Below are positions 1-49,120 of a DNA stretch of 49,120 bases, piece by piece. The notes beneath the pieces were generated by a model that did no database searches, was not told the origin of the DNA, and was given only the letters and a program-made list of their open reading frames with translations. The stretch's first letter is position 1, and every line of letters begins with the position of its first letter. The DNA comes from Luminiphilus sp. (GTDB lineage: Bacteria; Pseudomonadota; Gammaproteobacteria; Pseudomonadales; Halieaceae): NCBI GenBank assembly GCA_016778045.1, contig JADHQG010000007.1, positions 1 to 49,120 of the forward strand, given 5' to 3'. The translations under genes were made by a program, and so were the position numbers.

Positions 1-62
1 TGGCGGTCGCACCCGACGCGGCCATGGCCGGCACCAGCCCCTCGACCAAAGGGGTTTTGTAA
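1..62 (+). CDS. hisB: HisB C-terminus (imidazoleglycerol-phosphate dehydratase), partial
   Basis: Only the last codons are inside the window. The frame ends with the residues PSTKGVL followed by TAA at 60-62. S-T/S-K-G-V-L is the usual C-terminal end of imidazoleglycerol-phosphate dehydratase, the sixth step of histidine synthesis. hisH begins 3 bases later, which is the standard hisB-hisH order. The call rests on this short tail plus context; the catalytic part lies outside the window. Confidence 0.8.
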   Translation, partial: AVAPDAAMAGTSPSTKGVL

Positions 63-65
63 GCC

Positions 66-719
66 GTGACCCAACGGGTTGCCGTAATTGACTACGGCAT
101 GGGCAACCTCCACTCTGTAGCCAGCGCGCTGGAGCATGTCGGTGCTGCTGAAGTCGTTGTCAGCCATGAACCGCAAAAGATTCTTAATGCCGACCGGGTC
201 GTGTTTCCCGGTGTGGGCGGTATTCGTGATTGCATGGCAGCGATCCGTCGCCTCGGCTGCGATCAGTTACTCGATCAGGTACTGAGCGTGGACCGCAAGC
301 CGGTGTTGGCCATTTGCGTCGGCATGCAGGCGCTGATGTCCCATTCCGAGGAAAATGGGGGCGTTGCCTGTCTCGATGTGTTGCCGGGCCAGGTCGCCTT
401 TTTTGGTGACGCGCATCAAGGCGATGACGGCGGGCGGCTGAAAGTGCCCCACATGGGGTGGAATGCCGTGCGACCGGCGATCAATCATCCCCTGTGGCGC
501 GGTATCGAGCCCGACACCCGCTTCTATTTTGTTCACAGCTACCACGTGGTGCCTGATAACCAAGCCGTTGTCGCGGGAACGTTTGACTACGGCCTCACGG
601 GTTGTGCGGCGCTTGCGCAGGAGAACCTTTTTGCAACGCAGTTCCACCCGGAGAAGAGCCACAGCGCCGGGTTGACGCTACTGAAAAACTTTCTCGATTG
701 GGAAGGCACATGCTCGTAA
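66..719 (+). CDS. hisH: Imidazole glycerol phosphate synthase, glutaminase subunit HisH
   Basis: 217 aa, normal length for the family. HisH hydrolyses glutamine and channels ammonia to HisF, which makes IGP and AICAR. A class I glutamine amidotransferase fold is visible: [12 protein letters not shown] at the N-terminus, the FPGVGG oxyanion region near 47-52, the nucleophile Cys84 in AICVGMQ, and His194/Glu196 in QFHPEKS completing the triad. The start is GTG at 66, 3 bases after the hisB stop, with no strong Shine-Dalgarno, so coupling to hisB is likely. The 3' end overlaps hisA by 10 bases. All catalytic residues are present. Confidence 0.97.
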
Positions 720-1453
720 TACCCGCCATTGATTTAAAAGATGGCCAGTGCGTGCGCTTGCGCCAAGGCGACATGGCAGACAGCACGGTGTTCTCTGACG
801 ATCCTGTTGCCATGGCGCAGCGGTGGTTTGACGAGGGCGCCCGTCGGCTCCATATCGTTGATCTCGATGGCGCCTTCGCAGGCGAGCCGGTCAATGCCGG
901 CATCATCGAGGCGATTTCAAAAGCCTTGCCATCGCTGCCGATCCAGATTGGCGGCGGCATCCGCAATCTGGGGACCATTGCGCGCTATCTCGAAGCCGGG
1001 GTGGAGTACGCCATCATCGGCACCATGGCGGCCAAGGACCCGGACTTCGTTCACGAAGCCTGTTCGGCCTTTCCGGGGCACATCATTGTCGGCATCGATG
1101 CCCGCGGCGGCCGTGTGGCCGTTGAGGGCTGGGCGAGCGAGAGTGAACTTGATGCCACCGATCTCGCCAAGCGCTTCGCCGATGCAGGCGTGAGCGCGGT
1201 GGTTTATACCGATATTGACCGCGACGGCATGATGCAAGGCGTCAATGTCGAGGCAACGGTTGCCCTGGCTGTTGAGTCGGGCCTGCCGGTGATTGCTTCG
1301 GGTGGTATCAGCCAGCTTGAAGACGTGCGTGGCCTGATGCAGCACGCGAGCGCGGGTATATGCGGCGCTATCACCGGCCGCGCGATCTATGAGGGCACGC
1401 TGGATTTGGCCGAGGCCCAGACCATGGTTGATGCCTTTCTGGAGAGTGATTGA
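710..1453 (+). CDS. hisA: ProFAR isomerase HisA
   Basis: 247 aa (beta-alpha)8 barrel that isomerises ProFAR to PRFAR, the fourth step of histidine synthesis. The start is the ATG at 710, giving [12 protein letters not shown], the characteristic HisA N-terminus with the first catalytic Asp at residue 8. The frame is open further upstream to 602, but that extension lies inside hisH and has no HisA character. Phosphate-binding glycine motifs are visible (IGGGIR around 82-87 and ASGGIS later), as is the second acidic residue in VGIDARGG. The gene starts inside hisH and its stop shares one base with the hisF ATG (TGATG), so translation is probably coupled. Confidence 0.97.
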
Positions 1454-2226
1454 TGGCGCTCGCCAAACGCATCATTCCCTGCCTCGACGTGGATCAGGGG
1501 CGAGTGGTGAAGGGCGTCAACTTTTTGGGTATTCGTGACGCCGGCGACCCGGTGGAAATTGCGCGGCGCTATAACGAAGAAGGCGCCGACGAGATCACGT
1601 TTCTCGATATCACGGCCAGCCACGAAGAGCGCGATACGACTGTCCACACCGTCGAGCAGATTGCCCGCGAGGTGTTTATCCCACTGACAGTGGGCGGCGG
1701 CATTCGCTCCTTGCAGGACATTCGCACCATGCTTAATGCGGGTGCCGACAAGGTGAGTATCAATACCGCGGCGATTCACGAGCCTGAGCTGGTGCGTGAG
1801 GCAGCGGCACGATTCGGCTCGCAATGCATTGTGGTGGCGATCGATGTGAAGCGGGTCTCAGCGCCCGATGATGCACCGCGCTACGAGCTCTTTACCCACG
1901 GTGGTCGCAAGCCCACCGGGATCGAGGCGGTGGGGTGGGCTACAAAAATGGCGAAGTTAGGTGCTGGTGAACTCCTGCTGACGAGCATGGACCGCGACGG
2001 CACCCGCGATGGTTTTGAATTGGTCATTACCCGCGCGATTACTGACGCGGTCGACATTCCGGTGATCGCGTCAGGTGGGGTAGGCACGCTTCAGCACCTG
2101 GCCGATGGCGTCGCGAAAGGGGGCGCCGACGCCGTGTTGGCTGCCAGCATTTTCCACTTCGGTGAATACACCGTGGGCGAGGCCAAGGCGTTCATGGCCG
2201 ATCAGGGCATCACGATGCGGCTGTGA
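1453..2226 (+). CDS. hisF: Imidazole glycerol phosphate synthase, cyclase subunit HisF
   Basis: 257 aa barrel partner of HisH. It converts PRFAR plus ammonia to IGP and AICAR, linking histidine and purine synthesis. The N-terminus [21 protein letters not shown] is diagnostic. The catalytic aspartates are Asp12 (PCLD) and Asp131 (VVAIDVKR). Phosphate-binding motifs TVGGGIRS and ASGGVG are intact. The ATG at 1453 overlaps the hisA TGA by one base. It is the last his gene of this cluster. hisI and hisE are separate at 40541-41266 on the other strand. Confidence 0.97.
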
Positions 2227-2239
2227 TATCGGGCATCCT

Positions 2240-2263
2240 GTTCAGGGTGCGCTGTCACTGAAC
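2240..2263. repeat. Weak inverted repeat between hisF and ctpA
   Basis: GTTCAG (2240-2245) and CTGAAC (2258-2263) form a 6-bp stem with a 12-base loop in the 105-bp gap between the convergent hisF and ctpA genes. There is no T-run on either strand, so it is at best a weak transcript-end structure. Nothing else is recognisable in the gap. Confidence 0.3.
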
Positions 2264-2331
2264 TGATAAATGACGTGTCGCCGCGTCTTCGCGATAACGG
2301 AATCATCCCATACCCGCGTTGAGCGGCGGCC

Positions 2332-3711
2332 TCAGGGTGTGCCGAGCGCCACCGTGGTCGGGTCTTCTGTTTCTGGCTCTTCAGATGGCGTTTCAGGCGT
2401 GAGGAGGTTGATGCCGCGGAGCAGCGTCAGTGCCTCATACAGCTGATTATCCGAATTGCGCAATTCCGTCAGCGCCTCGCTCTCCGATTGAGCATCCACG
2501 GGACCGCCGTCGCCGCTCAGACTCCCCTGCAGGTCGGCTTCCTTGGTTCGTCGGTTGGATTCCACGCTCGTGACCTCAGCACGCTCTACCACGATGTCGG
2601 GCACGATGCCCTCAGCCTGAATTGAGCGGCCCTTCGGTGTGTAATACAGGGCGGTGGTGAGCTTGACGGCGCGGGTTTCCGAGACGGGCAGGATGGTCTG
2701 TACCGAGCCTTTGCCAAAACTGCGGGTCCCCATGATCACGGCGCGCCGACGATCCTGAAGGGCTCCGGCGACAATTTCGGAGGCGCTGGCGGAGCCGCCG
2801 TTAATCAATACCACGATGGGTATGCCATTCAGCATATCGCCCGGGGAAGCTTCAAAGCGGTCTGCTGCCTGAGGATGACGTCCTTCTGTGTAGACGACCA
2901 ACCCCCCGTCCAATACGGCACCGGCCATATCCACACTGGCACCGAGCACGCCGCCAGGGTTGTTGCGGAGATCCAAAACCACCCCCTTGAGAGATCCTTC
3001 GGAGAGGACCTGCTCAAGCGTCGCGATCGCTTCTAGCCCGGTGTCCTTTTGAAACTGCGACGCCCGCAACCAGAGGTAGCCCTCCATCAGCTCACGGCTT
3101 CTGACGCTCGGCACTTTGATAATGTCCCGCACCACGGTGACGTCAAACGGATCCGCGACGCCCCGTCTGCCGATGGTCAGCAGCACCTCGGATCCGGTGG
3201 GTCCCCGCATCTTTTCTACCGACTTGTTGACGGGCAGATCGCGGATCGACTCACCATCAATTTTGAGAATAATGTCACCCGCACGAAGCCCCGCTGCCTC
3301 AGCAGGTGAGCCGTCAATCGGCGCGATGATGCTGATGTAACCACGATCTTGACCGATCTCGATGCCGAGACCACTGAATTCACCCTGTGTCGTCTCTTGC
3401 AGAGAGTCGTACGCTTTTTCCTGAAGAAAGACCGAGTGAGGATCGAGTCCAGAGAGCATCCCCTGCACTGCAAGTTCAAACAGCTCGCTGTCCGGTACCG
3501 ATTCGACGTAGCCCTGTCGGATTTGGTTGAAGACGTCTGCAAACATCTGCAACTCTTCTAAGGGCAGCGACTGATTTTCAGGCGGGACATCCAACACCGC
3601 ATTGTGAGGATTATTTTCGTCAGCGACGTCAGAGCCGCTGTCGTCGGCAACGGCGAAACAGCAAGCAACAAGGCCGAGGATCAGTCCAGCGGGGAGAGTG
3701 CGACAACGCAT
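2332..3711 (-). CDS. ctpA: S41-family C-terminal processing peptidase CtpA, periplasmic
   Basis: 459 aa from the ATG at 3711. An in-frame TTG seven codons upstream is possible but has no better ribosome site. A signal peptide (TLPAGLILGLVACCFA) is followed by a PDZ domain around residues 110-190 (GLGIEIG, GLRAGDIILKI). The S41 peptidase core has the nucleophile Ser309 in GGSASASE and the general base Lys334 in FGKG, the 25-residue Ser-Lys spacing I recall for this family. These proteases degrade or trim cell-wall hydrolases and envelope proteins. It lies 55 bases after envC, so regulated peptidoglycan cleavage is a plausible shared role. The C-terminal about 80 residues are acidic and low in complexity. 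Confidence 0.93.
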   Translation of the reverse strand: MRCRTLPAGLILGLVACCFAVADDSGSDVADENNPHNAVLDVPPENQSLPLEELQMFADVFNQIRQGYVESVPDSELFELAVQGMLSGLDPHSVFLQEKAYDSLQETTQGEFSGLGIEIGQDRGYISIIAPIDGSPAEAAGLRAGDIILKIDGESIRDLPVNKSVEKMRGPTGSEVLLTIGRRGVADPFDVTVVRDIIKVPSVRSRELMEGYLWLRASQFQKDTGLEAIATLEQVLSEGSLKGVVLDLRNNPGGVLGASVDMAGAVLDGGLVVYTEGRHPQAADRFEASPGDMLNGIPIVVLINGGSASASEIVAGALQDRRRAVIMGTRSFGKGSVQTILPVSETRAVKLTTALYYTPKGRSIQAEGIVPDIVVERAEVTSVESNRRTKEADLQGSLSGDGGPVDAQSESEALTELRNSDNQLYEALTLLRGINLLTPETPSEEPETEDPTTVALGTP

Positions 3712-3766
3712 GATGGTTATCCGAGATGACAAAGACGTGAATGGTAACTGATTATCCCGCTGGAAC

Positions 3767-4939
3767 TTAACGGCGAATCCAGTCGGCAGGGTCTACCGGT
3801 TTTCCGTCGCGCCGGATTTCAAAATACAGGCCGGACGCCTCAGATCCGCCACTCGCGCCCGCTCTCGCAATGAGATCACCCGAGTTAACCCTGTCGCCGA
3901 CACGTCGGAGCAGACTGTGATTGCGCGCATACAGTGACAGCCAGCCGTCGCCATGATCAATAACAACCAACAGACCCTGACCCCGTAGCCAGTCAGAATA
4001 GATCACACGCCCCCCATGGACCGCCTGTACGGGTTCCCCTTGTTCCGCTGAGATCAGCCAGCCTCGCCAACGAATGTCGGCATTGCGGCGCTCGCCAAAA
4101 CGGTTGGCGGGCGCGCCGTTTACCGGCATAGCCAGGGTGCCGCGGGTGTCAGCAAAGGGTTGAAGATTGGCAGGTGAGAGGCTTTCCGATCTGACTGCGA
4201 CATCCTGTATTTCACCCAATAGTGCATTGAGCCGTTCTTGATCTCGCTCAAGTTCGGCCAGTCGTTGCTGGTCGGTCTGTAGCGTTGCGCTAATGTCAGC
4301 AATGGCCTGCTGCCGAGCAGCTTGCTGATCGGCAAGCGCGCGCTGGGCGTCGGCAAGGGTCTCGCGCTGGATGTCCAGTTGTGACTGGGTGTCCGCAGCG
4401 GCTTTGCGATTTTCCCCAATTGCCAACAGCGCCTGCTGATATTCGGCGATGATCACTTGTTGGTCTTCGACGATGCGTTCGAGGTAGGCCAAATGCCTCG
4501 CTACTTTCTGCGGATCCTGATCACCCAGCCATACTCTGAGGCCTCCGCCTTGCTGCACAGCCCACAACTGCTGAATGCCCTGCTCAATGATGTCCGTGCG
4601 GTCGCGCTGGGCGACCAGTAAGCGCGTCCGCTGGTTGTCCAGCTGGGTCAGTTGTTGTTGCAGTGCTTCCTGCGCCTGCATGACTTCCGCAAGTCGCTGG
4701 TCGGATTCGCTGATCTGAAGTTCTGCCTCGCGCAGCGCCTGCTGCAAGGTACTGCGCTCTTTCTCTTGGGCATCCAGTTTTTGCTGAATGGCCTGAATTT
4801 CGTCCGCGAGCGCGCCGAGTTGTGCGGCTGTGTCGTTGGGAGAGGCCGGCTGTTGTGCCTGCGCAAGAGCCAGCCAAAATGGCATCGTTGCAACAGCAAA
4901 GAGTTTAGACAGGGGGCGGACTGCTCCGATGCGAGCCAT
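3767..4939 (-). CDS. envC: Murein hydrolase activator EnvC (degenerate LytM protein)
   Basis: 390 aa. A signal peptide ending around ALAQAQ is followed by a long Gln/Glu/Arg-rich coiled coil (about 30-250) and a C-terminal LytM/M23 domain (about 275-388). The zinc-binding HxH of active LytM enzymes is replaced by LYFEIR, as in EnvC. The protein should therefore activate amidases (AmiA/AmiB type) at the division site and not cut peptidoglycan itself. The coiled coil is the region that binds FtsEX in E. coli. It starts 11 bases after gpmI, so gpmI-envC-ctpA reads as one operon. Confidence 0.93.
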   Translation of the reverse strand: MARIGAVRPLSKLFAVATMPFWLALAQAQQPASPNDTAAQLGALADEIQAIQQKLDAQEKERSTLQQALREAELQISESDQRLAEVMQAQEALQQQLTQLDNQRTRLLVAQRDRTDIIEQGIQQLWAVQQGGGLRVWLGDQDPQKVARHLAYLERIVEDQQVIIAEYQQALLAIGENRKAAADTQSQLDIQRETLADAQRALADQQAARQQAIADISATLQTDQQRLAELERDQERLNALLGEIQDVAVRSESLSPANLQPFADTRGTLAMPVNGAPANRFGERRNADIRWRGWLISAEQGEPVQAVHGGRVIYSDWLRGQGLLVVIDHGDGWLSLYARNHSLLRRVGDRVNSGDLIARAGASGGSEASGLYFEIRRDGKPVDPADWIRR

Positions 4940-4950
4940 CCGCTGACCGC

Positions 4951-6483
4951 TTAGTTGATCAGCAGGTTGCGCCCTGACATGGCGGCGGGGATATCCAGTC
5001 CCATCATCGTCAGGACAGTGGGGGCGATATCGGCGAGTATGCCGCCCGCAGGATCCAAGGCACGCGGGTTACCCCCAAAGTAAATCAAAGGGACATGCTC
5101 TGTGGTGTGCTGGGTATGGGGTTGATCGTTCTCGTAATCCCGCATTTGCTCACAATTGCCATGATCTGCGGTGATGAGGCCCTGGCCACCCTGTGCCAGT
5201 AATGCCGTCTCGAGTCGGCCAATGCACTGATCCAGCGTCTCGACAGCGGCGACAGCGGCAGCAAATTGACCGGTATGACCCACCATATCGCCGTTGGCAT
5301 AGTTCACGACAATAAAGTCAAAGTCTCTGGATTCGATGGCTTCGACCAAGGCGTCGGTGACCTCGTGTGCACTCATGGCCGGTTGCAAATCATAGGTCGG
5401 CACATCGGGAGAGGGGATCAGCGTACGGGCTTCACCTTCGAAAGGATCTTCGCGGCCGCCGCTGAAAAAAAACGTGACATGAGCGTACTTCTCGGTCTCC
5501 GCGATGCGCAGCTGTGTCATCCCCCGTGCGGCGAGGACCTCGCCCAAACTGTCCGTCAAGGTGTCCGGAGGGAAGGCCACGGGGCAAGCTAATGAGGACG
5601 CGTACTCTGTGGTGGTCACCAGTTGTAAAGCAGGTGGGTCACTTCGCGTAAAACTGTTGAATGCGGGATCGGTCAGTGCTTGGGCCAATTGCCGGGCACG
5701 ATCAGCTCGAAAATTCATGAACAATACCGCGTCGCCATTCTCAAAGGTGAGGGGGTCTCCGACAATAGTGGGCATGACAAATTCGTCATCTTCATCGCGC
5801 GCATAAGCCGCCTCAAGGGCCGCTTGCGCCGACACAGCGGTAAATGAGGCCCTGCCTTCCGCAAGTAGCGCATAGCTTTTTTCAACGCGATCCCAGCGAT
5901 TGTCTCGGTCCATTGCCCAGTAGCGCCCATGCACCGAGGCGATGCGCCCGACGCCAAGCGTTTGCAACACCTGCTCTGCCCGCTGCAGTGAGGGGCCGGC
6001 ACTGCGGGGTGGCGTGTCACGGCCATCGAGAAAAGCATGCAGGTAAAGCTTTTTCGCGCCGCGCTTTACGGCGAGTTGCAGCGCGGCAAACAGCTGGTCC
6101 TCATGACTATGAACGCCGCCGGGAGAGAGCAGGCCCATCACATGGACAGCATTGCCGCTTGCAACGGCGTCATCAATTGCCTGCAGATAGGCCGGATTCT
6201 CAAAAAATTCACCGGTCTCGATGGCGCGGTCAATTTTTGTGATCGACTGGTAAACAATGCGTCCGGCGCCAAGACTCATATGGCCTACCTCTGAGTTGCC
6301 CATCTGGCCCTCAGGTAGACCGACATCAAGACCTGAGCCGGACACCAGGGTGTGCGGCGCTTCCTGCCACAAGCGATCAAGATTGGGGGTGTGGGCAGCG
6401 TGCACGGCATTGTCTTCCGTGGCGGCCCGATGACCAAAGCCATCGAGGATGACCAGCAATGTTGTGCTTCGTGGCGTAGACAC
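4951..6483 (-). CDS. gpmI: Cofactor-independent phosphoglycerate mutase GpmI
   Basis: 510 aa, full length. It interconverts 3- and 2-phosphoglycerate in glycolysis and gluconeogenesis using two Mn ions and a phosphoserine intermediate. The alkaline-phosphatase-type fold shows LLVILDGFG with metal ligand Asp14, the phosphorylated Ser64 in [10 protein letters not shown], and the late metal-binding segments [14 protein letters not shown] and ITADHGNCE. The start is GTG at 6483 ([15 protein letters not shown]) with a poor ribosome site. It is the first gene of the operon with envC and ctpA. Confidence 0.97.
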
Positions 6484-6645
6484 GGCGTGCAGGGCTCAAA
6501 CGGTCGCAGTGGGCATTGTAACGCGGCGGACTGAGGAGGGCACGAGGTACGCAGGTCTGCCGTCGCACCAATGCTACCTGTTGGCGATTCTGTGCCGGTG
6601 TTAAGGTGCCAGCACGGAGGCACAGCCTCGATCGGCCTTGTGAGA

Positions 6646-6662
6646 GGGGCGTTGAACGCCCC
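6646..6662 (+). promoter_or_regulatory. Stable hairpin just upstream of the fieF start
   Basis: GGGGCGT (6646-6652) and ACGCCCC (6656-6662) form a perfect 7-bp GC-rich stem with a TGA loop, ending 8 bases before the fieF ATG. No T-run follows, so it is not a normal terminator. No purine-rich Shine-Dalgarno lies between it and the ATG. It may affect translation or be a protein-binding site; the function is unknown. Confidence 0.4.
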
Positions 6663-6670
6663 AATTGATT

Positions 6671-7642
6671 ATGACTGCATCGGATCCGGCACCGTCCGGT
6701 ACACCTGACCTTTCCGGTGACGCTGATGAGGCGGCCAAGTTACTCCGCTTGGCCACCAACCTCTCTGTCAGCGTTGCGGTAATGCTGATTTTGGCCAAGG
6801 GCTATGCGTGGTGGCAGACCGACTCGGTGGCCATTCTGGCATCTTTGGTCGACTCACTGATGGATGCGGGGGCATCGATACTCAACCTTTTTGCGGTGCG
6901 CTATGCGCTGGCGCCAGCTGACGCCAGTCATCGCTGGGGACATGGTAAAGCTGAAGCGATTGCGGGCCTGGGGCAAGGGGTATTCATTATCGCGTCGGGG
7001 CTTTTCCTGGTGAGCGAAGCGGTGCAGCGACTCTTGAGTCCCGCGCCACTCGCTGCTTTTCCGGTCGGGGTTGGAGTAATGGTGGTGACCATCGTTTTGA
7101 CAGCCGGCTTGGTGGCGGTGCAGAGCTATGTCATCCGCAGAACGCGCTCGCCCGCAATTCGGGCGGACTCACTCCATTACCGCACTGACCTGCTCACTAA
7201 CTCAGCAGTGTTGTTAGCGCTGGTGCTTGCACAGTTTGGTTGGTTGGGTATTGATCCGTTGTTCGCGCTGGCGGTAGCGGTCTACACGCTGAAAGCCGCG
7301 TGGGACATCATCCGTGACGCCACCAGTGAATTGCTGGACCAGGAACTTCCCCAACCCAAACGGGACCAGATTATCGATATTGCCAGCGCGCACCCTCGCG
7401 TTTTGGGGGTTCACGATCTGCGGACGCGTAGCGCTGGAAGAGTCGACTTTGTGGAGTTGCACCTTGAGCTCGATGACCACATGCCGCTTACGGTTGCCCA
7501 TGAAGTGAGTGATGATGTGGAAGCCGCCATCATGGCTGCGATACCTCAGGCAGACGTGATGATTCATCTCGACCCTGTGAGTTTGGCTGAGGAGCAACTG
7601 GATGACAGGATCGAAGCGGTGGAGCAGTCCGACGGATCTTAG
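6671..7642 (+). CDS. fieF: Cation diffusion facilitator, FieF type
   Basis: 323 aa. The CDF fold has about six membrane segments and a C-terminal cytoplasmic domain. Metal-site motifs match E. coli FieF: DSLMD in helix 2, the HRWGHGKAEA stretch after helix 2, and ADSLHYRTD in helix 5, including the Asp/His positions used for Zn/Fe transport. Proton-coupled efflux of Fe(II) or Zn(II) is the expected role. The ATG at 6671 is preferred over an in-frame TTG at 6665. The gene is divergent from gpmI. In the pseudomonad arrangement I recall, gpmI directly neighbours the rhodanese gene, so fieF looks like an insertion here. Confidence 0.9.
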   Translation: MTASDPAPSGTPDLSGDADEAAKLLRLATNLSVSVAVMLILAKGYAWWQTDSVAILASLVDSLMDAGASILNLFAVRYALAPADASHRWGHGKAEAIAGLGQGVFIIASGLFLVSEAVQRLLSPAPLAAFPVGVGVMVVTIVLTAGLVAVQSYVIRRTRSPAIRADSLHYRTDLLTNSAVLLALVLAQFGWLGIDPLFALAVAVYTLKAAWDIIRDATSELLDQELPQPKRDQIIDIASAHPRVLGVHDLRTRSAGRVDFVELHLELDDHMPLTVAHEVSDDVEAAIMAAIPQADVMIHLDPVSLAEEQLDDRIEAVEQSDGS

Positions 7643-7823
7643 CTCCAAACCGCTCTAGCCTACCTTGACTATCGACTCTCCCACTGGCGGACGCAGCCGA
7701 GCTGCTGGGAGGTGCCGCTGTTTTGGCGGGCGCGTCGATTCGGTGTCTGAGCGCGGGCCGCAGGAGCTCGAGCACAGTGGCCTGACTAGGGGACACTGAC
7801 TGGAGGGCGCGGAATTGAACCGA

Positions 7824-7829
7824 TATACT
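7824..7829 (+). promoter_or_regulatory. Possible -10 box for rhodanese-grxC-secB
   Basis: TATACT lies 117 bases before the rhodanese GTG. No good TTGACA-like -35 element stands at 16-18 bases upstream, so the call rests on the -10 hexamer and its position alone. Confidence 0.35.
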
Positions 7830-7891
7830 CGCGGCCCGCGCCGTTTGCTATCAAGCGTCCAGGGCGTCCCATAGGGTAACGGGAAGCGCTG

Positions 7892-7924
7892 TGCGTCAAA
7901 TGATCTATCGATATCAGCGACGCA
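7892..7924 (+). promoter_or_regulatory. Leader hairpin before the rhodanese gene
   Basis: TGCGTC (7892-7897) pairs with GACGCA (7919-7924). An inner TGAT (7901-7904) pairs with ATCA (7912-7915), giving an interrupted stem in the long leader of the rhodanese-grxC-secB unit. The ribosome site (GAGG at 7932, GGGA at 7937) lies just downstream and stays outside the stem. The function is not known. Confidence 0.35.
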
Positions 7925-7945
7925 TCATCACGAGGCGGGAATAAC

Positions 7946-8368
7946 GTGTCAGCAGGGATGTTTTTTCAGTTTTTGGCAGAGCAGTGGGTTTTGGTAGCGG
8001 CGCTCGCCGCTGTCCTGACGCTGTTGCTACTTCATGAGACGCGTAAAGCGGGGCCTGCGCTGTCGATCAACCAGGCGGTGCAGCTTGTCAACACCGAGGG
8101 TGGGGTCTTCTTGGATATACGGGATGCGGCTGAATATGGCCGGGGTCATATCACTGATGCCAAGCATATCCCGGCAGCTTCGCTGGCGAATCGCGTCTCC
8201 GAGCTGGAAAAATTCCGCGATAAACCTGTCATCGTCGTGTGTAAAATGGGGCAGTCTGCTGGCCCTGCGACAAAGACGTTGCGCGCCCAGGGCTTTGGAA
8301 AAGCGCAAAAGCTGTCGGGCGGCATGATGGAGTGGGACGCCCAAAAGCTTCCGGTTGTCACCCAGTGA
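7946..8368 (+). CDS. Membrane-anchored rhodanese-like protein (YibN type)
   Basis: 140 aa. One N-terminal membrane segment (about 12-30, WVLVAALAAVLTLLLL) is followed by a single rhodanese domain (about 40-135). The active-site Cys is in VVVCKMGQSAG, and LDIRDAAEYGRGHI is the usual first rhodanese motif. The soluble domain is predicted cytoplasmic, where it could carry sulfur or act as a persulfide enzyme; the substrate is unknown. The start is GTG at 7946, with GAGG/GGGA 6-14 bases upstream. Its TGA overlaps the grxC start. Rhodanese-grx-secB is a conserved gammaproteobacterial trio (from memory). Confidence 0.9.
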   Translation: MSAGMFFQFLAEQWVLVAALAAVLTLLLLHETRKAGPALSINQAVQLVNTEGGVFLDIRDAAEYGRGHITDAKHIPAASLANRVSELEKFRDKPVIVVCKMGQSAGPATKTLRAQGFGKAQKLSGGMMEWDAQKLPVVTQ

Positions 8369-8616
8369 GTGAAGTCGTCATTTACACCACTCGATGGTGT
8401 CCTTTTTGTATCCGTGCCAAAGCGCTGCTCGATCAAAAAGGAGTTCGGTATCAGGAAATACCGGTAGATGGCGACCCAGCCACTCGGCAGGATATGGCAG
8501 AGCGAGCCGGTCGCACATCCGTGCCGCAAATCTGGATTGGTGAACAATATATAGGTGGGTGTGATCAGCTGTATGGTTTGGAGCGTTCCGGCGCACTCGA
8601 CCCGCTGCTGTCCTAA
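8365..8616 (+). CDS. grxC: Glutaredoxin 3
   Basis: 83 aa, the same size as E. coli Grx3. The dithiol active site CPFC lies in TTRWCPFCIRAK. The cis-proline motif TSVPQIWI and the GG-C/D glutathione-binding tail (IGGCDQL) are present. It reduces glutathione-mixed disulfides and can feed electrons to reductases. The start is the GTG at 8365, which overlaps the rhodanese TGA (GTGA, 4-base overlap). The frame runs further upstream but lacks glutaredoxin character. Confidence 0.95.
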   Translation: MSEVVIYTTRWCPFCIRAKALLDQKGVRYQEIPVDGDPATRQDMAERAGRTSVPQIWIGEQYIGGCDQLYGLERSGALDPLLS

Positions 8617-8656
8617 AGCAGACTCGCCAAGACTTTGATTAACAAGGAGAGCCAGC

Positions 8657-9166
8657 ATGGCTGAAGAAGGTACGGCCGCCGGTCAGGAAGCACAGGCGCA
8701 ACAGCAATTTGTGACCCAGCGTGTTTACACGAAAGACATTTCTTTTGAGTCGCCGATGACGCCCAACGTATTCCGGCAGGAGTGGAAACCCGCGGTTAAC
8801 GTTGACCTGAATACGAAAAGTAGCCGCGTTGATGAGGAGGGAAACCATGAGGTTGTGCTGACCCTGACCATCACCGCCAAGCTAGAGGAACAGACCGCGT
8901 TTTTGGTGGAGGTTCAGCAAGCAGGCATTTTTTATGTGGCGGGTATTGAGGGGGATGCGCTCCGGCAGTTGTTGTCGACGGTCGCCCCGACCATTCTTTT
9001 CCCCTATGCGCGTGAAGCGGTGGACAATCTGGTTGTGAAGGGCGGTTTCCCGGCCTTGATGATCGCGCCGGTCAACTTCGACGCGCTATTCCGTCAGGCG
9101 GTCGCTCAGCAAGCCGCTGAGGGCGGTGATCAGGTTGTAGCCGCGCCAGAAGGCTCGACTCACTGA
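8657..9166 (+). CDS. secB: Protein-export chaperone SecB
   Basis: 169 aa. The SecB core spans residues 20-155 and includes VYTKDISFESP, the TLTITAKLEE strand and the ILFPYAREAVDNLVVKGGFPALMI segment, with a variable acidic tail. The homotetramer keeps preproteins unfolded and delivers them to SecA. A good ribosome site (AAGGAG) precedes the ATG. It is third in the rhodanese-grxC-secB unit, 40 bases after grxC, and convergent with ntrC. Confidence 0.97.
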   Translation: MAEEGTAAGQEAQAQQQFVTQRVYTKDISFESPMTPNVFRQEWKPAVNVDLNTKSSRVDEEGNHEVVLTLTITAKLEEQTAFLVEVQQAGIFYVAGIEGDALRQLLSTVAPTILFPYAREAVDNLVVKGGFPALMIAPVNFDALFRQAVAQQAAEGGDQVVAAPEGSTH

Positions 9167-9174
9167 TCTGTTCG

Positions 9175-9190
9175 CCGCCTCTCAAGGCGG
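9175..9190. terminator. Hairpin between convergent secB and ntrC
   Basis: CCGCCT-ctca-AGGCGG is a perfect 6-bp stem with a 4-base loop, midway between the two stop codons. It has no T-run in either direction, so it may block the 3' ends of both transcripts without being a classic intrinsic terminator. Confidence 0.5.
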
Positions 9191-9213
9191 TACCTGGCCG
9201 GGTGGCTATCCGC

Positions 9214-10626
9214 TCAGGCGGCCGGTAAGTCCAGATCTTTGAGTTTTCGGGTGAGGGTGTTTCGCCCCCATCCGAGTAACTCCGCGGCTTCGGCCTTCCG
9301 CCCGCCGGTATGACGCAGAGCGGCTTCGATCATGATCGATTCAAACAGTGGCAGTGCCTGGCGCAGGACGTTCGACTGACCCTCCGACAGCTGCTGATTT
9401 GCCCAGCCGGCAAGTTGCTCATGCCAGGTTTCTGCCGAAGAGACCGCGCTGCTGTCGTGGGCCTGAACCAACTCAGGTGGCAGATCCGATAGGAGCACCT
9501 CACGACCGGCCGCCATCACGGTTAACCATCGGCAGGTGTTCTCCAACTGTCTGACATTGCCTGGCCAAGACAGTTGCGTCAGCACCTCCAGAGCGTCATC
9601 CGAAATCGTTTTCGCTTCGACACCCAGTTCGTTACCTGCAGAGGTTAAAAAGTGCTTGAGTAGCTGAGGGATATCTTCCCGGCGCTCGGATAGTTTGGGG
9701 ACGTGAATACGAATCACGTTCAGTCGATGGAACAGATCCTCGCGGAACGCCCCCGATTCGACCAGTGATTCCAGTTTTTGATGGGTCGCCGCGATGATTC
9801 TGACGTCCGCCTTGATGGAGTCGACTCCGCCAACGCGGAAGAACTCCCCGTCCTGGAGCACTCTCAGTAAGCGCGTCTGGGTTGCCGCAGGCATATCGCC
9901 AATCTCATCTAGGAACAGAGTGCCCCCACGGGCCTGCTCAAAGCGACCTTCCCGGCGGCTATTGGCCCCGGTGAACGCCCCTTTCTCGTGGCCAAATAAC
10001 TCTGATTCCATCAGCTCCTGAGGAATGGCCGCCATATTCAGTGCAACAAATCCCTTATCCGCTCTCGGGCTGTGGCGGTGGAGCGCTCTGGCGACCAGTT
10101 CTTTACCTGTCCCCGACTCGCCGTTAATCAACACTGTGATGTGGCTTTGTGCCAGACGCCCAATGGCACGGAAGACTTCTTGCATCGCCGGTGCGTTACC
10201 GATGATCTCGGTCGAGCGGCGATCTCCTGCTTCAATGCCGGCGGGTTCCACTTGAGTACGTTGCGCCTGCGCCCGGGCGACAGTGGCCACCATTTCCTCG
10301 ATATCAAAAGGCTTTGGCAAATATTCGAAGGCACCCTCCTCATAGGAGCTCACAGCACTGTCGAGGTCTGAATGCGCCGTGGTAATGATGACGGGCAAGT
10401 CCGGTTGTTGAGACTTGAGTTTTGAGAGCAGCGTGATGCCGTCCATGCCGGGCATACGAATGTCGCTGACCACCACCATGGGTTGTTGCAAGGACAAAGC
10501 GTCGATTACGTCGTCACCGGACTCAAAAACCCGGCAGCTTAAACCAGCACGCGTCAGGGCTTTTTCCATGACCCAACGAATCGAACTGTCGTCGTCGACG
10601 ATCCATACCTGGTCGGTGGTAGCCAT
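9214..10626 (-). CDS. ntrC: Nitrogen regulation response regulator NtrC (NR-I)
   Basis: 470 aa from the ATG at 10626 (MATTDQVWIVDDD). The receiver domain has acidic residues at 11-13 and phosphoacceptor Asp55 in VVSDIRMPG. The sigma-54 AAA+ domain has Walker A GESGTGKE (169-176), the sigma-54 contact loop GAFTGA (216-221) and Walker B LFLDEIGD. The C-terminal Fis-type helix-turn-helix is in AAELLGWGRNTLTRKL. When phosphorylated by NtrB it activates sigma-54 promoters under nitrogen limitation. Its ATG follows the ntrB TGA by one base. Candidate target sites lie upstream of glnA, glnII and its own operon in this window. Confidence 0.97.
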   Translation of the reverse strand: MATTDQVWIVDDDSSIRWVMEKALTRAGLSCRVFESGDDVIDALSLQQPMVVVSDIRMPGMDGITLLSKLKSQQPDLPVIITTAHSDLDSAVSSYEEGAFEYLPKPFDIEEMVATVARAQAQRTQVEPAGIEAGDRRSTEIIGNAPAMQEVFRAIGRLAQSHITVLINGESGTGKELVARALHRHSPRADKGFVALNMAAIPQELMESELFGHEKGAFTGANSRREGRFEQARGGTLFLDEIGDMPAATQTRLLRVLQDGEFFRVGGVDSIKADVRIIAATHQKLESLVESGAFREDLFHRLNVIRIHVPKLSERREDIPQLLKHFLTSAGNELGVEAKTISDDALEVLTQLSWPGNVRQLENTCRWLTVMAAGREVLLSDLPPELVQAHDSSAVSSAETWHEQLAGWANQQLSEGQSNVLRQALPLFESIMIEAALRHTGGRKAEAAELLGWGRNTLTRKLKDLDLPAA

Positions 10627-10627
10627 C

Positions 10628-11695
10628 TCAGGTCTCCATGGGTATGAGCATGGTGAAACAGGTATCACCAGGTGAGCTCCGTACTTGAATTAGTCCGCCA
10701 TGCTGATTGGCGATGCGTTGAGCGATAGACAGACCCAGCCCGGTCCCTTTGGCATTGCCGGTGACCATCGGTAGAAAAAGCCTTGGCAGGAGATCCTCTG
10801 GTACACCGGGGCCGTCGTCGTTCACCTGAAGCGCGCAAACCAGCTTGTGGCGACTGCCACCTAACGTGAACTGTCTGAGCACACGGGTTCGAAGCGTGAT
10901 CAAACCAGCATCACCACAGGCTTGCCGTGCGTTGCGTACTAAATTGAGTACGGCTTGAGTCAACTGACCCGCGTCGGCGAGAAAATCGGGCAAGCTCGGA
11001 TCGTAATCGCGTTCGATAGCCAGTTCGCCCTTTGCCTCGGCCTCGATCAGTTGCCGGACATGCTCGGTAACTTCGTGAATATTGGTCGGTTCGGACTCAA
11101 GCCGTTCTCTGGGGCCCAGCATACGATCGACCAGCGTGTGAAGCCGGTCTACCTCGGAAATGATGATGTCGGTGTATTCCTGCAGGTTGGGGTTGGCCAG
11201 CTCCCCAGACAAAAGCTGTGCTGCCCCCCGTATACCGCCCAATGGGTTTTTCACTTCGTGCGCGACGCCTTTCATAATTTCTTTAAGCGTTGCCTGAGCT
11301 TGCCATTCGCTCTCATCGCGGCTGATAGCCTGCAACCGATCGACCATCGTCAATTCAACGAGCAGGCAGCGACTTTCGACCTTGCCGGCGATTGGGCTCA
11401 GCGTGACGTCAACGGTGCGCTCTTGGCCGGTGCGCGTGGTCAGCGGGATCGCGCGCCGGACCATAGAGTAATTTTCAGTGAGGGCCTGGTTGAGCAATGG
11501 GTACCACTCGTTTGATTCTTCAAGCAGCTCCTCCAGCGGACTTCCCAATGCCCGGCTGGCAGACACCTCCAGCAGATTCTCTGCCGATAGATTCAGCGCC
11601 CTGATGTGCAGATCGGCATCCAACAGCACCACCCCGGTGGCCAACAGGTCGAGGTGATAATCGATGGATAAATCGGGAGGTAATTCAGCGGTCAT
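10628..11695 (-). CDS. ntrB: Nitrogen regulation sensor kinase NtrB (NR-II)
   Basis: 355 aa from the ATG at 11695 (MTAELPPDLSIDYHLDLL). A PAS domain (about 12-120) is followed by the H-box with phosphorylated His146 in GVAHEVKNPLGG. The HATPase domain has the N-box LNLVRNARQA and glycine boxes DDGPGVP and GTGLGLSIAQ. There are no membrane segments, consistent with a cytosolic kinase controlled by PII. It begins 4 bases after the DUF4124 gene stop and is almost fused to ntrC, so the three form an operon. Confidence 0.97.
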   Translation of the reverse strand: MTAELPPDLSIDYHLDLLATGVVLLDADLHIRALNLSAENLLEVSASRALGSPLEELLEESNEWYPLLNQALTENYSMVRRAIPLTTRTGQERTVDVTLSPIAGKVESRCLLVELTMVDRLQAISRDESEWQAQATLKEIMKGVAHEVKNPLGGIRGAAQLLSGELANPNLQEYTDIIISEVDRLHTLVDRMLGPRERLESEPTNIHEVTEHVRQLIEAEAKGELAIERDYDPSLPDFLADAGQLTQAVLNLVRNARQACGDAGLITLRTRVLRQFTLGGSRHKLVCALQVNDDGPGVPEDLLPRLFLPMVTGNAKGTGLGLSIAQRIANQHGGLIQVRSSPGDTCFTMLIPMET

Positions 11696-11699
11696 ACTG

Positions 11700-12296
11700 T
11701 TATCGATTTGCACTGGGGCGCATGACATAGACGGTACGCTCGCTGGAAGCATTGACCCTGGCACCCTCGGCGTTAACGCGCACCACTTGTAGCCGGTGTT
11801 CGCCACGATAGACGTTGGTGAGCTGCCACGTAGTCATTCGTTGCGGCGTGCCCACCGGCTCACCGTCCAGCGTCAAGACAACGCGCTCACCCTGAGATAG
11901 AGCTGGGCGCACCATTGCATCGACTGAAAAATTGCCTGGGCCCATCGGAATCGTCGCGGCTTCGGCCGGACTCATGATCAGCGTTTCGTAGCTGATCGGC
12001 TCGGTCGCCACGGCGTCGGGTTCGGATTTGGGTGCGGGTGTCACCGCGGCCGAAGTATTGAGGCTGTGAACGGTTTGTGCCTCTACCACGGCTTCTTTGT
12101 CCGAGGGCGGCGTGTCGGTGAACGTGACGTTGCCATCCTTATCCGTGACCTTGTACACCGTTTGCGCAAAGCCTTTTGACATCGCGCCGGCGAATACCGC
12201 GATAGCGAGCAGCACGGCGCCGCCACTGAGGCAGGCCCGCCACGCTGGGTTCTGGCGATTGGCTGATCCTGGGTTGTGATGAGAACGTTGGGTCAT
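11700..12296 (-). CDS. DUF4124-domain exported protein
   Basis: 198 aa. A basic N-terminus and hydrophobic segment (about 26-43, ending near SKGFA-Q) form a signal peptide or anchor. The DUF4124 motif follows at once: TVYKVTDKDGNVTFTDTPP. The C-terminal half (about 115-195) looks like a small beta-rich domain (ERVVLTLDGEPVG, LTNVYRGEHRLQV). The protein is predicted periplasmic and the function is unknown. It is first in the operon with ntrB-ntrC, and DUF4124 genes neighbour ntrB in pseudomonads as well (from memory). A candidate NtrC box lies 24-40 bases upstream of its start. Confidence 0.88.
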   Translation of the reverse strand: MTQRSHHNPGSANRQNPAWRACLSGGAVLLAIAVFAGAMSKGFAQTVYKVTDKDGNVTFTDTPPSDKEAVVEAQTVHSLNTSAAVTPAPKSEPDAVATEPISYETLIMSPAEAATIPMGPGNFSVDAMVRPALSQGERVVLTLDGEPVGTPQRMTTWQLTNVYRGEHRLQVVRVNAEGARVNASSERTVYVMRPSANR

Positions 12297-12319
12297 GCGC
12301 CGCTAGGACCTGCCTGAGA

Positions 12320-12336
12320 TGCACCAATGTGGTGCG
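12320..12336. promoter_or_regulatory. NtrC-type box upstream of the DUF4124-ntrB-ntrC operon
   Basis: TGCACC-aatgt-GGTGCG matches the enteric NtrC consensus (TGCACC-N5-GGTGCA) in 11 of 12 half-site positions. It sits between the glnA terminator and the start codon at 12296, close enough to overlap a promoter. In E. coli NtrC represses the glnL (ntrB) promoter from a site placed in the same way, so autorepression or feedback is the likeliest role. Binding is inferred. Confidence 0.7.
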
Positions 12337-12368
12337 TGATGGTGGTAGGGAGGCCCGCAAAAGAGAAT

Positions 12369-12391
12369 CGCCCGCAGGGTGCGGGCGTTTT
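12369..12391 (-). terminator. Intrinsic terminator after glnA
   Basis: CGCCCGCA (12369-12376), loop GGG and TGCGGGCG (12380-12387) make an 8-bp perfect stem. On the minus strand the stem is followed by ATTCTCTTTT, a fair U-rich tail. It lies about 30 bases after the glnA stop and separates glnA from the DUF4124-ntrB-ntrC unit. Partial read-through would link the two, as in enteric glnA-glnL-glnG. Confidence 0.8.
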
Positions 12392-12419
12392 CGAGTTGGC
12401 TGTTAATGGTGACTGACAC

Positions 12420-13826
12420 TTAGACCGAGTAGTACATGTCGAATTCAACCGGGTGCGTGGTCATGTTCAGTCGTTCCACGTCTTCTCGCTTGAGCTCGAT
12501 ATAGGCGTCGATCATGTCGTCGGTGAAGACCCCGCCAGCAGTCAGAAAGTCGCGATCTGCCTCGAGGGCGTCCAAAGCCATCTCCAGGCTGGAGGCGACG
12601 GTAGGAATATCTGCAGCTTCCTCTGCCGGCAGGTCATAGAGATCTTTGTCCGCAGCATCACCGGGGTGAATTTTGTTCTGGATGCCATCAATACCCGCCA
12701 TCAGCATTGCAGCAAAAGCGAGGTAGGGGTTGGCCGTTGGGTCCGGGAACCGCACCTCGACCCGCTTACCTTTTGGGGAGGGTTCGTAGGGGATGCGGAT
12801 CGAAGCAGATCGATTACGGGCTGAGTAAGCCAACATGACCGGTGCTTCAAAACCGGGCACTAGGCGCTTGTAGCTGTTGGTGGAGGCATTAGTGAAGGCG
12901 TTTAATGCCCGTGCGTGTTTGATAATGCCGCCAATGTAGTAGAGCGCAGTATCAGACAAGCCAGCGTAACCATCGCCTGCGAAGGTGTTGTCACCCCCTT
13001 TGGCGATGGATTGGTGAACGTGCATGCCAGAGCCGTTATCACCCACCAGCGGCTTGGGCATAAAGGTGGCCGTTTTGCCATAGGCGTGCGCGACGTTCAG
13101 GACACAGTACTTCAGAATCTGTACTTCATCTGCTTTGGACACCAGCGTGTTGAACTTGACGCCAATCTCACACTGACCCGCCGTGCCGACTTCGTGGTGG
13201 TGCACCTCCACCTCCAAACCCATTTGCTCCATGGCAGAGCACATGGCGGCGCGAATATCGTGCAGCGAATCGACTGGCGGCACAGGGAAGTAGCCACCTT
13301 TAACGCCGGGGCGATGCCCGATGTTGCCGTCCTCGAAGTCCATGCTCGAGGACCATGCTGCTTCCTCAGCGTTAATGGCATAGCTTGCGCCGCTCATGTC
13401 AGCGTGCCACTTAACATCGTCAAAAACGAAAAACTCCGGCTCGGGACCGAAGAACGCAGTGTCACCCAGGCCCGTAGACGCCAGATAAGCCTCGGCTTTC
13501 TTGGCAATGCTACGCGGGTCTCTGTCGTAGCCCTGCATGGTGGTGGGTTCGACAATATCGCAACGCAAAATGAGCGTGGGGTCGTCAGTGAAAGGATCCA
13601 GCAGAGGAGTGCTGTCATCGGGCATCAGAATCATGTCGGACTCGTTGATGCCTTTCCAACCGGAAATGGACGAACCGTCGAACATTTTGCCGCCCTCGAA
13701 GAAATCTTCATCCACCGCGCTAGCGGGGATCGAGACGTGTTGCTCCTTGCCCTTGGTATCGGTGAATCGTAGGTCCACCCAGCGAATATCGTTTTTACTG
13801 ATCAGATCGAGCGTGCGCTCCGACAT
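12420..13826 (-). CDS. glnA: Glutamine synthetase type I (GSI), adenylylatable
   Basis: 468 aa. It makes glutamine from glutamate, ammonia and ATP as a dodecamer. Signatures include [18 protein letters not shown] (metal ligands), [10 protein letters not shown], the substrate-loop segment around NRSASIRIP, and the NLYDLP-like KDLYDLP with Tyr397 as the adenylylation site. It is therefore the GlnE-regulated GSI-beta class. The ATG at 13826 is chosen because AAGGAG stands 7 bases upstream. An in-frame ATG five codons earlier would place that ribosome site inside the gene. A sigma-54 promoter at 13892-13907 precedes it and a terminator follows. Confidence 0.98.
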
Positions 13827-13891
13827 GTGTTGCTCCTTCATAAATCGCTCCGCAACCAGGCAGAGCCAAAGCGTTAAGGTGATGGATAGCT

Positions 13892-13907
13892 TGCAAAGGG
13901 TGTGCCA
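13892..13907 (-). promoter_or_regulatory. Sigma-54 promoter of glnA
   Basis: On the minus strand the sequence is TGGCACACCCTTTGCA. It has the -24 element TGGCAC and the -12 element TTGCA with exact GG/GC spacing. Transcription should begin near 13881, about 55 bases before the glnA ATG. The paired NtrC boxes lie about 130 and 161 bp upstream of that start. Confidence 0.85.
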
Positions 13908-14002
13908 ACCCGGAGGGCACCAGCAACTGTGCGCGGAGTCAACTCAATGCTGAGGAATCCACCGTTGCGGGTGGTGATGGGGACCCACCTCGCTGCGCAA
14001 AT

Positions 14003-14019
14003 TGCCACTTTTTGGTGCA
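14003..14019. promoter_or_regulatory. NtrC box 1 (shared enhancer)
   Basis: TGCCAC-ttttt-GGTGCA. The right half is a perfect NtrC half-site and the left half has two mismatches to TGCACC. The N5 spacer matches the consensus. Its centre (14011) is 31 bp from that of box 2, about three helical turns, close to the pair spacing I recall at E. coli glnA. Confidence 0.7.
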
Positions 14020-14033
14020 ATAAGCAACCGACA

Positions 14034-14050
14034 TGCACTTATTTAGTGCA
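14034..14050. promoter_or_regulatory. NtrC box 2 (shared enhancer)
   Basis: TGCACT-tattt-AGTGCA is a perfect palindrome of 6-bp arms with the N5 spacer of NtrC sites. The centre (14042) lies about 96 bp upstream of the predicted glnII start and about 161 bp upstream of the predicted glnA start, so it can serve either promoter. Confidence 0.78.
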
Positions 14051-14111
14051 TTATCCTGCCAGCAAGAACTGGAACCTATTATTAATCAATGGCTTAGGCG
14101 TCTGCTATGGG

Positions 14112-14126
14112 TGGCACGGATTTTGC
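14112..14126 (+). promoter_or_regulatory. Sigma-54 promoter of glnII
   Basis: TGGCACGGATTTTGC matches the consensus TGGCACG-N4-TTGC exactly. The predicted start is near 14138, leaving a leader of about 104 bases before the glnII ATG. NtrC boxes are centred about 96 and 127 bp upstream of that start, the usual enhancer distance. Confidence 0.88.
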
Positions 14127-14241
14127 GAGTGGATGGGTCAGGTGTTTTAGTCATCGCCACGTGAAGCGACTGACACATCGATGTGTGAACTAACTTGAGC
14201 AAACTGTGTGCCTTATCGCACTGTGCGGAGACGTAGTTAAA

Positions 14242-15252
14242 ATGAAAGCTAAACTTGAATACATCTGGCTTGATGGTTACAAGCCGACTCAAAGCCTGCG
14301 TAGCAAGACCCAGGTTCGGGATAATTTTGGCGGCACGCTCGAAGAGTGTCCCATGTGGTCATTTGATGGCAGCTCGACCGAGCAAGCTGACGGTAGCAGT
14401 TCCGATTGCTTGCTGAAGCCCGTTGCCATTTTCCCAGATCCGGGCCGAAAAGACGCTTTCTTGGTCATGACCGAAGTCCTAAACGCCGACGGTACAAATC
14501 ACGAATCCAACGGCCGGGCAACGATTGATGACGATGACGACGACTTCTGGTTTGGCTTCGAGCAGGAGTATTTCTTGTGGGACGTTGACACCCAGCTGCC
14601 TCCCGGCTTCCCGGTCAATGGCTATCCGGGTCCTCAAGGCCCCTATTACTGTTCTGTCGGTGCCGGCAACGCGTTTGGCCGCGAATGCGTAGAGGAGCAC
14701 TTTGACCTGTGCCTGGCAGCGGGCATCAATGTCGAAGGCATCAATGCCGAAGTTGCGGCTGGGCAATGGGAATTTCAGGTATTTGCCAAGGGCGCAAAGC
14801 GAGCCGGAGATGAAACCTGGGTGGCCCGATACCTCCTCGAGCGCGTGGGTGAAAAGTATGGCTTCTCAATCAACTGGCACCCCAAACCCTTTGGCAAGCT
14901 GGATTGGAACGGCTCTGGCATGCACGCCAACTTCTCCAACGAAATGATGAGAACGATGGGCGAAGAATCCGTCTTCACGAAGATCTGCGAGGAGTTCGGT
15001 AAGAATATTGATCGCCATATCAGCGTCTACGGTGCAGACAACGACCAGCGATTGACGGGTGACCACGAGACCCAATCTATCGATACGTTCAGCTACGGTA
15101 TCTCTGACAGAGGTGCCTCGATCCGAATTCCGGTATCTACACACGCTGACGGTTGGATTGGTCGCCTCGAAGATCGACGAACGGCCTCTAATGCAGATCC
15201 ATACAAAGTAGCCGCTGCTATCGTTAAAACGACTAAAGAGGCACTTGCTTAA
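14242..15252 (+). CDS. glnII: Glutamine synthetase type II (GSII, eukaryotic-like)
   Basis: 336 aa, the size of GSII and far shorter than GSI. Motifs include LEYIWLDGYKPTQSLRSKT, WSFDGSSTEQADGSSSDC, FGFEQEYFLWD (metal ligands), the CSVGAGNAFGRE segment, GSGMHANFS, and the C-terminal DRGASIRIPV and EDRRTASNADPY. This class is not adenylylated; control is normally transcriptional. The ATG at 14242 has GGAG 11 bases upstream. It is divergent from glnA and preceded by a near-perfect sigma-54 promoter. A strong terminator follows. GSII is known mostly from rhizobia, actinobacteria and eukaryotes and is less common in gammaproteobacteria. Confidence 0.95.
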   Translation: MKAKLEYIWLDGYKPTQSLRSKTQVRDNFGGTLEECPMWSFDGSSTEQADGSSSDCLLKPVAIFPDPGRKDAFLVMTEVLNADGTNHESNGRATIDDDDDDFWFGFEQEYFLWDVDTQLPPGFPVNGYPGPQGPYYCSVGAGNAFGRECVEEHFDLCLAAGINVEGINAEVAAGQWEFQVFAKGAKRAGDETWVARYLLERVGEKYGFSINWHPKPFGKLDWNGSGMHANFSNEMMRTMGEESVFTKICEEFGKNIDRHISVYGADNDQRLTGDHETQSIDTFSYGISDRGASIRIPVSTHADGWIGRLEDRRTASNADPYKVAAAIVKTTKEALA

Positions 15253-15311
15253 ACGCGTAATCTTGACCCTGCCTGTGGCCGCCGGTTACGGGGGTTAACT
15301 CGAGCAGGAAG

Positions 15312-15347
15312 CCGCAACGTGATCTTTTGATTCGTTGCGGTTTTTTT
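15312..15347 (+). terminator. Intrinsic terminator after glnII
   Basis: CCGCAACG (15312-15319) and CGTTGCGG (15333-15340) form an 8-bp stem with a 13-base loop, followed at once by seven T residues. It is about 60 bases after the glnII stop and insulates typA from glnII. Confidence 0.88.
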
Positions 15348-15481
15348 GTACTCGTCTTCTACGCACGTGTCTCTGTGCGTCGTTTATCGCTAGACAAGCC
15401 GGTGCTCGGTTAAGTGTCGAAGACCTGAACTGGCTAAGCTGAATCTCTCTGTCGCACTGAACCAATTGCGCTTTGGTGGTG

Positions 15482-15487
15482 TACACT
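15482..15487 (+). promoter_or_regulatory. Possible -10 box for typA
   Basis: TACACT about 46 bases before the typA ATG. No clear -35 hexamer is present at the right distance. Supported mainly by its position after the glnII terminator. Confidence 0.3.
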
Positions 15488-15532
15488 CCGCGCGCCCTGC
15501 CGCTATCCCCCTCCATACAATCGGGACATTCC

Positions 15533-17347
15533 ATGAAAGCGCTTCGCAATATCGCCATCATTGCCCACGTTGATCACGGTAAAACCACGCTAGTCGACGG
15601 CTTGCTGCAGCAGTCCGGCACGCTCGATCGCAAAAGTGCGGGTGCTGAGCGGATCATGGATTCAAATGATCAAGAGCGGGAGCGCGGCATTACGATTCTC
15701 GCAAAAAATACCGCCATCGATTGGCACGATTACCACATCAACATTGTCGATACCCCTGGGCACGCGGATTTTGGTGGCGAGGTGGAGCGGGTGCTGTCGA
15801 TGGTCGATTCAGTGTTGTTGCTGGTCGATGCTGTTGATGGGCCTATGCCACAAACTCGCTTTGTTACGGCTAAAGCGTTTGAGCGCGGACTGAATCCGAT
15901 TGTCGTGGTGAACAAAATTGACCGGCCGGGCGCCAGGCCCGATTGGGTGGTCGATCAGGTGTTTGATTTATTTGACACATTGGGCGCGACCGAAGAGCAG
16001 CTCGATTTTCCGGTGATCTATGCCTCTGCGATCAACGGCATTGCCGGTGACGATTACGACGCGATGTCTGACGACATGTCGCCATTGTTCCAAGCCATTG
16101 TCGATAAAGTCGCACCTCCTCAGGTCAATGCCGACGGTCCACTGCAGCTCCAGATTTCTGCCCTCGACTACAGTAGCTATGTCGGTGTCATCGGGGTCGG
16201 TCGTATCACGCGGGGTGTATTGACGCCCAATACGGCTGTGGCGGTGGTGGATCGCGACGGCAGTCAGCGCAACGGCAAAGTGCTTCAGGTCATGGGCTAC
16301 ATGGGCCTTGAGCGCATTGAAGCCGCCCAAGCTGAGGCCGGAGACATTGTCTGTGTCACAGGAATTGACGCACTGAATATCTCGGACACGTTGTGTGATC
16401 CGGCTCACCCCGAACCGTTGCCTGCGCTGACGGTCGATGAGCCGACAGTGAGCATGACGTTTCAGGTGAACGATTCGCCTTTTGCGGGTCGTGAGGGCAA
16501 GTACGTCACCTCACGAAACATCAAAGAGCGTCTCGAGCGAGAGCTGATTCACAACGTCGCGCTGCGAGTGGAGCAAGGCGACAGCCCTGACAAGTTCAAG
16601 GTGTCGGGCCGTGGTGAGCTTCATCTTTCAGTCCTGATTGAAAACATGCGGCGTGAGGGATTTGAGCTTGGCGTATCGCGACCCGAGGTCATACAGAAGG
16701 AAATAGACGGTCAGCTGTCAGAGCCCTATGAGCTTTTGGTCATCGATTGCGAGGAATTACATCAGGGTGGCGTGATGCAAGAGCTGGGCCTGCGGCGTGC
16801 CGAGCTTAAGAACCTGGTGACTGACGGCGCTGGCAGAGTGCGCCTCGAATTTATGGTGCCTGCCCGGGGATTGATCGGTTTCCGCTCGCAGTTTCTTACC
16901 CTCACGTCGGGATCAGGGATTATGACCCACGTGTTTGATCACTACGGACCCGTGGCGAAGTCCGAACTGGGTTCGCGCAGTAACGGTGTGCTCGTCTCCA
17001 TGGTTTCGGGCAAGACACTGGCCTATGCGCTTTTTAGTCTTCAGGAGCGCGGTCGTCTGTTTATCGAGCCCAATGTTGACGTTTATGAAGGCCAGATTAT
17101 GGGTTTGCATAGTCGCGGCAACGATTTGGTGGTTAACCCCACCAAGGCCAAACAGCTCACCAACGTGCGCGCATCGGGCACTGATGAGGCCGTGATTTTG
17201 ACCCCGCCGGTGCTGCACAGTCTTGAGCAGGCGCTTGAGTTTATCGATGAAGACGAACTTGTTGAGGTGACGCCTGACAGTATTCGACTGCGTAAAAAAC
17301 TGTTGCTAGAGCATGAGCGCAAACGCGCGTCACGCAACGCAGCCTAG
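15533..17347 (+). CDS. typA: Ribosome-associated GTPase TypA/BipA
   Basis: 604 aa, full length. An EF-G-like translational GTPase with N-terminal G motifs [10 protein letters not shown] (G1), the switch I region [20 protein letters not shown] (G3) and NKIDRPGA (G4). Domains II, III and V follow, with [18 protein letters not shown] and the BipA-specific C-terminal domain ending in VRLRKKLL. It assists 50S assembly and stress or low-temperature growth. The start is the ATG at 15533 ([16 protein letters not shown]). An upstream in-frame extension to 15473 has no conserved residues. The gene converges with the acetyltransferase gene. Confidence 0.97.
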
Positions 17348-17369
17348 CTTGCGGCGTGAGATTGAATCG

Positions 17370-17840
17370 TTAACGGGCTCTGAGCATTTCGATGTGGGGA
17401 ATATCGTCCTCCAGATAGGACTCGCCCACCGCCGTAAATCCAAGTGACTCATAAAACGGTTTTAAGTACAGCTGGGCGCTGAGGCGCACTGCTGGCCAGC
17501 GGCTGTCACAAAACACCAACGCTCTCGACATGACATCTCTTCCCAGCCCGAGGCGCCGGTAGTCGGCGCGCACGGCGACTCTGCCCAATGAGCACTCCTG
17601 ATAGGCAATCCCGGGTGGCAGTATTCGCAGGGTACCGATCAATTCCCCGTCGTGGTGCAGTTCCAGATGCCAAGCCACTGGATCTTTATCATCGACCTCC
17701 TGATAAGGGCACTCTTGCTCGACGACAAACACCGCCGTTCTTAGGCGCAGCACTTCATGCCATTCGGAGACGCTGAACAGCGAGAAGTGTCGCCAGCGCC
17801 AGATCAGGCCGGCTTGTAAATTGGAAGGATCGACTGGCAT
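17370..17840 (-). CDS. elaA: GNAT acetyltransferase, ElaA type
   Basis: 156 aa. It resembles E. coli ElaA: LRTAVFVVEQECPYQEVDDKD near the N-terminus, the acetyl-CoA-binding segment LGRVAVRADYRRLGLGRDVM, and LSAQLYLKPFYESLGFTAVGESYLEDDIPHIEM at the C-terminus. Substrates of this family are poorly defined. The ATG at 17840 is preferred because AGGAG stands 7 bases upstream; a GTG two codons earlier would be too close. It is a single gene, divergent from parC. Confidence 0.9.
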   Translation of the reverse strand: MPVDPSNLQAGLIWRWRHFSLFSVSEWHEVLRLRTAVFVVEQECPYQEVDDKDPVAWHLELHHDGELIGTLRILPPGIAYQECSLGRVAVRADYRRLGLGRDVMSRALVFCDSRWPAVRLSAQLYLKPFYESLGFTAVGESYLEDDIPHIEMLRAR

Positions 17841-17924
17841 TGTCACTCTCCTCGGCGGGAACGAGGTTACGTTTCGTGGTGTTCCCGGGTCAGGGTGCGT
17901 TAGGATAGCGCGGTTATTGGGCCG

Positions 17925-17938
17925 CGCGCTGAAGCGCG
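17925..17938. repeat. GC hairpin in the elaA-parC intergenic region
   Basis: CGCGC-TGAA-GCGCG, a 5-bp stem with a TGAA tetraloop, about 32 bases before the parC ATG. It would be in the parC leader. It could equally be chance in GC-rich DNA. Confidence 0.25.
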
Positions 17939-17969
17939 TCCCGGCGCCTTGCGAGAGAGCCCCATTGCC

Positions 17970-20222
17970 ATGACAGACATGATGCAGCCTTCGGTCGACG
18001 TCGAGCAGCTGTCGCTGCGTGATTACGCCGAAAAAGCGTACCTCGACTATTCAATGTACGTCATTCTCGACAGGGCGCTGCCGCACATCGGCGACGGCCT
18101 GAAGCCCGTTCAACGGCGCATCATCTATGCCATGAGCGAGCTCAGTCTCAAGGCCACGGCAAAGTACAAGAAGTCTGCGCGCACCGTCGGCGACGTGATC
18201 GGTAAATTCCATCCCCACGGTGACAGTGCTGCCTACGAAGCGATGGTGCTGATGGCTCAGGACTTCTCCTACCGCTACCCATTAATCGACGGTCAGGGGA
18301 ATTGGGGCTCGCCAGATGATCCAAAGTCGTTCGCTGCCATGCGCTACACCGAGTCGCGTCTGACCCCTTATGCCGAGGTGCTGTTATCCGAGTTGGGGCA
18401 GGGCACGGTCGATTGGCAGCCCAACTTCGACGGAACGCTGGAAGAGCCGACGGTCCTGCCTGCTCAAGTGCCCAACCTGCTGCTGAACGGCACCACCGGC
18501 ATTGCAGTAGGTATGGCCACGGACATTCCGCCGCATAATCTCAACGAAGTGGTGTCCGCAACGATTCATTTACTTGAATCCCCCAAGGCGACGGTCGCCG
18601 ACCTATGCAAGCATATTCAGGGGCCGGACTTCCCGACTGAGGCGGAGATCATCACTCCCGAGGGGGAGTTGCGCGCGCTATATGAGACCGGTCGGGGTGC
18701 GCTCAGGGTGCGCGCTGCTTACCAGATTGAGGATGGCGCCGTCGTGATTTACGCGTTGCCGTATCAGGTGTCAGGTGCAAAAGTGCTGGAGCAAATTGCG
18801 GCGCAGATGCAGGCTCGAAAGTTGCCGATGGTCTCAGATCTGCGCGACGAGTCAGATCACGAACATCCCACGCGTCTGGTCTTGGTGCCCCGGTCAAACC
18901 GCATCGATCTCGATGAAGTGATGAGCCATCTGTTTGCGACCACCGATCTCGAGCGCACTTATCGGGTCAACCTCAATGTGATTGGTATCGATGGCCGGCC
19001 TGCCGTGAAGTCGTTGGTCACCATCCTGAGAGAGTGGCTGGCGTTTCGAAAGGCAACGGTCAAGCGGCGCCTCGAATACCGGCTCGAGCGGGTAGAGCGA
19101 CGCATTCATATCCTGGAGGGCTATTTGGTGGCCTTCCTGAACATCGACGAAGTGATTCGCATTATCCGCGAAGAAGACGAACCCAAAGCGGTGTTGATGA
19201 AGACCTTCAAAATCTCGGATGTGCAGGCAGAGGCGATCCTTGATCTGAAGCTCCGCAATCTCGCCAAGCTTGAAGAGATGAAGATTCGCGGTGAGCAGGA
19301 CGAGCTTGCCGAAGAGCGAGACAGCCTGAAGAAAACGCTTGGCAGTGATGCTCGGCTCAAAACGCTGATCAAGCGCGAGCTAAAAGCAGTCGTTGAGATT
19401 CATGGCGATACGAGACGCTCGCCTATCGAGCAGCGGGATGAAGCCAAGGCCTTCAGTGAGCTTGAGTTGACCAGTGCAGACCCCCTGACAATCGTCTTGT
19501 CGGAGAAGGGCTGGATTCGCGCGGCCAAGGGCCATGATATCGACCCCGCCTCGCTGAGCTATAAATCGGGCGATAGTTTCCGCTTTGCAGCGCGCGCAAA
19601 GTCGAATCTGCCCACCGTGGTTCTCGATTCCACGGGTCGTGCTTACACGCTGCCGACGCATCAGCTGCCATCTGCGCGAGGTCAGGGGGAGCCCCTCACA
19701 GGCCGGATTAACCCGCCTTCTGGGGCAACCTTTGAGGGATTGATTACCGGCGCCGAGGCAGACCGCTTTTTGCTCGCCAGCGATGCCGGCTATGGCTTTG
19801 TGGTGCAGTTCGCGCAGCTCCAGACAAAAAACAAGGCCGGTAAAGCGCTGCTGACGCTGCCCAAAAACGCTCGCGTGCTGTCACCGGCAGCCATTTCCCA
19901 AGAGGCCGATTCGCTGGTGGTCGTTGCCACCAACGAGGGGCGTATGTTGGTGTTCCCGCTCGCGGAGCTTCCAGAGCTGGCCAGAGGAAAGGGCAACAAA
20001 CTCATTGGCATTCCTTCTGCCAGGGCAGCCGCTCGAGAAGAATTTGTTGCAGGGCTGTGCGTGGTCTCCGAGGGCGATACGCTGCAGGTGACCTCCGGGG
20101 GACACTACCGAAACTTCAAGTGGTCTGAGCTTGAGCATTTTCGGGGCGAGAGAGGTCGGCGGGGCAGTAAGTTACCGAAGGGCTACCAGCGGGTAACCCG
20201 TCTCGAGGTCGTCAAAGACTGA
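17970..20222 (+). CDS. parC: DNA topoisomerase IV subunit A
   Basis: 750 aa. With ParE it decatenates daughter chromosomes. The breakage-reunion domain has the catalytic Tyr126 in [10 protein letters not shown], and the quinolone-determining region has GDSAAYE with Ser86 and Glu90, the residues of the quinolone-sensitive form. A coiled coil and a short C-terminal beta-propeller follow. The ATG at 17970 ([10 protein letters not shown]) follows a GAGAGAG ribosome site; a TTG seven codons upstream is less likely. parE is not adjacent. Only 4 bases separate its stop from the end of the convergent neighbour. Confidence 0.97.
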
Positions 20223-20226
20223 TTGA

Positions 20227-21501
20227 TCAGAACGGCAAAAACCCTTGCGGGGTGTCCTCGTCTGACGGCGCGGTAGCGCTTTTCAGGATGTTAAATTGCC
20301 GCTCTAAAAGCTCGAGATGGCTGCCACTGACGCCGCCGAGCGCCATCCACTTTTCATCGATGACGTCGATCCCGATTTTGGCGGTCAGGCCAGCGTCCTC
20401 CGCGGCGTGAGAAGACAGCAGGATGCCCTCGACTTTTTCGCTAGCCAGTTCGAGTAATTCATCCAGCATTGCCTGTGTGTACAAGCCGGGGTAAATATCG
20501 CCATCATCACCACGCCCTAATTCGCTCAGCCCAATGGCCATACCGGGCAGGAAGGAGAGCCGCTCTCTTTTTTCTGCCGCCTCGCTGCAGCGAGACAGAA
20601 GCCATGCACAGCTGGCGGCGCGCAGTACCGGCGACCCCACGGCGTGATGACCGGTGAAGTAAATTGCAAGACCAAATTGCCGTATCACCGCCAGGTCACC
20701 GGCATAAAACCCGGCGCTGCCATAGGCCATACGATGCAGCAAAGCGACATAGGACTGCAGCCGGGATTCGTCCAGCGTATCCACATAGGCGGGCAAGTGT
20801 TTTAGCGCAATACACAAAATAGCCGTGTCGTTGTAATGCGCTTCACTTTGATCCTCGACGCCTCTCGGTCTCAGCAGGTCCAATGGTAGCGCGTTAATAC
20901 GATCTCTTAGCTTGTGCACTTCGTTGACTGCGCCCGGCGCATCGTCACTGATCGCATCCAATTGCGCTACGGCTTCGCTGATATTGCTTGCCAGGCGCTG
21001 TCCCATCGGGCGCGTCAGTGCATAGACCGCGGCGCTAAGAAGGAAGGACAGCGCCACAAGGCCCCAGATCAAGGTCTCGCGGGCCGCCGTTTGTGCGCTG
21101 AGGTCGAGATCGAGTTCGACTGAGCCCGCCGTATCGCCGTCGATGCGGACTGCATGCCGAAAGGTTAATCGGTCTGTGCCGACGGTGCCTCGCGTCGCCA
21201 GCTCGGCACCCTCAACGTCCAGCACCCGGGCTGCGGCGAACAAGGGTTGTTCGGTATAGAATTGCAGCTCAGCTACCAGACCCAGCCGATTACCCGTGGC
21301 CAGCTCGGCAGCGGCTCTAGTGGCCAGCTGTTCGACGGCGGCTTGGGCGTGGTCAGTGAGCGTGGTGTTCTGAATGGATTGAGTCGACTGAGCCGCCACG
21401 ATGACCAGCACCAGAGTGGCGAGCAGGCAACACCCCGCAGCTGCTAAAGCAAGCTGTTGTGACAAGGGTTGGTGACGTAAGCGTTGCAGCAGCCGTTCCA
21501 C
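20227..21501 (-). CDS. AhpA/YtjB (Smp)-type membrane protein with cyclase-like C-terminal region
   Basis: 424 aa from GTG at 21501, with GGAGG 6 bases upstream. Membrane segments near 17-37 and 144-162 enclose an extracytoplasmic domain of about 105 residues. The cytoplasmic part holds a short linker and a domain (about 220-400). Position next to serB, and the two-segment N-terminal half, fit the AhpA/YtjB family, which in E. coli is about half this length. The C-terminal pattern (ILCIAL..., QSYVALLHRM, GLAIYFTG, LRAASCAWLL) recalls a class III nucleotide cyclase fold without its metal aspartates. That comparison is my inference. The function is unknown. Confidence 0.7.
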   Translation of the reverse strand: MERLLQRLRHQPLSQQLALAAAGCCLLATLVLVIVAAQSTQSIQNTTLTDHAQAAVEQLATRAAAELATGNRLGLVAELQFYTEQPLFAAARVLDVEGAELATRGTVGTDRLTFRHAVRIDGDTAGSVELDLDLSAQTAARETLIWGLVALSFLLSAAVYALTRPMGQRLASNISEAVAQLDAISDDAPGAVNEVHKLRDRINALPLDLLRPRGVEDQSEAHYNDTAILCIALKHLPAYVDTLDESRLQSYVALLHRMAYGSAGFYAGDLAVIRQFGLAIYFTGHHAVGSPVLRAASCAWLLSRCSEAAEKRERLSFLPGMAIGLSELGRGDDGDIYPGLYTQAMLDELLELASEKVEGILLSSHAAEDAGLTAKIGIDVIDEKWMALGGVSGSHLELLERQFNILKSATAPSDEDTPQGFLPF

Positions 21502-21529
21502 AGAATGCCTCCATTCACTAGGGGATCAG

Positions 21530-21535
21530 TATAGA
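21530..21535 (+). promoter_or_regulatory. Possible -10 box for serB
   Basis: TATAGA between the divergent AhpA-like gene and serB. Transcription would begin near 21542, which favours the GTG at 21598 over the one at 21544 as the serB start. No good -35 element is visible. Confidence 0.3.
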
Positions 21536-21597
21536 CTTCCCTCGTGCGGCTGTCGGCTGACCGAGCCGCAACTGTCCCCCTCAACAGGACATTTTTC

Positions 21598-22518
21598 GTG
21601 GTAGATGCGACACATGTGATCGTCATGATGGTGCCCCAAGGTGCCGCGCTGGACGTTGCCGTGGTAGCCGACTTAGCAAAGTCTGCGGGCGCAGAAGTCC
21701 TTGAAGTACGCGCTGTTCCGGTGCCGGTAACGCTGTCGGGTCGCCGCTCCGTCCACAATCTACTGGTCAAGACGGCGGATACGGAGAGGCTCTCCGCGAA
21801 GCTCCGTGACCTCTCCGATCGGCATGAAGTCGATATCGCTTTGCAGCCGCGCGCGGCGCGCTGTCAATCTTATCGATTGGCGGTCTTTGATATGGACTCG
21901 ACGCTGATCGATTGTGAGGTCATTGATGAGTTGGCCGCCGTCGCCGGTGTCGGAGAGGCCGTCGCAGACATTACCGCCCAGGCCATGCGTGGTGAAATCG
22001 ATTTTGATGAGAGTTACCGCACCCGGCTTGCATTGTTGGCGGGCCTCGATGCCGCCGCGATCGACGCCTTGGCAGATCGACTACCCGTGAATGAAGGGCT
22101 TCGTGAGATGGTGACGACCCTCAAGGCGAGAGGCATGACGCTCGCTATTTTTTCTGGCGGTTTTTTGCCTATCGCTCGGCGACTGCAAGCGGATTACGGC
22201 TTCGATGAGGTGGTGGCTAATGTGCTTGAGGTGGAGCACGGCAAGGTGACCGGGCGAGTTGTGCCGCCGGTTATCAATGGCGAGCACAAGGCAGAGGCAT
22301 TAAGGAATCTGGCACATCGATTGGGCGTAGGGTTGGAGGCCTGCATTGCCGTGGGTGACGGTGCCAATGATCTGTCGATGATGGCAGCGGCCGGTCTGGG
22401 CGTGGCGTTCCACGCCAAGCCGGCGGTACGCGCTGCGAGCCCCATTGAGGTCACGCACTGCGGCCTCGACGGAGTGTGCTACCTGCTCGGCAGTGAGGGC
22501 GAATTCGCTGACCGCTGA
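21598..22518 (+). CDS. serB: Phosphoserine phosphatase
   Basis: 306 aa from the GTG at 21598, which has AGGA 8 bases upstream. A longer frame from GTG at 21544 lacks a ribosome site. An ACT-like regulatory N-terminal region (about 1-85) precedes a HAD phosphatase domain with the nucleophile motif DMDST (Asp98, Asp100), FSGGF (motif II), the Lys in EHKAEAL, and GDGANDLSMM (metal-binding motif). It dephosphorylates phosphoserine in the last step of serine synthesis. Confidence 0.95.
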   Translation: MVDATHVIVMMVPQGAALDVAVVADLAKSAGAEVLEVRAVPVPVTLSGRRSVHNLLVKTADTERLSAKLRDLSDRHEVDIALQPRAARCQSYRLAVFDMDSTLIDCEVIDELAAVAGVGEAVADITAQAMRGEIDFDESYRTRLALLAGLDAAAIDALADRLPVNEGLREMVTTLKARGMTLAIFSGGFLPIARRLQADYGFDEVVANVLEVEHGKVTGRVVPPVINGEHKAEALRNLAHRLGVGLEACIAVGDGANDLSMMAAAGLGVAFHAKPAVRAASPIEVTHCGLDGVCYLLGSEGEFADR

Positions 22519-22566
22519 ACCTGCCGCGCTGTACTCCTGATAATGCCCAGCGATCACGCCCTAAGG

Positions 22567-22572
22567 TATGAT
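22567..22572 (+). promoter_or_regulatory. Possible -10 box for efp
   Basis: TATGAT 28 bases before the efp ATG, giving a leader of about 20 bases. No strong -35 element. Position in the serB-efp gap supports it. Confidence 0.35.
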
Positions 22573-22600
22573 CGCGTTTTTGCTCAATAGGCCACCGACG

Positions 22601-23173
22601 ATGCCAAATTACTCGACCAATGAATTCAAGCCGGGCCTGAAGGTCATGCTCGATGGCGACCCGTGTTCCATTCTTGAGAACGAATTTGTTAAGCCGGGCA
22701 AAGGGCAGGCGTTTAACCGCGTCAAACTTCGCAACCTCAAGTCCGGAAGGGTCTGGGAGCGCACTTTCAAATCGGGCGACACCCTTGAGGGTGCCGACGT
22801 CATGGATGTGGATCTCGAGTACTCCTACACCGATGGTGAGTTCTGGCACTTCATGGACCCCTCCACCTACGAGCAATACGGCGCTGATCGCGACGCGGTG
22901 GGTGAAGCTGAGAAGTGGCTCAAAGAGCAAGAGCGGTATGAGATTACGTTGTACAACGGCACACCGCTGGCGGTTACACCGCCTAACTTCATTGAGCTGC
23001 AGATCACCGAAACCGACCCGGGTCTAAAGGGTGATACGGCGCAGGGCGGCAGCAAGCCCGCTACCCTGAGTACCGGGGCGGTGGTGCGGGTGCCGCTGTT
23101 CATCACCGAGGGTGAGGTCATTCGCGTGGATACCCGAACCGGCGAATACGTGAGTCGCGCCAGTAAAAGCTGA
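22601..23173 (+). CDS. efp: Elongation factor P
   Basis: 190 aa. It relieves ribosome stalling at polyproline stretches. The three-domain EF-P is intact, with the modified loop VKPGKGQAF carrying Lys34, the site of beta-lysylation. It is thus the EpmA-modified type and not the Arg32 (rhamnosylated) type found in Pseudomonas. The ATG at 22601 ([12 protein letters not shown]) is chosen over an upstream in-frame ATG whose extension has no family resemblance. epmA follows after 33 bases. Confidence 0.97.
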
Positions 23174-23191
23174 CCGGCGAGCATTTGACCT

Positions 23192-23208
23192 ATGGGTGAC
23201 TGACCCAT
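23192..23208 (+). promoter_or_regulatory. Hairpin overlapping the epmA start codon
   Basis: ATGGGT (23192-23197), loop GACTG, ACCCAT (23203-23208) is a perfect 6-bp stem. Its 3' arm contains the first two bases of the epmA ATG at 23207. No clear Shine-Dalgarno lies between the efp stop and epmA, so the structure may modulate initiation. The role is inferred. Confidence 0.4.
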
Positions 23209-24181
23209 GAGTGACCAACTCTCGGGTGAATGGCGACCCACAGCGTCGCCGGAGAGCCTCGCTGCGAGGGCCGACGTACTGCGCACGATACGACGCTTTT
23301 TTCGCGATCGCGGCGTGATGGAGGTCGAAACCCCGCTTCTCTCCCAAGGCACCATACCCGACGCTGGCATCGACGTTTTCAGGTTGCCCGGGGTGGATGA
23401 CGCGCCAGATAGATATCTACAGACCTCACCCGAGAGCGCGATGAAGCGCTTGCTGGCCGCCGGCTCAGGCGATATTTTTCAAATCTGCAAAGCATTTCGC
23501 CAAGGTGAGGCAGGCCGTCACCACAACCCCGAGTTCACCCTGCTCGAGTGGTACCGATTGGACTGGGACCACGTCGCTTTGATACGTGAGGTGGCCGAAT
23601 TATTGGGCACGGTTTTGACTTCGGATGGTTGGCAGGTTTGGCCCTATCGGGCGCTGTTTGTCGAGCTCCTCGGCGTGGATCCTATGGATGAGCAGACCAG
23701 TCTGAAGACACTCGCCGACCTTGCCCACTCTCGTGTTGGCTCGGTGCCTGAGGGTCTCGATAGAGACGCCGTACTCGATTTACTGATGAGCCACTGCATA
23801 GAGCCCGGGATCAGTGATTGGGGAATGGTGTTCATCACTGACTTTCCACCGTCGCAAGCCGCCATGGCCCGTTGTGGCCCGGTAGACAATGTCGATGTTG
23901 CCGCGCGCTTCGAATGCTATGTGCACGGCAAAGAGTTAGCCAACGGGTATTGGGAGCAAACCGATCCTGATGCGCTGGACAAGCAGTTGCAGGCCGAGAA
24001 CACACGGCGGCAGCAGCGCGGGCTGCCGCAGCGGCCAATCGATGAACGCCTGCTGGCCGCGCATCGTCACGGGCTACCGGCGTGCGCGGGGGTCGCGCTG
24101 GGCGTGGATCGATTGCTTGCTTTGAAGTCGGGCGCCGAAAATCTCGCGGAGACCATCAGCTTCGACTGGGACCGCGCCTGA
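23207..24181 (+). CDS. epmA: EF-P--(R)-beta-lysine ligase EpmA (PoxA/GenX)
   Basis: 324 aa. A truncated class II lysyl-tRNA synthetase lacking the anticodon domain. It attaches (R)-beta-lysine to EF-P Lys34. Class II motifs are visible: motif 1 around FFRDRGVMEVETPLL, motif 2 FQICKAFRQGEAGRHHNPEFTLLEWYR, and motif 3 GVALGVDRLLAL. It lies directly downstream of efp, its protein substrate. The aminomutase epmB that supplies beta-lysine is not in this window. Confidence 0.95.
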   Translation: MSDQLSGEWRPTASPESLAARADVLRTIRRFFRDRGVMEVETPLLSQGTIPDAGIDVFRLPGVDDAPDRYLQTSPESAMKRLLAAGSGDIFQICKAFRQGEAGRHHNPEFTLLEWYRLDWDHVALIREVAELLGTVLTSDGWQVWPYRALFVELLGVDPMDEQTSLKTLADLAHSRVGSVPEGLDRDAVLDLLMSHCIEPGISDWGMVFITDFPPSQAAMARCGPVDNVDVAARFECYVHGKELANGYWEQTDPDALDKQLQAENTRRQQRGLPQRPIDERLLAAHRHGLPACAGVALGVDRLLALKSGAENLAETISFDWDRA

Positions 24182-24205
24182 CCCGCTGCGCGCCGCCCAG
24201 TGACC

Positions 24206-24694
24206 TTACTGGACAGGATCAGGATCCCATAACGGCTTTGCTTTGGCTGGCACTGCCGCTGCAATGACCGGGCCATAGATCTCGATAAATTCTTTGGGCG
24301 GCCTTTTTGGCGCGCCCGAAGAAATCTCAATACAGACAAACTCTAGTGTGCCTCGGAAAACCGTTTCTCCGGTCTGTTCGCAGACCACCTGCAGCCGGCG
24401 AGTCATTTTCATTTTGCCCGCCCAGTCTGTAATCCAGGTGCCTACCAGTAATTGATCGCCTTCCCGGGTTGCTTTCAGGTAGTCGTACTCGGCATGAGTC
24501 AGTGCCATGGCGCGGTCGAGGCGCTGGTAGTCCTCGGCTCCCAAGCCGAGCGCAGTGGTGTGCGCCCAGGCGGCCTCCATGCACCACTCGACGTAGTGAG
24601 TGTTGCGGGTGTGGGCGAGCGCGTCGATATGCGCTGCCTCAACGGTGACCGGCCACAAAAAGGGGTCGGTAAAATCCCACTGTGGCGTGGTCAT
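24206..24694 (-). CDS. Hotdog-fold acyl-CoA thioesterase (4HBT family)
   Basis: 162 aa. The hotdog pattern is visible: IDALAHTRNTHYVEWCMEAAWAH places the catalytic-type Asp and HTRNTHY motif at residues 24-32, followed by strands EYDYLKATREGDQLLVGTWI and RRLQVVCEQTGETVFRGTLEFVCIE. Such proteins hydrolyse acyl-CoA or related thioesters; the substrate is not predictable. The ATG at 24694 overlaps the nhaC TGA by 4 bases (ATGA), so it belongs to the nhaC operon. It may therefore be the last gene of the RpoE-linked lipid operon upstream. Confidence 0.85.
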   Translation of the reverse strand: MTTPQWDFTDPFLWPVTVEAAHIDALAHTRNTHYVEWCMEAAWAHTTALGLGAEDYQRLDRAMALTHAEYDYLKATREGDQLLVGTWITDWAGKMKMTRRLQVVCEQTGETVFRGTLEFVCIEISSGAPKRPPKEFIEIYGPVIAAAVPAKAKPLWDPDPVQ

Positions 24695-26109
24695 GCGCTG
24701 GGCGACTCGGCGCGGGGTTGCGCGATCATCAGGTAGCCGAAGATCACCGCCAGCACCGGACAAATCAGATTGAACAGCGCATAAGGGGCGTACTCGAAGG
24801 TGGCGACGCCCAGCGTTGCCGCCATGAAAGCGCCACAGGTATTCCAGGGGATCAACACCGAGGTGAGGGTGGCGGAATCTTCCAGCGTACGGGAGAGGCT
24901 CAGTCGATTGAGCCCGCGGTCATCGTAGGCCGGCGTGAACAGTCGGCCGGGCAATGTGATGGCCAGAAACTGATCGGCAGCCAGCACGTTGGTAATAACT
25001 CCGCCGCCCACCGTGGCCAGTATCAGATCCCCGGTGCGTTTCACCCCCCGCAGGACCTGATCCAGCAGCTGCCTAAGGATGCCCGTGCTATCCAGCATCC
25101 CGCCAAAGGTCATGGCGGTCAGAATCAGAAAGATGGTGTTCAGCATGCTGGCCAAGCCGCCCTTGTCGAGCAGCTTGCTGAGCTCGCCCATGCCTTCGGG
25201 CGACTGATAACCCGAGAACAGTGCCATCCATAAGCCCTGTATGAGCGGAGTCGGTGATTCGGGGTGTGCCGCCAGTGCCAGCTCGCGCACGACATCGCTC
25301 TGTAACCACGCCGCCAGCAGTATGCCTGCCAGGGTACAGATCAGGATGGCGGGGTAGGCCGGGACGCGCCAGTAAATGAGTGCCAGCATCAGTGCCAAAG
25401 GGGAGAGCGCCCAGGGGGAGATGGCGAACTGGCCGGCCAGAGCAGTGCGGATCTCGGCGATGTTCTCGGGGGTGGCGGCGCCGTCACTGCCAATGAAGGA
25501 AAAAATCACCAGCGCCGCGATAAAAGCGGGCAGGGTGGTCCAGAGCATATTTTTAATGTGCTCAAAAAGATCAACGCCTACCGCCGCCGCGGCCAGATTG
25601 GTGGTGTCTGAGAGCGGCGAGAGTTTGTCGCCAAAATAGGCGCCAGAGATCACTGCACCGGCCGTGATGGCGGGCGACAGCGAGTAGGTGGTGGCGATGC
25701 CCATCAGACCGATGCCCAGCGTGCCGGCAACGGTCCAGGAGCTGCCCAGGCTCAATGAAGCCAGCGCACAGATGATGGCAGATGCGGCGTAAAAGAAACC
25801 GGGGTCTAGCAGCTGCACCCCGTAATAGATCATGCCTGGGACGGTGCCGCTGACAATCCAGCTGCCGATCAGCGCGCCTACAGAGAGCAGAATCATCATC
25901 GGCATGATCGAGACCGTAATGGCACCCACCATGCCTTCTTGAATCGCTTCCCAGCTCATACCGCGGCGCCAGCCCACCAGCATGGTGGCCGCCGAGGCAA
26001 TGATCAGTGCTACTTGATTAGGTCCGTAGGATGCGTCCGAGCCAAACAGCGCTACTGAGGCGGAGAGCAGTAAAACCAGCAGCGCGATCGGCGCAAGGGA
26101 CAGCAGCAT
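24691..26109 (-). CDS. nhaC: NhaC-family Na+/H+ antiporter
   Basis: 472 aa, about 11-12 membrane segments. NhaC-type signatures include SLSLGSSWTVAGTLGIGLMG and the transport-site region SGAYFGDKLSPLSDTTNLAAAAVG. It exchanges Na+ for H+ across the inner membrane, though some family members carry organic anions. It starts 10 bases after the cfa stop and overlaps the thioesterase gene, which suggests cotranscription with the lipid genes upstream. Confidence 0.9.
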   Translation of the reverse strand: MLLSLAPIALLVLLLSASVALFGSDASYGPNQVALIIASAATMLVGWRRGMSWEAIQEGMVGAITVSIMPMMILLSVGALIGSWIVSGTVPGMIYYGVQLLDPGFFYAASAIICALASLSLGSSWTVAGTLGIGLMGIATTYSLSPAITAGAVISGAYFGDKLSPLSDTTNLAAAAVGVDLFEHIKNMLWTTLPAFIAALVIFSFIGSDGAATPENIAEIRTALAGQFAISPWALSPLALMLALIYWRVPAYPAILICTLAGILLAAWLQSDVVRELALAAHPESPTPLIQGLWMALFSGYQSPEGMGELSKLLDKGGLASMLNTIFLILTAMTFGGMLDSTGILRQLLDQVLRGVKRTGDLILATVGGGVITNVLAADQFLAITLPGRLFTPAYDDRGLNRLSLSRTLEDSATLTSVLIPWNTCGAFMAATLGVATFEYAPYALFNLICPVLAVIFGYLMIAQPRAESPSA

Positions 26110-26119
26110 AGGCGGTGGA

Positions 26120-27376
26120 TCAGGCGGGGCGGTACCCCGGCTTGGTCATGGTGATTTGATAGGTGCCAATAATGCGCTCGCGAAACCCCCCCTCGCAATA
26201 GCTGAGGTAGTAGCGCCACATATTGATAAACTGATCGTCAAAACCCATATCCCGCACCCGGTCCAGCTTTTCAAGAAACACCTCGTGCCAGATGCTCAGC
26301 GTATCGGCGTAGTCCCGAGTGATATCTCTGAGGTGAACCATTTGCATATCGGTCATGCGCGCCAGCGCGTCGCTGATGACGGTGAGCGAGGGCAGGCATC
26401 CGCCGGGGAAAATATAGCGCTTGATAAAGTCCACCGAATCCCTCGCCTGCTCATAGCGTTGCTCGGTCATGGTGATGGCTTGAATGACCGCCTTGCCGTG
26501 GGGCTTCAGTAGTCGGCTGATTTTCTGGAAGTAGGTGTCGTAAAACTGATGTCCGACCGCCTCAATCATCTCGATCGACGCCAGCTTGTCGAACGTGCCG
26601 GTCAGATCACGGTAGTCATCGAAGAGCACCGTGATCTGATCTTGCAGGCCACGCTCTGCCACGGCAGCAACGGTGTAGTCGAACTGTTCACGAGAGATGG
26701 TGGTGGTTGTTACGCGGCAGCCATAATGCTCGGCGGCATAAATCGCCATGCCACCCCAGCCGGTGCCAATTTCAACCAGATGGTCTTCCGGCTTGAGCTC
26801 AAGATCCTCGCAGATCAAATGTAATTTGTGCTGCGAGGCGGTTGTCAGGTCGCTGCCTGGTGTCGGAAATACCGCCGAGGAATACATCATGCTCGGGTCA
26901 AGAAACAGCGAAAAGAAATCGTTGCCGAGGTCGTAGTGGGCAGAGATATTTTCGCGCGAGCGACGGGAAGTGTTTCGTCTAGCCCAATGGTTCAGTTTTA
27001 GGGCGAGGCGTGCGAGGGCGTTTTGCCGGTCAGACATGGCTTCGAGCATGGCCATGTTGCCACTAAAGGCGCGTGTGACAGCGGTCAGATCGGGGCTGCT
27101 CCAGATCCCCTCAATGTAAGTCTCTCCGGCAGCGATACTGCCGCCAGTCAAAATGCGGCGATAGAGATCACTATCGTGGACATGCACCTCGGCGTGGGGT
27201 GCCGTCGGATCCGACTTTGTTCCGAAGACCAGTGTTTCCCCTTGCTCCTTTAAAGTGAGCGAGCCAACCTGAAGCTTGGATAACACTTTGAGCATGAGGG
27301 AGCGTGCCAGTCCCCCATGCTTTTCGGGAAACAGCATGGGTAATTTGGAGATGTTTTTGACGCTGTATTCACTCAT
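26120..27376 (-). CDS. cfa: Cyclopropane-fatty-acyl-phospholipid synthase-like methyltransferase
   Basis: 418 aa. An N-terminal lipid-binding region (about 1-120) precedes the SAM methyltransferase domain: NISAHYDLGNDFFSLFLDPSMMYSSAVF, motif I LVEIGTGWGGMAIYAA, TTTISREQFDY, and IEMIEAVGHQFYDTYF. It methylates acyl chains of membrane phospholipids, as a classical cyclopropane synthase or as a methylase in furan fatty acid synthesis as known from Rhodobacter. It lies in an operon with an FAD oxidoreductase and a DUF1365 protein next to rpoE-chrR, which points to a singlet-oxygen membrane response. Confidence 0.92.
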   Translation of the reverse strand: MSEYSVKNISKLPMLFPEKHGGLARSLMLKVLSKLQVGSLTLKEQGETLVFGTKSDPTAPHAEVHVHDSDLYRRILTGGSIAAGETYIEGIWSSPDLTAVTRAFSGNMAMLEAMSDRQNALARLALKLNHWARRNTSRRSRENISAHYDLGNDFFSLFLDPSMMYSSAVFPTPGSDLTTASQHKLHLICEDLELKPEDHLVEIGTGWGGMAIYAAEHYGCRVTTTTISREQFDYTVAAVAERGLQDQITVLFDDYRDLTGTFDKLASIEMIEAVGHQFYDTYFQKISRLLKPHGKAVIQAITMTEQRYEQARDSVDFIKRYIFPGGCLPSLTVISDALARMTDMQMVHLRDITRDYADTLSIWHEVFLEKLDRVRDMGFDDQFINMWRYYLSYCEGGFRERIIGTYQITMTKPGYRPA

Positions 27377-27417
27377 GCGGACCCTCTCTCAAATACTTCG
27401 TGGAGTCGACGGTTACG

Positions 27418-28164
27418 TCAGTGCGTTCGCTTCGGATGAGCGTGCAGGCTGACGCCTTTTAAAAACAGGCGCAAGGCCTCCCAATAGATGCCCGCCACCA
27501 CTTTAATGGTCATGAGAGGGTAGGTGAGAACGGCGCGCGGCGCCGAGCGTGCGTCGAGCGGCGCCGCTGTCAACGACAAGACGGCATCAAAGACCCGCCG
27601 ACCCTCTTCAAACAGGGCAATCTGAATAGTGAGGTCATCTTCAGGCGCGTTGCTATACCAACGATAAGTCATATTCATCGGGTTAAACGGTGACACGTGC
27701 AGTGACTTGTCGAATTCGGTGGCCAAAGGTGCGTTGGCGTCTGGGGCTTTCAGCACGTAGCTATGCCGCTCACCCCAGGGGGTGTTCGTCACTTCGGCCA
27801 CCACATACTCGAGCTGCTCACCGACGGTGTCATAACAGTAGTAAACGGCAATAGGGTTGTTCTGGTAGCCGAAGTATCGCCAGTTGGCGAGAAGATAAAT
27901 GGGCCCGGTTTGCTGGCAGCCGGTCTCCTCGTGGATCCGTTGCCGCACGGCGTCAACAAGCGGCGTGCTTTCCTCTCCCAGGAAATCCCTTCTCAGAAAT
28001 CGAGCGGGAGCCCAGCGTTTTGTGGACCAGAGGGGAAGTTGTGATATCAGCGTATCGAGCGATTCAAGCTCGACAAAAGGCATAAATACCTTGTACGAGA
28101 AAACATGCCTTTTTGGGGTATATCGCGCGTGGCGCAGGGTGCCCGAGTAAAGCTTGGCGCTCAC
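27418..28164 (-). CDS. DUF1365 protein
   Basis: 248 aa from GTG at 28164, which overlaps the preceding TGA (GTGA). The frame is open further upstream but only inside the FAD oxidoreductase gene. Family motifs include YSGTLRHARYTPKRHVFSYKVFM at the start, NWRYFGYQNNPIAVYYCYD in the middle and FNPMNMTYRW later. DUF1365 proteins almost always accompany a flavin amine-oxidase-like protein and a CFA-type methyltransferase. The biochemical role is unsettled. As I recall, genes of this type in the R. sphaeroides RpoE-ChrR regulon affect ChrR turnover and modified fatty acids. Confidence 0.92.
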   Translation of the reverse strand: MSAKLYSGTLRHARYTPKRHVFSYKVFMPFVELESLDTLISQLPLWSTKRWAPARFLRRDFLGEESTPLVDAVRQRIHEETGCQQTGPIYLLANWRYFGYQNNPIAVYYCYDTVGEQLEYVVAEVTNTPWGERHSYVLKAPDANAPLATEFDKSLHVSPFNPMNMTYRWYSNAPEDDLTIQIALFEEGRRVFDAVLSLTAAPLDARSAPRAVLTYPLMTIKVVAGIYWEALRLFLKGVSLHAHPKRTH

Positions 28165-29426
28165 GCGGCCATTCGGGCTGAAGCGCTCAGGCTCTCTGCA
28201 ACGCGTAGCCCGCTGCTCAGACCGTCCTCGTGAAAGCCATTCTGCCAGTACGCGCCGCAAAACCATGTGCCATTCCGCCCATTGATGTCGCCCCATCGCT
28301 GCTGTGCCTGCATACCCGCCAGTGTGAACTGCGGATGCGCATAATTAAAGCGGCCCAGTATGCGATGGGGGTTAACAGACGCCGTATCGTTCAAGGTGAC
28401 ACAGAATGTCTCCGGAGCATCGAGACCCTGCAAAATGTTCATGTTGTAGGTCACGGCTGCACGACCGTTACCGGGCTTCAGCCGGTAATTCCAGCTCGAC
28501 CAAGCTCGCTGGTTCTTTGGCAGCAACCGAGCGTCAGTGTGCAAAATGACCTCATTGTCGCGGTAGGGCAGAGCGCCCAGTATCGATCTCTCGTCTTCGG
28601 TGGGGTCGCCCAGCATCGCCAGCGCCTCGTTGGAGTGGGCGGCGATCACGACCTCATCAAATTCCCGCTGCAACCCATTGGTAAAGCGGACCGACACGGG
28701 CTTGCCCGGTGGCCGAAGAATAGTCTCTACCGGCATACGTGTGCGGATCGACTCGGCGAATTGCTGTGTCAGAGGGGCTAGGTACTCGCGGCTACCGCCC
28801 TCGACCACCCGCCACTGAGGCCGGTTCTTCAAGGACAGCAACCCGTGGTTGCGAAAGAAGCGGATGAAGAACTCGACGGGGAAATGTTGCGCGTCCTCAA
28901 AATCTGCGGACCAAATGGCCGATGTCATCGCTAGCAGATAGCTGCGGCTGAAATGCGCGCTGAAGCCGTTTCGCTCGAGGTACTCTCCCAAGGTCAGGTC
29001 TTGCGGTAATCGCCCTCCATCAAGATCGGCAACGGCCAGTTTGTTGAAACGCAAGATCTCCCTGATCATGCTGAGAAAGCTGGGTGAGAGCAGGTTGCCC
29101 CGCTGCGCGAACAAAGTATTGAGGTTGTTACCCGCATACTCCAGTCCGCTCACTTCATCACAGACCGAGAAGCCCATCGAAGTGGGTTTATTGGCCACGC
29201 CGAGCTCGTCGAATAGCTGGATGAGGTTGGGGTAATTGCGATCGTTATAAACAATAAAACCGGTGTCCACGGCGAACCGCCGCGTGCCGATCTGCACGTC
29301 GTAAGTGGCGGTGTGTCCGCCGATGCGGTCCCGGGCCTCGAAAACTTCTACGCGATGACCGCGCTTGGCTAGCTGGTAGGCGCATCCCAGCCCGGAGATG
29401 CCCGCTCCAATGACTGCAATGTGCAT
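28161..29426 (-). CDS. FAD-dependent amine-oxidase-like protein of the lipid operon
   Basis: 421 aa. The N-terminal dinucleotide-binding motif is VIGAGISGLGCAYQLAKRGHRVEVFEA, then RIGGHT, and a C-terminal FAD segment FCGAYWQNGFHEDGLSSGLRVAE. It is related to flavin-containing amine oxidases and desaturases and is described in many genomes as a cyclopropane or unsaturated fatty acid protein. GGAGG precedes the ATG by 9 bases. It is the first gene of the minus-strand operon, and an ECF-type promoter lies about 43 bases upstream. Confidence 0.93.
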   Translation of the reverse strand: MHIAVIGAGISGLGCAYQLAKRGHRVEVFEARDRIGGHTATYDVQIGTRRFAVDTGFIVYNDRNYPNLIQLFDELGVANKPTSMGFSVCDEVSGLEYAGNNLNTLFAQRGNLLSPSFLSMIREILRFNKLAVADLDGGRLPQDLTLGEYLERNGFSAHFSRSYLLAMTSAIWSADFEDAQHFPVEFFIRFFRNHGLLSLKNRPQWRVVEGGSREYLAPLTQQFAESIRTRMPVETILRPPGKPVSVRFTNGLQREFDEVVIAAHSNEALAMLGDPTEDERSILGALPYRDNEVILHTDARLLPKNQRAWSSWNYRLKPGNGRAAVTYNMNILQGLDAPETFCVTLNDTASVNPHRILGRFNYAHPQFTLAGMQAQQRWGDINGRNGTWFCGAYWQNGFHEDGLSSGLRVAESLSASARMAA

Positions 29427-29468
29427 CGCTGACGACCTCCGGCCACCAGACAGGGAATGGTTATGGCT

Positions 29469-29496
29469 GTTACGGGCCTCAGGGGTCGGCGGATCA
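29469..29496 (-). promoter_or_regulatory. RpoE/ChrR-type (ECF) promoter of the lipid operon
   Basis: On the minus strand the sequence is TGATCC (29496-29491), a 16-base spacer, then CGTAAC (29474-29469). TGATCC with a CGTA-type -10 element is what I recall for promoters of the RpoE group controlled by ChrR. Transcription should start near 29462, 36 bases before the oxidoreductase ATG. A CCCC-AAAA-GGGG hairpin (29500-29511) abuts the -35 side. Confidence 0.75.
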
Positions 29497-29625
29497 GGTC
29501 CCCAAAAGGGGGTACCGGAGGGCGATGTGCGCTCTGAAATGGCCTGTAAATAAGGTGTCTACTACGGTATCAAGCCGTTGCCAGTGCGTGTATCCTGTCC
29601 TACCGGGATGATGGTTTGACCTTTG

Positions 29626-30246
29626 ATGGCAAACGAAAAAGACGCAGGCAACGCTCAAGCTGCGAACGGCAACGGGAAGTGGAATGTCCCGACAGGCCGC
29701 CGCACGGACGAGTGGAGCACAGCGCTGGTGCTGATTGGTGAAAGTCAGGATCGGGGCGCCTTCACGCGTTTTTTCCGTCATTTTGCCCCGTTGATCAAAG
29801 CGTTTGCGCTGTCGGGGTCAAGTTTGTCAGCCACACACGCTGACGAGCTGGTGCAGGAGGTGATGCTAAAGGTCTGGCAAAAAGCCGGCGGCTTTAACCC
29901 CGAAAAAGCAGCTGCATCGACCTGGGTTTACACCATCGCGCGGAACTGCCGAACGGATATGTTCCGGCGTTTGCAGAAATTTGACACGCCGTTGGCCTCC
30001 GATGACTTTGAGCTGGAAAGCGAAGACGAGGAGTCCTTCGTGGTACTGCACACTCGCCGCGGCGCAGAGCGGGTTCGCGAACTGATGGGCGATTTGCCGC
30101 CTGATCAGGCACAAATCCTTGGTAAGGTGTATATGGAGGGCAAATCCCACTCTGAGGCCGCGGCAGAGCTCGACTTGCCTCTGGGTACGGTGAAATCTCG
30201 GGTGCGACTCGCCATCCAGAAGCTACAGGGGCTGATGGAGGCTTAA
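29626..30246 (+). CDS. rpoE: ECF sigma factor RpoE of the singlet-oxygen (ChrR-controlled) type
   Basis: 206 aa. Region 2 is visible as FTRFFRHFAPLIKAFAL...ADELVQEVMLKVWQKAGGF and STWVYTIARNCRTDMFRR. Region 4 is LPPDQAQILGKVYMEGKSHSEAAAELDLPLGTVKSRVRLAIQKL. The N-terminal about 30 residues are Asn/Gly rich and atypical. The ATG at 29626 is chosen over a TTG one codon upstream; the ribosome site is weak for both. It is paired with chrR and divergent from the lipid operon. I do not see a clear TGATCC-type promoter in front of it. Confidence 0.93.
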   Translation: MANEKDAGNAQAANGNGKWNVPTGRRTDEWSTALVLIGESQDRGAFTRFFRHFAPLIKAFALSGSSLSATHADELVQEVMLKVWQKAGGFNPEKAAASTWVYTIARNCRTDMFRRLQKFDTPLASDDFELESEDEESFVVLHTRRGAERVRELMGDLPPDQAQILGKVYMEGKSHSEAAAELDLPLGTVKSRVRLAIQKLQGLMEA

Positions 30247-30354
30247 ATGGCGGTGGTAATACCTCAGAAAGTCACAGGTTTATTAGTGTCCAGGAGTAAA
30301 CCGTTTGCGCGCGACCCTCGTAATGTGAACGTACATGAGAGCGGTTTGGATTAA
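30247..30354 (+). CDS. 35-codon ORF between rpoE and chrR
   Basis: The frame begins with ATG directly after the rpoE TAA and encodes 35 residues (MAVVIPQKVTGLLV... ending HESGLD). GGAGG at 30237-30241 stands 5 bases before the ATG, an excellent ribosome site inside the last rpoE codons. The stop (30352-30354) is in the same frame as chrR and 6 bases before its ATG, while chrR has no good ribosome site of its own. I do not recognise the peptide. It may be a small protein, a leader for translational coupling, or chance. Confidence 0.5.
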   Translation: MAVVIPQKVTGLLVSRSKPFARDPRNVNVHESGLD

Positions 30355-30360
30355 ATAGCG

Positions 30361-31014
30361 ATGGTCAAACATCACCCCCCTACAGATTTTTTGACGGAGT
30401 ACGCCGCCGGTGTACTACCCGTTGCGCAGTCCGCATGCGTTGCGGCACACCTCAGCTACTGTCAGCGATGTCGCCAGACGGTGGGCAAGCTTGAGGATAT
30501 AGGCGGCGCCCATCTGGAGCAGCTCGACCCGCAGCCGGTTGGTGAGTCGGTACTGGAGCGCGTGATGGCGCGCCTCGATGATCCCGAGCCCCTGCGCTAT
30601 GCAACCAGCGAGACGTCTGAAACAGCGCTACCTGGGTTACTAGATCGTTTGATCAACGGCGATTACGCCGATCTGGTGTGGAAGCGTGTTACGCAATCCC
30701 TGAGCATCAGTTACCTCAAAACCGGCGACCCCAATCACGAGTTTGCGTTGTATCGCATCGCTGAGGGTGGTCGCATCCCCGAACATACCCATGGCGGCAG
30801 CGAGATGACGCTGGTGTTGCGCGGTGGTTTTGCCGATGAGAGCGGTGAGTACCACCCGGGTGATTGCGTCGTTCGGGAGGGGTGGGATAAGCACACCCCG
30901 GTCGCACTGGAAGGTGAAGAGTGCATCTGTCTGGCGGTGCTGGATGCGCCCCTGAGATTCACTCGGTTGCGACACCGCTGGCTCAACCCGCTCCTGAAAC
31001 TCCGCGCGGGCTGA
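30361..31014 (+). CDS. chrR: Zinc anti-sigma factor ChrR
   Basis: 217 aa. The N-terminal zinc anti-sigma domain has His4/5, His30, Cys34 and Cys37 (HLSYCQRC). The C-terminal cupin domain has metal ligands His142, His144, Glu148 and His178 (EHTHGGSEM, DKHTP), offset by one from the ligands I recall in R. sphaeroides ChrR. It holds RpoE inactive and releases it on singlet oxygen, which needs the cupin domain. Unlike the usual tight or overlapping arrangement, it is separated from rpoE by 114 bases holding a short ORF. Confidence 0.94.
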   Translation: MVKHHPPTDFLTEYAAGVLPVAQSACVAAHLSYCQRCRQTVGKLEDIGGAHLEQLDPQPVGESVLERVMARLDDPEPLRYATSETSETALPGLLDRLINGDYADLVWKRVTQSLSISYLKTGDPNHEFALYRIAEGGRIPEHTHGGSEMTLVLRGGFADESGEYHPGDCVVREGWDKHTPVALEGEECICLAVLDAPLRFTRLRHRWLNPLLKLRAG

Positions 31015-31107
31015 TCTTTCACCGACTCGTCTCCAGTGGCGCTGCGGGGCACTGCTCCTATCAAGCGACCGCCTCAATAATCAGCCGACTGGAAATCCAA
31101 TAACACC

Positions 31108-31124
31108 GGGATCGCGGTGATCCC
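31108..31124. repeat. Inverted repeat upstream of pntAA
   Basis: GGGATC (31108-31113), GCGGT, GATCCC (31119-31124) forms a perfect 6-bp stem, 24 bases before the pntAA ATG. An alternative pairing CACCG/CGGTG overlaps it. There is no T-run. It could be an operator, an RNA hairpin in the leader, or a weak end to the chrR transcript. Confidence 0.4.
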
Positions 31125-31147
31125 ATAAAAACCAGGCGAACTTCACT

Positions 31148-32290
31148 ATGCAATTAGTCATACCCCGTGAAACCCAACCGGGAGAGAATCGCGTCTCTGC
31201 GACTCCCGAGACGGTGAAAAAATTGGTGCGGCTCGGTGCAGAAATAGTTGTTGAATCGGGTGCGGGCGCAGGTGCCGGCATCAGCGATGCAGACTACGAA
31301 GCAGCGGGCGCCAGCATCGGTTCTGATCGCTCAGCATTGCTAGGCAGTGCCGACATGGTGCTACGGCTGCGCAAGCCAGAGATGGACGAGATCAGCCAGC
31401 TGAAGGCCGGCTGTATTCACGTCTCCTACCTCGACCCGTTCAACGAGAAAGATCTGATCAAGGCCTTTGCCAGCCAGAACGTGACGGCGGTGAGCATGGA
31501 GATGATCCCTCGCTCAACCCGCAGCCAGAAGATGGATGCGCTGAGCTCTCAGGCCAATCTGGCCGGGTACATGGCAGTGATGTTGGCGGCGAATAACATG
31601 CCTAGCATCATGCCGATGATGATGACACCTGCCGGTACACTGAAGCCTGCCAAGGTGTTCATCATTGGCGCAGGGGTAGCAGGCCTGCAGGCCATCGCTA
31701 CCGCGAAGCGCCTAGGCGCTCGCGTCACCGCATTTGATACCCGCCCGGTGGTGGCGGAGCAGGTCCAGTCGTTGGGCGCGAAGTTCCTTGAGATCGACTT
31801 GGGCGACACGGGCCAAACGGCCGATGGCTACGCCAAAGAGCTGACTCCCGAGCAGGTCGAGATGCAGCGTCAGGCGCAGAAAGCGGTGATTGCTGACTCT
31901 GATGTGGTCATTACGACGGCGCAGGTGTTTGGTCGCAAGCCGCCAGTGTTGGTCACCGCCGACATGGTCGAGGGCATGTCCCCGGGGTCTGTGATCGTTG
32001 ATATGGCCGCCGAGACTGGCGGTAACGTCGAAGGCTCGGTGCCTGACGAGGTGGTCGAGGTCAACGGCGTGACGATTGTGGGTACCGCGAATCTCGCCAA
32101 CCTGGCGCCTCGCGATGCGACCCAGATGTACGCGAGCAACATGTTTAACCTCGTAGAGGACACTTGGGATGAGGAGGCTAAGCAGTTTGTGCTTGACCTT
32201 GAGAACGACATTTTGCCGGGCTGTGTAATCACACACGGCGGAGCCGTTGTTCACCCCACCATTAAAGATATTATCGAGGGAGGCAACTGA
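31148..32290 (+). CDS. pntAA: NAD(P) transhydrogenase subunit alpha part 1 (PntAA)
   Basis: 380 aa. The NAD(H)-binding domain I of the proton-translocating transhydrogenase, as the separate subunit of three-gene systems. Features are the alanine-dehydrogenase-like N-terminus (PRETQPGENRVSATPETVKKL), the RSQKMDALSSQANLAGY loop, and the Rossmann motif VFIIGAGVAGLQAIATAKRLGA. With PntAB and PntB it makes NADPH from NADH using the proton gradient. It is the first gene of pntAA-pntAB-pntB, directly after chrR. Confidence 0.96.
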   Translation: MQLVIPRETQPGENRVSATPETVKKLVRLGAEIVVESGAGAGAGISDADYEAAGASIGSDRSALLGSADMVLRLRKPEMDEISQLKAGCIHVSYLDPFNEKDLIKAFASQNVTAVSMEMIPRSTRSQKMDALSSQANLAGYMAVMLAANNMPSIMPMMMTPAGTLKPAKVFIIGAGVAGLQAIATAKRLGARVTAFDTRPVVAEQVQSLGAKFLEIDLGDTGQTADGYAKELTPEQVEMQRQAQKAVIADSDVVITTAQVFGRKPPVLVTADMVEGMSPGSVIVDMAAETGGNVEGSVPDEVVEVNGVTIVGTANLANLAPRDATQMYASNMFNLVEDTWDEEAKQFVLDLENDILPGCVITHGGAVVHPTIKDIIEGGN

Positions 32291-32291
32291 T

Positions 32292-32576
32292 ATGTCCGGC
32301 GCAGAGTATTTGCTGTTTATCCTGATGTTGTCGATTTTCCTCGGCTTCGAACTGATCAACAAAGTTCCCGCGACGCTGCACACCCCCTTGATGTCGGGTG
32401 CCAACGCGATCTCCGGTATTACTGTAGTCGGTGCGGTGGCATTGGCAGGGACCGGTAGCGAGACCATGGCCATGTGGCTAGGGGTCGGTGCGGTCACTTT
32501 GGCCAGCATCAACGTTGTGGGCGGTTACATGGTGACCGATCGCATGCTCGGCTTCTTCAAGAAGAAGGAGGACTGA
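32292..32576 (+). CDS. pntAB: NAD(P) transhydrogenase subunit alpha part 2 (PntAB)
   Basis: 94 aa with about three membrane helices (LLFILMLSIFLGFEL, ANAISGITVVGAVALAG, WLGVGAVTLASINVVGGYMV) and a basic C-terminus. It is the N-terminal half of the membrane domain. The ATG at 32292 (MSGAEYLLF) follows the pntAA TGA by one base. A frame open further upstream overlaps pntAA and has no family resemblance. pntB follows after 2 bases. Confidence 0.95.
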   Translation: MSGAEYLLFILMLSIFLGFELINKVPATLHTPLMSGANAISGITVVGAVALAGTGSETMAMWLGVGAVTLASINVVGGYMVTDRMLGFFKKKED

Positions 32577-32578
32577 TC

Positions 32579-33937
32579 ATGACCACTGAATTAATTACTC
32601 AACTGGGTTACGTCCTCGCAGCAGGCCTGTTCATTTTTGGCCTGAAAATGCTGGGCTCTCCGGCAACGGCCCGCCGCGGCAACATGATTTCCGCCATCGG
32701 CATGCTGGTGGCGATTGTCGCGGCGCTCCTTGATCAGGGCATTGTCGACTTTACGTATATCGCGGCCGGTATGGTTGTAGGTGGCGCCATCGGTGCTATC
32801 GCCGCTCGCGCGGTTGCCATGACCTCGATGCCTGAAATGGTGGCGCTGTTCAATGGCCTTGGTGGCGCGGCTTCACTGCTGGTCGGTTGGGCGGCACTGT
32901 CACCCGATTCGGCCACCTTCACACTGGTCACGATCGTGCTGTCGATCCTGATCGGCGGTGTGACCCTGACCGGTTCATTAGTGGCATACGGCAAGCTATC
33001 TGAGACGATCGGTAGCGGTGCGATCACCTTCTCTGGCCAACAGATCGTCAACTCGCTGGTGGTGCTGGGGATCTTCGGCGGCGCGGTGATGTTCTGCATG
33101 AACCCCACTGATCCCAACTGGCTTTACATGGTGATTGGTCTCGCGCTGCTGTTCGGCATCATGGCGGTCATTCCGATTGGTGGTGCGGATATGCCGGTGG
33201 TGATCTCACTGCTGAATTCTTATTCAGGTTTGGCGGCGTGTGCGGCGGGTTTTGCCATCAACAACAACGCGCTGATTGTCGCGGGCTCGTTGGTGGGTGC
33301 CTCGGGCATCATCCTGACCCAGATTATGTGTAAGGCGATGAACCGCTCGCTCTCCAACGTCCTGTTCTCTGGCTTTGCCAGCGTTTCGAGTGAGGAGACG
33401 GTGGTCGAAGGCGAGATCAAGCCGATCTCGGTGGAAGACGCCTACTACGTCCTCGAAGCGGCGACCAATGTGGCCATCATTCCTGGCTACGGTATGGCGG
33501 TTGCTCAAGCGCAGCACGTGGTCAAAGAGCTCACTGAACTGCTCGAGAACAACGGCTGTGAAGTCAACTTCGGCATCCACCCCGTTGCAGGCCGAATGCC
33601 GGGCCATATGAACGTGCTCCTGGCAGAGGCAGATGTGCCGTACGACCAACTCCTTGAGATGGATGAGATCAACCCGCGAATGGAGACGGTAGACGTGGCG
33701 ATTGTCATCGGCGCCAATGACGTGGTGAACCCTGCGGCGCGCGAAGTCGAGTCCTCGCCAATCTACGGCATGCCGGTGATCAACGTGGCGGATGCTCGCA
33801 CCGTATTCGTACTGAAGCGTTCCATGGCCTCTGGCTTTGCAGGTATCGAGAACCCGCTGTTCTACAAAGAGAACACTCGAATGCTGTTTGGCGATGCGAA
33901 AGAGAGCATTGGCGGTCTGGTCCGCGAATTTAGCTGA
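32579..33937 (+). CDS. pntB: NAD(P) transhydrogenase subunit beta (PntB)
   Basis: 452 aa. About nine membrane helices form the proton channel (GYVLAAGLFIFGLKMLGSP onward), followed by the NADP-binding domain III from about residue 275 (PGYGMAVAQAQHVV, HPVAGRMPGHMNVLLAEA, VIGANDVVNPAA). The ATG at 32579 has AAGGAGG upstream, overlapping the end of pntAB. A terminator follows the stop within 20-50 bases. Confidence 0.97.
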   Translation: MTTELITQLGYVLAAGLFIFGLKMLGSPATARRGNMISAIGMLVAIVAALLDQGIVDFTYIAAGMVVGGAIGAIAARAVAMTSMPEMVALFNGLGGAASLLVGWAALSPDSATFTLVTIVLSILIGGVTLTGSLVAYGKLSETIGSGAITFSGQQIVNSLVVLGIFGGAVMFCMNPTDPNWLYMVIGLALLFGIMAVIPIGGADMPVVISLLNSYSGLAACAAGFAINNNALIVAGSLVGASGIILTQIMCKAMNRSLSNVLFSGFASVSSEETVVEGEIKPISVEDAYYVLEAATNVAIIPGYGMAVAQAQHVVKELTELLENNGCEVNFGIHPVAGRMPGHMNVLLAEADVPYDQLLEMDEINPRMETVDVAIVIGANDVVNPAAREVESSPIYGMPVINVADARTVFVLKRSMASGFAGIENPLFYKENTRMLFGDAKESIGGLVREFS

Positions 33938-33955
33938 TTTACTGATTGCGTGATG

Positions 33956-33982
33956 AAACCCCGCCCAGTGCGGGGTTTTTTT
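33956..33982 (+). terminator. Intrinsic terminator after pntB
   Basis: AAACCCCGC, loop CCAGT, GCGGGG followed by seven T residues. The A/T flanks make it bidirectional, so it can also end the convergent ABC exporter transcript. Confidence 0.92.
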
Positions 33983-33990
33983 ATGCCTGT

Positions 33991-35802
33991 CTAACTGGCG
34001 TGCTCGGCCTGGAACTGTAGGCGCGCGAGGCGCTGATAGAGCTCGCAGCGTTTCATCAGCTCATCGTGGGGCCCGCTGTCAACGACTTGCCCTTCACTCA
34101 TCACCACGATGCGATCTGCGTTGATCACGGTAGAGAGGCGGTGAGCGATGATAATGGTGGTGCGCTCTCGCATGATCTCGGTCAGTGCCTGTTGCACGTG
34201 CCACTCGCTCTCGGTGTCGAGCGCGCTGGTGGCCTCATCGAGCAGCAACAGCTCGGGGTCGCTCAGGATGGCGCGCGCCAAGGCGATGCGTTGGCGTTGG
34301 CCCCCTGATAGCCGGACACCCTGCGCCCCCAAATGGCTCTGATAGCGATCCGGTAGCGTGTCAATAAATTCATGGGCGTGCGCCATGTGCGCAGCGGCCT
34401 CCACCGCGGCCTCGGTCGGCTCGTTGGCGCCGTAGGCGATGTTGTAGAAGATATCCCCGGAAAAGAGCGTCGGCTGTTGCGGGACCAGCGCAATCTTCTG
34501 ACGCCAAGCATCCAGCGAGATCTCCCGGAGATCCATACCACCAAATCGAATGGCGCCGGCGATGGGGTCGTAGAACCTCAGCATTAACTCAAAAACGGTG
34601 GACTTGCCGGCCCCCGATGGCCCGACCAACGCGACGGATTCGCCGTGTTGGATGTCCAGCGTGAAGTCACTGAGTGCAGGGTGGGTAGGCCGGCTCGGGT
34701 AGGCAAAGTGCACCCCCTCGAAGCTCAAAGCCGTTTGATTGGCGGGCGCGTGCGTGCCGGTATCGGGGATTTCACTGGTCTCGGCGAGGAGCTCCATCAA
34801 GCGCTCTGCAGCGCCTGCTGCGCGCTGCAGATCACCCCATACCTCTGAGAGCGTCGCAAAAGCGGTGCCCACCATCACTGCATAAAAAACGAAAGCCCCC
34901 AGTTCGCCGCCGGTCATGCGGCCTTCGATCACATCTAGGCCACCGGTCCACATCATGCCGACCATGCCGCCCATCAATAGGAAGATGGCGAAGCCGGTTA
35001 ATAAAGCCCGCTGATACACCCGAGCGCGAGCGACGAAAAATGCTTGCTCAACGTCGCGGCCAAAGGCATTTTTCTCGGCGGCCTCGCGGTTGAAGCTTTG
35101 CACCACCTTGATCGACTGAAATATTTCTCCCGCGTGGCTTCCCACCTCGGCAATGGTCTGCTGACTCTTATTAGACAGTTTTCGCACACGGCGACCAAAT
35201 ATGAGAATGGGTACCAGCGTCACGGGCACGGCAACCAAAATCACCAGGCTAAGCTTCAGGTTGGTAATCACCATGAGGGTCAGTGCGCCAGTAAGTGTCA
35301 GCGCGTTACGGGCAGCAAGACTTACTGACGAGCCAATGAGAGTTTGTAGCAGGGTTGTATCCGTGGTCAGGCGAGACATGATCTCGCCCGAGTGATTGCT
35401 TTCAAAATAGCTCGGCTGCAGGTGCACCAGATTGTTGAAAACGGCGCTGCGAAGGTCAGCGCTGACGCGCTCTCCCAGCCAGGAAACAAGGTAGAACCGG
35501 ATCATGGCGCCAATCGCCATCGCGACGCCGACAATCAGCATAAAGATCACCGCTTTGTAGAGGCCCGCAGCATCGGCACCGGCAAAGCCTTCATCGATGA
35601 GTAATTGCACTCCGTAACCCAGCGTCAGCTGAGCACCCGCGGTAAATACCAGTGCCGTACTGGCGGCGATCAAACGACCCTTGTGTGGCCAGAGAAAACC
35701 CAACAGCTGTTTAAGCGGCGCAAGTGACTTCGCACGTGGCGCTTCCTCACCGCGAGTGGTCGAGGCCTTGTTGGGTAGCGTTTCGGTCGGTGATTCAGTC
35801 AC
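33991..35802 (-). CDS. ABC exporter, MsbA/ABCB-type half transporter
   Basis: 603 aa, a permease-ATPase fusion. Six membrane helices (about 40-325) precede the ATPase domain with Walker A GPSGAGKST, Q-loop VPQQPTLF, signature LSGGQRQRIALARA, Walker B LLLLDEATSALD and the H-loop AHRLST. It works as a homodimer and may export lipids, peptides or drugs; the substrate is unknown. It is not the essential msbA, as no lpxK lies alongside. A single gene, convergent with pntB. Confidence 0.9.
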   Translation of the reverse strand: MTESPTETLPNKASTTRGEEAPRAKSLAPLKQLLGFLWPHKGRLIAASTALVFTAGAQLTLGYGVQLLIDEGFAGADAAGLYKAVIFMLIVGVAMAIGAMIRFYLVSWLGERVSADLRSAVFNNLVHLQPSYFESNHSGEIMSRLTTDTTLLQTLIGSSVSLAARNALTLTGALTLMVITNLKLSLVILVAVPVTLVPILIFGRRVRKLSNKSQQTIAEVGSHAGEIFQSIKVVQSFNREAAEKNAFGRDVEQAFFVARARVYQRALLTGFAIFLLMGGMVGMMWTGGLDVIEGRMTGGELGAFVFYAVMVGTAFATLSEVWGDLQRAAGAAERLMELLAETSEIPDTGTHAPANQTALSFEGVHFAYPSRPTHPALSDFTLDIQHGESVALVGPSGAGKSTVFELMLRFYDPIAGAIRFGGMDLREISLDAWRQKIALVPQQPTLFSGDIFYNIAYGANEPTEAAVEAAAHMAHAHEFIDTLPDRYQSHLGAQGVRLSGGQRQRIALARAILSDPELLLLDEATSALDTESEWHVQQALTEIMRERTTIIIAHRLSTVINADRIVVMSEGQVVDSGPHDELMKRCELYQRLARLQFQAEHAS

Positions 35803-36001
35803 AGCAGTGCTCAGTTTCGTTGAATAAGCGGAGAGTGTTCAGCGGCACAGTCTACGCGGGACGCGGCCAAAAAGATCGCAAGGCGCGCAGGGCTGATGCA
35901 GGCGCCGGGTGCCGCGATTGTCGTCTTTGGCGCATCGGGCTGGGTTGAACTCGCGATAAGCTGGTAGTCATCCGCTAGCGAGACGTGATGGCCCTCTCTT
36001 G

Positions 36002-37288
36002 ATGGAGCATATAGTGAAGACAATGAGGCCTTGGGCAGCCCGAACTGCAGGCGAGGCCCATCGCGAGTCGAAAGCGCGTGTCCTCGGTCGCTGGCTAGTG
36101 GCGGCAATGGTTTGGTTGTCGGCGAGCGCGTCGGCTGAACCTCTCCAGACGGAGACTGTTGAGCGGGATAACAGCGCGGTGTCAGAGAGTGACGCGTCAC
36201 AGGAGGCTTGGTACTACGGAAAAAAAGGGCTGACCTACGACCCCGAAGGCCCCACCGAGCTATGGATTGGGGTGCGTCTGCAGACTCGTTTCGATGACTA
36301 CCCGGGACAAAACCCCAGTGCAGCCGATTTGCGACTCGAGCGGGACTCGGAGCTCGATCTGAATCGGGGTCGCCTGAAGGGGGGCGGACCACTTGGGGCT
36401 AAGTGGCTGGACGTATATTTTGAGTATGACCAGCCTAGCGGTTATTTGCTCGATCTTCGTGCAACGTTGCAGCTGTCCGATCAGCTCTTTCTGCGCTTAG
36501 GGCAGTGGAAGTCAGAGTACAACCGCGAGCGGATAGATTCTTCGGGCAAGCAGCAGATGACCGAGCGGTCGATCTCCAATTACTGGTTTGCGATCGACCG
36601 CCAAGCGGGTGTGGCCTTGAGTGGCCGGTTTGCCAACGGCACCCAGGCTGATAGCAACTGGTGGCTGGAGTATCTCTCCGGCGAGGGCCGCGGGGGCGGG
36701 TGGCGATCAGATAGTGGACTCTGGCTCGCGCGCTACCAGTGGAACCCGCAGGGTGAACTCCTGCCGTTTAGTCAAAGTGACCTCAAGCGGCGTGAGCGGC
36801 TTCTCACCTCGGTTGCCTTCGCCGTGGTAGACGGTCGGACCCCTTACAGCCGCTTTTCCAGTGCCGGCGGCGATCAGCTCCCCGGTATCACGACCGAGGA
36901 CAACGACCTCACCCAGTTGCTGTTCGAGACGGCTGCACACTGGCGGGGGATCAGCTGGCAGCAGGAACTCCACAGCAAGCGCGTTCGCGACCGCAGATCT
37001 GGCGCATCCCGGAAAATGCACGGCGGATACATACAGCTGGGTACTTTCGTCAACGAATGGTGGCAGGCGTGGCCAGCAGCGCTGGAAGTGGCGGGTCGGT
37101 TTTCGATTGTGGACCCGAATCGCAGTCTATCTGGCAACACCGAGAAGGAGCGTACCGTTGGGCTGAGCTGGTTCTTTAACGGGCATCGGAACAAGCTGAC
37201 GCTGGATTACTCCTGGCTAAATTTTGAGGATTTTGGTGACAGCGCGACCCGCAATCGTCTGAGATTGCAGTGGGAACTTTCGTTCTAG
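36002..37288 (+). CDS. Phosphate-selective porin (OprP/OprO family)
   Basis: 428 aa from ATG at 36002. A GTG at 36014 with GGAG 6 bases upstream is an equally good start. The basic N-terminus leads to a signal peptide (GRWLVAAMVWLSASASA). The rest is an outer-membrane barrel: alternating aromatic strands (LDVYFEYDQPSGYLLDLRATLQL, FLRLGQWKSEYNRE) and a terminal Phe (LRLQWELSF). OprP-like porins take up phosphate or polyphosphate. No pst or pho genes adjoin it and I see no Pho box, so the anion is uncertain. Confidence 0.82.
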   Translation: MEHIVKTMRPWAARTAGEAHRESKARVLGRWLVAAMVWLSASASAEPLQTETVERDNSAVSESDASQEAWYYGKKGLTYDPEGPTELWIGVRLQTRFDDYPGQNPSAADLRLERDSELDLNRGRLKGGGPLGAKWLDVYFEYDQPSGYLLDLRATLQLSDQLFLRLGQWKSEYNRERIDSSGKQQMTERSISNYWFAIDRQAGVALSGRFANGTQADSNWWLEYLSGEGRGGGWRSDSGLWLARYQWNPQGELLPFSQSDLKRRERLLTSVAFAVVDGRTPYSRFSSAGGDQLPGITTEDNDLTQLLFETAAHWRGISWQQELHSKRVRDRRSGASRKMHGGYIQLGTFVNEWWQAWPAALEVAGRFSIVDPNRSLSGNTEKERTVGLSWFFNGHRNKLTLDYSWLNFEDFGDSATRNRLRLQWELSF

Positions 37289-37328
37289 TTCTGGCCTGCT
37301 CAACGAGGGACAAGCGATATTCTGCCGC

Positions 37329-39137
37329 CTAGCTTTTTTTGGGGTACTCGAGCGAGCTCTTAAGCCGCTGCTTTTCTTCGTCAGACAGATCCGGAAATGG
37401 CAGTCCGTCTCCCTGTCGCCACACCTCCAGTTTGGCCTGAACTTCCTCGAGCTTGTCATCACCCGCCTGCTGAAAGTCGCGGATCTGCAGAACCTGACCG
37501 GGACCTGAAAAGATCGCGCCGTTTTGATGGACGATCTCGATGATGCGCAGGTTGAGGTCTTCCGCCACGGCGAGGTACTCCTGATAGTCCCGGGTCAGGA
37601 TGCCCGCGTCGAGCCGCATTACTGCGGTTGCCGCTTCAATATCGGCGAGGCGAATGCTGATCGTGTCTTGACGCACCATGGGGTGCGCGGCAAACAGCGT
37701 CCGGAGCTCGCCGAGAATGGCGCGCAACTGATCGGGTGTGGGCATCTGTAATTCCAGTAGCTTGAAAAACCGGATTCGATCGCGCACCGAGAAATTTTCG
37801 ATATCGGCTGAGGAAAATATTGAGTTAGGGACGGTTACCAGCGTGCGATCCGAGGTGCGTAGCGTGACTGATCGCAGCCCGATTTCTTCTACCGTGCCTT
37901 TGATACTGCCAAATCGACACCAATCCCCCGGGCGAATCGGGCGCGCAGTGTAGAGCGTGATCGCGCCGATGACATTCTCCAGTGTTTTCTGGGCGGCCAA
38001 CGCTACTGCTATCGATCCGACACCGAGGCCGGCGATCAGTGTGGAGACGTTGAACCCGGCCTGGTCCGCCCACATGAGCGCGGCGGTAGTCGCAATGACA
38101 ATGCGGAGAATCACCGCCACGGGTTTTATCAGCGCAACGTATTCGATATCGCCCTGTAGCTCTAGCTGCCGGATCTTGTAGTCGCGATAAAGATTGAGAA
38201 GCCCGAAGGCGAGAATTACCGCCACCAAATACTCGAGTGGCGAAGACTGCAGGTAAGCCTTAGCAATCACCGACAGTCCAAGGTTGGCAATAACGATCCG
38301 GATCAGCAGAACATACAGAATGAGCCTCAGCGGGACCCGTAAGAAGCGACTCACTGCATGCTGCCAGGGGTTGGTGAAGCGGCCTCCCAGCCCGGCGATC
38401 AAGAGACTGATCCAGCCGGTAACAAACCATCCCCCAATTCCGGTAAGGAGCAATATCGCAACCTGGAAATTCCCCATCCCGAGAATGTAGAACTCCGGCA
38501 GTACCTGGGAGAGCCATACATTGAAGTCGCTGTAACCCAGCTCGTCCCACATGTCGGGAATCCGCTCTACGGTCGCGTTGGACACCCGCCAGACCAGCGA
38601 CCCATCGGCCTCCTTAATGCGCTGTAAATAAACGGGGATCACTTCCTCAGACAGATTCACCGCGCCGACCTGTTCTAGGTCTTCTGGCAAGCCGTCATTG
38701 AGAGAGCCTTCGGGCTGGCTGCTGATCCGGCTCAGGTCCAGCACATTCTGCTGGGCAAAGATAAAGAGCAGGCCTCGCGCAATATTGACCGGAGGCACCT
38801 CCTCGAGGGGCTCGGGCACGTAACGCAGGTCGAGATAGAGCGCAGCGCTCTCTGGATCACCAATGCGGAAGGCACTGTAGAGCGCGACCAAGGCCTGTTG
38901 AGGTGTTTGCGCTTGTCCAGGTTGAAAACCCGACAGCACGGTGGCTTCGTGCTGTTCGTTAAGCTCCTGAGAGCGCGCCAGCAGCTCGGCAGCGGTCAGA
39001 GCGCGTTCTTCCTCGATTTTCGCGCTGGCAGCGATGACTGACTTGCCGGTGTCAACATCCGCCCAAGTGCCGGTAGATGCAACCCAACCCAGCAGCAGCG
39101 CCGGCACCAGCTTAATGCTTATCTTTTGCCACCGCAT
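37329..39137 (-). CDS. MscS-family mechanosensitive channel with periplasmic N-terminal domain
   Basis: 602 aa. A signal peptide (LVPALLLGWVASTGTWA) and a periplasmic domain of about 180 residues precede membrane helices at about 225-350. The MscS pore helix and beta domain follow (TLIAGLGVGSIAVALAAQKTLENVIGAI, RPIRPGDWCRFG, VEEIGLRSVTLRTSDRTLVTVPNS). It opens under hypo-osmotic tension. A GGAGG site stands 7 bases before the ATG. It begins 22 bases after tatC, so it is probably the last gene of the tat operon. Confidence 0.9.
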   Translation of the reverse strand: MRWQKISIKLVPALLLGWVASTGTWADVDTGKSVIAASAKIEEERALTAAELLARSQELNEQHEATVLSGFQPGQAQTPQQALVALYSAFRIGDPESAALYLDLRYVPEPLEEVPPVNIARGLLFIFAQQNVLDLSRISSQPEGSLNDGLPEDLEQVGAVNLSEEVIPVYLQRIKEADGSLVWRVSNATVERIPDMWDELGYSDFNVWLSQVLPEFYILGMGNFQVAILLLTGIGGWFVTGWISLLIAGLGGRFTNPWQHAVSRFLRVPLRLILYVLLIRIVIANLGLSVIAKAYLQSSPLEYLVAVILAFGLLNLYRDYKIRQLELQGDIEYVALIKPVAVILRIVIATTAALMWADQAGFNVSTLIAGLGVGSIAVALAAQKTLENVIGAITLYTARPIRPGDWCRFGSIKGTVEEIGLRSVTLRTSDRTLVTVPNSIFSSADIENFSVRDRIRFFKLLELQMPTPDQLRAILGELRTLFAAHPMVRQDTISIRLADIEAATAVMRLDAGILTRDYQEYLAVAEDLNLRIIEIVHQNGAIFSGPGQVLQIRDFQQAGDDKLEEVQAKLEVWRQGDGLPFPDLSDEEKQRLKSSLEYPKKS

Positions 39138-39159
39138 GCTCAGTCCTCCAATGGAGCGC

Positions 39160-39915
39160 TCAGTCGTCGCTTACGCTCTGGGCTGTGGGTTGTAATAGTC
39201 TGCCGAAAAATACGCCAAGCTCAAATAGGAGCCACATGGGGATCGCCAGCAGTGACTGCGAGATGACATCTGGTGGGGTGAGCAGCATGCCAAACACAAA
39301 GCAACCGACGATGATATAGGGGCGTTTTTTGGAGAGTGCATCAGGGGTGGTCACGCCGGTCCAGATCAGGATCACGGCCGCAATGGGCATCTCAAAGGCG
39401 ATACCGAAAGCCAGAAACAGTTTGAGCACAAAGTCGAGGTAGCTGTTGATGTCTGTCATCACCTGCACGTTTTCCGGTCCCACGCTGGTGAAGAAGGCGA
39501 AAATGAGTGGAAACACCACAAAGTAGGCAAAGGCGGCGCCGGCATAAAACAGCAGCACGCTGGAGGCCAACAGCGGCATCGCGATGCGCTTTTCTTTTTG
39601 GTAAAGGCCCGGCGCTACGAAACCCCAGATCTGATACAGAATCACGGGTATGGCCATGAAAATAGCGAGCACCAGGCTGAGCTTAAACGGTGTCAGAAAG
39701 GGTGAGGCCACGCCGGTGGCGATCATGGTTGAACCCTCCGGCATCAGCTCTCTGAGCGGCGCCGAGACAAAGCCGTAGATCTCGTTGGCGAACGGGAACA
39801 AAATGATGAATCCGATCAGCACGGCAAGGACTGCCCTCAGCAGCCGGTCGCGCAACTCCGTCAGATGGGCCACCAGAGACATCGGTGGATCGTCGAGATC
39901 GGTTTGATCAGTCAT
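39160..39915 (-). CDS. tatC: Sec-independent protein translocase TatC
   Basis: 251 aa, six membrane helices. It is the twin-arginine signal receptor. Motifs include the N-terminal [46 protein letters not shown], and [10 protein letters not shown] with the conserved helix-4 Glu. The start overlaps the tatB stop by 4 bases (ATGA). Confidence 0.97.
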
Positions 39916-40292
39916 GCGCTTTTAGTGGGTGCGTCAGGTAAATCTGTTTCTCGAGGGCTCGCCGGGTCAGCCTGTTGGGGCTGCGCAGTAGTCGACGGGG
40001 TTTGCAGTGAGGCGCTGGCGTCGGCGCCTAATGTTTGAAGTTCGTGCTCGACCGACTGCGTGGCGTCGCGCACCTGTTGTTCGAGCTGCCGTGATTCTGC
40101 CTTCAGCTTTTGCATAATCTCGTCGTTATGCAACTCTCGCCGCACCTCGGTACGGATCTGATCAAAACTGCGTCGGAAGCGGTTGACCCATGCCAACACG
40201 GTGCGCACCGCGCCGGGCAACTGTTCTGGTCCAACCACCAAGAGGCCGACTACGCCAATCAGTAGTAGCTCTGCGAAGCCAATATCAAACAC
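39912..40292 (-). CDS. tatB: Sec-independent protein translocase TatB
   Basis: 126 aa. An N-terminal membrane helix ([26 protein letters not shown]), an amphipathic helix and a polar Gln/Ala/Thr/Pro-rich tail. It forms the receptor complex with TatC. The Glu in the helix and the VVGPEQLP hinge are the usual TatB marks. It starts 15 bases after tatA. Confidence 0.95.
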
Positions 40293-40307
40293 CGGGGTTC
40301 GCTCCGC

Positions 40308-40523
40308 TTATGTTGCCGGTTTGTCGGAGTCGCTCTCTTCTTTTGCCGCAGTCGTGCTGGTGGTGTCATTTTCGCCTTCGTCTTTGCTCATGCTGTTGCG
40401 AAAGCCTTTGATCGCGCTGCCCAAATCGCTGCCCATATTCCGCAGACGCGATGTGCCAAACACCATCACGATAATGGCGAGAATAATGAGGAGTTGCCAG
40501 ATGCTGATTCCGCCCAGACCCAT
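40308..40523 (-). CDS. tatA: Sec-independent protein translocase TatA
   Basis: 71 aa. A single membrane helix ([18 protein letters not shown]) is followed by the amphipathic [23 protein letters not shown] and an acidic tail. It oligomerises to form the Tat translocation site. It follows hisE by 17 bases, giving the hisI-hisE-tatABC arrangement common in gammaproteobacteria. Confidence 0.96.
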
Positions 40524-40540
40524 AGTCGCTTTCCTTGTCT

Positions 40541-40894
40541 TTAACTGCCTTTCGAGGCCGCATTATGGCCCTTTCGGGCGGCTTTTTCTGCCAGCCCGGA
40601 GAGCCCCATCCGTGCATCGAGTACTTTCAGGACGTCCTGATGATTGAGGTCAAGATGCGAGAGCATCACCAGCGTGTGAAACCAGAGGTCGGCCACCTCA
40701 TTGACCAGAGCCTCAGTATCGCCGTTCGCGCCGGTATCTTTCGCCGCCAGTATAACCTCGGTCGCCTCTTCGCCGACTTTCTCGAGGATCTTGTTCAGTC
40801 CCTCTGCATTCAAGGAAGCGACATAAGAGCTGTCGGGTGATGCGCTCTTGCGCTCGGCCAGCACCTTGTCGAGCGCAGTCAGTAAATCGTCCAC
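40541..40894 (-). CDS. hisE: Phosphoribosyl-ATP pyrophosphatase HisE
   Basis: 117 aa, a MazG-like all-alpha enzyme hydrolysing PR-ATP to PR-AMP, step 2 of histidine synthesis. Acidic metal ligands appear in [19 protein letters not shown] and [13 protein letters not shown]. The start is GTG at 40894, immediately after the hisI TGA (TGAGTG), with GAGGAGG upstream. Separate hisI and hisE genes, not a fused hisIE. Confidence 0.96.
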
Positions 40895-41266
40895 TCAACC
40901 CTCCTCGCTCAATTGCCAGCTACCGTCGGCCGGACGATAGAAAAAGCAGGTTCGGCGGCCTGTGTGGCAGGCGCCCGCGCCGTTTTGATGCACCCGCAAT
41001 AGCAGCGTGTCCCCGTCACAGTCCAACCGGATATCCACCAGTTCCTGAGTGTTGCCTGAGGTGTCGCCCTTGCGCCACAGCGCCTGTCGCGAGCGTGACC
41101 AGTAAACGACATGACGACTCGCAAGGGTTTGCGCCAGCGCCTCGGCATTCATCCAAGCCAGCATGAGCACCTCGCCGGTGTCGGCGTCTTGCGCAATAGC
41201 CGGGATGAGTCCCTGCTCATTCCAGCGAGGGGAGAGGGTGTCTGGAGGGGTTTTTAATTCGGTCAT
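40895..41266 (-). CDS. hisI: Phosphoribosyl-AMP cyclohydrolase HisI
   Basis: 123 aa. It opens the adenine ring of PR-AMP (step 3 of histidine synthesis). Conserved motifs are [28 protein letters not shown], the metal-binding [30 protein letters not shown] with its Asp and Cys ligands. It is cotranscribed with hisE and probably with ubiB, 32 bases upstream. Confidence 0.96.
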
Positions 41267-41298
41267 GGCAACATTATGTCAGACACGCTGTCAGAGCG

Positions 41299-42867
41299 TC
41301 ACCGATGGCGCATGAAGAGCGCAGACAGCAGGCACCCTGCACCCAATAGCAACCAAGCGGTGCCACCCTGCGCGGAGGCGATACCCGCGCCCAAGGCCAG
41401 GGCGCCCAGCGTGGTAAGGGGTAGCAACCAAGCCGTCTGCTGACGACCGCGAGCGACATGTGTGGGGGTTTGCCGCAGGCGGCTGATTAGCAAATCAGGC
41501 AGTAACGGCAGCGTTTCCAGTATCGCTGGCGCTTCTTGCTGCAATCGCTGGGCCACTGTCGGTAACGAGTATCGGTCTGCCAGCCAACTTTCCAGGAAAG
41601 GTTTGGCGGTATCCCACAGATTGAGGTCTGGATAGAGCTGGCGACCCAGTCCCTCAATATTGAGCAGCGTTTTTTGTAGGAGGACCAGTTGCGGCTGCAC
41701 TTGCATATCAAATTGCCCCGCTGTGCGGAACAGCGTGACCAGCATGTGCCCGAAAGAGATGTCTGAGAGCGGTCGCTCAAACACCGGTTCACACAGCGTC
41801 CTCAGCGCGGTCTCGAATTCGGCAATCGGTGTTTCAGCGGGTACCCAGCCACACTCAATGTGTAATTTGGCACACAGGCGGTAATCCTGTTGAAAGATCG
41901 CGAGCAGGTTGCGTGCCAGATAGTAGAGGTCCTGTTCGTCCAGTTGACCCACAATGGCGCAGTCCACTGCGATGTAGCGCGGATCCTCCGGGCGCGTGCA
42001 GTCAACGAAAATGTTGCCCGGATGCATATCGGCATGAAAAAAACTGTCGCGGAATACCTGTGTGAAAAAGATTTCTACGCCGCGCTCTGCCAGCAGCTTG
42101 ATATCCACTTGTTTCTTCTGGAGCGTCTCAATATCGCTAACAGGCGTGCCATAGATACGCTCACTGACCATTACCTGTTTGCAAGTGAGTGGCCAGTGGA
42201 CCTCAGGCACATAGACCAGATCCCCGGTCGGAAAGTGGCGTCGCAGTTGGGAGGCATTCGCGGCTTCTCGTTGAAGGTCGAGCTCGCCATGGATAATTCG
42301 GTCGTATTCGTTGACGACTTCGACGGGCCGTAGACGGCGGCCGCTGCGTGACCATCCCGCGAGTAAGCGCGCGGCATGCTTCAGTAGCTTCAGGTCTTGA
42401 TCAATGGTTTTCTCTATCCCTGGCCGCAGCACTTTGACGACGACATCGCGACCGTCGGTCAGCTGGGCGCTGTGTACCTGAGCGACCGACGCTGCAGCGA
42501 GGGGATTGGCGTCAAACTCCGAAAAGCACTCACTCAGCGGTTTACCAAGGGCCTGCTCAATGCGCTGTATTGCTTCTTTCGCAGGGAACGGCGCGACCTG
42601 ATCCTGTAGCAAAGCCAGCTCGTCGGCAATGTCATGCGGCAGAAGGTCTCGTCGCGTAGACAACAACTGGCCAAACTTGATGAACACTGGGCCCAGATCT
42701 TCCAGCGCGCGTCGCAGTCGCTCCCCTCGGGGAGTTGTGCTGGGCACGGAAAGGACTGGAAAGATGCGCAGCAGTAGGGAAAACAGGCGCGGGCGCTGGT
42801 TGGGCGGCAGCAGTTGGTCCAGACGATACCGGGCGACCGTCCGATACAGGGTCACCACCCGGCTCAT
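41299..42867 (-). CDS. ubiB: Ubiquinone biosynthesis protein UbiB
   Basis: 522 aa, an atypical kinase-like ATPase needed for ubiquinone synthesis. It shows the family-specific KxGQ motif (FIKFGQLLSTRRDLLP), the Ala-rich loop PLAAASVAQVH, the VVVKVLRPG lysine, the catalytic HADMHPGN, and a DCAIVG motif in the DFG position. Two C-terminal membrane segments end the protein (LLPLTTLGALALGAGIAS, TAWLLLGAGCLLSALF). It overlaps ubiJ by 4 bases. Confidence 0.96.
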   Translation of the reverse strand: MSRVVTLYRTVARYRLDQLLPPNQRPRLFSLLLRIFPVLSVPSTTPRGERLRRALEDLGPVFIKFGQLLSTRRDLLPHDIADELALLQDQVAPFPAKEAIQRIEQALGKPLSECFSEFDANPLAAASVAQVHSAQLTDGRDVVVKVLRPGIEKTIDQDLKLLKHAARLLAGWSRSGRRLRPVEVVNEYDRIIHGELDLQREAANASQLRRHFPTGDLVYVPEVHWPLTCKQVMVSERIYGTPVSDIETLQKKQVDIKLLAERGVEIFFTQVFRDSFFHADMHPGNIFVDCTRPEDPRYIAVDCAIVGQLDEQDLYYLARNLLAIFQQDYRLCAKLHIECGWVPAETPIAEFETALRTLCEPVFERPLSDISFGHMLVTLFRTAGQFDMQVQPQLVLLQKTLLNIEGLGRQLYPDLNLWDTAKPFLESWLADRYSLPTVAQRLQQEAPAILETLPLLPDLLISRLRQTPTHVARGRQQTAWLLPLTTLGALALGAGIASAQGGTAWLLLGAGCLLSALFMRHR

Positions 42868-43511
42868 TGGGTTTCTCTCTTGAGGGCGGCCTTGGCGAGC
42901 AATTTCTCAACCTGATTTTGCGCGCGGTCCACGCGCATGGCCAAGGATTGCACCGCATCGTAAAAGTGCTCGAGTTCTGCTTTGGGCGGAGTGAGGCGGC
43001 CCTCTTCAAGCAGATATTCGGAGACCTGCCGTTTTAGGCTTGCCCGCGCGCCCTCGCCCCAGCGAAACACGCTGCGCAGCCCTTCTGCGATTTGATGGCC
43101 CATCACGTCCCCAAGCGCATCGACAAGGGGTGCCTCCCAGTCGATGTCCATTCGGGAGACCACTTGTTGCAGTGCGATCAAACTATGGCTAGAACCCTGC
43201 AGCTCGATGCTGCTGTTTATCAGTATTGCGGCAGGATCTTCAGATGTGGCCAGGGCGCCAAAATCTTCCAGCGTGCCCCGGACAAAGGCATCAGTTTGAT
43301 CCTCACAGTGCGTCATCAGTCGGACTTCGGTTGCGTCGACCATCTTGATATACAGCGTCAAGTCCAGGGTTGTGACTTCCACGCCCAGTAGCGTGCCACT
43401 GAGGCCACCCAGTGCCTGATGGGAAGTGGGCGACAATGCGATCGCCTGATTCATGGCGCGCTCGGCGCCGGCGAGCGCCGCGCTCAGTAATGCGGGATCA
43501 TGCTGGGTCAC
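42864..43511 (-). CDS. ubiJ: Ubiquinone biosynthesis accessory factor UbiJ (SCP2 domain)
   Basis: 215 aa. An N-terminal SCP2 lipid-binding domain (about 20-120) and a C-terminal helical region with a coiled coil ([30 protein letters not shown]). UbiJ scaffolds the soluble ubiquinone complex and binds quinone intermediates. Its ends overlap both ubiE (43508-43511) and ubiB by 4 bases, the standard ubiE-ubiJ-ubiB order. Confidence 0.93.
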
Positions 43512-44284
43512 GCTTTGAAGCCCTGATGCACGGCGACAATGCCCCCCGTCATGTTGTGGTAACGGGACTCCACAAATCCCGCGTCCGCCATCATGGCCAG
43601 CAATGTTTCTTGGTCGGGATGCTTGCGAATGGACTCCGCCAGGTACCGGTAGCTGTCGGCGTCTTGAGCCACCAAGCGGCCCATTGCCGGCAGAATCTGA
43701 AAAGAGTATTGGTCATAAATCTTGCCCAACAGCGGAGAGGTGGGCTTTGAGAACTCTAGCACCAAGAGGCGTCCGCCCGGTCGCAACACCCTCAACATCG
43801 ATTGCAGCGCGATGGCCTTATCTGTGACGTTGCGCAATCCGAAGGCGATGGTGATGCAGTCGATACTGTTATCGGCAAAGGGCAGATACTGGGCATCCGC
43901 CTGGACGACTTCGATGTTATCCGAGGCGCCCTTGTCGATTAGTCGATCCCGACCGACCTCGAGCATCGCCGCATTGATATCGGCCAAAATAACTTTGCCG
44001 TCTTGGCCTACCAGCCGTGAAAAGCGGGCCGCGAGATCGCCTGTACCGCCGGCGATATCGAGAATGGTCTGCCCGGGCCGCACGGCACACAACTCAATAG
44101 TAAAGCGCTTCCAAAGCCGGTGAATGCCACCGGACATCAGATCGTTCATCAGGTCATAGCGACTCGCAACAGAGTCGAAGACGCCACGCACCATGCCGGC
44201 CTTGGCGTCACGATCTACCCGAGTGAATCCAAAGTCGGTGGTGTTGTCGTTGTCTTCGGCGGTGTTTGCCCGATCTTCGCTCAT
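43508..44284 (-). CDS. ubiE: Ubiquinone/menaquinone C-methyltransferase UbiE
   Basis: 258 aa SAM methyltransferase that adds the C-methyl group to the demethylated quinone. Signatures include [27 protein letters not shown], motif [28 protein letters not shown] and [13 protein letters not shown], which are specific for UbiE. It is the first gene of a nine-gene minus-strand unit running to the MscS gene. Confidence 0.97.
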
Positions 44285-44301
44285 GAGCCGCAGTGCCTCG
44301 T

Positions 44302-44332
44302 CTTGCCGACCTTGAGCCGGCGGGTCGGCAAG
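44302..44332. terminator. Strong hairpin between the DUF971 gene and ubiE
   Basis: CTTGCCGACC (44302-44311) and GGTCGGCAAG (44323-44332) form a perfect 10-bp stem with an 11-base loop that itself contains GCCGGC. It follows the DUF971 gene by about 60 bases on the minus strand. There is no T-run after the stem, so it may be a terminator of a weak type, a transcript-stabilising stem, or an operator for ubiE. Confidence 0.5.
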
Positions 44333-44390
44333 TGTACCTGAGCGTGGGCGCGGTGTTCAGCGCTAGACGAAGGAGGGCGACACCCCTGTG

Positions 44391-44786
44391 TCAGGGCTCG
44401 AAGTGGAGAACCTGTAGTTCCGGGTCGCGGGATTTGCCCTCGGCGGCCAGTTTTTTCAGATAGATTTGCCAGTAGTGGTCTTGCCGCTCTGCCAGATCGC
44501 GTAAATAACGCCAGCTGTAGAGCCCCGAGTCATGGCCGTCATCAAAGGTAATTTGGGCCGCATAGTGCCCGACCGGGTCGATGCGGGTAATGCCAACGGA
44601 CGACTTCCCAGCTTGCAGTGTTTCCTGTCCGGGCCCGTGACCGCGAACCTCTGCCGAGGGTGAGAATACCCTCAAAAATTCCGCGCTGAGGGCGAACTCG
44701 GCATCGTCGTCAAAGGTTAACTGCAGCAACCGTCGTGATCGAGAGTAGTGCAGCTGGGTGACCCGATGTTCCTTGGCGGTACTCAT
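44391..44786 (-). CDS. DUF971 protein
   Basis: 131 aa from ATG at 44786, which overlaps the SPOR gene TGA (ATGA). The core has LHYSRSRRLLQLTFDDDAEFALSAEFLRVFSPSAEV and HYAAQITFDDGHDSGLYSWRYLRDLAERQDHYW. The fold resembles the N-terminal domain of gamma-butyrobetaine hydroxylase; stand-alone proteins are of unknown role and are sometimes linked to Fe-S proteins. It ends the priA-argS-SPOR-DUF971 unit. Confidence 0.9.
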   Translation of the reverse strand: MSTAKEHRVTQLHYSRSRRLLQLTFDDDAEFALSAEFLRVFSPSAEVRGHGPGQETLQAGKSSVGITRIDPVGHYAAQITFDDGHDSGLYSWRYLRDLAERQDHYWQIYLKKLAAEGKSRDPELQVLHFEP

Positions 44787-45358
44787 TGCAATCCTGATGG
44801 TGCTTCGCGTTTTAGCAGCAGGGTGTCCATGTCGGCTTGAGCCGTGAGCGCGCGCGCGCGCGCCATATCGGATCGGCTCTCGAAGGGACCCAGATAGACC
44901 CGGTGCCATCGCCCACTGTCGCTGTCGCCCGCTTCAACGGTTGCCTCGAGCCCAAGCAGCGCCAGCTCGCCTCGGCGCCGATCGGCGTCGGCTTGTTGTC
45001 TGAAGGAGCCCACTTGAAGCAAGTACTGAGCGTCCCCTTCACTCCGAGATTGCAGATCGGCGGGCTCGATGTCTGGATTGAGGTCCAGCTCCTGATTGGG
45101 TAGCACAGTGTAAAAATCAAAGCGTGGACCCTCATCAACTTGTCCCGCCGAGGTTGTCATGGGGAGCGACTCGGTGGCCGGCACAGGGCTTTCCGATGCC
45201 GGTATGAAAACGATACTGGCGAGGATGCCTGCGATCAGACCAACTGCAAATCCCTGAAAATGCGCTGCGCTCAGAGTGGGGGGCGCTTCAGTGGCGCCAG
45301 TCGTTTTCTGACTGCGCGTCGCTGAGGGTTTTTTAACCGGCTTTGCCGCGCTAGCCAT
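44783..45358 (-). CDS. SPOR-domain membrane protein, FtsN-like
   Basis: 191 aa. A basic N-terminus and one membrane segment (about 34-52, FQGFAVGLIAGILASIVFI) precede a linker and a C-terminal SPOR domain (about 110-188: YLLQVGSFRQQADADRRRGELALLGLEATV, WHRVYLGPF). SPOR domains bind denuded septal peptidoglycan, so a division role is likely. The start shares a base with the argS stop (TAATG). A (GC)8 tract (44848-44863) lies in the codons for the MARARAL stretch near the C-terminus. Confidence 0.88.
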   Translation of the reverse strand: MASAAKPVKKPSATRSQKTTGATEAPPTLSAAHFQGFAVGLIAGILASIVFIPASESPVPATESLPMTTSAGQVDEGPRFDFYTVLPNQELDLNPDIEPADLQSRSEGDAQYLLQVGSFRQQADADRRRGELALLGLEATVEAGDSDSGRWHRVYLGPFESRSDMARARALTAQADMDTLLLKREAPSGLQ

Positions 45359-47043
45359 TACATAGCCTCCGGCGCTGAAACGCCCAGCAGCGCGAGCCCA
45401 TTCGCTATCACTTGTTGTGTGGCGGCTACCAAGGCAAGACGCGCCTTTGCGGTGCCGGGTTCTACTTCAAGCACTTTGTGGGCGTTATAAAAGCTGTGAA
45501 AATCCGCGGCGAGCTCGCGCAGATAATTTGCCAGATCGTGCGGCTCCAGCCGCTCGGCAGCGGTGGCAACCACCTCGGGGAATCGCCCCAAGCTAATGGC
45601 CAATGCCAGCGTCTCGCTCTCACTCAGGCAAGACAAATGGCTCAAGCCTTCCTGAGCGCTGTCCTCTCCTAAGCTTTCGTTGGCCTTGCGCAGCACGCTG
45701 GCGCAGCGGGCGTGGGCGTATTGAATGTAGTAAACGGGATTTTCGTTGCTCTTTGCCAAGGCGAGGTCGACATCGAAAGTCAGCTGCGACGAGGGAGCCC
45801 TCGCGACTAAAAAGTATCTCGTCGCGTCACAACCCACCCAGTCAATGAGGTCGCGCAAGGTGACGTAACTGCCCGCCCGCTTGGACAGTTTTACCTCGGC
45901 GCCATCGCGCATCACGGTGACCATCTGGTGCAATACATACTCCGGCCAGCCTTCCGGAATGCCGACGTCTAGCCCCTGCAACCCTGCCCGCACACGCGTG
46001 ATCGTACTGTGGTGGTCGGCACCCTGCTCGTTGATAACGCGTTCGAATCCCCGCTGCCATTTGTTGTGGTGGTATGCAACGTCGGGCACGAAGTAGGTGT
46101 ATCCACCATCGCTCTTGCGCATGACGCGATCTTTGTCATCGCCAAATTCAGTTGTCCGCAGCCACAATGCGTCTTGATCCTCATAGGTGTGGCCAGCAGC
46201 CTGAAGCGCGGTCACCGTGTCCTTGACGGCGCCATCGTCGTAGAGAGAGGATTCGAGGAAATATTTGTCAAACACCACCTGAAAAGCGCGCAGGTCTTGA
46301 TCTTGCTCGCGTCGCAATGAGGCCACCGCAAAGTCTCGAATAGCCTCGAGGTCAGCCGGATCCCCGGCAGCCGTGATCTCCCGATCGGCAGCTTGCACGG
46401 TCTCAGAGGAGAGGTAAGCCTTGGCGACATCTTCAATGTAGTGTCCCTGATACCCGTCTGCTGGCCAGTCGCTGTGGTCCGGGCCCTTACCCTGAGCGCG
46501 CGCTTGCACCGACAGCGCCAGATTGTTGATCTGCTGCCCTGCGTCGTTGTAGTAGAACTCGCGCTGCACCGACCAGCCGGTGGCTTCTAACAGGCGGCCA
46601 AGGCAGTCGCCAATCGCCGCACCCCGTCCGTGACCGACATGCAGTGGGCCAGTGGGGTTCGCAGAGACAAATTCAACCTGAACGCGTCGACCGCCGCCAG
46701 AGTCGGAGTGTCCAAACAAACGACCCGTCTCAAGAATCGTGCGCACAACTTCCGTGTGGTGGTGTTGCTCGATAAAGAAATTGATAAATCCTGGGCCGGC
46801 AATATCAGACTGGCGGATGACGGTGTTGGTGGGCAGTGCATCGATGACTTGCTGGGCAAGAGCCCGTGGCGCAACGCCCGCGCGTTTTGCCAAAACCATG
46901 GCAATGTTGCAGGAGAGATCGCCGTGGCTGGCCTCTCTTGGCCGATCGATTTGCGGCGGGGTATCCGGCAGTTCTGCCAGAGTGCCTTTTGCAACGAGTT
47001 GTTCCAGCGCCGCATGGATCAGCGCAGCCAGTTCGGATTTCAT
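45358..47043 (-). CDS. argS: Arginyl-tRNA synthetase
   Basis: 561 aa, full length. Class I synthetase with the N-terminal Add1 domain (about 1-90), [18 protein letters not shown] (HIGH motif), the [12 protein letters not shown] loop in the KMSKS position, and the C-terminal anticodon-binding domain ending with [10 protein letters not shown]. Charging needs tRNA-Arg binding first. It lies 86 bases downstream of priA. Confidence 0.97.
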
Positions 47044-47129
47044 GATAGCCCTGTCAGAATCGTGACGCGCTGCGTTTGCGCGCGACGCTTATTATTACTA
47101 AGTGGCGGCGCTGTCTCCAGCGAAGGAAG

Positions 47130-49120
47130 TCACAAGCTTTCATAGGGGTCAATATCCACTGACCAGCTCAGTCGATGAGGTTGGCGAAGCGACTCTGCCA
47201 TCTGCACCAGCGAGGTCATCATCGCTGCCAGTGTGGCGCGATTAACACTTGATACGACCAGCTGCGACCGATAGCGGTTTTTGCGCCGGGCCATGACGGC
47301 AGGGAGCGGTCCAATCAGCTGGCAGCCGCGAATGGCCCCAACGCCGCGGCGCACTTGCTGAAGGAAGTCGAGGCCTTGTTGCCGAGTGGCGCTATCACAG
47401 CGAATCACGCCCAGAGCGCCATGGGGTGGCAAGCCGCCCTGTGCTCGTTGTTTCAGCAGTGTGGGCAGTGCCGAGTGATAGGGGGCGTCCAGATACTGCA
47501 TCAGTGGATGGTCGGGATGCCGCGTTTGGATGACCACCTCTCCGGCGATTTTTTCCCTGCCGGCTCGGCCAGCCACTTGGGTCAGCAGTTGTAGTAGCCG
47601 TTCCTCACCCCGAAAATCCGGGCTGAAGAGCAATGCATCGGCGTCGACAACGGCTACCAAGGTGACGCCCGGAAAGTGATGGCCTTTGCTTAACATTTGG
47701 GTGCCGATCATGATCACCGGGTCGCCAGCGGAGAGTTTTTCGATTAGCGCCGGTACGGCGTCTCGCCCAACCATGGTGTCACTGTCGACGCGAATGACGG
47801 GCGTGGTCTCGAAGTGCTGGGCCAGAAACGATTCGGTTTGTTGTGTTCCGATACCTGTGCCGACCAAACGTTTGCCGCCGCAGTGCGGACATTGTTGTGG
47901 CAAGCGACTGCGACGATCGCAATGGTGGCAGTGCAAACCGGCGGGCGTTTTGTGCAGCGTCATCCGGGCATCGCAGTCCGGGCAGTCGCTGCACCAGCCG
48001 CAGTCGTGACACAGCAAAGCATTGGCAAACCCGCGGCGATTGAGAAACACCAGCACTTGCTGACCTTGCGCGAGGGTTTGCTCTATGCGACCGAGCAGTT
48101 CGACAGATAACCCGGCCGACAGATCAAGACCGCTTACATCGATTAAGTGCTGTCGCGGTAGCGCGCTACCGCCTGCCCGATGCGGCAGTGTATGACGTTG
48201 GTAACGACCCTGATCCGCATTGTGCCAGCTCTCCACGCTGGGGGTGGCGCTGCCCAGCACTACGGGACAGTCTTCCAGCTGGCCACGCTTGATGGCGACG
48301 TCTCTGGCTGAATAGCGAAAGCCGTCCTGTTGCACGTAGGCGGCATCGTGTTCCTCGTCCACGACAATCAAACCGGGCTGTTTGAGGGGTACAAACACCG
48401 CTGATCGCGTACCCAGTATGACGGCAGCCGTTCCCTGACGCGCTGCAGCCCAGGCGCGATCACGCTCCGCATCGCCCATGCCCGAGTGCAACGCGACCAC
48501 GGGTGCGGCAAACCGGGATTCGAAGCGCGCCAGTGTCTGCGGCGTCAGTGCAATCTCGGGCAGCAGCACCAGAGCCTGACGGCCCTGCGCTAGGGAGGCT
48601 GCAATACATTGCATGTAGACCTCGGTTTTGCCGCTACCGGTCACGCCGTAAAGTAAGTGCACGCCGAACTGACCGATCTGTGACACTACCGCATCGATAG
48701 CGGCTCGCTGCTCGGCATTGGCGGTGAGGGGCCTGTCGTGGGTTTGCCAGCTCGCGGGCTCGCTCAGCTCGCAGGGTTCAGCGAGTTGGTTGTCGAGCAG
48801 CGCTTTGATGACTGGTTTGCTGAAGCCGCTTTCCGCCAATGCGGCGAGGGGTTGTGGCCCGGCGCGCAGGGCAGAGATTAATGCTGCCTGTTTCGGCGCG
48901 CGATGTGGCGCGCCCTCAGGTAAGCCCCGGGCTCTGGCCGTGAGTGCCATGGCCGCTTCACCGACGCGACGCGGGTCTTTGCCTCGACGTTCTCCTGGTG
49001 ACAAACCCAAGGGCAGCACCTCGCCGATGGGATGGTGGTAGTAATCTGCCGCCCATGTCAGCAGTGCGAGCAGTTTTCTTGTAAATAGAGGCTGTTCATC
49101 CAATGCTGCTGTGACGGCTT
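47130..49120 (-). CDS. priA: Primosomal helicase PriA, N-terminus cut by the window end
   Basis: About 662 residues are present and the frame stays open to the end of the window; roughly the first 70 residues of a normal PriA are missing. Visible are LLTWAADYYHHPIGEVLPLGL of the DNA-binding domain, Walker A GVTGSGKTEVY, the DEEH box, and the zinc-binding cysteines (CHDCGWCSDCPDCD, CHHCDRR, CPHCGG). The helicase motif QVAGRAGR also appears. It restarts stalled replication forks. An apparent start at 49103 is internal and is not the gene start. Confidence 0.96.
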   Translation of the reverse strand, partial: AVTAALDEQPLFTRKLLALLTWAADYYHHPIGEVLPLGLSPGERRGKDPRRVGEAAMALTARARGLPEGAPHRAPKQAALISALRAGPQPLAALAESGFSKPVIKALLDNQLAEPCELSEPASWQTHDRPLTANAEQRAAIDAVVSQIGQFGVHLLYGVTGSGKTEVYMQCIAASLAQGRQALVLLPEIALTPQTLARFESRFAAPVVALHSGMGDAERDRAWAAARQGTAAVILGTRSAVFVPLKQPGLIVVDEEHDAAYVQQDGFRYSARDVAIKRGQLEDCPVVLGSATPSVESWHNADQGRYQRHTLPHRAGGSALPRQHLIDVSGLDLSAGLSVELLGRIEQTLAQGQQVLVFLNRRGFANALLCHDCGWCSDCPDCDARMTLHKTPAGLHCHHCDRRSRLPQQCPHCGGKRLVGTGIGTQQTESFLAQHFETTPVIRVDSDTMVGRDAVPALIEKLSAGDPVIMIGTQMLSKGHHFPGVTLVAVVDADALLFSPDFRGEERLLQLLTQVAGRAGREKIAGEVVIQTRHPDHPLMQYLDAPYHSALPTLLKQRAQGGLPPHGALGVIRCDSATRQQGLDFLQQVRRGVGAIRGCQLIGPLPAVMARRKNRYRSQLVVSSVNRATLAAMMTSLVQMAESLRQPHRLSWSVDIDPYESL

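Follow-up and report, generated by a model that had tools for sequence, protein, structure and literature searches.

A predicted two-way NtrC/sigma-54 control region between divergent GSI and GSII genes of Luminiphilus sp. and its setting among relatives

Introduction

When a GSI gene (glnA) and a GSII-type gene (glnII) lie back to back, can one NtrC enhancer serve both, and what becomes of the two glutamine synthetases in the lineages around such a locus? The question was raised by a 49,120-nucleotide stretch of DNA from the marine bacterium Luminiphilus sp. (hereafter the window). It corresponds to contig C66 of a draft assembly of 1.87 Mb, which consists of 110 contigs and has a completeness of 67.8%. 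GSI can be switched off by GlnE in addition to being controlled at its promoter, and GSII probably cannot. A preliminary description of the window had placed a single pair of NtrC-type boxes between two opposed sigma-54 promoters. The present analysis favours a two-way NtrC/sigma-54 control region in which this one pair would serve both the glnA and the glnII promoters, a reading to which we assign a probability of about 0.7.

Gene organization and regulatory machinery

The glnA gene (minus strand) and the glnII gene (plus strand) are divergent neighbours in the window (Table 1). Behind glnA, on the same minus strand, come an open reading frame without an NCBIfam match, ntrB and ntrC, in this order, and typA comes 3' of glnII. 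The same locus was present in two relatives labelled Halieaceae (L004 and L005). The GlnII product covered 332 of the 333 positions of the NF041605 model with a score below the curated cut-off of 500 bits, and it is therefore named GSII-type here. An additional glutamine-synthetase-like gene was observed beyond the window (G000:C29:8271-9260, 321.6 bits to PF00120).

Table 1. Coordinates of the genes and predicted regulatory sites in the window
Feature	Position	Strand	Evidence
ntrC (NR-I), enhancer-binding response regulator	9214..10668	-	TIGR01818 737.4 bits, cut-off 558.6
ntrB (NR-II), sensor kinase	10628..11806	-	NF008293 322.8 bits, cut-off 240
NtrC-type box TGCACCAATGTGGTGCG, 3' of glnA, towards ntrBC	12320..12336	.	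1 mismatch
glnA, GSI glutamine synthetase, 468 aa, adenylylation-loop motif	12420..13826	-	NF007006 884.6 bits (cut-off 845); TIGR00653 670.1 bits
Sigma-54 promoter of glnA, TGGCACACCCTTTGCA, predicted start 13881	13892..13907	-	1 mismatch
NtrC-type box 1 (glnA side), TGCCACTTTTTGGTGCA, centre 14011	14003..14019	.	2 mismatches of 12
NtrC-type box 2 (glnII side), TGCACTTATTTAGTGCA, centre 14042, perfect palindrome	14034..14050	.	0 mismatches
IHF-like site AATCAATGGCTTA, between enhancer and glnII promoter	14084..14096	+	exact WATCARN4TTR
Sigma-54 promoter of glnII, TGGCACGGATTTTGCG, predicted start 14138	14112..14127	+	1 mismatch
glnII, GSII-type glutamine synthetase, 336 aa	14242..15252	+	NCBIfam NF041605 GlnII 376.2 bits

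Besides NtrB and NtrC, both encoded in the window, the assembly encodes RpoN. A search with IHF-alpha alone gave matches above the family cut-off in this assembly (G000) and in four others of nine genomes. GlnE was found on another contig of the assembly (G000:C71), with 919 of 960 residues aligned and the match running to the contig end. Since the DKDLYDL tyrosine loop is present in the GSI of the window, as it is in that of the five other divergent genomes described below, and GlnE is encoded in the same assembly, the description of this GSI as adenylylatable was borne out.

Sigma-54 promoters and NtrC-type boxes

The sigma-54 sites were scored against TGGCACGNNNNTTGCW, and sites of the form TGGCAC-N5-TTGC were found in both directions, each retaining the GG and GC elements 10 bp apart. 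Between the two promoters lie two palindromic boxes about three helical turns (31 bp) apart and within 80-200 bp upstream of the starts, which is the layout of an NtrC enhancer. From the start of glnA the box centres are 130 and 161 bp away, and from that of glnII 127 and 96 bp. One half-site of box 1 is degenerate (TGCCAC), and in the whole 1.87 Mb assembly box 2 alone fits TGCACYN5RGTGCA exactly. When a second pair was sought (boxes with at most three mismatches, 28-34 bp apart), none was found, so that a single pair of activator sites stands between both promoters. The two near-consensus divergent promoters, the spacing and centres of the boxes, their distances to both starts and the singleness of the pair were thus all recovered from the coordinates as the preliminary description had given them.

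To estimate how often such an arrangement arises by chance, 4000 sequences of 416 bp were simulated from a first-order Markov model of the intergenic region. A divergent sigma-54 pair was seen in none of the 4000, and neither was a box pair at 30-32 bp with at most two mismatches in all. On both strands of the whole window there were four sigma-54 sites at one mismatch, two of which are the glnA and glnII promoters, and one box pair (at most two mismatches each) at a spacing of 29-33 bp. A chance origin of the promoter pair and the box pair is unlikely.

On these sites the following model can be built. Under nitrogen limitation NtrB would phosphorylate NtrC, and NtrC-P would occupy the boxes centred at 14011 and 14042, so that one activator is assembled on the pair. 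DNA looping would let this assembly open either of the two opposite sigma-54 polymerases, of which the leftward one would serve glnA and then ntrB-ntrC, and the rightward one glnII. On the return of ammonium both promoters would fall silent.

IHF-like site and the unequal arms of the enhancer

An IHF-like site, absent from the preliminary description, was found 54 bp upstream of the glnII start. In five of the six divergent loci of the genus (see below) an exact match lies 53-54 bp from the glnII start, the exception being G079, and in G094, in which glnA is broken, the site is 55 bp from that start. In none of the six did the 20-200 bp before the glnA start contain an exact match. The two arms are therefore unequal. 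The boxes are closer to glnII (96/127 bp) than to glnA (130/161 bp), and an exact IHF-like match is present only on the shorter, glnII arm. Because the shorter arm would also be pre-bent at the IHF-like site, glnII is expected to hold the stronger claim on the enhancer, and the sharing would be biased towards it.

Competition need not follow from sharing. NtrC-P may be abundant enough for each promoter to behave as if it had its own enhancer, the locus then being a compact form of co-regulation; this falls only a little short of an even chance. Passages of PMC3897727 describe the divergent sigma-54 operons orp1 and orp2 as synchronised by a common activator, in keeping with such co-regulation. 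Judged from sequence, however, plain co-regulation would need neither arms of different length nor a difference in their IHF-like content.

Conservation among divergent loci of the genus

The glnII gene was found at 91% identity or more in 9 of the 57 genomes of the genus, and it was adjacent and divergent to glnA in six of them: G000 (the window), G076, G079, G090, G093 and G100. Given that the window comes from a draft assembly that is 68% complete, an artefact in which glnII was joined to glnA by misassembly was considered. It is hardly credible and was rejected, because the same glnA-glnII junction, with typA after glnII, recurs in the five further genomes.

In all six loci a sigma-54 site (at most two mismatches) faces each gene and the boxes are spaced by exactly 31 bp. 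A second box pair (at most three mismatches per box, 28-34 bp apart) was found in none of the six intergenic regions, which contain a few lone weak boxes elsewhere. From the start of glnII the near box is 94-96 bp away throughout. Measured from the glnA start, it is 151-152 bp away in all of these loci except the window, where the distance is 130 bp. Across the seven loci formed by these six and G094, 44 of the 79 motif columns were invariant, compared with 35 of the 336 other columns (Fisher p 5e-17, indicative only, since the sequences are related). The best-conserved element of the region was the glnA sigma-54 site (13 of 16 columns), and the counts for the others were 10 of 16 for the glnII sigma-54 site, 7 of 17 for each of the two boxes and 7 of 13 for the IHF-like site.

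The boxes themselves supply a point against sharing. Box 1 is a weak match. Out of 24 positions the pair mismatches at 2 in the window and at 4-6 in the five other divergent loci, and in G093 (L140) box 1 alone has more than three mismatches.

Predicted enhancers of glnA and glnII in separate loci

The genus has 54 GSI places, in 53 of its 57 genomes, and six of these places are divergent. Of the remaining 48, 44 were scanned (G066:C41, G084, G089 and G109 being left out) and one of these was too short. A sigma-54 site (at most three mismatches) preceded glnA in all 43 scannable loci, and 32 of them had their own box pair at 117-120/148-151 bp; no pair of the wanted spacing was found in nine, and in two (L141 and L152) it was poor or shifted. 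Such a pair is therefore the usual glnA enhancer. Among 80 named glnII loci, two were too short and two had already been counted as divergent, leaving 76 with at least 150 bp of upstream sequence. Boxes with at most three mismatches each were found at 94-96/124-126 bp in 7 of the 76 and at 94-97/135-138 bp in 9, and the remaining loci, some of the 76 being closely related, showed other spacings or no match. Given these pairs (32 of 43 glnA-alone loci, 7 and 9 of 76 glnII loci), either gene, when apart, often appears to have its own NtrC enhancer, and the divergent locus has one pair where two might be expected.

The distances of the near box to the glnA start were 117-120 bp in the 32 glnA-alone loci and 121, 130 or 151-152 bp elsewhere. 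The steps from 119 to 130 and from 119 to 151-152 bp are close to whole helical turns, which is suggestive, although few lineages are involved. In G094 the pair lies 121/152 bp from glnA and 97/128 bp from glnII, which fits descent from the enhancer of either gene. An alignment of the window with the glnA-typA region of seven relatives that lack glnII rose above shuffles at two places only, the start of glnA and the promoter side of typA, and gave no insertion point for glnII.

These distances bear on whether the pair has one real client, serving mainly glnII while glnA is driven otherwise or weakly by NtrC. On the glnII side the distances hardly vary, at 94-97 bp for the near box and 53-55 bp for the IHF-like site, whereas on the glnA side the near box ranges from 121 to 152 bp. 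In a lineage of another family (L038, the same as L169, of genome G541) glnA and glnII are likewise adjacent and divergent with boxes near glnII, and no sigma-54 site towards glnA was found there (at most six mismatches, GG and GC fixed); the gene order can therefore exist without the shared promoter design. Tandem glnII-glnA loci point the same way. For L098, L100, L010 (the same as L177), L181 and L192, with L102 outside the scan, no sigma-54 site (at most three mismatches) was found in the 330 bp before glnA in four of the five distinct loci, which suggests that glnA depends there on the glnII promoter. In the divergent loci of the genus, by contrast, no element is better conserved than the glnA sigma-54 site, and no other box pair (at most three mismatches per box) was found for glnA; a pair with glnII as its one real client is accordingly improbable.

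The leftward promoter and ntrBC

The glnA promoter also points at ntrBC, a feature that the preliminary description did not include. Enteric glnA promoters amplify ntrB-ntrC. The leftward promoter might likewise be kept chiefly for this purpose, in which case sharing would tie glnII to the dose of NtrC more than to GSI. This is possible but rather unlikely, and it can be true together with the shared enhancer. In G094 glnA is frameshifted and truncated, and yet the glnA-directed sigma-54 site and both boxes are intact and open ntrB-side sequence continues in the same direction; because of that direction, the leftward promoter may have been kept for ntrBC in this genome. Of 30 loci of the genus, 24 also have an NtrC-type box 91-98 bp beyond glnA. 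The one in the window is a possible operator en route to ntrBC, similar to the NtrC operator at the glnL promoter of enteric bacteria.

Against a promoter kept chiefly for ntrBC, GSI itself appears to be retained. The glnA gene is an open frame in all six divergent genomes. Comparisons with each of two relatives gave dN/dS values of about 0.005-0.03, with dS near saturation, so that GSI is still under purifying selection.

Loss of glnE and of GSI in GSII-bearing genomes

GSI and GlnE are missing from many GSII-bearing relatives, a setting that was not part of the preliminary description. In an order-wide draw of 390 genomes glnII was found in 39. Of the 38 besides the window's, 12 had a GSI above cut-off and one more (G389) had it in part; in 11 of these 12 the genes for the two enzymes share a contig and are separated by no more than about 7 kb, and in G269 they are on two contigs. 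When only the 33 of at least 90% completeness are counted, GSI was found in 11, and in the other 22 GSII may be the main glutamine synthetase.

A second set comprised the genomes of 50 of the 80 named loci (mostly gammaproteobacterial, completeness not given) and eight genomes of the genus; it overlaps with the order-wide set, since by contig positions G166 is, for example, G541 and G144 is G389. GSI exceeded the TIGR00653 cut-off in 13 of these 58 (7 of the 8 genus genomes and 6 of the 50 others), and in G144, besides these 13, it was split across two contigs. With nine genus genomes and the same 50 (59 in all; G144 taken as GSI-bearing, G070 matched by no more than a fragment), GlnE was found in 10 of 15 genomes with GSI and in 1 of 44 without it (G189). 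The five GSI-bearing genomes in which no GlnE was found were G090, G093, G100, G166 and G172. The match in G189 (G189:C64:59691-60299), a genome in which no GSI exceeded the cut-off, is a weak one (54 bits) inside a 1654-aa open frame.

Within the genus GlnE was found in 48 of 57 genomes; the nine others were G065, G068, G074, G083 and G087, which have no glnII, and G090, G093, G094 and G100, which carry it. The usual site of glnE is ilvE-glnE-argA-ilvD. No glnE match was found at this site in three of the six divergent genomes (G090, G093 and G100; L213, L215 and L214), where ilvE and argA are 394-395 bp apart inside contigs, or in G541 (99% complete; L217), where the ilvE-argA gap is about 200 bp. 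All four still carry GSI. Genome incompleteness as the cause of the missing glnE was ruled out for these four by the presence of the ilvE and argA neighbours within a contig. The three glnE-less divergent genomes form one group (100/98), and because of this grouping their loss of glnE was probably a single event; those in G094 and G541 would be further ones.

In G094 two short glnE-like pieces (43-44% identity) remain at the usual site, and glnA is broken (L094 579-1084): its match to GSI (51-52% identity) is limited to the first 179 residues and is spread over two frames. The glnII gene is open (95% identity), and no other GSI over cut-off was found in this genome, which is 88% complete.

A relaxation of GSI after the loss of GlnE was also considered. 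Against G081, dN was 0.017 for G079, which has glnE, and 0.033-0.044 for the three divergent genomes without that gene. This candidate was rejected, because several glnE-bearing genomes (G073, G061, G076 and G099; 0.034-0.045) match the glnE-less ones and dS is near saturation.

History of the divergent arrangement

In the glnA tree (52 rows) the divergent genomes fall within one 23-row clade, scattered among glnII-less ones. G079, G090, G093 and G100 group together (95/98), nested with glnII-less genomes (100/99), and G000 and G076 are placed elsewhere on a poorly resolved backbone. The divergent state would thus occur at two places at least, perhaps three, by repeated gain or by one gain with losses. 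The glnII genes of the genus form one clade (97/95, 27-row tree), and the nucleotide identity of G079 to G100, 94% for glnII and 85% for glnA, suggests exchange of glnII between genomes.

From such a state the work of GSI might be handed over. The glnII gene would come to share the glnA enhancer, glnE and glnA would decay, and the pair would end with glnII. That a shared NtrC enhancer is the device by which GSII displaces GSI, with glnII gaining from its shorter arm and the IHF bend, GSI turning dispensable, glnE lost first and glnA decaying afterwards, is put forward tentatively and, unlike the sharing itself, is less likely than not. It is just as tentative to read the living species as its stages, from glnA alone with glnE, through the divergent locus with glnE and then without it, to broken glnA beside glnII and finally GSII alone.

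Caution is needed because many GSII-only loci have glnII in another orientation and so need not derive from a divergent intermediate. The arrangement typA(-) glnII(+) ntrC(+) was found in 23 of the 80 named loci. It puts glnII in the usual seat and direction of glnA, opposite to the divergent loci, where glnII points towards typA. Among loci without intact glnA, L041 and G094 have the orientation glnII(+) typA(+). Since this matches the divergent loci, an origin from the divergent state comes naturally for L041 and G094, and for the rest it is at most a candidate. In another locus, L034, an ntrC-like match was observed in two overlapping pieces (6439-7814), perhaps through a frameshift or a sequencing error.

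If the shared enhancer is real, the locus would be a natural two-way NtrC enhancer with unequal arms, and it would offer a test bed for promoter choice by bacterial enhancers and for whether IHF tips that choice. If the handover is also real, a core enzyme as heavily controlled after translation as GSI is by GlnE could yield to a differently regulated GSII, and nitrogen control would never have been left on the way, because the enhancer passes on with the job.

Comparison with known systems

Enhancers shared by divergent sigma-54 promoters are already known, and the new part is the context, namely the losses of GSI and GlnE among GSII-bearing relatives. In the titles and abstract openings that made up the literature searched, with subscription papers mostly outside it, neither an NtrC enhancer common to GSI and GSII nor a replacement of GSI by GSII with loss of GlnE was found. 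GSIIB is known in some gamma-proteobacteria, and the GSIIB of green algae and early land plants has been proposed to derive from them, in passages of PMC2978018 that do not extend to the promoter of the bacterial gene or its linkage to glnA.

In enteric bacteria, passages of PMC3844500 and PMC8743547 describe hycA/hypA (activated by FhlA) and zraP/zraSR (ZraR) as divergent sigma-54 promoters with one spacer and one enhancer-binding protein. These differ from the present locus in their activators and genes, which are not two isoenzymes of one reaction. The orp1/orp2 operons of Desulfovibrio vulgaris are divergent, sigma-54-dependent and under one activator, with IHF sites between the promoter and activator sites; according to PMC3897727, the reporters were down 10-12 fold in an E. 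coli ihfA mutant, and deletion of one IHF-alpha gene in D. vulgaris had no significant effect. As far as the passages of that paper go, putative IHF sites lie in both orp promoters, whereas here the exact IHF-like match is on the glnII arm only.

In Bacillus subtilis one element serves both rocG and rocABC, with which the titles of cited papers fit. Both are SigL-dependent and activated by RocR, as stated in passages of PMC4348106. The rocG element lies downstream of rocG, to go by the title of a paper cited there, and not between divergent promoters.

A further close system is Escherichia coli glnA, where a tandem NtrC pair likewise lies upstream of a sigma-54 promoter. There glnA is divergent from typA, and the spacer is bound in vitro by RpoN holoenzyme and NtrC (passages of PMC8743547). 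Unlike in E. coli, glnII with a predicted sigma-54 promoter of its own sits here between glnA and typA, facing the same pair.
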